A stretch of 37,972 nt of DNA from an uncultured Clostridia bacterium (GTDB taxonomy: Bacteria; Bacillota; Clostridia; Oscillospirales; CAG-272): assembly GCA_947631245.1 (NCBI GenBank), contig CANRKP010000019.1:1-37972 (forward strand). Direction: 5' to 3'. The notes beneath the pieces are model-generated. The model ran no database searches and was not told the DNA's origin. It saw nothing but the letters and a program-made list of their open reading frames with translations. Position numbers and translations under genes: made by a program. Shown here piece by piece: positions 1-37,972 of this stretch (position 1 is the stretch's first letter; the number at the start of each line of letters is the position of its first letter).

Positions 1-170
1 CGACGGAGCCGACCGCTCACGAGATACGCATTATGCCATGATGGGGTGTTTACACAAAATTTGGGATAGAGCCGAAATGGAGGCGGGATCATACGAAGCC
101 CGCCTCGCCTGATTTCTCAAATTCACTTTCATTTTTGATGGTTTTTCACACTTGCTTTATCAAGCTAATC

Positions 171-208
171 AAAAAGCGTGCCCCGCTTATCGCTTGAGCA
201 CGCTTTTT
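171..208. terminator. Bidirectional hairpin terminator
   Basis: The arms AAAAAGCGTGC (171-181) and GCACGCTTTTT (198-208) pair perfectly around a 16-nt loop. The A-run and T-run at the two ends give a U-tract on either strand, so it can stop transcription arriving from the minus-strand oxidoreductase or from the left. Confidence 0.7.
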
Positions 209-218
209 CGACAATCTG

Positions 219-250
219 AATTCCGCGGCGTCCGCCGCGGAATTTTGATT
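219..250 (+). terminator. GC-rich hairpin followed by T-run
   Basis: An 11-bp perfect stem (219-229 with 234-244, 4-nt loop) is followed on the plus strand by a T-rich run. On the minus strand it is the first hairpin met downstream of the oxidoreductase stop codon and may act together with the 171-208 hairpin. Confidence 0.6.
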
Positions 251-292
251 TTTTTGATAACAGCCGCCTTTAGGCGTGAGCGACTGATCTTT

Positions 293-1468
293 TTAGTTAT
301 TGTACGTTCCCGAGAGGTCGGCGACCTTGCCTCCGACGTCCTCTTTGACCTTTGAGGTCTTTATCTTCTCCTGAAGGTACGCCCAGAATTCCTCGCCGTC
401 GTTCGGGAGCTCGACCCAGTCGTCCTTCCACGTCGAGAGCATCATAGCGTTCGAGATCGAGAGTCCTCTTATCCCCTCCTCGCCGGGAGCGATGAGAGGC
501 GTGCCGCGCAGGATGTGATCGGTGAAGTTTTGGCATATCTCGGTGTGAGCGCCGCCCTTGCCTTCGACCTCAACGTCTATGACCTCATACGGAATCTTGC
601 CGAAGCCGTTTTCGGTCGTTCTGTTGAACTCGCGCTCGTCGACCGCGTTGCGGTAGAATTTCAGCCCCGCGCCCTCGCGGACGAGCTTGCCGCGCGTGCC
701 CGATATCTCGAGCCTGTTCGTGCCGGGGAACTCTCCCGTCGTCGTGATAAAGACGCCCGTCGCCCCGTTCGGGTACTCGGCGTAAGCCGTGACGTCGTCC
801 TCGACCTCGATATCGTGATACTGCCCGAAGCGGCAGAATGCGCGTATCCTCGACGGCATGCCGAAAATCCACTGCCAAAGGTCGAGATTGTGCGGGCACT
901 GGTTCAAGAGGACGCCGCCGCCCTCGCCCGCCCATGTGGCGCGCCATCCGCCGCTGTTGTAGTAAGCCTGCGTGCGGTACCAGTCCGTGATTATCCAAAC
1001 GCACCTCTTAAGCTCGCCGAGCTCGCCCGCGGCGATCATGTCGTGCATCTTCTGATAAAACTTGTCCGTGCGCTGGTTGAACATGAGCCCGAACGCGCAG
1101 CCTGACGCGTGCGCCGCCTCGATAAATTCCGGTATCGCCTTCGTGTAGACACCTATCGGCTTCTCGCAGAGCACATGTATCTTTCTCTTGAACGCCTCGA
1201 TGCCGAACACGGGATGAAGATAATGCGGCACCGCGATTAAAACGGCGTCTATCTTTCCCGAATCGAGCATTTTTATGCAGTCGTCAAACATCGCGGGGGC
1301 CTCCGCTCCCTTTTCCGCGCAGTACTGCTTCACCCATTCGAGCCTGTCGGGCTTGATGTCGCAGACGGCGGCGAGCACGGCGTCTTTGACTTCGCCGTCG
1401 ACGAAGCGGCGGACGTGACCCGAGCCCATGTTGCCGATGCCGACGATGCCGAACCTGACCTTATCCAT
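293..1468 (-). CDS. Gfo/Idh/MocA family oxidoreductase
   Basis: This is a predicted cytoplasmic NAD(P)-dependent dehydrogenase of about 391 residues, the usual family length, acting on a sugar, inositol or sugar derivative that cannot be named from sequence. The N-terminus has the dinucleotide-binding Rossmann motif GIVGIGNMGSGH. The family CEKPIG motif, whose Lys is part of the active site, lies near residue 100. The later NQCPHNLDLWQW segment carries the conserved catalytic-region His. The frame can open at a GTG at 1474, but the ATG at 1468 is 8 nt after a GAGGAG ribosome binding site and gives the normal start MDKVRFG. The gene stands alone, with a promoter at 1511-1539, the mrp terminator upstream and hairpins downstream. 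The family is certain; the substrate is unknown. Confidence 0.9.
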   Translation of the reverse strand: MDKVRFGIVGIGNMGSGHVRRFVDGEVKDAVLAAVCDIKPDRLEWVKQYCAEKGAEAPAMFDDCIKMLDSGKIDAVLIAVPHYLHPVFGIEAFKRKIHVLCEKPIGVYTKAIPEFIEAAHASGCAFGLMFNQRTDKFYQKMHDMIAAGELGELKRCVWIITDWYRTQAYYNSGGWRATWAGEGGGVLLNQCPHNLDLWQWIFGMPSRIRAFCRFGQYHDIEVEDDVTAYAEYPNGATGVFITTTGEFPGTNRLEISGTRGKLVREGAGLKFYRNAVDEREFNRTTENGFGKIPYEVIDVEVEGKGGAHTEICQNFTDHILRGTPLIAPGEEGIRGLSISNAMMLSTWKDDWVELPNDGEEFWAYLQEKIKTSKVKEDVGGKVADLSGTYNN

Positions 1469-1510
1469 TGGCACATCTCCTCATAAAAAACGTCTTTTTG
1501 CCTTACATTA

Positions 1511-1539
1511 AGTATACATCAGCCGGGGGCAAATGTCCA
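1511..1539 (-). promoter_or_regulatory. Sigma-A promoter of the oxidoreductase gene
   Basis: Read on the minus strand, TGGACA (1534-1539) and TATACT (1511-1516) are separated by exactly 17 nt. Each matches five of six consensus bases. The start codon lies about 40 nt further on. Confidence 0.7.
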
Positions 1540-1552
1540 TACCTTTTCGGAT

Positions 1553-1581
1553 AAAAATGCCGCCGGTTTGCCGGCGGCATT
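1553..1581 (-). terminator. Terminator of the ruvC-mrp operon
   Basis: An 11-bp perfect stem (1556-1566 with 1571-1581, loop TTTG) is followed on the minus strand by a run of five T. It lies 16 nt past the mrp stop codon and just ahead of the promoter of the next gene. Confidence 0.85.
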
Positions 1582-1596
1582 CTCATATTATCATCA

Positions 1597-2427
1597 TTAC
1601 GCACGCTCGACGGCGTCGGCGGTGTTTTCGAGCCACTCGTGCGGCGTCAGCTCGAGCTTGCCCATGTCGCACATTTTCGCAAGCTCGGGGCTTATCGGCA
1701 TCCTGTCGAGCAGCGTCAGCCCCGCTGACTTCGCGTACTCCTCCGTCCTGCCCTCTCCGAAAACGGGTATCTTCCGCCCGCAGTCGGGGCACTCAACGTA
1801 GCTCATGTTCTCCACGAGCCCGAGCACGGGGATATTCATCATCTTCGCCATGTTGACGGCCTTTGAGACTATCATTGAGACAAGCTCCTGCGGGCTCGTG
1901 ACGATAATTATTCCGTCGAGCTTCACGGACTGAAATATCGTCAGCGGGACGTCACCCGTCCCCGGAGGCATATCTATGAACATGATGTCCGTCTTGCCCC
2001 AGTTGACCTCTTCCCAAAACTGGAGCACCGCGCCCGAGATGACGGGTCCGCGCCATACGACGGGAGCCGCCTCTTCGTCGAGCAGCAGGTTCACGGACAT
2101 GACCTTTATGCCCGTCGCCGTTTCGGGCGGGATTATGTTCCCCTCCTCGCCCTCGACGCCGCCCGCCTTAAGTCCGAACGCGCGCGGTATAGAGGGACCC
2201 GTGATGTCTGCGTCGAGAATGGCGACGCTCTTGCCGCGCCGTCTCTCCGTCAGCGCCAACAGGGACGTGACCATACTCTTGCCGACGCCGCCCTTGCCGG
2301 AGACGACGGCGATGACCTTCCCTATGCTGCTGTTCTTGTTTGCCGGTCTTAAAAGATCCTCCGGCTCGGAATTTCTCGACGGGCAGTCGACCCCGCACGT
2401 CGAGCAGTCATGTGTGCAGTCCGCCAT
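1597..2427 (-). CDS. mrp: Mrp/NBP35-type Fe-S cluster carrier ATPase
   Basis: This is a P-loop ATPase of the MinD/ParA superfamily that is thought to bind and deliver Fe-S clusters to apoproteins in the cytoplasm. At 276 residues it is the usual length for bacterial Mrp. The deviant Walker A motif GKGGVGKS is at residues 44-51, with the switch-like DADITGPSIPR and the DMPPGTGD Walker B region further on. A C-terminal CPDC motif (Cys213 and Cys216) is the conserved cluster-binding pair. A short Cys-rich N-terminal extension (Cys4, 8, 11, 15) is common in clostridial and archaeal members. It is the last gene of the run, 30 nt after the degenerate P-type ATPase and just before a terminator. Confidence 0.93.
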   Translation of the reverse strand: MADCTHDCSTCGVDCPSRNSEPEDLLRPANKNSSIGKVIAVVSGKGGVGKSMVTSLLALTERRRGKSVAILDADITGPSIPRAFGLKAGGVEGEEGNIIPPETATGIKVMSVNLLLDEEAAPVVWRGPVISGAVLQFWEEVNWGKTDIMFIDMPPGTGDVPLTIFQSVKLDGIIIVTSPQELVSMIVSKAVNMAKMMNIPVLGLVENMSYVECPDCGRKIPVFGEGRTEEYAKSAGLTLLDRMPISPELAKMCDMGKLELTPHEWLENTADAVERA

Positions 2428-2457
2428 GTGATTTTCCCACCTTTTTTCGTTATTTTT

Positions 2458-5217
2458 TCATTCCTTATTATTGTCCTTCTCCGTCCCTTTATTCCCGGTA
2501 CCGCCCGCGAATCTCCCGAGCTCAAACAGCGCGAGCAGCACGAGCGCCGGTATGACGGAGACGATGAGCGCCTTTGCGTCCGGCTGAATTATTCCGAAGA
2601 GCGCCGCCGCGCGTGACGAGACAGTCACCAAAACGACAGCCGCGGCAACGGCTGCGGCAAACAACAGCGCCGGGACAGACAGCTGCCGCTTCCGCGAGAA
2701 CGCGGGATATGACGAGCGGTATTCCCCGCATACGACGACGAGCGAGAGCAGCACCGACACGAATATCACGGACGGCACCGCCGCTTCCGCCCCGCCGTAA
2801 AGCAGCGGGACCGCGACTGTCACGGCAGCCCAAACAAAGCCGGGAAGCGCCGTCGGCAAAAGTCCCGAGAACGGATGCGAGAGCCGCTCGCAGACGTCCG
2901 TCACAAGCGAGAGCGAGGAGCGCTCCGGAGGCTCGCGCATCAGCACGAGCACCGCGAAAAAGTCATATATGAGGCCCCATAGGAGCACCTGCTCGGCGGG
3001 CAGCGCGCCCGTGCCGAGAATGACCGTCAGTATGACGGCGAAAATGCGCGCCGTCTGCGAGGTCAGAAGGAACCCCGTCGTATTCGATATATTCCCGTAT
3101 ATCCTGCGCGCGTGCGCGACCGCCGCCGCGACGGCGGCAAGCCCCTGCGCGCCGCCCCCCGCCTCGGGGAGCACGGCGTCCGCGCTCATCTTGAGCGTCA
3201 CCGGAGAGGACTGCGGCACAAATCCCGCGCCGACGGCTCCGAGCATCGAAAGCTCGCCCGTCATGTCGCCATCGGGTGAGGCGACGTAAGCGACGGCTCC
3301 GCCCGCCTTTCGTATCAGAGCGGCAAACGCCGCCTTTTCACGCGCGTCGAACCCGAGCAAAAGCCGCGCCTTTGACGCCGCCTCGGCGCGCTCCGCCTCC
3401 GTCATCGCGGCAAAATCGCGGGCGGTCAGTATGTCCCCGGGTCCCTGTATGATGCCCGCCCTGTCGGCGAGCTTCGCCGTCTCGGAGCCGCCGCCCGTCA
3501 AAACGACGCGTATCCCCGCCTCGCGGAGCGCCCGCGCCGCATCGTAAGCTCCGGGAGCCAACGGTCTATACAGTATTATAACGCCGACGAGCGTCATGTC
3601 CGTCTGCGTGAACGCAATGCGCTCGGGGGACGAGAACGGAGTTCTCTTGACGGTCACCGCGACTGCCGTGCCGCCCCGCCTTTCGTGATGCGAGACAAAG
3701 CCTCCGATGCCCGCCCTCACCGCGTCGGTCAGCGGCGAGTCTTTCCCGCCCGCGCGGACGAACGCGCACGACGGCAAAATCGCGTCTGCGCTCCCGCACG
3801 AAACCGACATATATCCGTCCTTGTCGTGCAAAAGCCTCGTGTCAAACGAAATTCCGTCCGCCGTCCCGTAAAGCGCCATCGGGAGCTCGCCCTCGGCGTA
3901 TGCCGCGCCGCCCGAGCCGTCGTCCGTCTCCTTTATGTAGTCGCGCAAGGTCTTCGCGGCGTCGGAGAAGACGTGGACGTCGGCGTCCTCGCCCGTCGTC
4001 ACCGCCTTCGCGTACCGCAAAAGCGCGTCGGGAATCGAAAATTCCTCTTTTTTCTTTTCTTTTTCTTCGGCTTCGGCAACGTCCCTCACCTCGCCGTCGA
4101 AGAAGTACGCGTCCGCCTCGACGCCGTCGACGCTCACGATGCCGTCCGCGTGCGTTATTATCGCGTCGAGCCCGTACAGCGTCTCTATCGCGCGCACGCC
4201 CCTGACCGAGACGCCCGCGCGCCGCTTCAGCGACATGATGCCGCGCGCCGCCGCGATATCTCCCGTCGCGGGGTAAAATTCGCACATCGACGATGCCGCG
4301 AGCGAGAGCCCGAGGAAAAACACCTCGTAAAGCCCGCGTCTGCCGACGAAAATGTCGAGCACGGTCACGAAAAACGCAAGCAGCGTCAGCGCGGCGCCCC
4401 ACCGCCTGCTGTATTTTTCGAGCAGCGCCGTCAACTTCAGCGTGCCGCCGCGCGCCGCCTTTAAATATCCTTTTGTCCTCACGGCGAGCGTGTCCGCTCC
4501 CGTGTGCGTCACGACGGCGACTCCCTCGCCCGAGGTGACGTAGCTTCCGGCGTAGACGGTGTTCGTCCTCGAAACGGGGGACGCCCCCGCCTCGGAGGAA
4601 AAGTCTTTCCCGACGGACCCGCCGACGCCCGTTATATGCTTTTCAAATACATAAAGCCCTCGCGAGCTTATGAGGCGGCAGTCCGCGGGGACGACGTCGC
4701 CCGCGCGCAGGCAGACGATGTCCCCCTTAACGACGCCGCGCGCGTCTATGCGCGAGACCTTCCCGTCCCGCCTGACGGCGGCGTCCGGCATGAAATCCCC
4801 CGACATGGGGCACGCCTCAAGATATCTCTTCGCCCTGATGTATGCCAGGGTGCGAAGGATTATGTTCACCGCGAGCACAGGTATCACGACGGCGTATGCC
4901 ACCCTCTCGTTGAACGCGTACGCCGTCGCCGCGGTCAGTATGAGAATAAGCAGCATCAGGTCGAACGCGGCGCCCCACGCGTATGCGAATACGGACTCGC
5001 GCCGCGCGTCGTATATCATGTTCGGACCGAAGCGCCGGCGCCGCCTTTTCGCCTCAGCCTTTTCAAGCCCCGCCTCGGGGTCGACGCCGAGCGAGCGGCA
5101 CACGCCCTCTACGGGCAGCTCTTTCGTTATCGGTACGCCGGAGGCGTCTTTTCCGCCTTTGACTTTGCCGCCGTTTCCCGCGCCGCCCGGCATCCTGCCC
5201 TGTTTTTTAACCGCCAT
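2458..5217 (-). CDS. P-type ATPase homologue lacking catalytic motifs
   Basis: This is a 919-aa membrane protein with the layout of a P2-type cation ATPase. Two predicted helices lie near 80-125, two near 265-320 and six near 714-902, with A, P and N domains between them. The catalytic motifs are lost. The DKTGT box is replaced by THADGIVS (about 355-362, His356 in place of the phosphorylated Asp). TGES reads TGVGGS (196-201), the KGAPE box of the N domain reads CGSAD (474-478), DPPR reads YRPL (550-553), TGD reads TGG (574-576) and GDGVND reads PDGDMT. The helix-4 PEGL motif is also absent. The frame is intact and flanking residues still align with the family, so this looks like a conserved pseudoenzyme and not a frameshift. 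No good ribosome binding site precedes the ATG. Its role is unknown. Confidence 0.8.
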   Translation of the reverse strand: MAVKKQGRMPGGAGNGGKVKGGKDASGVPITKELPVEGVCRSLGVDPEAGLEKAEAKRRRRRFGPNMIYDARRESVFAYAWGAAFDLMLLILILTAATAYAFNERVAYAVVIPVLAVNIILRTLAYIRAKRYLEACPMSGDFMPDAAVRRDGKVSRIDARGVVKGDIVCLRAGDVVPADCRLISSRGLYVFEKHITGVGGSVGKDFSSEAGASPVSRTNTVYAGSYVTSGEGVAVVTHTGADTLAVRTKGYLKAARGGTLKLTALLEKYSRRWGAALTLLAFFVTVLDIFVGRRGLYEVFFLGLSLAASSMCEFYPATGDIAAARGIMSLKRRAGVSVRGVRAIETLYGLDAIITHADGIVSVDGVEADAYFFDGEVRDVAEAEEKEKKKEEFSIPDALLRYAKAVTTGEDADVHVFSDAAKTLRDYIKETDDGSGGAAYAEGELPMALYGTADGISFDTRLLHDKDGYMSVSCGSADAILPSCAFVRAGGKDSPLTDAVRAGIGGFVSHHERRGGTAVAVTVKRTPFSSPERIAFTQTDMTLVGVIILYRPLAPGAYDAARALREAGIRVVLTGGGSETAKLADRAGIIQGPGDILTARDFAAMTEAERAEAASKARLLLGFDAREKAAFAALIRKAGGAVAYVASPDGDMTGELSMLGAVGAGFVPQSSPVTLKMSADAVLPEAGGGAQGLAAVAAAVAHARRIYGNISNTTGFLLTSQTARIFAVILTVILGTGALPAEQVLLWGLIYDFFAVLVLMREPPERSSLSLVTDVCERLSHPFSGLLPTALPGFVWAAVTVAVPLLYGGAEAAVPSVIFVSVLLSLVVVCGEYRSSYPAFSRKRQLSVPALLFAAAVAAAVVLVTVSSRAAALFGIIQPDAKALIVSVIPALVLLALFELGRFAGGTGNKGTEKDNNKE

Positions 5218-5266
5218 ATCGCGCGCGCGGCGGCGTGACCGCCTCTTTTACCGCCTTGTTTGCCAT
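5207..5266 (-). CDS. Possible 19-aa upstream peptide ORF
   Basis: A short frame starting at an ATG (5266) reads MANKAVKEAVTPPRARYGG and stops inside the start region of the degenerate ATPase, overlapping its first codons in another reading frame. The ATPase has no clear ribosome binding site of its own, so translational coupling through this ORF is possible. Nothing else supports its being expressed. Confidence 0.2.
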   Translation of the reverse strand: MANKAVKEAVTPPRARYGG

Positions 5267-5285
5267 ATTCCGCAACCTGCCGTCC

Positions 5286-7613
5286 TCAGTGCAGACCGAA
5301 CGTCTCGACGGCGAGCCCGCCGCCCTCGGCGGCGTCGACGTCCGCCTCGAGTATCCTGTTCTCGCGCGCGTTTATTATCCGCGTCGCGAGCACGTCCTCT
5401 ATATTTCTTTCGATATAGCGGCGCATATTGCGCGCGCCGTACTTCGTCGAATACGACTCCTCCGCGATGACGGCGAGCGCCGCATCCGTCACGTTGAGCG
5501 TTATGCCGCGCTCGGTCAGAGCCTTTGAAAGGTCGCCCGTCATTATGCGCGCGATCCCGACAAAGTCCTCCTTCGAGAGCGGACGGAACGTCACTATCTC
5601 GTCGACGCGGTTCAGGAATTCGGGGCGCAGGAATTCCGAGAGCGCCCTTGTCGTCCTGTCCGCCGCCAGCTTCTCCGCCGTATCGGTGAATCCGGCGGGA
5701 TTTGACGAAAAGCTCGAGCCCGCGTTCGTCGTCATGACTATGACCGTATTCGTGAAGTCGACCTTTTTTCCGTGCGCGTCCGTTATCTCGCCGTCGTCGA
5801 GTATCTGCAGAAGGATGTTCATGACGTCGGGGTGCGCCTTCTCTATCTCGTCGAAGAGCACGACGGAATACGGGCGGCGGCGTATCTTTTCCGTCAGCTG
5901 CCCCGCCTCGTCGTAGCCGACGTAGCCCGGAGGCGAGCCTATGATGCGGGAAACCGAATGCTTCTCCATGAACTCTGACATATCGAGCCTTATGAGCGTC
6001 TCGGGAGAGGAGAAGAGGTCGTTCGCGAGCGTCTTGACGAGCTCCGTTTTGCCGACGCCCGTCGGTCCCGCGAAAATGAACGATACGGGCTTTCTCTTCG
6101 CCGTGACGCCTGCTCTGCCGCGCCGCACCGCCCTCGATACGGCGGACACCGCCTCATCCTGACCGACGATGCGTGCCCGCAGCCTCTCCTCGAGCCCCGC
6201 GAGCCTGTCGAATTCGTCCGCCTTTATGTCTGTGGCGGGAATGCCGGTCCATATCTCAATTACGAGCGCGAGGTCCGCGACCGTCATCTCGACGTGCCCG
6301 CACTCCTCCTCAAGCCCGACGAGCTCGTCGTCGAGCCTGTAAATGTCGCTCTTGAGCGCGGCGAGCTTCTCGTACCGCTCCTCCGTCTCCTCCTCGGTCG
6401 CGTTCTTGCCGCTCTCCTCGGAGCTCAGAGCCTCGTATTCACCCTTCACGCGGTCGAGCTCATCCTTTGCCTCGAGCCGCCTGTTTATCGCCGCCGTCGA
6501 GAGCGCGACGTGAGACGCCGCCTCGTCTATAAGGTCGATAGCCTTGTCGGGCAGGTATCTGTCTGTGATATACCGCTCCGAGAGCGTCACCGCGCGCTCG
6601 AGGATGTACTCCGGGATCCGTATCCCGTGGTACTCCTCGTAATAGTGCTTGACGCCGCGCAGTATCTCTATCGTCTCGCCGACCGTCGGCTCGTTGACCA
6701 TAACGGGCTGGAAGCGGCGCTCGAGCGCCGTGTCCTTCTCTATGTGCTTTCTGTACTCCGTAAGTGTCGTCGCGCCGATGACCTGTATCTCGCCGCGCGA
6801 GAGCGCTGGCTTCAGTATATTGGCGGCGTTCATGCTGCCCTCTGCGTCGCCCGCGCCGACGATGTTGTGAACCTCGTCTATGACGAGGATGACGTTGCCC
6901 GCCGCCTTGACCTCGTTCAAAAGCCCGAGCACGCGCGACTCGAACTGCCCTCTGAACTGCGTGCCCGCGACGAGAGCCGTCAGGTCGACGAGCTGCACCT
7001 CGCAGCCGCGCAGACGGTAGGGGACGTCCCCGTCAGAAATGCGCTGCGCCAAAGCCTCCGCGATCGCGGTCTTGCCGACGCCCGGCTCGCCTATGAGACA
7101 CGGATTGTTCTTCTGCCTGCGGCAGAGTATCTGTATCACGCGCGAGAGCTCGCGGTCGCGGCCCACTATCCTGTCAAGCCGTCCCGCGCCTGCCTCCGCC
7201 GTCAGATTTTTCGTGTATACGTCGAGATATTTGCGCTTCGGCGCGCGAGGCTGCTTTTCCTTCTTTTCATCGCGGCCCGCCTTTTCCTCGCGTCCGCCCG
7301 GCTTCGGCTGAGGCATGCCGCCCCGAAAGAGGCGCGGTATGTCTATCGGAGGCGCGCCGGCGTCCTCCGCCTCGTCGCCCCTGTCGGCGTCGTCGCCGCC
7401 GAGACCCGCCTCGAGCATGCCCTCCATATCGTTTGAAAGTCTGTCAACGTCGTCCTCCGAGATGCCCATGCGGGAGAGGATGTCGTCAACGGGCTTGAGC
7501 CCGAGCTCCTTCGCGCAGCGCAGGCAGAGCCCCTCGTTCTTCGTCTCCCCGTTTTCGATTTTGGTTATGAACACCACAGCGAGCCGCTTGTGGCATCTTG
7601 AACACATTTCCAT
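5286..7613 (-). CDS. clpE: ClpE/ClpC-type unfoldase with zinc finger
   Basis: This is an AAA+ protein unfoldase, expected to form hexamers and to feed ClpP or refold aggregates. An N-terminal C4 zinc finger (Cys4, 7, 30, 33) is the mark of ClpE; the Clp_N repeat domain of ClpC is absent. The first AAA+ module has Walker A GEPGVGKT (175-182) and Walker B VILVIDE. A coiled middle domain (about 375-440) follows. The second module has Walker A GPTGVGKT (516-523), LFDEIEKAH (586-594) and the conserved PPGYVGY loop. An AGF tripeptide near 640 sits where the ClpP-binding loop usually has [LIV]GF, so ClpP docking is likely but not assured. The 775-aa length suits ClpE. No ctsR or mcsAB lies nearby. 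Assignment to ClpE over ClpC rests on the zinc finger. Confidence 0.88.
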
Positions 7614-7644
7614 CTTTTCTGTGTAAAAACCTCTTTATATATTT

Positions 7645-8370
7645 TTACCGTTTTATTTTCGTCAAAAGGTCGGTCACCATCGACAGATGCAGCCCCGAGA
7701 ACAGCTTTGTCAGATACGTCCCGTCGATAAGGTCGGGTGGATACGCCGCGGGGTCGAACACGTTCAGGGTCGAGGCGAGATGTACGAACACATTCGCAAG
7801 CACGACCGCGTAGAACAGCGCGCTGACGATGCCCGCGGCAAGACCTAAGGTCTCGTTCATCTGCTTGAGCACCGGCAGCTCGAACGCGAGCCCGATCACT
7901 ACCGTCACGACCTTTAATATTATCGACACGGCGATAAAGATTATGATAAACGCGATGGCGGACGACGCGGTCTCCGATATCGGGCGCGCTATCGTCTCCG
8001 ACATATCCTTTATTATGTCTCCCCCCGCCGCCGTCGACGAGGAAAACCGCGATACGAACTCCGCCGTGTCTATGCCGAACCGCTCGAGTATCGCCGAGAG
8101 CTGCTCCGGCATCTTCTGGAACAGCGTCTCTGTCGTCCCGTGCACGGACAAAAGCGACGTCAAGGTCTCCGCTATCTCCGAGGACAGCGACTTGAGCACG
8201 AACGCGTCGCATATGAACGCGCCGAGATACGGCGTGAAGAACACCGCGGCGAAAAACGAAACTATCGACGAGGCGAGCCCCATAATGGACTTGACGAACC
8301 CCTGCTTCCATCCGCTTATTACCGTTATGACGATAACGGCAAGAATTACGATGTCGAAAAATGCTCCCAT
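7645..8370 (-). CDS. CvpA family membrane protein
   Basis: This 241-aa integral membrane protein resembles the CvpA (colicin V production) family. Two hydrophobic helices lie in the first 50 residues, including the typical SGWKQGFVKSIMG loop, and two more at about 125-150 and 165-190, with a large hydrophilic segment between the pairs. CvpA proteins affect envelope integrity and secretion in several bacteria, but their mechanism is unclear. A GGGAG ribosome binding site precedes the ATG. The gene lies 44 nt after the DUF5711-like gene and 31 nt before clpE. Confidence 0.75.
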   Translation of the reverse strand: MGAFFDIVILAVIVITVISGWKQGFVKSIMGLASSIVSFFAAVFFTPYLGAFICDAFVLKSLSSEIAETLTSLLSVHGTTETLFQKMPEQLSAILERFGIDTAEFVSRFSSSTAAGGDIIKDMSETIARPISETASSAIAFIIIFIAVSIILKVVTVVIGLAFELPVLKQMNETLGLAAGIVSALFYAVVLANVFVHLASTLNVFDPAAYPPDLIDGTYLTKLFSGLHLSMVTDLLTKIKR

Positions 8371-8414
8371 ATTATTTTCTCCCTTTTTATTTTTCGAAGG
8401 CGAAAAATTGCTCC

Positions 8415-9719
8415 TCAGCCGCCCTGTCCCGTCTCATTTTCACTCGCGCCGCCCGCCTCCGTATGGGACGGATGCGAAAAATCTATCGTGTAAGCCGAGG
8501 ACGAAAGACACAAAAGCGCCGTGCCGTCCCCCGTCGGTATTATGCGCTTCGCACCGACGCCGATCCCCGCCGTCCGCTCGGTGCCGTCCGAGGGATCTAT
8601 CATGACCGCGTGCCCCTGCGAAAGCAGGAACGCCTCGCCCGTGTCGGATACCGCCGCGTCGACGACCTTTTCCCCTATTACAGCATTGTAGCAAACGGAG
8701 GCTGCTGCGTCAAGTATGACGACGCTGTTTTCGGTTCCCGTCGCGTTTCTCGGAGAGGTAAGCATCACATATGCGTCCGACACGTCGTACATTCCGACGC
8801 CGCCGTGTATGTACGAACCCGAAAGCGTCCCGTCGCGACTGTAAATTCGGACCGACGCCGTCGTCAGCACAGAAAATCCGTCCCCCATCGTTTCGACCGC
8901 GAGCGGATATTCTCCCCCGATCCTGTCGCTGCCGGACTGGACGTCGGCGCCGACGTCGTAGAACGTCACGTCCGCGTAGTATTCGCCCTCGAGCACGCCG
9001 AACGACGTCACGGCGAGCCGTTTTCCGTCGTTTGATATCGCGGCGTCAGAGACGAAATCGCCTTTTGAATATTTCGTCCTGATCTCGAAATCTCCGCCGT
9101 AAAGGTACACCGTCGAGCGGTACTCGCGCCCGCCCGTCACGATGACGAAATCGCCGGAGTCCGCCATGTCGCAGGAGAGGATGGGATATTCGAGCGTCCC
9201 GCGGTACAGCTCCGAGAACGAGTTGCAGACCGAAAAGCCGTACCCGTCAAGCCCGCAGGTGAGGATGTATTTTTCCGATACGTCGACGAGCGGCGACTCA
9301 AACGACATCCCGACAGACAGCCCGACGGCGCCCGTCGGCGAGAAGAGCTTCTCCTCGCTGCCCGTCACATATAAAAGCTCGCCCTTATAAAGCCCGAAGC
9401 GCTGGATCGGCTCCGCCGAGTAAGACACGCCCGAAAACGCCGCCGCCCCGCCCGAGTTCACGTTTATGTCCCGCAGAAGATACATCATGTTGTCTATCGT
9501 TATCTCGCTGCTGAACGCCGTCATCATAAAAAGCGCGAAAAGGATGAACGCGGCGAGCGTCACGAGCCTTGCGAGCCTGTATTTTTTCGCGACAGAAAGG
9601 TAGTATTCGTTTTTGCCGCTTTCGCCGTCGTCCGCGCGCGGCAGCTCGACAGGCACGTCGGAAACGTCCCGTCTCCGTCCGAGCGAGACCTCGGAGGTGC
9701 GTCTCTTTTTCAGCTTCAT
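8415..9719 (-). CDS. DUF5711-like membrane-anchored beta-propeller protein
   Basis: This 434-aa protein has a basic, polar N-terminal segment of about 48 residues, one transmembrane helix (about 51-70) and a long extracytoplasmic domain. That domain is made of repeated beta-rich blades with recurring motifs such as DVSEKYILTCGLDGYGFSV and AAISNDGKRLAVTSFG, which suggest a WD40- or YVTN-like propeller. The pattern resembles the DUF5711 family of Clostridia, whose function is unknown. A GGAGG site precedes the ATG. It lies between truA and the cvpA-like gene, and the pairing with another envelope protein suggests a surface or envelope role. The family name comes from memory of the pattern. Confidence 0.65.
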   Translation of the reverse strand: MKLKKRRTSEVSLGRRRDVSDVPVELPRADDGESGKNEYYLSVAKKYRLARLVTLAAFILFALFMMTAFSSEITIDNMMYLLRDINVNSGGAAAFSGVSYSAEPIQRFGLYKGELLYVTGSEEKLFSPTGAVGLSVGMSFESPLVDVSEKYILTCGLDGYGFSVCNSFSELYRGTLEYPILSCDMADSGDFVIVTGGREYRSTVYLYGGDFEIRTKYSKGDFVSDAAISNDGKRLAVTSFGVLEGEYYADVTFYDVGADVQSGSDRIGGEYPLAVETMGDGFSVLTTASVRIYSRDGTLSGSYIHGGVGMYDVSDAYVMLTSPRNATGTENSVVILDAAASVCYNAVIGEKVVDAAVSDTGEAFLLSQGHAVMIDPSDGTERTAGIGVGAKRIIPTGDGTALLCLSSSAYTIDFSHPSHTEAGGASENETGQGG

Positions 9720-9746
9720 GTTCTCCCCGCCTCCTTTTCTTTATAT

Positions 9747-10508
9747 TCAGTATTCCACCCGACAGAGGTAGAGCCCCGAGGGCGGCAGCGTCGCCCCGGC
9801 TCGCGCCCTTTGCCGCGAGCGGATTATTTCGTCTATGTCGCATGCCGTGAGCTTTCCCCTCGCGGCGTCGAGCGCGGTGCCCGCCATCGTCCTTACCATT
9901 TTATATAAAAATCCGTCGGCGGTAACGGAAAAGACGATGAGCTCGCCCCGCCTTGCGACGCGGCATTCGGTTACGTTTCTCACGGTGTCCGTCACCTTCG
10001 AGCCGCTCGCCATGAACGCGGAGAAATCCCGCCTGCCCTCCATTTTGCGCGCCGCCTCGTCCATCGCCGCGAGCTCCGCGTCGGAGAGGGGCTGTATGCG
10101 GAGCGCGAACCCCTCGTAAAACGGGGAGCGCACCGGCGCATCGTAAAACAGATATTCGTAAGTCTTTGACTTCACGTCGTACCGAGGGTGAAACCCGTCC
10201 GGCACGCACTCGGCGGAAAGAACCGATATATCCTCCGGCAGACGCGCGTTGAGCGCGCGCGGGACAGAGTCCGCGGAGATGCGGCATGTGATATCGCCGC
10301 CATCGTCGTTTTCGAATGCGACGGCACACGAATATCCGCGCGCGTGCACCCCGCTGTCGGTACGGCTGCAGCCGGTGACGAGGCACCGCGTGCCGTAAAG
10401 CTCCGAGCATACCTTTGTCATCACGGACTGGACGCTTTTCGCGTTGTCCTGCGCCTGCCAGCCGCAGTAGCGCCTGCCGTCGTAAGCAAGTGTGAGCCGC
10501 AGCTTCAT
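9747..10508 (-). CDS. truA: tRNA pseudouridine(38-40) synthase TruA
   Basis: TruA converts uridines at positions 38, 39 and 40 of the tRNA anticodon stem-loop to pseudouridine. The protein is 253 aa, the normal size. It opens with the typical LTLAYDGRRYCGWQ segment, and the catalytic Asp is Asp51 in the GCSRTDSGVHA motif. A second conserved block, FLYKMVRTMAGTALDAARGK, forms part of the active site. Its ATG overlaps the ecfT stop by 4 nt, so it is probably translated by coupling. An ecfA1-ecfA2-ecfT-truA order is common in Bacillota. Confidence 0.96.
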   Translation of the reverse strand: MKLRLTLAYDGRRYCGWQAQDNAKSVQSVMTKVCSELYGTRCLVTGCSRTDSGVHARGYSCAVAFENDDGGDITCRISADSVPRALNARLPEDISVLSAECVPDGFHPRYDVKSKTYEYLFYDAPVRSPFYEGFALRIQPLSDAELAAMDEAARKMEGRRDFSAFMASGSKVTDTVRNVTECRVARRGELIVFSVTADGFLYKMVRTMAGTALDAARGKLTACDIDEIIRSRQRARAGATLPPSGLYLCRVEY

Positions 10509-11329
10509 AGCTTGAACGCGAACAGCGGGAAAAATACGTTCACCAAAACGACCGCCGCCGCAAGCAGCGCAAATACGGCGAGGAATACGACGTCAACTCT
10601 GCCGCAGCGCAAAACCTTCATCCTTGTTCTGCCCTCGCCGCCTCTGTAGCAGCGGCACTCCATCGCCACCGCGAGCTCGTCAGCCCGCCTGAACGCCGAG
10701 ACGAAAAGCGGTATCATCACGGGCAGAAGCGCCTTCGCGCGGGAGATGAGCCCGCCCGAGGAAAAGTCCGCGCCCCTCGCCTTCTGCGCGTTCATCACCT
10801 TGTCCGTCTCCTCAACGAGCGTCGGTATAAAGCGGAGCGCTATCGTCATCATCATCGAAAACTCGTGCACCGGCACCCGCAGCTTTGAAAGCGGGGACAA
10901 AAGTGACTCGAGCCCGTCCGTCAGCGAGAGCGGGGACGTCGTATACGTCAGAAACAGTCCGGAGCCGAGCATGAGGAAGCAGAGCCTCACCGAGACGAGC
11001 ACCGCGTTTATGACGCCCTTTTCGTATATGTGAATGAAACCGAACGAGAAGAGCTGCCGCCCTCCCGTCGTCATGAGCAGGTTTATGACCGTTGTAAATA
11101 TTATGATGAACAGTATCGGCTTCATGCCGCGCGCGTATACGGAGAGCGGGATCCGGCTCAGAAGCAGCAGCGCAAACGTGAATACCGCGAGCAGGAGGAA
11201 CGACGCGGCGGAGTTCACGACGAAGATGACGGTTATAAACGCTATAAGGGCGACGAGCTTGACGCGCGGGTCGAGCCTGTGCATCACGGAGTCGCCGGGA
11301 AAATACTGCCCGAGCGCTATGTCATGCAT
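10505..11329 (-). CDS. ecfT: ECF transporter transmembrane protein EcfT
   Basis: EcfT is the shared membrane scaffold of energy-coupling factor transporters and links the two ATPases to substrate-binding S components for vitamins or metals. The 274-aa protein has the N-terminal signature GDSVMHRLDPRVKL, several membrane helices, and the coupling-helix region with the ARG box (KARGADF) and the later FRRADELAVAMECRCY segment. It follows ecfA2 by 34 nt and overlaps truA. No S component is encoded in the window, so this is probably a shared group II module serving S components elsewhere. Confidence 0.95.
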   Translation of the reverse strand: MHDIALGQYFPGDSVMHRLDPRVKLVALIAFITVIFVVNSAASFLLLAVFTFALLLLSRIPLSVYARGMKPILFIIIFTTVINLLMTTGGRQLFSFGFIHIYEKGVINAVLVSVRLCFLMLGSGLFLTYTTSPLSLTDGLESLLSPLSKLRVPVHEFSMMMTIALRFIPTLVEETDKVMNAQKARGADFSSGGLISRAKALLPVMIPLFVSAFRRADELAVAMECRCYRGGEGRTRMKVLRCGRVDVVFLAVFALLAAAVVLVNVFFPLFAFKL

Positions 11330-11363
11330 CGCTGTTCACCCCCTTCTTTTTTGCCGCGGCAAA

Positions 11364-12224
11364 TCACCGCTCCCGCCCCTTTATGAGCTTCGCTAAAGCC
11401 TCCGCCACCCCGCGGACCGTGTATATGTCGTCCCCGAGCGGGACGCCGAGCGACGAGAGCTCGTATGCTATATCCGTTATCAGAGGAACGCCGAGCCCTA
11501 TCGCGCGCAGCTCGTCCCGCCTTGCGAATATCTCCTCGCGCGTGCCGTACATCGCGAGCCCGCCGTCCGCGAGCACCGCTATCCTGTCACAGTACGCCGC
11601 CATGTCCTCCATGCTGTGCGAGACAATTACGACGGACGCGCCCGTCGCCTCGGAATATTCCCTGATTCCCGAAAGGATCGAGGCGCGCCCCTTCGGGTCG
11701 AGCCCCGCCGCCGGCTCGTCGAGCACGAGCACGTCGGGTCTCATCGCCATGACGCCCGCGACCGCGGCGCGCCGCTTCTGTCCTCCCGACAGCTCAAACG
11801 GCGATTTGTCGAGCAGTTCAAAGCCGACGCCCGCGAACCTCGCCGCCTCGCGCACACGCTCGTCCGTCTCTTCTTCCGAGAGCCCCATGTTGTGCGGACC
11901 GAACGCGATATCGGCGCGGACCGTCTCGTCGAAGAGCTGATACTCCGGATACTGCATCACAAGTCCGACGCGGAACCTCACCGAGCGCAGCTTCTTTTTG
12001 TCCGCCCAAATGTCCTCCCCGTCAAGCAGGACCCTGCCGAAGTCGGGCTTTATGAGCCCGTTCAGCATTTCGACGAGCGTCGACTTGCCGGAGCCCGTAT
12101 GCCCTATGATGCCCGTTATTTTTCCTTCTTCTATCGTCAGCGTCAGATCCTTCACGGCGTGCGCCTCGAACGGCGTGCCCCGCCCGTATGTGTAGCTGAC
12201 GCCCTCGAGCCTTATCTCAGCCAT
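11364..12224 (-). CDS. ecfA2: ECF transporter ATPase EcfA2
   Basis: This is one of the two ABC ATPases of the ECF module. It has Walker A GHTGSGKST (41-49 from the ATG), the Q-loop VMQYPEYQLF, the signature LSGGQKRR and Walker B VLVLDEPAAGLDP. The frame can be opened at a GTG at 12233, but the ATG at 12224 sits 8 nt after a GGAGG site and is the better start. That start overlaps the last codons of ecfA1 by 8 nt, which implies translational coupling and equal dosage of the two subunits. Confidence 0.95.
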   Translation of the reverse strand: MAEIRLEGVSYTYGRGTPFEAHAVKDLTLTIEEGKITGIIGHTGSGKSTLVEMLNGLIKPDFGRVLLDGEDIWADKKKLRSVRFRVGLVMQYPEYQLFDETVRADIAFGPHNMGLSEEETDERVREAARFAGVGFELLDKSPFELSGGQKRRAAVAGVMAMRPDVLVLDEPAAGLDPKGRASILSGIREYSEATGASVVIVSHSMEDMAAYCDRIAVLADGGLAMYGTREEIFARRDELRAIGLGVPLITDIAYELSSLGVPLGDDIYTVRGVAEALAKLIKGRER

Positions 12225-13128
12225 TCGCGTCACCTCCGCGCAGAGGCAGCGCCCCGAGCCGCAAAAGCTCGTCTCTTATGTGCCGCGCGCACGCGCCGGC
12301 GTCCGGCGTTTCGGGCAGTTGTCTTACCCCGAGCCCGCGCAGCTCGTATAAGAGCGCCGTCGACTGCGGCACGTCAAGGCTGACGGCGCGCAGCTCCTCG
12401 GCGCGCGAGAATATCTCTCCCGGCTTTCCGTCAAGGCAGACGCGCCCTTCGGAAAAGACGACGACGCGGTCGGCGAGCGCCGCCTCCTCCATCTCGTGCG
12501 TGATGTGTATTATCGTAATTCCGCGCTCGCGGTTCAGCTTGAGTATCGTGTCCATTACCTCGCGCCTGCCGGACGGGTCGAGCATAGACGTCGACTCGTC
12601 GAATATTATGCACTCCGGCAGCATCGCTATTATGCCCGCGACGGCGACGCGCTGCTTCTGCCCGCCCGAAAGATGCGACGGGGACGAGAGCGCGTATTTT
12701 CTCATTCCGACGGCGTCGAGCGCGCCGTCGACGCGCGCCCTTATCTCCTCCGGCGGTATGCCGAGGTTTTCGGGTCCGAACGCGACGTCCTCCTCGACGA
12801 CGGAGGCGACTATCTGATTGTCGGGGTTCTGATGCACCATCCCGATCCTGCGCCTCACCTCGAACACGGTGTCCTCGTCGGGCTCCTCGTGGGAGCTGAC
12901 GAGCTTCCCGTCGACGTATATCTCCCCCTCGTCGGGGATGAGTATCATATTTAGTAGCTTCGCGAACGTACTCTTCCCGCTGCCGTTGTGACCGAGGATC
13001 GCGGTGAACTCGCCGCGCTCAAACGAAAGCGAGATGCCGTCGAGCGCCGTATGGCGCACGCCGTCCGCGTCCTCATACGCGAATTTGAGTCCGCGCGTCT
13101 CTATAAACGCGCTCACGGCAGCCACCAT
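12217..13128 (-). CDS. ecfA1: ECF transporter ATPase EcfA1
   Basis: This is the partner ABC ATPase of the ECF module. It has Walker A GHNGSGKST (46-54), the Q-loop MVHQNPDNQIV, the signature LSGGQKQR and the Walker B region CIIFDESTSMLDP, where the usual EAT is EST. The ATG at 13128 lies inside the end of the preceding methyltransferase gene and has no clear ribosome binding site. A GTG at 13116 overlaps that gene's TGA stop (GTGA) and has GGTGG 5 nt upstream, so the true start may be 13116, removing four residues. Confidence 0.94.
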   Translation of the reverse strand: MVAAVSAFIETRGLKFAYEDADGVRHTALDGISLSFERGEFTAILGHNGSGKSTFAKLLNMILIPDEGEIYVDGKLVSSHEEPDEDTVFEVRRRIGMVHQNPDNQIVASVVEEDVAFGPENLGIPPEEIRARVDGALDAVGMRKYALSSPSHLSGGQKQRVAVAGIIAMLPECIIFDESTSMLDPSGRREVMDTILKLNRERGITIIHITHEMEEAALADRVVVFSEGRVCLDGKPGEIFSRAEELRAVSLDVPQSTALLYELRGLGVRQLPETPDAGACARHIRDELLRLGALPLRGGDANG

Positions 13129-13970
13129 GCGGACGCGCCGCAGGGGAGCGCGCCGCCCGCAGACGTCACGGGGAGCGCGAGCTCTCCCGACTCGAGCCTC
13201 CCGCCGCGCCTGTTTTTTATCTCGGCGCGCAGGATGTACTCCATCGAAAGGGGCGAAAGCCCCGTCGTATACGAATTAACAAGGAAAAACACAGGCGTGT
13301 CTGAAAGAAGGCGCGCCGCCTCCGAGACGAGCTCGTGTATGCTGTCCTCGAGCCGCCACACCTCGCCCGACGGTCCCCTGCCGTACGAGGGCGGGTCCAT
13401 CACGATACCGTCGTATCTGTTCCCGCGCCGTATCTCGCGCGCGACGAACTTTTTGCAGTCGTCGACGATATAGCGGACGTGCGCCTCGCCGAGACCCGAG
13501 AGGGAGAGATTTTCCTTCGCCTGCGCCGTCATCCCGCGTGAGGCGTCGACGTGGCAGACGGACGCGCCCGCGGCGGCGCACGCCGCCGTCGCCCCGCCCG
13601 TGTACGCGAACAGGTTGAGCACGCGGCACTCGCCGCGTCCGCGCCGTATCAGCTCCCCCATGCGGTCCCAGTTGACCGCCTGCTCGGGAAAAAGACCCGT
13701 GTGCTTAAATCCCATCGGGTGTATGCCGAACCGCAGCTTCCCGTATGAGATCTCCCATCTCTCCGGCAGCTTGCCGCGCCATGACCCGCCTCCGCGCTCG
13801 GAGCGGGTGTAGACGCCGTCCGCACGCTCCCAGCGGGGATCGGTCTTTTCCGTATTCCATATGACCTGAGGGTCGGGGCGGATGAGGATGTATTTTCCCC
13901 ACCGTTCGAGCCGCTCGCCGCCTGAGCAGTCGAGGAGCTCGTAGTCGACCCATTTATCCGATATCCACAT
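13113..13970 (-). CDS. Class I SAM-dependent (rRNA-type) methyltransferase
   Basis: This 285-aa protein is an S-adenosylmethionine-dependent methyltransferase most like the RlmI/RlmK 23S rRNA cytosine methyltransferase group. After a beta-rich N-terminal segment, the SAM-binding motif I reads VLNLFAYTGGATAACAAAG, followed by HVDASRGM (motif II) and the catalytic-region motif IV MDPPSYGRGP. Dedicated PUA-domain sequence is not obvious, and the protein is shorter than E. coli RlmI, so the exact RNA target is open. It lies 29 nt after ruvC and overlaps ecfA1 by 16 nt. Confidence 0.82.
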   Translation of the reverse strand: MWISDKWVDYELLDCSGGERLERWGKYILIRPDPQVIWNTEKTDPRWERADGVYTRSERGGGSWRGKLPERWEISYGKLRFGIHPMGFKHTGLFPEQAVNWDRMGELIRRGRGECRVLNLFAYTGGATAACAAAGASVCHVDASRGMTAQAKENLSLSGLGEAHVRYIVDDCKKFVAREIRRGNRYDGIVMDPPSYGRGPSGEVWRLEDSIHELVSEAARLLSDTPVFFLVNSYTTGLSPLSMEYILRAEIKNRRGGRLESGELALPVTSAGGALPCGASAWWLP

Positions 13971-13999
13971 ATTTCTTTTCTTTCGTATCCCGATTTTTT

Positions 14000-14497
14000 T
14001 CAGAGGTTATAATATTTCGCAAGCGGCGAGCCCGCGCTGTTTGCGTGGCAGATGGCGACGGCGAGCGCGTCCGCCGTGTCGTCGGGCTTAGGCGGCGACG
14101 GCAGGCGCAAGAGAGACGTCACCATCGCTATCACCTGCTGCTTTGTCGCCCTGCCGTATCCGGCGACCGACTGCTTGACCTGAAGCGGCGTGTATTCCGA
14201 GACAGTGAGCCCGTATTTCCGCGCCGTCATCACGATAACGCCCCTTGCCTCCGCGACCGTGATGCCCGTCTTTTGGTTCGTGTTCCAAAAGAGCTCCTCC
14301 GCCGCGAACTCCGTCGGGTGATAATGCTCTATTATCTCGCAGAAATCGCGGTAGAGGGACAGGAGCCTGTCCTCCGTCTTCATGCCCGCCGGCGTCGTCG
14401 CCGAGCCGTATCCGAGCACGCGGAATCTCCCCCTGTCGTGATCTATGACTCCCCAGCCCGCAATGGCGATACCGGGGTCAACGCCGAGTATTATCAT
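14000..14497 (-). CDS. ruvC: Holliday junction endonuclease RuvC
   Basis: RuvC cleaves Holliday junctions symmetrically during recombination and repair, working with RuvAB. The 165-aa length is typical. The four acidic metal ligands are visible: Asp7 in GVDPG, Glu67 in FAAEELF, and Asp140 and Asp143 in PDDTADALA. A GGAGG site lies about 11 nt before the ATG. ruvA and ruvB are not in the window. The gene is first in the long minus-strand run and has the promoter at 14553-14581. Confidence 0.96.
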   Translation of the reverse strand: MIILGVDPGIAIAGWGVIDHDRGRFRVLGYGSATTPAGMKTEDRLLSLYRDFCEIIEHYHPTEFAAEELFWNTNQKTGITVAEARGVIVMTARKYGLTVSEYTPLQVKQSVAGYGRATKQQVIAMVTSLLRLPSPPKPDDTADALAVAICHANSAGSPLAKYYNL

Positions 14498-14552
14498 TTT
14501 GAAAAAGTCCTCCGGCTCGCCTTTCTTTGGGCATACTCATACATAATAAAAG

Positions 14553-14581
14553 ATTATATCACAAAGGCGTGCGCTTGTCAA
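14553..14581 (-). promoter_or_regulatory. Promoter of the ruvC-mrp gene run
   Basis: Read on the minus strand, consensus TTGACA (14576-14581) and consensus TATAAT (14553-14558) are separated by 17 nt. It is the only perfect promoter I found ahead of the eleven-gene run. Confidence 0.85.
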
Positions 14582-14719
14582 AGCGTTCGGGCAATCTCGG
14601 AGCTTTTCACACAAAAATGAACGCGCCGGTCTCATTTCCCGTCTTATTTGACATGCGGCGGCACATAATATCGGCATGGGCGGAGCAGTTATCAAAGGCA
14701 ACTGCGCTGACGCGCCATC

Positions 14720-14749
14720 TTGACAAAAAACCCGAAAATGTGGTATAAT
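14720..14749 (+). promoter_or_regulatory. Promoter of dxs
   Basis: TTGACA (14720-14725) and TATAAT (14744-14749) are separated by 18 nt. The TTG at 14720 that could open the dxs frame is part of this -35 box, so the coding start must lie downstream. Confidence 0.8.
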
Positions 14750-14788
14750 TTGCTCAGCTACATGAAAAAGAAAGCGAAACGGACCGTC

Positions 14789-16660
14789 ATGCTGGAAAGA
14801 ATAAACGGGCCCGAGGATATAAAAACCCTCTCCGACGACGAGCTTCAAACGCTCTCCGCCGAGCTTCGGCACGTTATAATACAGACGGTGTCCGAAAACG
14901 GAGGACATCTCGCCTCAAATCTCGGATTTGTGGAGGCGACGCTCGCCATCCACCGCGTCTTTGACGCGCCGCGGGACAAAATAATATTCGACGTCAGCCA
15001 TCAGAGCTACGCGCACAAGCTCATCACCGGCAGGCGGGACAGCTTTTCGACGCTGCGGAAGACAGGCGGCGTCTCGGGCTTCACAAATCCGCACGAGAGC
15101 CGGTACGACCCCGTTTTTGCGGGTCACAGCGGCAGCTCGATCTCGACCGCGCTCGGCTTTGCGGCAGCCGCGAAAAACTCCGGCAGCGGAGCTTACGCCG
15201 TCGCCGTCGTCGGTGACGGCTCGTTCACGAACGGGATGATATACGAGGCGATAAACAACTGCGCCGAGCGGCGCGGCCTCAACCTCATCATAATCCTGAA
15301 CGACAACAAGATGTCGATATCGGAAAACGTCGGCGGCATCTCGCGCCACCTGACGCGCGCGCGCACGAGCCGCGAATACCTCACGCTGAAGCATTCGCTC
15401 GACGATTTCTTAGCCGCGATCCCCGTCATCGGCACCCCGATCGCAAAGGCGCTCAAATGGTTGAAGGACAGCTTCAAACGCATCTTCATCCGCGACACGC
15501 TGTTCGAGAACCTCGGCATCCCCTACGTCGGTCCCGTCGACGGGCACGACATAGCGCGCATGACGTCGGTCCTCACCGAGGCGAAGGAGCGCGGCGGCGT
15601 CTGGCTCATCCACATCGTCACGAAGAAGGGGCTCGGCTATAAGGACGCCGAGGACCACCCCGAAAAATACCATTCGACCGGAAAATTCGACCCCGAGGTC
15701 GGCGTCACCGGCACATCCGAGAGCTTCACCTCCCGCTTCGGCGAGACGCTCTGCCGCCTCGCGGGCGCGGACAGGAAGATATGCGCCGTCACCGGCGCGA
15801 TGAGGGACGGGACCGGGCTCACGGATTTCTTCCGCCGCTTCCCTGACCGCGCGTGGGACGTCGGCATCGCGGAGGAACACGCCGTCGCATACTGCGGCGG
15901 GCTCTCCCTTTCGGGCATGAACCCCGTTTTCGCCGTATACTCCACATTCGCGCAGCGCGTGTTCGACCAGGTGTTCCACGACGTCGCGCTGAACGGCGCG
16001 CACATCACGCTCGCGCTCGACCACTGCGGCATCGTCCCCGGCGACGGCGTCACGCATCAGGGCGTATTCGACGTGCCGCTCTTCTCCCCCATTCCGAACA
16101 CGACGATATACTCGCCCGAGACGTATTCCGAGCTCGACGAGTCCCTCTCGCTCGCGCTCGCCGGAGGCGGCGTCCGCATCGTGCGCTACCCGAAGGGAAG
16201 CGAGCACGTCTACGACAGAACTGGATTTGAAAAATACGGCGGCTCCATGACCGCAAGGCTCCCCGACGGCAGGCGGGACGCCGTCATCGTCACATACGGC
16301 ATTATAGCGGAGGAGGCGACCCGCGCCGCCGACGCGCTCGCGGGGGAATACGGAATAGGCGTCGTCAAGCTGATCCGCGTCCACCCGATAGACGAGGAGG
16401 CGCTGCTCCCGCTTCTCGGAGACGCAAATGTCGTCTACGTCCTCGAGGAGGGCATGAGGAGCGGAGGCGTCGGCGAGGCGCTCTCGGCGCTGCTCGCGAA
16501 AAACGGCGGCGGACGCCGCGTCGTCATCCGCGCGATAGACGAGAGCTTCGTTCCGAACGGGGACAGGGAGTCTCTGCTCGCCCGCTTCAGGCTCGACGCG
16601 CGCTCGGTCGAGGCGGAGCTCCGCTCCGTGCTCGGCGCGCCGGGAGGGGATGAAGCCTGA
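14789..16660 (+). CDS. dxs: 1-deoxy-D-xylulose-5-phosphate synthase
   Basis: Dxs is a thiamine-diphosphate enzyme that condenses pyruvate and glyceraldehyde 3-phosphate. It is the first step of the MEP isoprenoid pathway and also feeds thiamine and pyridoxal synthesis. Visible features are SGGH-type ENGGHLASNLG near the start, DVSHQSYAHKLITGR, the ThDP-binding VVGDGSFTNGMIYEAINN, GPVDGHD, and the transketolase-like AEEHAVAYCGG and YSTFAQRVFDQ segments. The start at 14789 (MLERINGPEDI) aligns best with the family. An ATG at 14762 is in frame but only about 12 nt past the -10 box. Neither start has a strong ribosome binding site. The protein is about 623 aa and is encoded alone. Confidence 0.95.
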   Translation: MLERINGPEDIKTLSDDELQTLSAELRHVIIQTVSENGGHLASNLGFVEATLAIHRVFDAPRDKIIFDVSHQSYAHKLITGRRDSFSTLRKTGGVSGFTNPHESRYDPVFAGHSGSSISTALGFAAAAKNSGSGAYAVAVVGDGSFTNGMIYEAINNCAERRGLNLIIILNDNKMSISENVGGISRHLTRARTSREYLTLKHSLDDFLAAIPVIGTPIAKALKWLKDSFKRIFIRDTLFENLGIPYVGPVDGHDIARMTSVLTEAKERGGVWLIHIVTKKGLGYKDAEDHPEKYHSTGKFDPEVGVTGTSESFTSRFGETLCRLAGADRKICAVTGAMRDGTGLTDFFRRFPDRAWDVGIAEEHAVAYCGGLSLSGMNPVFAVYSTFAQRVFDQVFHDVALNGAHITLALDHCGIVPGDGVTHQGVFDVPLFSPIPNTTIYSPETYSELDESLSLALAGGGVRIVRYPKGSEHVYDRTGFEKYGGSMTARLPDGRRDAVIVTYGIIAEEATRAADALAGEYGIGVVKLIRVHPIDEEALLPLLGDANVVYVLEEGMRSGGVGEALSALLAKNGGGRRVVIRAIDESFVPNGDRESLLARFRLDARSVEAELRSVLGAPGGDEA

Positions 16661-16673
16661 GAGGCATTGCAAA

Positions 16674-16701
16674 CGCAAAATTTTTGTCAAAAAAATTTGC
16701 G
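16674..16701 (+). terminator. AT-rich hairpin after dxs
   Basis: The arms 16674-16685 and 16690-16701 pair with one mismatch and lie 13 nt past the dxs stop codon. They are AT-rich and are followed only by A- and T-rich sequence, so this is a weak terminator candidate. Confidence 0.4.
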
Positions 16702-16720
16702 GAAAAAGAATTTTTTACGC

Positions 16721-16749
16721 TTGACACGGCGGGAAAGATGTGCTATTAT
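16721..16749 (+). promoter_or_regulatory. Promoter of the tRNA-Arg gene
   Basis: TTGACA (16721-16726) and TATTAT (16744-16749) are separated by 17 nt and end 20 nt before the tRNA. Confidence 0.8.
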
Positions 16750-16769
16750 AGTTAGGCTCGATTGAGTAC

Positions 16770-16842
16770 GCGCCCTTAGCTCAGCGGATAGAGTGCCCGG
16801 CTACGAACCGGTAGGTCGAAGGTTCGAATCCTTTAGGGCGCG
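16770..16842 (+). tRNA. tRNA-Arg (anticodon ACG)
   Basis: The gene folds as a complete cloverleaf. The acceptor arms GCGCCCT (16770-16776) and AGGGCGC (16835-16841) pair perfectly. The D arm is present, the anticodon loop reads CTACGAA with anticodon ACG, and the T loop is TTCGAAT. The outermost anticodon-stem pair appears to be a C-T mismatch. The 3' CCA is not encoded. The ACG anticodon reads CGU, CGC and CGA after A34 deamination to inosine. It has its own promoter and a strong terminator. Confidence 0.95.
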
Positions 16843-16901
16843 AAAAGAACACCGTGTATTCGCGGATGTGAAAGCATCCCGTGTGCGGTGTTCTTTTTTT
16901 T
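16843..16901 (+). terminator. Terminator of tRNA-Arg
   Basis: A 12-bp perfect stem (16843-16854 with 16886-16897) encloses a second small hairpin and runs into a T-tract, immediately after the tRNA. Confidence 0.85.
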
Positions 16902-16980
16902 CCCCCTTTCCAGCGGGGGCTTTATTTTTTCTCTTCGATGATGTATAATCTTATCGTAAGGAAAGAAAAGGAGGCGCCCG

Positions 16981-18288
16981 ATGGAAAACGTCATATCGAT
17001 ATCGGCGGACACTCTCGTCGAGCTGTTCGACCCGGAAACACACATCTACAACGCGCTCGGCGTCATGCTGCTCCGTCCGCGCCGCGTCGTTTTCATCGTG
17101 CCCGAGCACACGTTTGCGGTCTCCTGCAAATACAGGGACGCGTACCGCAGGCTTTGGCGCTCGCGCGGCGTCGTGCCGGAGGAGACGGTCTTCGTCCCGA
17201 CGGACACATCCGACATGATGGCGCTCGCCGACATAATCGACGAGTTTTCGGGGGAGTCCTCCGTGCTCGACATAGAGGGCGGGACGCCCGAGCTCTACAT
17301 AGCCGCGGGATTTGTCTACGGGCGCAGCCCAGGCAAATTTTCCTGCGTCCGCATAGACTTTTCCGACATGAAGATAACGGAGTACAGCAAAAACGGCATA
17401 GCGGAGGAGACGACGCGCCGCCCGTTCACGCCCGAGGAGCGCGCCCGCGTCTCCCTCTCGGTCGAGGAGTGCATAAGCATATACGGCGGGGTCATATACA
17501 GCAGCACGATTTCTGAGCTCACCGCGCGCGGCATGACGAGGGAGGAGATAGCAAGAGACGCATCCGACGTTTGGCGCGCGATGCTCCGCCGCTCGCGGCG
17601 GACGTGGAACTCCGTCATCCCCGACAGGATACACTGCAAAAGCGAGTCCTCGCTTGACATATACATAAACGGCAACGAATACAGGCTCCGCGCCGTCTCA
17701 AACCTCATAGAAGATATGGTCTCGGCGCGCCTTCTCATCCCGCGCGGCGGGGACCCGTCGCGCAGGTGGTTCCGCTGCCGCTCATACGCCGTGCTCTTCT
17801 GTATGCGAAAGGCGGGCGAGCTGCTCGAGCTCTACATGAACTCAGTCGCCGACGCCGTCTCGGGAAAGGGCGCGATATGCGGCGTCAGCCTCGGCTTTGA
17901 GGGGGAGGAGGGCGGCTCCGACAACGAGATAGACTGCATTTTCACGCGCGGCTCCGTGCCCGTGTTCATCTCCTGCAAGAACGGAAAATTCGGTTCGGAG
18001 GAGCTCTACAAATTCGCCGCCGTCACCCGTCAGTTCGGCGGCTCGGAGAGGGTGGCGGTCCTCGTCGCGCCCGCGCTCGGAGACGGCGGCGGGAACGGCG
18101 ACGGATGCATGCTCCCTCAGAAGATGAAGGCGCTGCGCGAGCGCGCGGAGCTGTACGGCATCAACATCATCACCGACGTTTACAGCTTAACGCCGTCCGC
18201 TGCCGCCGCCGAGCTCTCGCGCGCGACCGGAAGCAAAAACAAAAAAGCAGAAAAAACAAAGGACACGGCGTCAGCCGATAACGCCTGA
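16981..18288 (+). CDS. Card1-like CARF-nuclease protein (DUF1887)
   Basis: This 435-aa protein resembles the Card1/DUF1887 group: an N-terminal Rossmann-like CARF domain, a middle winged-helix-like segment, and a C-terminal PD-(D/E)XK nuclease. In Card1 of type III CRISPR systems, cyclic oligoadenylate bound by CARF activates the nuclease. Here the usual TGGTK ligand loop reads EGGTPE (99-104), which is altered. The nuclease core shows EID (316-318), FISCKNG (Lys333) and ELYKFAAVTRQFGG (Glu341), where the more common ECK is SCK. An AGGAGG site lies 6 nt before the ATG and a TATAAT is at 16944-16949. No CRISPR array or cas gene lies in the window. The acidic, lysine-rich tail from 418 looks disordered. 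Family membership is likely; ligand and substrate are unknown. Confidence 0.75.
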   Translation: MENVISISADTLVELFDPETHIYNALGVMLLRPRRVVFIVPEHTFAVSCKYRDAYRRLWRSRGVVPEETVFVPTDTSDMMALADIIDEFSGESSVLDIEGGTPELYIAAGFVYGRSPGKFSCVRIDFSDMKITEYSKNGIAEETTRRPFTPEERARVSLSVEECISIYGGVIYSSTISELTARGMTREEIARDASDVWRAMLRRSRRTWNSVIPDRIHCKSESSLDIYINGNEYRLRAVSNLIEDMVSARLLIPRGGDPSRRWFRCRSYAVLFCMRKAGELLELYMNSVADAVSGKGAICGVSLGFEGEEGGSDNEIDCIFTRGSVPVFISCKNGKFGSEELYKFAAVTRQFGGSERVAVLVAPALGDGGGNGDGCMLPQKMKALRERAELYGINIITDVYSLTPSAAAAELSRATGSKNKKAEKTKDTASADNA

Positions 18289-18331
18289 CGCGCCGCCGCA
18301 CGATTTCGGCACAGACTTATCCTCAAAACAC

Positions 18332-18360
18332 TTGACATATTCGGGCGGCCGTCGTATAAT
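18332..18360 (+). promoter_or_regulatory. Promoter of the first GH30 gene
   Basis: Consensus TTGACA (18332-18337) and TATAAT (18355-18360) are separated by 17 nt. Confidence 0.85.
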
Positions 18361-18407
18361 ATTTTTATGCAAATCCACAAATCGAAAACAAGGAAGACAA
18401 AGATCTT

Positions 18408-20027
18408 ATGAAAAAGACGCTATTTCTTCTCATTCTTTCTCTCGTCTCTCTAGCTCTCGTCCTCTCCCTTGCCGCGTGCAGTCCCAAGACTGGCGGCGGA
18501 GACGGCTCGGGCGGCGCTGCCGGCACGTCCGACATCACGGGCGGCAGCGGCGGCGAATCAACGGAGCCGCCGGAGACGGACGCTCCCGAGACAGAGCCGC
18601 CGATCGAGGACCAGTTACAGCTCAGCGACGTAAAGACGCTGACGGTCGACACCTCGAAGAAACATCAGACGATAGAGAGCTTCGGCGCGTCCGGCGCATG
18701 GTGGGCGCAGACGGTCGGCGCGAACAAAGACACCCGCGACAAAATTGCGGAACTGCTCTTTGACCCGAAGACCGGCATCGGTCTCAACTCTTACCGCTAT
18801 AACCTCGGCGCGGGCAGCCAGGGCGCAAACGGCAACAGCCCCGATATTACGGACACCAACCGCAAGGCGTACAGCTTTGAAAAGTCGCCGGGACAGTACA
18901 ACTGGAACCGAGACTCGGGCGCCGTATGGTTCATGAAAAAGGCCGTCGAGCTCGGCGTCGACGAGCTTGTTCTCTTCTCCAACAGCCCGCTCGAAAGGCT
19001 GACGATCAACGGTCACGCGTACGGCGACGCGGGCTACAAAACGAACATAGATTCGAAAAACTACAAGGAATTTGCCGACTACGTCCTTGACGTCGCCGAA
19101 CATTTCAAGGTTGACGAGGGTCTCCCGATAAAATACCTCTCCCCGATAAACGAGCCCGAATTTGAATGGGCGGGCGGTCAGGAAGGCTGCCACTACGAGG
19201 ACGCGCAGGTCATAGCGCTGCTCAAGGTCTTCGTCGAAGAAATAGGCAAGCGCGAGGCGCTCGAGGGCGTCGAGATATCGGGTCCCGAGGGCAGCAGCTG
19301 GAGAAATTCCGACAGTATTTGGGAGGACAACACGCTCGGTCTCTGCCAAAAGATAATGAGAGACAAGACGCTCGGCGAATACTTCAAGTCTCTCGACGCG
19401 CATTCGTACTGGTCGTCGGCCGACGTCAAGCGCAACTTCAGGGCAGGCATCGACAAAGTTGCCCCCGGCATCAAGCTCCGTCAGACAGAATGGTGTGAGA
19501 TGGAGGGCGGCGCCGAGTATACGACCGGCATCGGCATCGGTCTCACTATCGCGGACGTCATTTGGGAAGACATGACTATGCTCGACACCGTGTCATGGTC
19601 GTTCTGGACCGCGGTTTCCTGCGGCGCATACGGCGACGGACTTATCTACACCGCCGACTACTCCGGCGCGAACCCGAGAGCCTGCAAACGTCTTTGGGCG
19701 CTCGGCAATTACAGCCGCTACATAGACCGCGGCTACACCCGCATCGACTGCAAGAGCGACATTTCCTCCGTTCACGTCTCCGCTTATGAGGGCAAGAATG
19801 AGTACGGCGAGGACGAGATCGTCATCGTCGCCGTAAACAAGGGCAAGAGCGACGCCAACTACAGCTTCGCAGGGATCGCCGGCGGCTACAACCGCGTCTC
19901 CGTCCACGTCACGGACGAGAAGCGCGACCTCGAACGCACCTACTACAGCGAGTTCAAGGACGGCACCGCAGTCTCCGTCCCCGCAGAGTCCGTAACGACT
20001 ATCGTCATCTCCGCCAAGGGTGAGTAA
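18408..20027 (+). CDS. GH30-family glycoside hydrolase lipoprotein (copy 1)
   Basis: This is a secreted, lipid-anchored glycosidase. The signal peptide ends in the lipobox LAAC (Cys24). A Gly/Ser/Thr/Pro/Glu-rich linker runs to about residue 65, ending in PETEPPIEDQL. The catalytic (beta/alpha)8 domain starts with HQTIESFGASGAWW, typical of GH30. The predicted acid/base is Glu249 in SPINEPEFEW and the nucleophile is Glu361 in RQTEWCEM. A C-terminal beta domain completes the usual GH30 layout. Family members act on xylan, beta-1,6-glucan, beta-1,6-galactan or glucosylceramide; the subfamily cannot be fixed here. It has its own promoter and is followed by a hairpin and a close paralogue. Confidence 0.88.
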   Translation: MKKTLFLLILSLVSLALVLSLAACSPKTGGGDGSGGAAGTSDITGGSGGESTEPPETDAPETEPPIEDQLQLSDVKTLTVDTSKKHQTIESFGASGAWWAQTVGANKDTRDKIAELLFDPKTGIGLNSYRYNLGAGSQGANGNSPDITDTNRKAYSFEKSPGQYNWNRDSGAVWFMKKAVELGVDELVLFSNSPLERLTINGHAYGDAGYKTNIDSKNYKEFADYVLDVAEHFKVDEGLPIKYLSPINEPEFEWAGGQEGCHYEDAQVIALLKVFVEEIGKREALEGVEISGPEGSSWRNSDSIWEDNTLGLCQKIMRDKTLGEYFKSLDAHSYWSSADVKRNFRAGIDKVAPGIKLRQTEWCEMEGGAEYTTGIGIGLTIADVIWEDMTMLDTVSWSFWTAVSCGAYGDGLIYTADYSGANPRACKRLWALGNYSRYIDRGYTRIDCKSDISSVHVSAYEGKNEYGEDEIVIVAVNKGKSDANYSFAGIAGGYNRVSVHVTDEKRDLERTYYSEFKDGTAVSVPAESVTTIVISAKGE

Positions 20028-20039
20028 GAATAACAAACA

Positions 20040-20075
20040 AAACTGCGCGCGCCTTTCGGCGCGCGCAGTTTCATT
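20040..20075 (+). terminator. Terminator between the GH30 genes
   Basis: A 14-bp perfect GC-rich stem (20040-20053 with 20058-20071, loop TTTC) ends in a short T-run, 12 nt past the stop of GH30 copy 1. Confidence 0.75.
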
Positions 20076-20090
20076 ATGCGTCTTCCTCTA

Positions 20091-20119
20091 TTGACATTGA
20101 GGTCTGTTTTCGATATAAT
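20091..20119 (+). promoter_or_regulatory. Promoter of the second GH30 gene
   Basis: Consensus TTGACA (20091-20096) and TATAAT (20114-20119) are separated by 17 nt, so the two paralogues can be transcribed independently. Confidence 0.85.
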
Positions 20120-20152
20120 TGAATAAAATATTATCAAAATACGGAGCAAAAA

Positions 20153-21751
20153 ATGAAACGGATATCATTTATCGCACTCATAATCCTGCTCGCGCTCGCT
20201 CTTTGTGCCGTTGTTTCCTGCGGAGGAAAAGGCAGCGGCGGCGGGAACGACACCTCCGACATCTCGGGGCAGACAGGCGGCACGGACGCTGCAACGGAGC
20301 CGGAAACGACGGCTCCCGAGACTGAGCCCCCGATAGAGGATCAGCTCTCGTTTTCGGACGCGAAGACAGTCAAAATAGACGCCTCGAAGCGCCATCAGAC
20401 GATAGAGAGCTTCGGCGCGTCGGGCGCGTGGTGGGCGCAGTATGTAGGCACGAACAAGCAGACCCGCGACAAGGTAGCGGAGCTGCTCTTCGACCCGAAG
20501 ACCGGCATCGGTCTCAACTGCTACCGCTACAACATCGGCGGCGGCAGCCAGGGCGCGAACAGCAACAGTCCCTCTATCGGCGACAAGTGGCGCAGGACAT
20601 ACAGCTTTGAAAAGAAGCCCGGCGAATACAACTGGAACCGCGACGCCGGAGCCGTTTGGATGATGAAGAAGGCGGCGGAGCTCGGCGCCGACGAGATAGT
20701 GATGTTCGTCAACAGCCCGCTCGAGCGCCTCACGAAGAACGGGCGCACATACGCCGACCAGGAGCTTGCGACAGGCAACATCGACCCGAAAAACTATAAG
20801 GAATTCGCGAAATACGTCCTCGACGTCGCCGAGCACTTCAAGGTCGAGGAAGGGCTGCCCATAAAGTTCATCTCCCCCATAAACGAGCCTCAGTACGGAT
20901 GGAACTATCCGCCCGAAAACGTTTGGGGGCAGGAGGGCTGCCACTACAACAACAAAGAGATACTCGACGTCCTTAAAGTATTCGTCGAGGAGATAGGCAA
21001 GCGCGAAGGGCTCGAGGGCGTCGAAATATCTGCCCCCGAGGGCGGCAGCTGGAATGACGACACGCTCGCGTTCAACCTCGCGATAATGAGAGACAAAACT
21101 CTCGGCAGCTACTTCACCGCCATCGACAACCACTCCTACTGGACCGAGACGGCGACGAAGGTGAAATTCAAGGCGGCGATGGACAAGGTCGCCCCCGACG
21201 TCAAGTACCGCGAATCCGAGTGGTGCGAGATGACGAACGGACGCGACCTTTCGATGGACTCCGCGTTCACGCTCGCCGACGTCGTATATGAGGACATGAC
21301 GATCCTCGACTGCGTCTCCTGGCAGTACTGGATCGCGGTCTCCTGCTACGATTACCGCGACGGTCTCATCTACACGGACGCCGACGGCAACAACGTTCAG
21401 GTGCCGAAGCGCCTTTGGTCCTTCGGAAATTACAGCCGCTTCATAGACCGCGGCTACACCCGCATCGACTGTGAGACCCCCGTCCCGTCAGTCAAGATGT
21501 CTGCCTATGAGGGCGAGAACGAGTACGGAGAGAAAGAGACCGTCATCGTCGTCATCAACCGCGGCAAGGCGGAACAGCACTTCAATTTCTCCGGTCTTGA
21601 CAGCGCCTACAACCGCATCTCCGTCAACGTCACAGACGATAAGCATGACCTCGAGCGCACCTACTACGGCGAGTTCAAGGACGGCACCGCAGTCTCCGTC
21701 CCCGCCGGCTCCGTGACGACCGTCGTCATCTCCGCGAAGGGCGCAAACTGA
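20153..21751 (+). CDS. GH30-family glycoside hydrolase lipoprotein (copy 2)
   Basis: This is the tandem paralogue of the preceding gene, 532 aa against 539, with the same parts: lipobox VVSC (Cys23), a short low-complexity linker ending in the same PETEPPIEDQL, the GH30 barrel and a C-terminal beta domain. The predicted acid/base is Glu245 in SPINEPQYGW and the nucleophile is Glu356 in RESEWCEM. Compared with copy 1 it has an insertion after the acid/base (NYPPENVWGQEG) and lacks some residues near 300, both near the active-site cleft, so substrate preference may differ. Long stretches of DNA are nearly identical to copy 1, especially the last 100 codons, which indicates recent duplication or gene conversion. 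Confidence 0.88.
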   Translation: MKRISFIALIILLALALCAVVSCGGKGSGGGNDTSDISGQTGGTDAATEPETTAPETEPPIEDQLSFSDAKTVKIDASKRHQTIESFGASGAWWAQYVGTNKQTRDKVAELLFDPKTGIGLNCYRYNIGGGSQGANSNSPSIGDKWRRTYSFEKKPGEYNWNRDAGAVWMMKKAAELGADEIVMFVNSPLERLTKNGRTYADQELATGNIDPKNYKEFAKYVLDVAEHFKVEEGLPIKFISPINEPQYGWNYPPENVWGQEGCHYNNKEILDVLKVFVEEIGKREGLEGVEISAPEGGSWNDDTLAFNLAIMRDKTLGSYFTAIDNHSYWTETATKVKFKAAMDKVAPDVKYRESEWCEMTNGRDLSMDSAFTLADVVYEDMTILDCVSWQYWIAVSCYDYRDGLIYTDADGNNVQVPKRLWSFGNYSRFIDRGYTRIDCETPVPSVKMSAYEGENEYGEKETVIVVINRGKAEQHFNFSGLDSAYNRISVNVTDDKHDLERTYYGEFKDGTAVSVPAGSVTTVVISAKGAN

Positions 21752-21788
21752 CACACGAAAATAAGCACACGAAAGGAGGCATGATACC

Positions 21789-22136
21789 GTGATATCTTAC
21801 ATGATCTGCTTCGGGCTTCCCAATCACTTTCACGCAAACGAGTTGTTTTTTTACGGCGTGATTGCCGTCTATCTCGCCGCCCTCTTTGCTCTGCAATATG
21901 CGCTCTGCAAAAAATGCTCCCGCATCGCCGTGAAGCTCATCCCCGTGTATTTCGCCGCCGCAGACGTGCTCTCCGCCGTCGCCTTTCTCATTGCCGCCCA
22001 GTATATGGCTGATTTTATGGGCTTTAACGGCTTTTTCGGCGCCATGTTCCTCGCCGCCTCCGCCGTATGCTCTCTTGACGTCGGGCTTGCGTGGGTCGTC
22101 AACACCGTAAAAAGCCGCCGGAAAACGGGCGCGTGA
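21789..22136 (+). CDS. Small hypothetical membrane protein
   Basis: This 115-aa protein has about three hydrophobic helices (about 18-38, 46-70 and 76-105), a KKCSR basic loop and a basic C-terminus (KSRRKTGA). I do not recognise the family. The GTG start at 21789 lies 9 nt after an AGGAGG site; an in-frame ATG at 21801 is possible but less well spaced. It follows GH30 copy 2 by 37 nt and could be co-transcribed with it, since I see no terminator between them. Confidence 0.65.
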   Translation: MISYMICFGLPNHFHANELFFYGVIAVYLAALFALQYALCKKCSRIAVKLIPVYFAAADVLSAVAFLIAAQYMADFMGFNGFFGAMFLAASAVCSLDVGLAWVVNTVKSRRKTGA

Positions 22137-22149
22137 TGCAAAATTTCAC

Positions 22150-22178
22150 TTGACAATCCCCCGCGCGCGTGGTAAAAT
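22150..22178 (+). promoter_or_regulatory. Promoter of the T-box-pheST operon
   Basis: TTGACA (22150-22155) and TAAAAT (22173-22178) are separated by 17 nt, just ahead of the T-box leader. Confidence 0.85.
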
Positions 22179-22184
22179 ACGCAC

Positions 22185-22446
22185 ATATGAAAAAGGCTGC
22201 GATGGGGACAGCGAGCGTCAATTCGCGTTATCACAGAGAGCGCCCTTGTGCTGGGACGGGCGCATAACGCCGACGGCTTTGCATTTCGCCCCGGAGCTCC
22301 GCGTGTGAAAAACGTTTTATTCTAAGTAGCGCGCGGCGGGAAGGTCCCGTTACAGGTCTGACAAAAGCGCCCGCGTATGCGGGAATTTGGGTGGTACCGC
22401 GGAACTATGCTCCGTCCCTTGTTTTTCTTGGGACGGAGCTTTTTTT
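22185..22446 (+). ncRNA. T-box leader, phenylalanine specific
   Basis: This is a tRNA-sensing riboswitch that allows pheST transcription when uncharged tRNA-Phe accumulates. The hallmark T-box GGTGGTACCGCG lies at 22390-22401; its variable T would pair with discriminator base A. Stem I can be traced: GCGTTAT (22225-22231) pairs with ATAACGC (22264-22270) around an inner GCGCCC/GGGCGC stem, and GGGG near 22204 pairs with CCCC near 22289. This places TTC (22285-22287), a Phe codon, in the specifier loop. The leader ends in the terminator at 22409-22446. Confidence 0.92.
22409..22446 (+). terminator. T-box intrinsic terminator
   Basis: A 10-bp perfect stem (22409-22418 with 22430-22439) is followed by seven T. 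It competes with the T-box antiterminator formed around 22390-22401. Confidence 0.9.
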
Positions 22447-22484
22447 CAGTATAAAAAAAGCCATATTTCGGAAAGGAAAAGAAA

Positions 22485-23498
22485 ATGAAAGAACGGCTTC
22501 TTGAAATAAAGAAAGAGGCGGAGGAGGCGCTTCACTCGGCTTCCGCCGACCTTGAGGCGCTCAGGATCAAGTACCTCGGCAAAAAGGGCGAGCTCACCGC
22601 CGTCGTGCGCGGGATGGGAGCGCTTTCGCCCGAGGAAAGACCCGCGATGGGCGCGCTCGCGAACGAGGTGCGCTCCTACATCGAGGGCGAGATAACGCGC
22701 CTGAAGCAGGAATATGAGGCGCGTGCAAAGGAAAACAAGCTGCGCGAGGAGCGCCTCGACGTCACGATGCCCGCGAGCCTGCCCGCCGTCGGCGGGCGTC
22801 ATCCGCTCGCGAAGACACAGTGCGACATGGAGGATATCTTCCTCGGCATGGGCTTTTCGATCGTAGACGGTCCCGAGGTCGAGCTCGACTACTACAACTT
22901 CCAGGCGCTCAACATGCCCGAAGGGCATCCGGCGCGCGACACGCAGGACACTTTCTATATCACCGACAACATCCTTCTGCGCTCGCAGACATCGGGCGTT
23001 CAGATACGCACGATGGAGAAGAAAAAGCCCCCCATCCGCATAATCTCACCGGGGCGCGTCTACCGCTCCGACGAGGTAGACGCGACGCATTCGCCTCTCT
23101 TCCATCAAGTCGAAGGGCTTGTCGTTGACCGCGGCATCACGATGGGGGATCTTCGCGGAACGCTGCTCGTCTTCGCAAAAGGGCTTTTCGGCTCCGAGAC
23201 GCGCATTCGCTTCCGCCCGCACCACTTCCCCTACACGGAGCCGTCCGCAGAGGTCGACGTCTCCTGTTTCGCCTGCGGCGGCAAGGGATGCCGCCTCTGC
23301 AAGAACGAGGGCTGGATTGAGGTGCTCGGCTGCGGCATGGTACACCCGAATGTCCTTCGCGGCTGCGACATAGACCCCGACGAATACAGCGGCTTTGCGT
23401 TCGGCATCGGCATCGAGCGCGTCGCGATGCTCAAGTACCACATCGACGATATGCGCCTGCTCTACGAAAACGACCTGCGCTTCCTCTCGCAGTTCTGA
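22485..23498 (+). CDS. pheS: Phenylalanine-tRNA ligase alpha subunit
   Basis: PheS is the catalytic alpha subunit of the alpha2-beta2 enzyme that charges tRNA-Phe. The 337-aa length is normal. An N-terminal coiled coil (about 1-85) for tRNA binding is followed by the class II core: motif 1 near [19 protein letters not shown], motif 2 at [18 protein letters not shown] and motif 3 at [16 protein letters not shown]. The [12 protein letters not shown] segment between motifs 2 and 3 is the usual PheS Cys cluster. A GGAAAGG site precedes the ATG. The gene follows the T-box leader and forms an operon with pheT. Confidence 0.97.
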
Positions 23499-23519
23499 TA
23501 AGGAAAGGAGATACTGAAA

Positions 23520-25922
23520 ATGAAGCTTTCATATCGCTGGTGCGAGGATTTCACAAAGGTTTCCGATATAGACCCCAAGCGCTTTGCCGACAGAATGACA
23601 GACACGGGCAGCAAGGTCGAATGCTTTGAGACGCTTGCCGCCGACATTGAAAACGTCGTCGTTGCGAAAATACTGAAAATAGAGCCCCATCCCGACTCAG
23701 ACCACCTTCTCATCTGTCAGATGGACTGCGGCGAGGGCAGCCCGCGTCAGATAATCACGGGCGCGCAGAACGTCTTCGAGGGAGCGATAGTCCCCGCCGC
23801 GAAAGCGCCCGCCTCACTTCCCGGCGGCGTCAAGATAAAGTCCGGCAAGCTGCGCGGACTGCCGTCGGACGGCATGCTCTGCTCGATCGGCGAGCTCGGG
23901 CTCACGAGCCACGACATGCCCGGCAACGACAACAGCGGCATCTGCATCCTCGGCGAAGAATTCGCCGACAAGGTCGGAGCTGACATACGCGAGGCGCTCC
24001 TTTTATCCGACGTCGTCTTCGACTACGAGATAACGCCGAACCGCCCCGACTGCCTCTCCGTCATAGGGCTCGCGAAGGAAGCGGCAGTCACATTCGACCG
24101 CCCGTATCATATTCCCGAGCCGAAGGACGAAACGGTCGGCGACGGCGACGACGTGAGCAACTATATCAAGGTCGACATTGAGGCGCCCGACCTCTGCCCG
24201 CGCTACTGCGCGAAGGCGGTGAAGAACGTGAAGATAGCGCCCTCCCCGCTTTGGATGCGTATGAGGCTACGCGCGCTCGGCGTCCGCCCCATCAACAATA
24301 TCGTCGACATCACGAACTACGTCATGCTCGAGTACGGTCAGCCGATGCACGCGTTTGACTACAAGTGCCTCGACGGCGCGCACATCCACGTCCGCCGCGC
24401 TCACGACGGCGAGCTCTACCGCTCGCTCGATATAAACGCCGAGGACACGCCTCTCACCTCCTCGATGCTCGTCATTGCGGACGACAACAAGCCTGTCGCC
24501 CTCGCGGGCGTCATGGGCGGCGCGAACAGCGAGATAACGGAGAACACCGCGACCGTCATATTCGAGTCCGCGAATTTCGAGGGCGTCTCCGTGCGCCGCA
24601 CCGCAAAGGCGATGGGGATCCGCACCGAGAGCTCCGGACGCTTTGAAAAGGGCATGGACCCCGAAAACGCGATGCCCGCGCTTATGCGCGCGTGCGAGCT
24701 CGTCCGCCTGCTCGGAGCCGGCGACGTCGTCGACGGCGTCATAGATGAGTACCCGGGCCGCCGCCCCGTCCGCACCGTGAAATTCGAGCCCGATCGCATA
24801 AACGCGTTTTTGGGCGTTCACCTCTCGCGCGAATATATGGAGGAAACGCTCCGCAAGCTCTCGTTCGGCGTCGAGGGAGACACCGTGACCGTGCCGTCAT
24901 GGCGCGGCGACGTCGAGTGCATGAACGACCTCGCGGAGGAGGTCATCCGCATGTACGGCTACAACGAGATCGAAACGACGCTGCCGACAATAAAGATGGC
25001 GGAGGGCGGCAGAACGCCGCGTCAGGATTTTGACGAAAAGCTCCACTCCCTGCTCTGCGGCATGGGGCTTTGGGAGGCGGCGACGTTCTCCTTCATAGGT
25101 CCCCGCTCCTACGACGCGATCCGCCTGCCGGCGGATTCCCCGAAGCGGAATTCCGTCGTCATCAGAAACCCGCTCGGCGAGGACACGAGCATCATGCGTA
25201 CAACGGCGCTGCCCTCGATACTTGAGGTGCTCGAGCACAACAAGAACCACAAAAACGAGTCCGCCGCGATGTACGAGATCGCGACAGTCTATATCCCGAC
25301 CTCGCCGGACACGCTGCCGAACGAGAAGCGCGCCCTCTTCATCGCCTCATACGGCGTCGGCGATTTCTACAAGATGAAGGGTATCGCCGAGCGCGTACTC
25401 ATGTTCGCGGGCATCAAGGGCTACAAGACGAAGACCGTGACAGACGACCCGTCGTATCACCCCGGCAGGTGCGCCGCCTTGACGCTCGGAGACGAGACGC
25501 TAGCCGTGCTCGGTGAGCTCCATCCCGACGTCGCCGCCGCATACGGGCTCACCGGCAGCGTGCTCGCCGCCGAGATAGACATCGACCGCGTATTCGAGCT
25601 GCGCGACACGCATCACGAGTTCCGCCATCTGCCGAAGTACCCGTCAACGTACCGCGACTTCTCCTTCGTCTGCTCCGAGGAGCTCGAGGCAGGCAAAATC
25701 GAGGACGTCTGCACGGAGGCGGGCGGCAAGCTCGTCGAGTCCGCCGTCGTCTTCGACGTCTACCGCGGCATACAGATCGGCGTCGGCAAAAAGAGCGTCT
25801 CGATCCGCGTCACGCTCCGCGCCGAAGACAGAACGCTGACGGACGAGGAAGCCGACAAAACGACGGAAAAGATGCTCCGCGCCCTCTCCGACAAGCTCGG
25901 CATCGCGCTTCGCGACAGATAA
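23520..25922 (+). CDS. pheT: Phenylalanine-tRNA ligase beta subunit
   Basis: PheT is the large beta subunit. At 800 aa it is full length. Domains in order are an EMAP/tRNA-binding OB domain (about 40-150, with the typical PHPDSDHLLICQMDCG), the B3/B4 editing domain (RPINNIVDITNYVMLEYGQPMHAFD region) that hydrolyses mischarged Tyr-tRNA, the B5 domain, the inactive synthetase-like core, and the C-terminal ferredoxin-fold anticodon-binding domain (FRHLPKYPSTYRDFSF onward). It starts 21 nt after pheS with an AAGGAG site and ends before a strong terminator. Confidence 0.97.
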   Translation: MKLSYRWCEDFTKVSDIDPKRFADRMTDTGSKVECFETLAADIENVVVAKILKIEPHPDSDHLLICQMDCGEGSPRQIITGAQNVFEGAIVPAAKAPASLPGGVKIKSGKLRGLPSDGMLCSIGELGLTSHDMPGNDNSGICILGEEFADKVGADIREALLLSDVVFDYEITPNRPDCLSVIGLAKEAAVTFDRPYHIPEPKDETVGDGDDVSNYIKVDIEAPDLCPRYCAKAVKNVKIAPSPLWMRMRLRALGVRPINNIVDITNYVMLEYGQPMHAFDYKCLDGAHIHVRRAHDGELYRSLDINAEDTPLTSSMLVIADDNKPVALAGVMGGANSEITENTATVIFESANFEGVSVRRTAKAMGIRTESSGRFEKGMDPENAMPALMRACELVRLLGAGDVVDGVIDEYPGRRPVRTVKFEPDRINAFLGVHLSREYMEETLRKLSFGVEGDTVTVPSWRGDVECMNDLAEEVIRMYGYNEIETTLPTIKMAEGGRTPRQDFDEKLHSLLCGMGLWEAATFSFIGPRSYDAIRLPADSPKRNSVVIRNPLGEDTSIMRTTALPSILEVLEHNKNHKNESAAMYEIATVYIPTSPDTLPNEKRALFIASYGVGDFYKMKGIAERVLMFAGIKGYKTKTVTDDPSYHPGRCAALTLGDETLAVLGELHPDVAAAYGLTGSVLAAEIDIDRVFELRDTHHEFRHLPKYPSTYRDFSFVCSEELEAGKIEDVCTEAGGKLVESAVVFDVYRGIQIGVGKKSVSIRVTLRAEDRTLTDEEADKTTEKMLRALSDKLGIALRDR

Positions 25923-25934
25923 AAGAAACCGCCT

Positions 25935-25976
25935 CGCGGGGGAACCTGAACTGCTACGGGTTCCCCCGCGTTTTTC
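25935..25976 (+). terminator. Terminator of pheST
   Basis: A 12-bp perfect stem (25935-25946 with 25959-25970) is followed by five T, 12 nt past the pheT stop. Confidence 0.9.
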
Positions 25977-25982
25977 TTCCGC

Positions 25983-26011
25983 TTGTATTCCGTTAAAAAT
26001 TATGATAGAAT
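25983..26011 (+). promoter_or_regulatory. Promoter of the type IIG enzyme gene
   Basis: TTGTAT (25983-25988) and TAGAAT (26006-26011) are separated by 17 nt. It is a weaker match than the neighbours' promoters. Confidence 0.5.
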
Positions 26012-26043
26012 TACACTAGTAAGCTTTGAAAGGCGGTCGAAAC

Positions 26044-28800
26044 ATGACGTCAGATGAACAGAGGCGGGCAGCGAAAGCGTTTGCCGTATACTGGAAAGGA
26101 AAAGGCTATGAAAAGGGCGAGTCTCAGCCGTTTTGGCTCTCGCTTTTGCGCGACGTCTACGGGGTAGAACACCCGGAGGAGTACATCTCGTTTGAAGATA
26201 AGGTCCATATAGACCATGCCTCCTTTATTGATGGGTATATAGAGACCACTCACGTTCTGATCGAGCAGAAAGGGCTCGGAAAAGATCTGCGGCGCGGCAT
26301 ACGTCAGTCTGACGTCAGCTTGCTGTCGCCGTTTCAGCAGGCGAAGCGGTACGCGGCGGAGCTTCCGTATTCGCTGCGTCCGCGGTGGATAGTCACCTGC
26401 AATTTCGCAGAATTTTTCGTCTACGACATGGAAAAGCCGAACGGCGAGCCGGAGCGTATCCTTCTCGAAGACCTGCCTGCGGAATATTACCGTCTCGGAT
26501 TTCTCATCAAGGCGGACGACGAACACATAAAGAAGGAGATGGCGGTATCCCTGAAGGCGGGCGAACTCGTCGGCAGGCTCTATAACGCTATACTGAAAGA
26601 ATATATAGACCCTGAGTCTCCCGAAACGCTCCGAAGCCTCAACATGCTTTGTGTGCGCCTCGTTTTCTGCCTCTATGCCGAAGACGCGGGTATTTTCGGT
26701 CGCCGCAACATGTTCCATGACTATCTCCGCGCGTTTGACAAAACCACGATACGCCGCGCCATAATAGACCTGTTTAAAATTCTCGACACCGAAAAGCGCG
26801 ACCCGTATGACAAGACTCTGCTTTCGGAGTTTCCGTATGTCAACGGCGGCCTTTTCCGTGACGAGAGTATAGAGATACCTAATTTTTCCGACGAGATCAT
26901 AGACCTTCTACTTAACACCGCATCGGACGGGTTTGACTGGAGCTCCATCAGCCCGACGATTTTCGGCGCCGTTTTCGAGAGCACGCTGAATCCCGAAACG
27001 AGGCGTTCCGGCGGTATGCACTATACGTCGATCGAAAACATACATAAGGTGATAGACCCTCTTTTTCTCGACGGGCTGCACCATGAGCTTGAGGAAATAA
27101 AAGCCTCAAAACAGCCAAACGTCAGAGAAAGGCGGCTGCGTGAATTTCAGGACAAGCTGTCGCGCCTCCGCTTTCTCGACCCCGCCTGCGGCTCGGGGAA
27201 TTTTCTGACCGAAACGTACCTCTCGCTTCGCCGCCTCGAAAACGAGGTGATAAAGATACTGCACGGCGACCAAATCGTTTTTGAGACCGGAGACATCATC
27301 AAGGTGTCGATCGACCAGTTCTGCGGCATCGAAATCAACGATTTTGCCGTTACCGTCGCAAAAACGGCGCTGTGGATCGCTGAGTCTCAGATGATGAAGG
27401 AGACCGAGGATATTGTTAAATCTCACCTCGACTTTCTCCCCCTGACTTCAAATGCCGGCATAGTGGAGGCAAACGCCCTCCGCATCGACTGGGAGACGGT
27501 GACGCCGAGGGAAACGCTCAGCTATATAATGGGCAACCCTCCTTTTGTCGGGGCATCCATGATGTCAGACAGTCAAAAAAGCGAAGCAGTAAATATCTTC
27601 GGGAAGATAAAACTGTCAAACAGCATCGATTATGTCGGCGCGTGGTATTGCAAAACCGCTGATTTTATGGAGGGAACAAAAATCAAGGCAGCGCTTGTCT
27701 CCACAAATTCAATAACACAGGGAGAACAGACAGCGCCCTTGTGGAGAACTCTTATTGAAAAATACAAAGTTCACATATGCTTTGCATACAGGACATTCAG
27801 ATGGGACAGCGAGGCAAGCCTTAAAGCCCATGTCCACTGCGTTATTATAGGCTTCAGCCGTTATGACGACGGACAGCCGAAGATAATATACGACAACGAC
27901 AGGCTGAATCTGGCAGAAAATATCAATCCATATCTGCTGAATGCGCCGAATGTTTTTATTGAAAGCAGAGGCACACCGATATGCAGCGTGCCGAAAATGA
28001 CTAAGGGAAACCAGCCGACAGATGGCGGGAACCTTATTCTTTCCACCGAAGAGCGCAATGAAATCTTGAAAAGCGACCCGAATTTAAGCTGCTGCATACG
28101 CCGTTATGTCGGCGCAAGGGATTACCTCAACAATGATGAAATCAGATATTGCCTGTGGCTCAAGGGAATTTCGCCGACCGTATACAGAAAAAACAAGGAA
28201 ATAATGCGGCGGCTTGAGAATGTAAAGGCAATGCGCCTGAAAAGCACGGCTGAACCGACAAGAAAATCTGCCGAAAAGCCGTATCAGTTTTTCTCCACTC
28301 CGCAAACCGACAATACATATCTCATCGTCCCGCGAGTATCGTCTGAAAAAAGAAAATATATTCCAATCGGATTTATGGACCCCGAGGTAATTGCGGCAGA
28401 TTCCTGCTCCATCGTGCCCGATGCAACGCTGTATCATTTCGGCATTCTCACCTCAAACGTTCACATGGCGTGGATGAAAACAGTCTGTGGGAGACTTGAA
28501 ATGAGATATCGTTATTCGGGCTCAATCGTTTACAACAATTTTCCGTGGCCGACGCCCGATAAAGAGCAGACAGCCCGCATCGAGTCGACTGCCCGCGCTA
28601 TTCTCGACGCCCGCGCCCTCTATCCGGACTGCTCGCTCGCCGATCTCTATGACGACCTCACAATGCCTCGCGAGCTCCGCGCCGCTCACCGCGCCAATGA
28701 TTACGCCGTCATCGCCGCATACGGCTTTCCGCGCGATATAACAGAGAGTGAGTGCACGGCGGAGCTGATGAAGCTTTACCGCAGTCTCACCGACCGATAA
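26044..28800 (+). CDS. MmeI-like type IIG restriction-modification enzyme
   Basis: This single chain of 918 aa probably combines nuclease, adenine-N6 methyltransferase and DNA recognition. The N-terminus has a candidate PD-(D/E)XK site, Asp63 with Glu74 and Lys76 in LIEQKGLGK. A helical spacer runs to about 350. The methyltransferase has motif I DPACGSGNF (379-387) and motif IV NPPF (498-501). A target-recognition region (about 505-830) and a C-terminal segment starting near YNNFPWP follow. The layout matches MmeI-class enzymes, which need no partner. The ATG at 26044 follows a GGCGG site by 7 nt; the TTG at 26026 in the same frame overlaps that site. The recognition region is clearly AT-richer than the rest. 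A methyltransferase-only role is possible if the nuclease is inactive. Confidence 0.85.
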   Translation: MTSDEQRRAAKAFAVYWKGKGYEKGESQPFWLSLLRDVYGVEHPEEYISFEDKVHIDHASFIDGYIETTHVLIEQKGLGKDLRRGIRQSDVSLLSPFQQAKRYAAELPYSLRPRWIVTCNFAEFFVYDMEKPNGEPERILLEDLPAEYYRLGFLIKADDEHIKKEMAVSLKAGELVGRLYNAILKEYIDPESPETLRSLNMLCVRLVFCLYAEDAGIFGRRNMFHDYLRAFDKTTIRRAIIDLFKILDTEKRDPYDKTLLSEFPYVNGGLFRDESIEIPNFSDEIIDLLLNTASDGFDWSSISPTIFGAVFESTLNPETRRSGGMHYTSIENIHKVIDPLFLDGLHHELEEIKASKQPNVRERRLREFQDKLSRLRFLDPACGSGNFLTETYLSLRRLENEVIKILHGDQIVFETGDIIKVSIDQFCGIEINDFAVTVAKTALWIAESQMMKETEDIVKSHLDFLPLTSNAGIVEANALRIDWETVTPRETLSYIMGNPPFVGASMMSDSQKSEAVNIFGKIKLSNSIDYVGAWYCKTADFMEGTKIKAALVSTNSITQGEQTAPLWRTLIEKYKVHICFAYRTFRWDSEASLKAHVHCVIIGFSRYDDGQPKIIYDNDRLNLAENINPYLLNAPNVFIESRGTPICSVPKMTKGNQPTDGGNLILSTEERNEILKSDPNLSCCIRRYVGARDYLNNDEIRYCLWLKGISPTVYRKNKEIMRRLENVKAMRLKSTAEPTRKSAEKPYQFFSTPQTDNTYLIVPRVSSEKRKYIPIGFMDPEVIAADSCSIVPDATLYHFGILTSNVHMAWMKTVCGRLEMRYRYSGSIVYNNFPWPTPDKEQTARIESTARAILDARALYPDCSLADLYDDLTMPRELRAAHRANDYAVIAAYGFPRDITESECTAELMKLYRSLTDR

Positions 28801-28824
28801 GGTCCTATTTCAGGAGGGAATATT

Positions 28825-28971
28825 ATGGACAAAACATATCAAAAGCTCCTGCGGCTCGGGATGGACCTTTCCCCGCTCGGGGTCGGGCGCCGCGAGGACA
28901 ACGCGCCCTATTTCTGCAACGCCGATTTCAAGGGCAAAAAATTTGAAGGCGGGTCGTTTCCGCTCATATGA
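28825..28971 (+). CDS. 48-aa ORF, possible truncated gene
   Basis: A strong AGGAGGG site lies 7 nt before the ATG, 24 nt after the type IIG enzyme stop. The peptide begins MDKTYQKLLRLGMDLSPLGV and contains the segment GRREDNAPYFCN before ending in SFPLI. The opening resembles the N-terminus of a longer uncharacterised clostridial protein family that I recall but cannot confirm here. No continuation in another frame is visible downstream, so it is either a small real protein or the stub of a lost gene. Confidence 0.45.
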   Translation: MDKTYQKLLRLGMDLSPLGVGRREDNAPYFCNADFKGKKFEGGSFPLI

Positions 28972-28987
28972 GGCCGCGACAGGAGCC

Positions 28988-29022
28988 GTGAGAAATGATG
29001 CCGCACGACAAAATTTTCTCAC
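28988..29022 (+). terminator. Weak hairpin after the 48-aa ORF
   Basis: The arms GTGAGAAA (28988-28995) and TTTCTCAC (29015-29022) pair around a long loop and are followed by ATTTTG. This is only a candidate terminator. Confidence 0.3.
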
Positions 29023-29072
29023 ATTTTGCCGCTCGCGCGCAATTATTTCGCGCAGTATTGCACATAATATGC

Positions 29073-29101
29073 TTGACTACACTTTTTCCTCATGATATAA
29101 T
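29073..29101 (+). promoter_or_regulatory. Promoter of the Cys/Asp-rich protein gene
   Basis: TTGACT (29073-29078) and consensus TATAAT (29096-29101) are separated by 17 nt. Confidence 0.8.
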
Positions 29102-29110
29102 ACAATCGAA

Positions 29111-29133
29111 GACAATGGACAATGTCCTTTGTC
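29111..29133. promoter_or_regulatory. 23-nt near-palindrome, operator candidate
   Basis: The arms GACAATGGACA (29111-29121) and TGTCCTTTGTC (29123-29133) are reverse complements except at one position and flank a single central A. It begins about 9 nt after the -10 box, at the expected transcription start, which is a classic repressor position. It could instead form an mRNA hairpin at the 5' end. Confidence 0.55.
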
Positions 29134-29169
29134 TGAAAAATAAAAAATGAAAGGAGGTAGTTTTTTAAA

Positions 29170-29478
29170 ATGGAAAAGAAAAACTGCCCGTGTAAAGGTT
29201 TTTGGCGCGCGCTCATAGTGATCGCCGCCGTAATTGGAGCTTTTGTTGCCGCCGAGGTCATCCTCGAGCGCGTTTTCAAGAAGTATCTGAAGATCACAGT
29301 CGATCTCGAGGATATCGACGATCTCGATGATGATGACGAGTGCTGCTGCTGCGACGATGAGGACGACGAGTGCTGCTGCGACGATGATTGCTGCTGCGAC
29401 GAAGAATCCGACGAGTGCTGCTGCAACGACAACGAAGAAACCGAAACCGACGACGACAAGACTGACGACGCCGAATAA
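29170..29478 (+). CDS. Membrane-anchored Cys/Asp-rich small protein
   Basis: This 102-aa protein starts with a short basic segment holding CPC (Cys6 and Cys8), then one transmembrane helix (about 13-33), a basic stretch (ERVFKKYLK) and a highly acidic tail. The tail contains runs of four, three, three and three Cys (58-61, 68-70, 74-76, 83-85) separated by Asp/Glu blocks. In total 15 of 102 residues are Cys. I do not recognise the family. Dense Cys and acidic clusters suggest metal binding, but low-complexity expansion of a TGC/GAC repeat could also produce this. An AAAGGAGG site lies 12 nt before the ATG. It has its own promoter, a palindrome at the transcription start and a terminator, so it is a stand-alone, probably regulated gene. 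Confidence 0.75.
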   Translation: MEKKNCPCKGFWRALIVIAAVIGAFVAAEVILERVFKKYLKITVDLEDIDDLDDDDECCCCDDEDDECCCDDDCCCDEESDECCCNDNEETETDDDKTDDAE

Positions 29479-29493
29479 TTTTTCATAATGGGC

Positions 29494-29541
29494 AGGGCCC
29501 GTGGGAGTGACTTTTGCGAAAGCCTCCCCGGGCCCTTTTCT
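29494..29541 (+). terminator. Terminator of the Cys/Asp-rich protein gene
   Basis: A long GC-rich stem (AGGGCCCG from 29494 with CGGGCCCT ending 29536, extended inward by GGGAG and CTCCC) is followed by a T-rich tail. Confidence 0.85.
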
Positions 29542-29559
29542 CTTTATTTCACTGTTTCT

Positions 29560-30168
29560 TTACACAACTCCGGCGAACTCCTCGGTCACGCGCATCACGT
29601 CCGCCGCCGCGTTTATCTCCGCATATCTGAAGCAGCGCTCCTCGTGGTCGTTTATGATGCCGCTCGCCTGGAGGTGCGCGTACACCGTCACGGGACCGAG
29701 ATAAGAAAATCCCCGCGCGCGCAAGTCCTTCGATATCCTCTCGGAGAGCGCATTTTTCGCCGGGACGTGCCCCGCGCTGTGTCCTTCATACAGCAGCGTT
29801 TTCCCGCCCGTAAAGCGCCATATGTAGCTGTCAAACGAGCCGAACTCCGCCCGCACCTCAAGAAAGTGCCGCGCGTTATTTATGACCGCCAAAACCTTTC
29901 TTCCGCACTTTATCATCCCGTCAACGGCGAGTATCCTTTCAACGTCGCCGTCATCGTATGACGCGATCTTTTCATAGTCGAACCCGTCAAATGCGGCGCG
30001 CAGTATGGCGCGCTTTTTCATTATTACAGTCCACGAAAGGCCGCACTGCATCGCCTCGAGCATCAGGTGCTCGAACTGCCTCCTGTCGTCATGGAGCGGC
30101 GTGCCCCATTCCGTATCGTGGTAATCCCTCATCGTGTCCCAGAGGGGCCACCCCCCGCAGCGGCACAT
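29560..30168 (-). CDS. tag: DNA-3-methyladenine glycosylase I
   Basis: Tag removes 3-methyladenine from alkylated DNA and starts base excision repair. The 202-aa protein has the family opening MCRCGGWPLWD, followed by MRDYHDTEWG. The zinc ligands of the family are visible as Cys4, His17 and the late HEERC pair. The core QCGLSWTVIMKKR and the FDYEKIA segment are typical. Its ATG shares one base with the SGNH hydrolase stop (TGATG), so the two are translationally coupled. It ends the GH3-SGNH-tag operon. Confidence 0.94.
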   Translation of the reverse strand: MCRCGGWPLWDTMRDYHDTEWGTPLHDDRRQFEHLMLEAMQCGLSWTVIMKKRAILRAAFDGFDYEKIASYDDGDVERILAVDGMIKCGRKVLAVINNARHFLEVRAEFGSFDSYIWRFTGGKTLLYEGHSAGHVPAKNALSERISKDLRARGFSYLGPVTVYAHLQASGIINDHEERCFRYAEINAAADVMRVTEEFAGVV

Positions 30169-30812
30169 CAGAGCGAGGTGAGGCGGCGGTACAGCGCCTC
30201 GGCGATTAGCTCGTGCCCCGCGTCGTTCGGGTGGAGCCCATCTATAGTATAGCGCGCCCTGTCGTCATCGTTGTCGGGATCTATGCCGAGCGTGTTGTAC
30301 AGGTCGAGCACCTCTACCCCGTACCGCTCGCCGGCTTTCACTATCGCGTCCGCATATTCTGCAAGCGTCTTTCCCGTGACCGGCGACGGCACGCCGCCGC
30401 CCTGCCGACGCGTCGGCGTCATGAAAACCACCTTCGACCCGGGGTATCTCCCGCGCAGAAACCGCATGAGCCAGCCAACCGCGCCGCAGAACGTGTCCGG
30501 CGTTTTGTCCTCCGCCGTGCCGAACGGCGCGTCTCCGTGCCCGTAATCGTTCGTGCCGCCGAACACAACTATGACGTCGCCCGAGAGATCGAGCGCCGCC
30601 GCGCGTCCGCAGAAGTAGAGGTCGCGCCTCGGGTCGTCCGACGCGCGTCTTTGATACGCTATCCTCGTGCCGCCTATGCCGTCAGTGAAAATGCTCCCGA
30701 GCTGCGCCTTCTCCGCGAGCACATTGTCATATCTGAACCTCGCGTCGCTCGTGCCCCAGCCCTCTGTTATGCTGTCGCCTAAAAATGTTATGCGTTTGCC
30801 TTTAAGCTCCAT
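30168..30812 (-). CDS. SGNH/GDSL-family hydrolase
   Basis: This is a predicted serine esterase or lipase of 214 aa with no signal peptide. The four SGNH blocks are visible: FLGDSITEG with nucleophile Ser14, the block II Gly near GIGGTR, GGTND with Asn88, and DGLHPN with Asp191 and His194. In carbohydrate-active loci such enzymes often remove acetyl groups from sugars, but the substrate cannot be assigned. It begins 3 nt after the GH3 stop, with a GGAAAGG site inside the end of the GH3 gene, and is coupled to tag. Confidence 0.88.
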   Translation of the reverse strand: MELKGKRITFLGDSITEGWGTSDARFRYDNVLAEKAQLGSIFTDGIGGTRIAYQRRASDDPRRDLYFCGRAAALDLSGDVIVVFGGTNDYGHGDAPFGTAEDKTPDTFCGAVGWLMRFLRGRYPGSKVVFMTPTRRQGGGVPSPVTGKTLAEYADAIVKAGERYGVEVLDLYNTLGIDPDNDDDRARYTIDGLHPNDAGHELIAEALYRRLTSL

Positions 30813-30815
30813 TTT

Positions 30816-33179
30816 TCATTCCTTTCCCTTTTCCATCCGCGAAAATGACGGCGTCGCCATTATGTAGCGGAGGATGTTCATCGCGCACCGCCTCAGCTCG
30901 TCGAGCGTCAGAATGTCAAAATCTTCGTCTTCGAGCGAGCTCTTTATATCGTCGTCGTTTTCGTCCACATCGGTGACGACCATGTAGATATCGTTCTGCG
31001 CGCGGACCATCTCGGCGAGGTTTTTCACGCTCCCCCTCATGCCGAACCTGTTGCCCTTCGCCCACCAGTCAGTCATGACGAAGCCCTCAAAGCCCCATTC
31101 GCCGCGCAAAATCGTCGTTGTTAGGTCGTAATTCGACGCGCAGTGACACCCGTTCAAAAGGTTGTACGACGTCATTATCGACACGGCGCCGCCTTCCTTT
31201 ACCGCGATCTCGAACGGGCGCAGATATATCTCCCTCGCGCACCGCTCGCTCATGACGGAATCGCAGTCGCCGCGATGGAATTCCTGATCGTTCGCCGCAA
31301 AATGCTTCAGCGTCGCGTTGCAGCCCGAGACCGCGATGCCGCGGCAGACCGCAGAAGCCATTTTTCCGGCGAGATACGGGTCCTCGGAGAAATACTCGAA
31401 ATTCCGTCCGCAGAGCGGGCTTCTGTGGATGTTGACGCCCGGACCGAGCAGCGCGTCAATGCCGTGCTTTCTGAGCTCAAGCCCTTCGTATGTAAAGAGC
31501 TCCTCTACGAGCGCGTCGTCAAACGTCGAGGCGAGGAGCGTTCCGTTTGGCAAAAGCGTCGCCTCGTCGCCCGCGTCGGAGCGGATGCCGGACGGTCCGT
31601 CGACGTTCGTCACCATCGGCACGCCGTACTTCTCCAGCGTGTCGGAAACGCCGCCGAACACCGCCGTCGTCCATACGCCCGGCTTCGGGCTCGCGATGCC
31701 CTCCGCCCTGACGACAGCTGATAGCTCGTCCGCGTCGAGCTGAGCGATGAATTCCCCCATCGTGTGTGCGCCCGACTTCACGTCAGCCAGTTTTATGCCT
31801 CTGTCGCCTGTATACTCTATCCCGAGCTCGGGACGGCAGTCTTTTATTCTCCCGACCAAATCGTACGTGCGCGTCGGAACTCTCTCATGCCCGACCGTGA
31901 TGCCCCCGTCGGTCGCGCGCGGGCATATGCGGAAAAATTCCCGCGTCGGCGACAGCGCCTCCGTGCAGCGCTCGACGACCGTGAGCTTTTTCACAGTATA
32001 GGTAAAAATCGGACCGGCGTCGACCGCCGACCTCACGTCCGTTCCGGCGAAAATATTATACTCTCCCGCCTCGAGAACATAGCAGGACTTATGCCCCGTC
32101 GCGCCGCTGTCGTCGTATGACGCCATCGCCCCGATCGGGAATGACAGGCGCAGCGTCTGCGTCTCGCCCGGTCTCAGCATGCGCGTTTTTTTGTATGCCG
32201 AAAGCGCCGCCGACGGCGTGCGTAATTTCCCGCCCGCCTTGCAAAAATAGAGCTCCACGACCTCGCGTCCGGGACGTCCGCCGGTGTTTTTGACGCTCGC
32301 CGTGACGAAGATCTTTCCGTTTGCAGCGTGCACGTCCGTGTATTTGATCTCAAAGCCCGTGTACGACAGCCCGAACCCGAACGGATAGAGCGCGCGCTCG
32401 GGGCAGAACGTCTCAAAATACCTGTATCCGACGTATATGTCCTCTTCGTATACGGTGCATTCGGGGTCGCCGAAATTCTTCGACGGGTAGTCCCCGATCT
32501 CGGCGACGGTGTCGGTCAGCTTGCCGGACGGTGAAACTCTGCCCGTTATAACGTCCGCCGCCGCAACGCCGCCCTCCTGTCCGCCCTGCCAAACGTACAT
32601 TACGGCGCCGACGCCAATCTTTTCGACCCAGCTCATGTCTATGATATTGCCCGTATTGAGCAGCACTGCCGTGCGCGGAAAATGCTTCGTCACAAGCGAC
32701 AGGAGCGCTTCCTCGTCCTCCGTCAGATACCAGCTGCCGGGGACGGGGCTGTTGTCCTTGTCCTCTCCCGCCCATCTGCCGATAACGACGACCGCGCCGT
32801 CCGAGCGGGACGCCGCGGCGATCACATCGTCCTCAGACGGGACGAATTCCTCCTGATGCCACGGCTCCGTCGCCCAGCCGTTTCCGGCGTCGAACGGGTG
32901 GTCCTTCAGCCAGCGCCTGTAAAGGTCCAGCATGCCGCCGTCGACGCGGACGGCTCTGTCCTTCAGAAGCCCTTCCGCAATGCTCGTTTTGTGCGCCGGA
33001 TGGACGCAGCCGCCCGAGCCCGTGCCCGAGGCGAGGTAGTCGAACGCCGTGCGCCCGAATATCGCTACGCGCTCCCCGCCCGAAAACGGGAGCACGCCGT
33101 CGTTTTTGAGAAGCACGCAGCCATCCGCCGCCGCCCTGCGGCAGAGGCGCGCGAACGCCTTTTTGTCGTATTTTATCAT
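30816..33179 (-). CDS. GH3 beta-glycosidase, domain-permuted form
   Basis: This 787-aa enzyme cleaves terminal beta-linked glucose or xylose, probably in the cytoplasm since no signal peptide is seen. The usual GH3 domain order is reversed. The alpha/beta sandwich that normally follows the barrel comes first, opening with GCVLLKNDGVLPF. A fibronectin III-like domain (about 270-380) follows, and the TIM barrel with the nucleophile Asp near residue 704 in VMTDWW is at the C-terminus. Barrel markers NVDGPSGIR, GPGVNIHRSPLCGRNFEYFSEDP and KHFAANDQE are intact. The same permutation is known from Ruminococcus and Butyrivibrio beta-glucosidases. It leads an operon with an SGNH hydrolase and tag and has a promoter at 33221-33249. 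Confidence 0.92.
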   Translation of the reverse strand: MIKYDKKAFARLCRRAAADGCVLLKNDGVLPFSGGERVAIFGRTAFDYLASGTGSGGCVHPAHKTSIAEGLLKDRAVRVDGGMLDLYRRWLKDHPFDAGNGWATEPWHQEEFVPSEDDVIAAASRSDGAVVVIGRWAGEDKDNSPVPGSWYLTEDEEALLSLVTKHFPRTAVLLNTGNIIDMSWVEKIGVGAVMYVWQGGQEGGVAAADVITGRVSPSGKLTDTVAEIGDYPSKNFGDPECTVYEEDIYVGYRYFETFCPERALYPFGFGLSYTGFEIKYTDVHAANGKIFVTASVKNTGGRPGREVVELYFCKAGGKLRTPSAALSAYKKTRMLRPGETQTLRLSFPIGAMASYDDSGATGHKSCYVLEAGEYNIFAGTDVRSAVDAGPIFTYTVKKLTVVERCTEALSPTREFFRICPRATDGGITVGHERVPTRTYDLVGRIKDCRPELGIEYTGDRGIKLADVKSGAHTMGEFIAQLDADELSAVVRAEGIASPKPGVWTTAVFGGVSDTLEKYGVPMVTNVDGPSGIRSDAGDEATLLPNGTLLASTFDDALVEELFTYEGLELRKHGIDALLGPGVNIHRSPLCGRNFEYFSEDPYLAGKMASAVCRGIAVSGCNATLKHFAANDQEFHRGDCDSVMSERCAREIYLRPFEIAVKEGGAVSIMTSYNLLNGCHCASNYDLTTTILRGEWGFEGFVMTDWWAKGNRFGMRGSVKNLAEMVRAQNDIYMVVTDVDENDDDIKSSLEDEDFDILTLDELRRCAMNILRYIMATPSFSRMEKGKE

Positions 33180-33220
33180 GTCTTATCTTTTATCCCTCCG
33201 AGCGAGGCTTTTCCGACTGT

Positions 33221-33249
33221 ATTTTACCACACGGCAAAGCATATCGCAA
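33221..33249 (-). promoter_or_regulatory. Promoter of the GH3 operon
   Basis: On the minus strand TTGCGA (33244-33249) and TAAAAT (33221-33226) are separated by 17 nt. A GGAGGG site follows, about 14 nt before the GH3 start codon, which is longer than usual. Confidence 0.6.
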
Positions 33250-33279
33250 GCGCCCCCGCGCCATTCCCGACAAAACGGC

Positions 33280-33305
33280 AAAAAAATCCGCGGGATGCGC
33301 CCGCG
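33280..33305 (-). terminator. Terminator of the mntR-like gene
   Basis: The arms CGCGGG (33289-33294) and CCCGCG (33300-33305) form a hairpin followed on the minus strand by a T-rich run, about 20 nt past the regulator's stop codon. Confidence 0.75.
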
Positions 33306-33325
33306 AATTTTGATTTTTTCATTTT

Positions 33326-33742
33326 TCACATCGTCCTTGTCAGCCGTTCGAGATTTGCGACCGTCCTGCGGTCGAGGTAGTGCTCTATCCTCTCCGCCTG
33401 CTCGGTCTCGTCGCGCGTGCCGTTGAGCGCGCGCAGGAATTTTTCGACGACGTCGTGACGGTACAGAAGATAGTCCCCGATACCGCGTCCCACCTCCGTC
33501 AGCTTTATTATCCCGTACCGCTCCGCGCTCACATATCCGAGCGCGTCGAGGTGCGCCGTCATCTTCGAAACGGACGAGGGCTTGACGTGCAGCCGCTCCG
33601 AGAGCGCGCGGACCCTCACGTCCTCGCCCGCGCGTGCGATGCGGCATATCATCTCAAGATAATCCTCCATCGCCGTCGTGAGCGCGCCGCCGTCCCGCGT
33701 GTCGTATCCTCTCTGCGTGTAAAACTCTCCGCTCCCCGCCAT
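33326..33742 (-). CDS. MntR/DtxR-family metal-dependent repressor
   Basis: This 138-aa regulator has an N-terminal winged helix (RVRALSERLHVKPSSVSKMTAHLDALGYV) and a metal-binding and dimerisation domain, with no C-terminal SH3-like domain, as in MntR. The residues that bind Mn in B. subtilis MntR have clear counterparts: Asp27, Glu30, His96, Glu117, Glu120 and His121. In DtxR/IdeR two of these positions are Met and Cys, so the ligand set favours manganese sensing. However it diverges from feoB, a ferrous iron transporter. An AGAGAGG ribosome binding site precedes the ATG. It probably binds the repeats between the two genes. Confidence 0.85.
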   Translation of the reverse strand: MAGSGEFYTQRGYDTRDGGALTTAMEDYLEMICRIARAGEDVRVRALSERLHVKPSSVSKMTAHLDALGYVSAERYGIIKLTEVGRGIGDYLLYRHDVVEKFLRALNGTRDETEQAERIEHYLDRRTVANLERLTRTM

Positions 33743-33790
33743 GCTAAAGCCTCTCTTTCCTCACCTCTCGGGCATATGAGGAATAATATG

Positions 33791-33870
33791 TTATAGACGC
33801 GTCCCCGACACGTCACATTGATTTTTTATTATATCCTACGCTGCGCGGGGCTATTATATGACGTGTCCCG
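33791..33870. promoter_or_regulatory. Repeated GACRCGTC elements, mntR-feoB intergenic
   Basis: On the minus strand GGGGACGCGTCTATAA (33791-33806) and GGGACACGTCATATAAT (33854-33870) form an imperfect direct repeat. A third copy of GACACGTCA (33807-33815) is the exact inverse complement of 33859-33867. Each long copy runs into a TATAA-like -10 element. The arrangement suggests a binding site shared by the divergent regulator and feoB, but no classical MntR box was identified. Confidence 0.45.
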
Positions 33871-33922
33871 CGCTCGGCAGGGGCGCTTATTTTTGTATTT
33901 TTTCCTTTATACGGAGGTCAAT

Positions 33923-35944
33923 ATGGGACTTACACGAAGCTCCGTCGGCAAAGGCGCGCTCGGAGACTTGCCTCGGGGCGAACGGCGCGGTGAACGGCGT
34001 GGCGTCACCGTCGCGCTCGCGGGCAACCCGAATGTCGGAAAAAGCACCGTTTTCAACGCGCTGACAGGACTTCATCAGCACACGGGGAACTGGCCCGGAA
34101 AGACCGTGGAGCGGGCGGAGGGCGTCTTTTCCTCAGGGGGGCACGAATACACCCTTGTCGATATCCCGGGTACATATTCCCTTCTCGCCAACTCGAAGGA
34201 CGAGGAGGCGGCGCGCGATTTTATCGCCTCCGGCGAGGCGGACGCCGTCATCGTCGTCTGCGACGCGACGGCGCTTTTGCGAAATCTCAACCTCGTATTG
34301 CAGATAACGGAGCTCACACCGCGCGTCATCGTCTGCGTTAACCTGCTCGACGAGGCGAAAAGCCGCGGCATCCGCCTCGACCTGCCGCTTCTTTCGTCTC
34401 GCCTCGGGCTCCCCGTCGTCGGCGTGACGGCGAAAAAGAAGCGCACGCTTTCATCTCTCGTCTCTGTTCTCGACAGGCTGACGGACGGTGAGCTCTTGCC
34501 GTCCCCGCCGCCGATAAAGTATGACGAAAAAACCGAGCGCCTGATTTCCGAGACTGCGGAAAAATACGCCGACACGGGCGAAAACGTCCCCGCCCGCTGG
34601 CTCGCGATAAGGGACATCACGACGGGCGTCTCCGGCGACGACAAGGCGCGCGACAGCATAGCGAACAGATTGCTCGCCGTCGCCGAGGACGCGTGCCGCG
34701 ACGTCGTGACGCTGCCGGAGCACGGCGGCGACGTCCGCGACCGCCGCCTCGACCGCGTGCTGACGGGGCGTATAACGGCGTTTCCCGTCATGCTCGCGTT
34801 CCTTGCCCTGATCCTGTGGATAACGGTCGCGGGCGCAAATTACGTCTCGGACGCGCTCGCCTCGTTTCTCTTCTCTGCCGAGGCGCCGCTCAACTCATTT
34901 TTTTCATATATACATGCACCTGAATTTGTGCGCGGCGCGCTCGTCGACGGCGTTTTTCGCGTGCTCGCGTGGGTCGTCTCCGTCATGCTGCCGCCGATGG
35001 CGATATTCTTCCCGCTCTTCACCCTGCTCGAGGACGTCGGATACCTGCCCCGCATCGCGTACAATCTCGACAGACCGCTGCACCGCTGCGGCGCGTGCGG
35101 AAAGCAGGCGCTCACGACCTGCATGGGCTTCGGCTGCAACGCCGCCGGCGTCGTCGGCTGCCGCATAATAGATTCCCCGCGCGAGCGCCTGCTCGCGATA
35201 CTTACGAACGGCTTTGTCCCCTGCAACGGCCGCTTTCCGACGCTGACGGCGATAATCACAATGTTTTTCGCCGCCTCCTCTCTCCTCTCCTCGCTCCTTC
35301 TGACCGCCGTCGTCGTCGGAAGCGTGCTCTTCTCCCTTTTTGTCACCTATATTCTTTCAAAAACGGTGCTCGCCGGCGAGTCGTCGTCATTCACGCTCGA
35401 GCTTCCGCCGTACAGAAAACCGAAGGTCGGCGAGATACTCGTCCGCTCCGTGTTCGACAGAACGCTCTTCGTCCTGCGCCGCGCCGTCGTCGCCGCCGCC
35501 CCCGCGGGGCTCCTGATTTGGCTCGCGGCAAACGTCACCGTCGGCGGGGAAAGCATCCTTTCGATATGCTCCGGCTTTCTCGACCCGTTCGCCTCGGCGA
35601 TAGGGCTCGACGGCGTGATTCTTCTCGCCTTTATCCTCGGTCTGCCCGCGAATGAGATCGTCATCCCGATAATAATAATGGCTTACACCGCCTCTGGCAC
35701 GCTGACGGGATACGCCTCGCTCTCCGAGCTTCACGGGCTGCTCGCCTCGAACGGCTGGACGCCCGTCACCGCCGTCTGCATGATGGTGTTCTGCCTCATG
35801 CACAGCCCGTGCCTGACGACGCTGTTCACAGTCAAAAGCGAGACGAAGAGCCTGCGCTGGACGCTCGCCGCCGCCCTCATCCCGACTGCCACCGGAATCG
35901 TCGTCTGCTTCTTCATAAACCTTATCTTCGGTCGGCTCGTGTAA
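33923..35944 (+). CDS. feoB: Ferrous iron transporter FeoB
   Basis: FeoB is the inner-membrane Fe2+ uptake protein with a cytosolic G-protein domain. The G1 motif GNPNVGKS is at residues 34-41, G3 is DIPGT near 83, and the G4-like motif reads NLLDEA. About eight membrane helices follow, with the gate motifs CGACGKQALTTCMGFGCNA and a second half around GLPANEIVIP. The frame can open at a TTG at 33818, but the ATG at 33923 is 5 nt after a GGAGGT site, giving 673 aa. The N-terminus carries an unusual Arg/Gly-rich stretch (RGERRGERRG) before the G domain. No feoA is adjacent. It diverges from the mntR-like regulator. Confidence 0.95.
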   Translation: MGLTRSSVGKGALGDLPRGERRGERRGVTVALAGNPNVGKSTVFNALTGLHQHTGNWPGKTVERAEGVFSSGGHEYTLVDIPGTYSLLANSKDEEAARDFIASGEADAVIVVCDATALLRNLNLVLQITELTPRVIVCVNLLDEAKSRGIRLDLPLLSSRLGLPVVGVTAKKKRTLSSLVSVLDRLTDGELLPSPPPIKYDEKTERLISETAEKYADTGENVPARWLAIRDITTGVSGDDKARDSIANRLLAVAEDACRDVVTLPEHGGDVRDRRLDRVLTGRITAFPVMLAFLALILWITVAGANYVSDALASFLFSAEAPLNSFFSYIHAPEFVRGALVDGVFRVLAWVVSVMLPPMAIFFPLFTLLEDVGYLPRIAYNLDRPLHRCGACGKQALTTCMGFGCNAAGVVGCRIIDSPRERLLAILTNGFVPCNGRFPTLTAIITMFFAASSLLSSLLLTAVVVGSVLFSLFVTYILSKTVLAGESSSFTLELPPYRKPKVGEILVRSVFDRTLFVLRRAVVAAAPAGLLIWLAANVTVGGESILSICSGFLDPFASAIGLDGVILLAFILGLPANEIVIPIIIMAYTASGTLTGYASLSELHGLLASNGWTPVTAVCMMVFCLMHSPCLTTLFTVKSETKSLRWTLAAALIPTATGIVVCFFINLIFGRLV

Positions 35945-35956
35945 GGGAAGAATATA

Positions 35957-36010
35957 AAAATCGGGGATGGAAAGAAAATGCCGCTGTGAGGCATTTTCTT
36001 TCCATCCCCG
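35957..36010 (-). terminator. 21-bp perfect-stem terminator
   Basis: The arms 35962-35982 and 35990-36010 pair perfectly over 21 bp around a 7-nt loop. A T-run follows on the minus strand, so it mainly terminates the TM2-protein gene, and it also lies 17 nt past the feoB stop. A second short hairpin (CCCCTTTT with AAAAGGGG, about 36013-36029) sits beside it. Confidence 0.8.
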
Positions 36011-36049
36011 TACCCCTTTTTAAAAGGGGAATGGTATTGAGGGCAGGCG

Positions 36050-36448
36050 TCAGACGTAGTATGTGTCGGGCTTGAAGAGAAGCTGAATAAAGTCGACGAT
36101 AACGCCGATGCCGCATAATCCGCCTGTGAATATGTATGCGATGCCGAGACCGATTTTGCCCTCGTAAAACTTGTGCGCGCCGACGAAACCGAGGAACAGG
36201 CAGAGCAGGAGCGAAACCCATTTGTTTTTCGGCTTCAGCCCGAGACCCGCTCCGGCGACGTTTTGGTTTTGGTTCATGTTCGTATTGTTTATCACGATCT
36301 GAGGCTGGGGCTGCGCCGCCTGCGCCTGCTGAGGCTCAGCGTCGGGCGCGTCGAGTATCTTTTTCTTCTGCGTCTCGTATTCCTCGTCGTTTATCACTCC
36401 GCTGTCGTGCAGTTCCTTCAGCTTTTGAAGATCATCAAATTTCGGCAT
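36050..36448 (-). CDS. SHOCT-TM2 domain membrane protein
   Basis: This 132-aa protein has three parts. Residues 1-32 (LQKLKELHDSGVINDEEYETQKKKIL) form a SHOCT-like short helical domain. A Gln/Asn/Ala/Pro-rich linker follows (about 33-70, with INNTNMNQNQN). The TM2 domain makes up the rest, with two helices joined by the FVGAHKFYEGKIGLGIAYI segment. TM2 proteins are widespread and poorly understood. The promoter carries a clear palindrome (36492-36513), and the small XRE regulator diverges from it. Confidence 0.85.
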   Translation of the reverse strand: MPKFDDLQKLKELHDSGVINDEEYETQKKKILDAPDAEPQQAQAAQPQPQIVINNTNMNQNQNVAGAGLGLKPKNKWVSLLLCLFLGFVGAHKFYEGKIGLGIAYIFTGGLCGIGVIVDFIQLLFKPDTYYV

Positions 36449-36489
36449 TTTGTCTGTAAACTCCCTTGTCTTTGCTGTTTTATGAACTT

Positions 36490-36518
36490 ATTATACCCAT
36501 TTTATTGGGTATAGTCAA
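36490..36518 (-). promoter_or_regulatory. Promoter and overlapping palindrome of the TM2 gene
   Basis: On the minus strand TTGACT (36513-36518) and TATAAT (36490-36495) are 17 nt apart. An inverted repeat TATACCCA (36492-36499), six bases, TGGGTATA (36506-36513) fills the spacer and overlaps both boxes. A protein bound here would block RNA polymerase directly. Confidence 0.7.
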
Positions 36519-36570
36519 GACCTTTTCAATAAAATATAATTAAAAAAAAAGAGCGGAGGCGTGGGCGAAA

Positions 36571-36789
36571 ATGATATCGTATGGACCCCTTTGGGAAACG
36601 ATGAAGAAAAAGAACGTCACCACATACTCCCTCATCAAGACCTACGGCTTCAGCAAGGGAACGCTCGACCGCCTCAAGCACGGCCTTCCTATAACGACCG
36701 TCACGCTCGACGACCTCTGCCGCATCCTCGACTGCGGCGTTTCAGACATAATAAAATACACGCCCGACGACAAAACTTCACATTCGTAA
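36571..36789 (+). CDS. Small XRE-family HTH regulator
   Basis: This 72-aa protein is almost entirely one helix-turn-helix domain of the Cro/XRE type: KKKNVTTYSLIKTYGFSKGTLDRLKHG and a following DDLCRILDCGVSDIIKY. It resembles the short single-domain regulators common in Clostridia. A GGAGG site lies about 11 nt before the ATG, and a TATAAT is at 36535-36540. It diverges from the TM2 gene and is the obvious candidate to bind the palindrome between them, which could also give autoregulation. No partner toxin gene is visible. Confidence 0.85.
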   Translation: MISYGPLWETMKKKNVTTYSLIKTYGFSKGTLDRLKHGLPITTVTLDDLCRILDCGVSDIIKYTPDDKTSHS

Positions 36790-36818
36790 TAAAAAATCCC
36801 CTTATCAAAAGGTTTTGA

Positions 36819-36866
36819 AAAATGGGGCGCGGGGGGAAGAGCTTTTGCAAAAGTTCTTCCCCCCGC
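36819..36866 (-). terminator. Terminator of carB
   Basis: A nearly perfect stem of about 18 bp (from 36829 to 36866) lies 20 nt past the carB stop. On the minus strand it is followed by CCCCATTTTTC, a short T-run. It also lies about 40 nt after the XRE gene and may serve both. Confidence 0.8.
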
Positions 36867-36885
36867 ACACTATTTCACCCTCTAT

Positions 36886-37972
36886 TTAATCCTCGTCTAT
36901 CGGCGAGATGCCTATCGTTATTTCCTCGAGCACGTCGAGCAGGACGCGCACGGTGTCAAGAGAGGTGAATATCGTGACGTTGTTCTCCGTCGCGCAGCGG
37001 CGGATCTGAACGCCGTCCTCGTAGTGGACGCCGGACATGACGGCGCGCGTGTTGATAACGTAGCTGACGTACCCCGTGCGGATGGAATCAAGGATATCGG
37101 TGCTCCCCTCCGATATTTTTTTTCTTACCCTCGTCCTGATGCCGTGCGCGCGCAGGAAATTCGCGGTCCCTATCGTCGCCTCGATATTGAAGCCCATGTC
37201 GTAGAACCGCTTCACGAGCGGCAGCGCCTCTTCCTTGTCCTCGTCCGCGAGCGTGACGAGCACCGTGCCGTAATTCTGTAATTTCATGCCCGACGCCGTC
37301 ATCGCCTTATACATCGCGCGGTGCAGCTTTTCGTCGTATCCTATCGCCTCGCCCGTCGACTTCATCTCCGGCGAGAGGTAAGAATCCATGCCGTTCAGCT
37401 TCGAGAACGAGAACGCCGGCACCTTAACGTAGTACCTCTTCTTTTCGTCGGGGTAAAGGGAGAAGATCCCCTGCTCCCGCAGACTGTGCCCGAGGATGAC
37501 GTTTGTCGCGATGTCCGCGAGGCTGTAACCCGTCGCCTTCGAGAGGAACGGCACCGTCCTCGACGAGCGCGGGTTGACCTCGATTATGAACACGTTGTCG
37601 TTTTTGTCAACGATGAACTGGATATTGTAAAGCCCCACGATGCCAATGCCGAGGCCGAGCTTCTTCGCATATGTGAGGATCGTCCCCTTGACCTTGTCGG
37701 AGACGCTGAACGTCGGATATACCGATATCGAGTCTCCCGAATGAACTCCCGTCCGCTCGACGAGCTCCATTATGCCCGGCACGAACACGTCGGTCCCGTC
37801 GCAGATCGCGTCGACCTCGAGCTCTTTTCCGCCTATGTACTTGTCGACGAGCACCGGCTTGTCTTCGTCTATCTCGACCGCCGTCTTCAGATAATGCCTC
37901 AGGTGCTCCTCCTTCGCCACTATCTGCATCGCGCGCCCGCCGAGCACGAAGCTCGGACGAACGAGCACAGGA
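36886..37972 (-). CDS. carB: Carbamoyl-phosphate synthase large chain, 3' part
   Basis: This is the C-terminal third of CarB, which makes carbamoyl phosphate for arginine and pyrimidine synthesis. The window edge cuts the gene; the reading frame is open to the last base (a Pro codon precedes the VLVRPS segment). Visible parts are the end of the second ATP-grasp domain (RPSFVLGGRAMQIV, KELEVDAICDG, the metal-binding FIIEVNPRSSRTVPFLSKATG) and the methylglyoxal-synthase-like allosteric domain (about the last 130 residues). Upstream genes are outside the window. Confidence 0.96.
   Translation of the reverse strand, partial: PVLVRPSFVLGGRAMQIVAKEEHLRHYLKTAVEIDEDKPVLVDKYIGGKELEVDAICDGTDVFVPGIMELVERTGVHSGDSISVYPTFSVSDKVKGTILTYAKKLGLGIGIVGLYNIQFIVDKNDNVFIIEVNPRSSRTVPFLSKATGYSLADIATNVILGHSLREQGIFSLYPDEKKRYYVKVPAFSFSKLNGMDSYLSPEMKSTGEAIGYDEKLHRAMYKAMTASGMKLQNYGTVLVTLADEDKEEALPLVKRFYDMGFNIEATIGTANFLRAHGIRTRVRKKISEGSTDILDSIRTGYVSYVINTRAVMSGVHYEDGVQIRRCATENNVTIFTSLDTVRVLLDVLEEITIGISPIDED

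Follow-up and report, generated by a model that had tools for sequence, protein, structure and literature searches.

P-type ATPases are textbook enzymes that are defined by a phosphorylated aspartate. Among the papers found, human TMEM94/ERMA stood out as the only prominent case of a P-type protein whose standing as a P-type ATPase is in doubt, and the literature on it is split: in one study, TMEM94 showed neither ATPase activity nor a conformational cycle, and Mg2+ was not visible (PMC12134183), whereas another group reports ATP-dependent Mg2+ uptake by ERMA that requires the phospho-Asp (PMC13322241). The open-access literature yielded no bacterial P-type pseudo-ATPase, with TMEM94/ERMA as the only relevant lead; most subscription papers lay outside this search, and absence is not proven by it. 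Pseudoenzymes can act as scaffolds (PMC10211241), and the rhomboid YqgP assists the AAA protease FtsH as an adaptor, a function that does not depend on the catalytic activity of YqgP (PMC7231995).

The protein analyzed here is encoded in a stretch of 37,972 nucleotides from an uncultured Clostridia bacterium (the window). Its best sequence and structural matches are LMCA1 and the PMR1/SPCA group (TIGR01522), with which it shares length, domain order and fold; unlike them, it has none of the catalytic motifs, and an Arg in M5 and a Gly in M6 replace E771 and N796 (SERCA numbering). It resembles TMEM94/ERMA, by published description and not by sequence relation, in having a P-type fold without TGES and GDGVND, but TMEM94 is a eukaryotic protein of the ER that keeps the phospho-Asp (DKQGI). 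The window protein has no Asp at the position equivalent to that of DKQGI and no PILP in M4 (TMEM94 motifs from PMC13322241 and PMC12134183). The nearest precedent is this contested human protein, and the present family lacks even its phospho-Asp.

The window protein and its catalytic motifs

The coding sequence of the P-type pseudo-ATPase (P0001, 919 aa) occupies positions 2458 to 5217 of the minus strand with no stop and was assigned from the open reading frame, Pfam, the closest solved sequence and an AlphaFold2 model. Pfam matches above the respective cut-offs were E1-E2_ATPase (3.5e-28), Cation_ATPase_N (3.9e-14) and Cation_ATPase_C (2.3e-7), and the HAD hydrolase domain stayed under its own (21.3 vs 26.4 bits). 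The nearest NCBIfam model was the PMR1-type Ca2+-ATPase TIGR01522 (1.1e-40; 139 bits vs a cut-off of 798), and the closest solved sequence was Listeria LMCA1 (lmo0841; E 2.8e-43, residues 48-766 aligned). AlphaFold2 with a 33-member alignment gave a mean pLDDT of 84.5 and a pTM of 0.82. The best VIA-align match of this model was SPCA1 (7yai; Z 38.4, 808 residues aligned, rmsd 12.4 Å, 18% identity), followed by MgtA, LMCA1 and SERCA. A distant member, 19% identical to the window protein and from another family (f16, see below), was modeled with a pLDDT of 84.7 and matched SPCA1 (7yaj) with Z 40.7 and an rmsd of 9.1 Å over 826 aligned residues. The whole P2 fold, consisting of the membrane domain and the A, N and P domains, is predicted to persist, with the caveat that the abundance of P-type structures in the training of AlphaFold may have influenced the models; the large rmsd probably reflects a different domain arrangement. 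By fold and sequence family, the window protein is a full-length P2-type ATPase homologue, and the full P2-type shape proposed in the initial annotation was confirmed by the Pfam domains, the model and the SPCA1 match. The first ~30 residues (5128-5217, minus strand) form an extra N-terminal tail of low model confidence, which is missing from the relatives in the genus except the closest sister.

The catalytic motifs were compared by aligning the window protein with active pumps from its genus. His356 (codon 4150-4152, minus strand, as are all coordinates below) stands where DKTGT has its phosphorylated Asp, and the motif reads HADGI. In the A domain, TGES has become TGV- (T196-G197-V198, 4624-4632), and in the N domain KGA has become CGS (C474-G475-S476, 3790-3798). 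DPPR reads RPLA, TGD reads GG-, and the region aligned with GDGVND reads ASPDGD, the motif being lost between A646 and G654 (3256-3282). The statement in the initial annotation that every motif had been replaced holds for these six; it does not hold for the Glu of PEGL, which is kept as E313, and the M6 Asp (D752) is kept too.

Family-wide residue counts were taken from an alignment of 94 full-length members, drawn from a single order of uncultured Clostridia and three of its families: 76 from the family of the window (f1) and nine each from f19 and f16. Every one of these members keeps at most four of nine catalytic residues. The phospho-Asp is lost in 90/94 and retained in four, which carry DREGA, DSSKY, DNSRY or DDSRY instead of DKTGT. 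No replacement acid is conserved at this site; Pro is the commonest residue there in f1 (36/76), and the Glu of TGES is Glu in only 5/94 members. The THADG form of the replacement, the conservation of which had been raised at the outset, turned out to be confined to the window genome and its 97% identical sister. A restored DKTGT was looked for among relatives and was found in none at this gene, the DKTGT proteins of the genus forming a separate active lineage. Since the residues that form and hydrolyze the aspartyl phosphate are absent, a pump cycle should be impossible, as judged from the alignment and the predicted structure.

Three f16 members (L210, L211 and L325) account for the DSSKY, DNSRY and DDSRY forms, with the Asp kept and the remaining motif gone. 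These look like stepwise erosion, a possible intermediate in the loss.

Distribution, origin and selection

A match to the window protein was present in all 11 sampled genomes of the genus, with the same losses wherever a full-length close relative was available, and many more members were found across 146 genomes of f1. Independent contigs of uncultured Clostridia metagenome-assembled genomes, from animal gut and other sources, also carry members, and the relatives, close to a hundred in all, come from gut and digester bacteria. The back-translation search used a within-genus alignment, the 33-member alignment being too diverse. The f19 and f16 members were added by examining, in more genomes, which gene follows clpE directly. 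Among 61 f1 regions behind clpE without a previously known adjacent match, 30 had the gene, 26 did not and five ended with the contig; f1 genomes outside these regions had mostly been recognized earlier by an adjacent match. About three quarters of f1 genomes are estimated to carry the pseudo-ATPase. In 17 other families (f2 to f24), unrelated genes occupy the place downstream of clpE, and a P-type ATPase homologue was seen in none of their 22 regions, one of which was cut by the contig end. A profile search of a class-wide sample returned only motif-intact pumps among its best 29 other matches, with no pseudo-ATPase outside the order among them.

Some longer members (L034:451-4245, L044:1447-5136, L027:973-4278 and L050:1477-4689) extend ~150-350 aa past the ATPase C-terminal domain. 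Domain fusions hinting at function were not seen, the extensions of the longer members having no Pfam domain. One genome (G021) has two clpE copies on separate contigs (C123 and C75), each followed by a P-type homologue match, which suggests that the clpE-pseudo-ATPase pair has been duplicated.

A single branch divides the pseudo-ATPases from the active sequences, with a support of 100 in both FastTree (131 sequences) and IQ-TREE (50 sequences; SH-aLRT = 100). Several independent origins are unneeded, one change sufficing on the two trees, which are unrooted. The active P2-type pumps form a separate lineage that co-occurs in several of the same genomes. With the window protein as query (E 1e-3), no second P2-type ATPase was found in the window's own genome; an active one (L016/L020) is present in the 97% sister (G008). 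Either the window's genome has lost such a pump or its assembly, at 95% completeness, does not include it.

Selection was assessed as dN/dS by the Nei-Gojobori method with our own script, the values being rough for some pairs in which dS approaches or exceeds 1. The window gene and its 97% relative gave 0.121, and seven further pairs gave 0.073, 0.100, 0.047, 0.079, 0.074, 0.111 and 0.298, so that 7/8 pairs lie between 0.05 and 0.12 and one at 0.30. Two pairs of active pumps gave similar values (0.125 and 0.077). For ClpE of the same genomes, the values were 0.024-0.059, with one pair saturated. Among the domains, the A domain has the lowest entropy and is the best conserved, and the P domain is the most relaxed relative to active pumps (entropy ratio 2.4-2.7).

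Because dN/dS is, in all but one pair, as low as that of the active pumps, the gene is judged to be maintained, and the sequences indicate that the family is almost certainly a conserved, selected P-type pseudoenzyme. The pseudoenzyme interpretation of the initial annotation is in this way supported by relatives, dN/dS and independent assemblies. Its view of the open 919-codon frame as evidence against recent decay was borne out by the independent genomes and by dN/dS, and the neutral dN/dS that would have spoken for decay was looked for; instead, the comparison with the nearest relative gave 0.12, and the eight pairs ranged over 0.05-0.30. A sequencing error as the source of the altered motifs is excluded, since the 97% identical gene (L002) comes from an independent assembly and dozens of other genomes agree.

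The ClpE-like neighbor and a candidate role

Directly upstream of the pseudo-ATPase, at a distance of 68 bp, lies a gene for a ClpE-like AAA+ unfoldase with an N-terminal Cys-rich domain (5286-7613). Its Pfam matches (AAA, AAA_2, AAA_lid_9 and ClpB_D2-small) correspond to two AAA modules and a D2-small domain. A GF-containing loop of the ClpP-binding kind ([x]GF after a TTNAG segment), a putative ClpP contact, is present in 52/52 ClpE proteins of pseudo-ATPase loci. The pseudo-ATPase gene follows clpE directly on the same strand in 54/56 loci, the other two being without a clpE call in the fetched piece. The gap has a median of 17 bp, several pairs overlap by 4 bp, and the same gene order is repeated in further genomes of the three families.

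Further upstream in the same operon are genes for a CvpA-like membrane protein (Colicin_V, 7645-8370; 47/56 loci), a DUF5711 protein (8415-9719; 47/56), a TruA-type tRNA pseudouridine synthase (9747-10508; 32/56) and an EcfT/CbiQ-type transporter membrane subunit (10505-11329; 22/56), all assigned by Pfam. Genes for PgsA and ABC ATPases are also found upstream in places on the same strand. The operon of clpE-like, cvpA, DUF5711, truA, ecfT and two ABC ATPase genes (5286-13128) is syntenic over many genera. The pseudo-ATPase stands at its end, and the genes downstream vary; the Mrp/NUBPL iron-sulfur carrier P-loop NTPase that follows in the window (1597-2427; Pfam) is conserved in only 16/56 loci. 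Of the operon placement between a ClpE-like unfoldase and Mrp that had first been described, the ClpE side is therefore conserved and the Mrp side is not.

Taken as an old and selected pseudo-ATPase family in which the P2 fold would be kept and the aspartyl-phosphate chemistry gone, the protein is probably co-expressed with the ClpE-like unfoldase and may co-assemble with it. Its likeliest role is that of a scaffold, receptor or substrate adaptor embedded in the membrane, which would bring the unfoldase, perhaps together with ClpP, to the membrane itself or to particular clients within it. We infer this role of a ClpE-linked membrane scaffold or adaptor from gene order only, give it a probability of about 0.4 and favor it over a pump or channel. 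The proposed mode is that of the rhomboid YqgP and of pseudoproteases such as Derlins, in which a polytopic membrane enzyme fold serves an AAA+ machine without catalysis of its own (PMC7231995); their fold is unrelated, and the AAA+ interaction has been shown there, whereas here it is read from the order of genes. Weighing against the adaptor role, clpE is widespread in the order in genomes that do not carry the pseudo-ATPase gene, and the operon also holds the CvpA, DUF5711, TruA and ECF genes; the pairing with ClpE may be just one of several.

The pseudo-ATPase could instead work alone or with CvpA, DUF5711 and the ECF transporter in envelope biology, its place beside clpE owing to the age of the operon only. 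This explanation is a good deal less likely than the adaptor role. It is consistent with the synteny of the upstream genes (22-47 of the 56 loci) and with the behavior of clpE, which is present throughout the order in genomes without the pseudo-ATPase gene; at least five changes in the presence of the pseudo-ATPase map onto the ClpE tree, with clpE itself retained. Because clpE persists where the gene is absent, the unfoldase does not need the pseudo-ATPase everywhere. ClpE residues were compared with the presence of the gene over only five independent contrasts. Against this explanation, the gene stays directly behind clpE in three families, with ends that often overlap or nearly touch, while the genes downstream change.

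The membrane ion site and alternative functions

The membrane site of the window protein is remodeled in sequence and not fully replaced. The M4 Glu (SERCA E309) is kept as Glu313 (codon 4279-4281) and is Glu in 61/76 f1 members, and the M6 Asp (SERCA D800) is kept as Asp752 (2962-2964) and is Asp in 70/76. At the position of SERCA E771 in M5, which is Glu in most active pumps, the window protein has Arg724 (3046-3048), as do 68/76 f1 members; the Glu-Arg-Asp trio of M4, M5 and M6 occurs together in 56/76. The M6 position of N796 is Gly in 68/76 f1 members (Gly748 in the window protein) and another small residue in the rest, and the M5 position of N768 is Gln in 49/76. The cation-site acids of f1, M4 Glu and M6 Asp, are thus kept beside a fixed Arg in M5 and a fixed Gly in M6. 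The other two families no longer have the M6 acid: f19 has Asn or Cys in its place and f16 a small or hydrophobic residue, and in both the ion site appears to have been neutralized.

Basic residues near the corresponding site are also used by proton pumps and KdpB. Located between M4 Glu and M6 Asp, the M5 Arg of f1 would occupy the old cation site as a counter-ion supplied by the protein itself and probably holds the membrane domain in one state. A more specific form of the adaptor role, in which a calcium-type pump gave rise to a membrane receptor or adaptor dedicated to an AAA+ unfoldase, the intramembrane Arg locking the old ion site, is tentative and somewhat doubtful.

The kept acids also bear on a sensory function, in which M4 Glu and M6 Asp would bind a cation or sense pH, and a change in the A and N domains would regulate the ClpE-like unfoldase or another membrane protein. 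Their frequency in f1 and the strong conservation of the A domain are in its favor, but the Arg at the E771 position and the Gly or other small residue that occupies the N796 position in 76/76 f1 members speak against it. The M6 acid is, moreover, absent in two of the three families, and sensing shared by all of them would need other residues. An ion or ligand sensor is accordingly unlikely, about as much so as the envelope role.

A passive channel, carrier or lipid-binding protein, in which the membrane domain passes a substrate without ATP, is improbable. The membrane domain is kept and under selection, which is in its favor, but its ion site has a fixed Arg or is neutral, and the large cytosolic N and P domains are kept though a channel has no need of them. 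Among the roles suggested in the initial annotation (sensor, scaffold or channel), the channel is hence disfavored, given the Arg fixed inside the membrane and the missing M6 acid of f19 and f16; this leaves the sensor and the scaffold, of which the scaffold or adaptor is preferred.

Slightly less probable still is a hidden enzyme that catalyzes with migrated residues, as claimed for ERMA/TMEM94. ERMA is without TGES and GDGVND and yet has reported ATP-dependent Mg2+ uptake (PMC13322241), and 63/76 f1 members have D or E at the second Asp of GDGVND. However, ERMA retains the phospho-Asp, and the D427N mutant of ERMA is inactive (PMC13322241), whereas the Asp is gone here in nearly all members with no conserved substitute acid; the ERMA activity is itself disputed (PMC12134183). 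A decaying pseudogene would fit the loss of the catalytic motifs and the absence of the gene behind clpE in several related lineages, but it is refuted by the selection test (dN/dS mostly 0.05-0.12), has against it the long open frames in roughly a hundred genomes and the conservation of new residues such as Arg724 and Gly748, and deserves almost no weight.

Pseudoenzymes are a known kind of protein; in this superfamily, no bacterial examples were found in the open-access literature searched. With its scores of members, an undoubted loss of the motifs and ongoing selection, this bacterial clade would offer a clean case of what a P-type fold can do without ATP hydrolysis, and automatic annotation would mislabel the family as "cation-translocating P-type ATPase". 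The constant ClpE neighbor makes a specific function testable. If the adaptor role of the pseudo-ATPase is true, an ion-pump fold would have been recruited into a system for the quality control of membrane proteins or for regulation.
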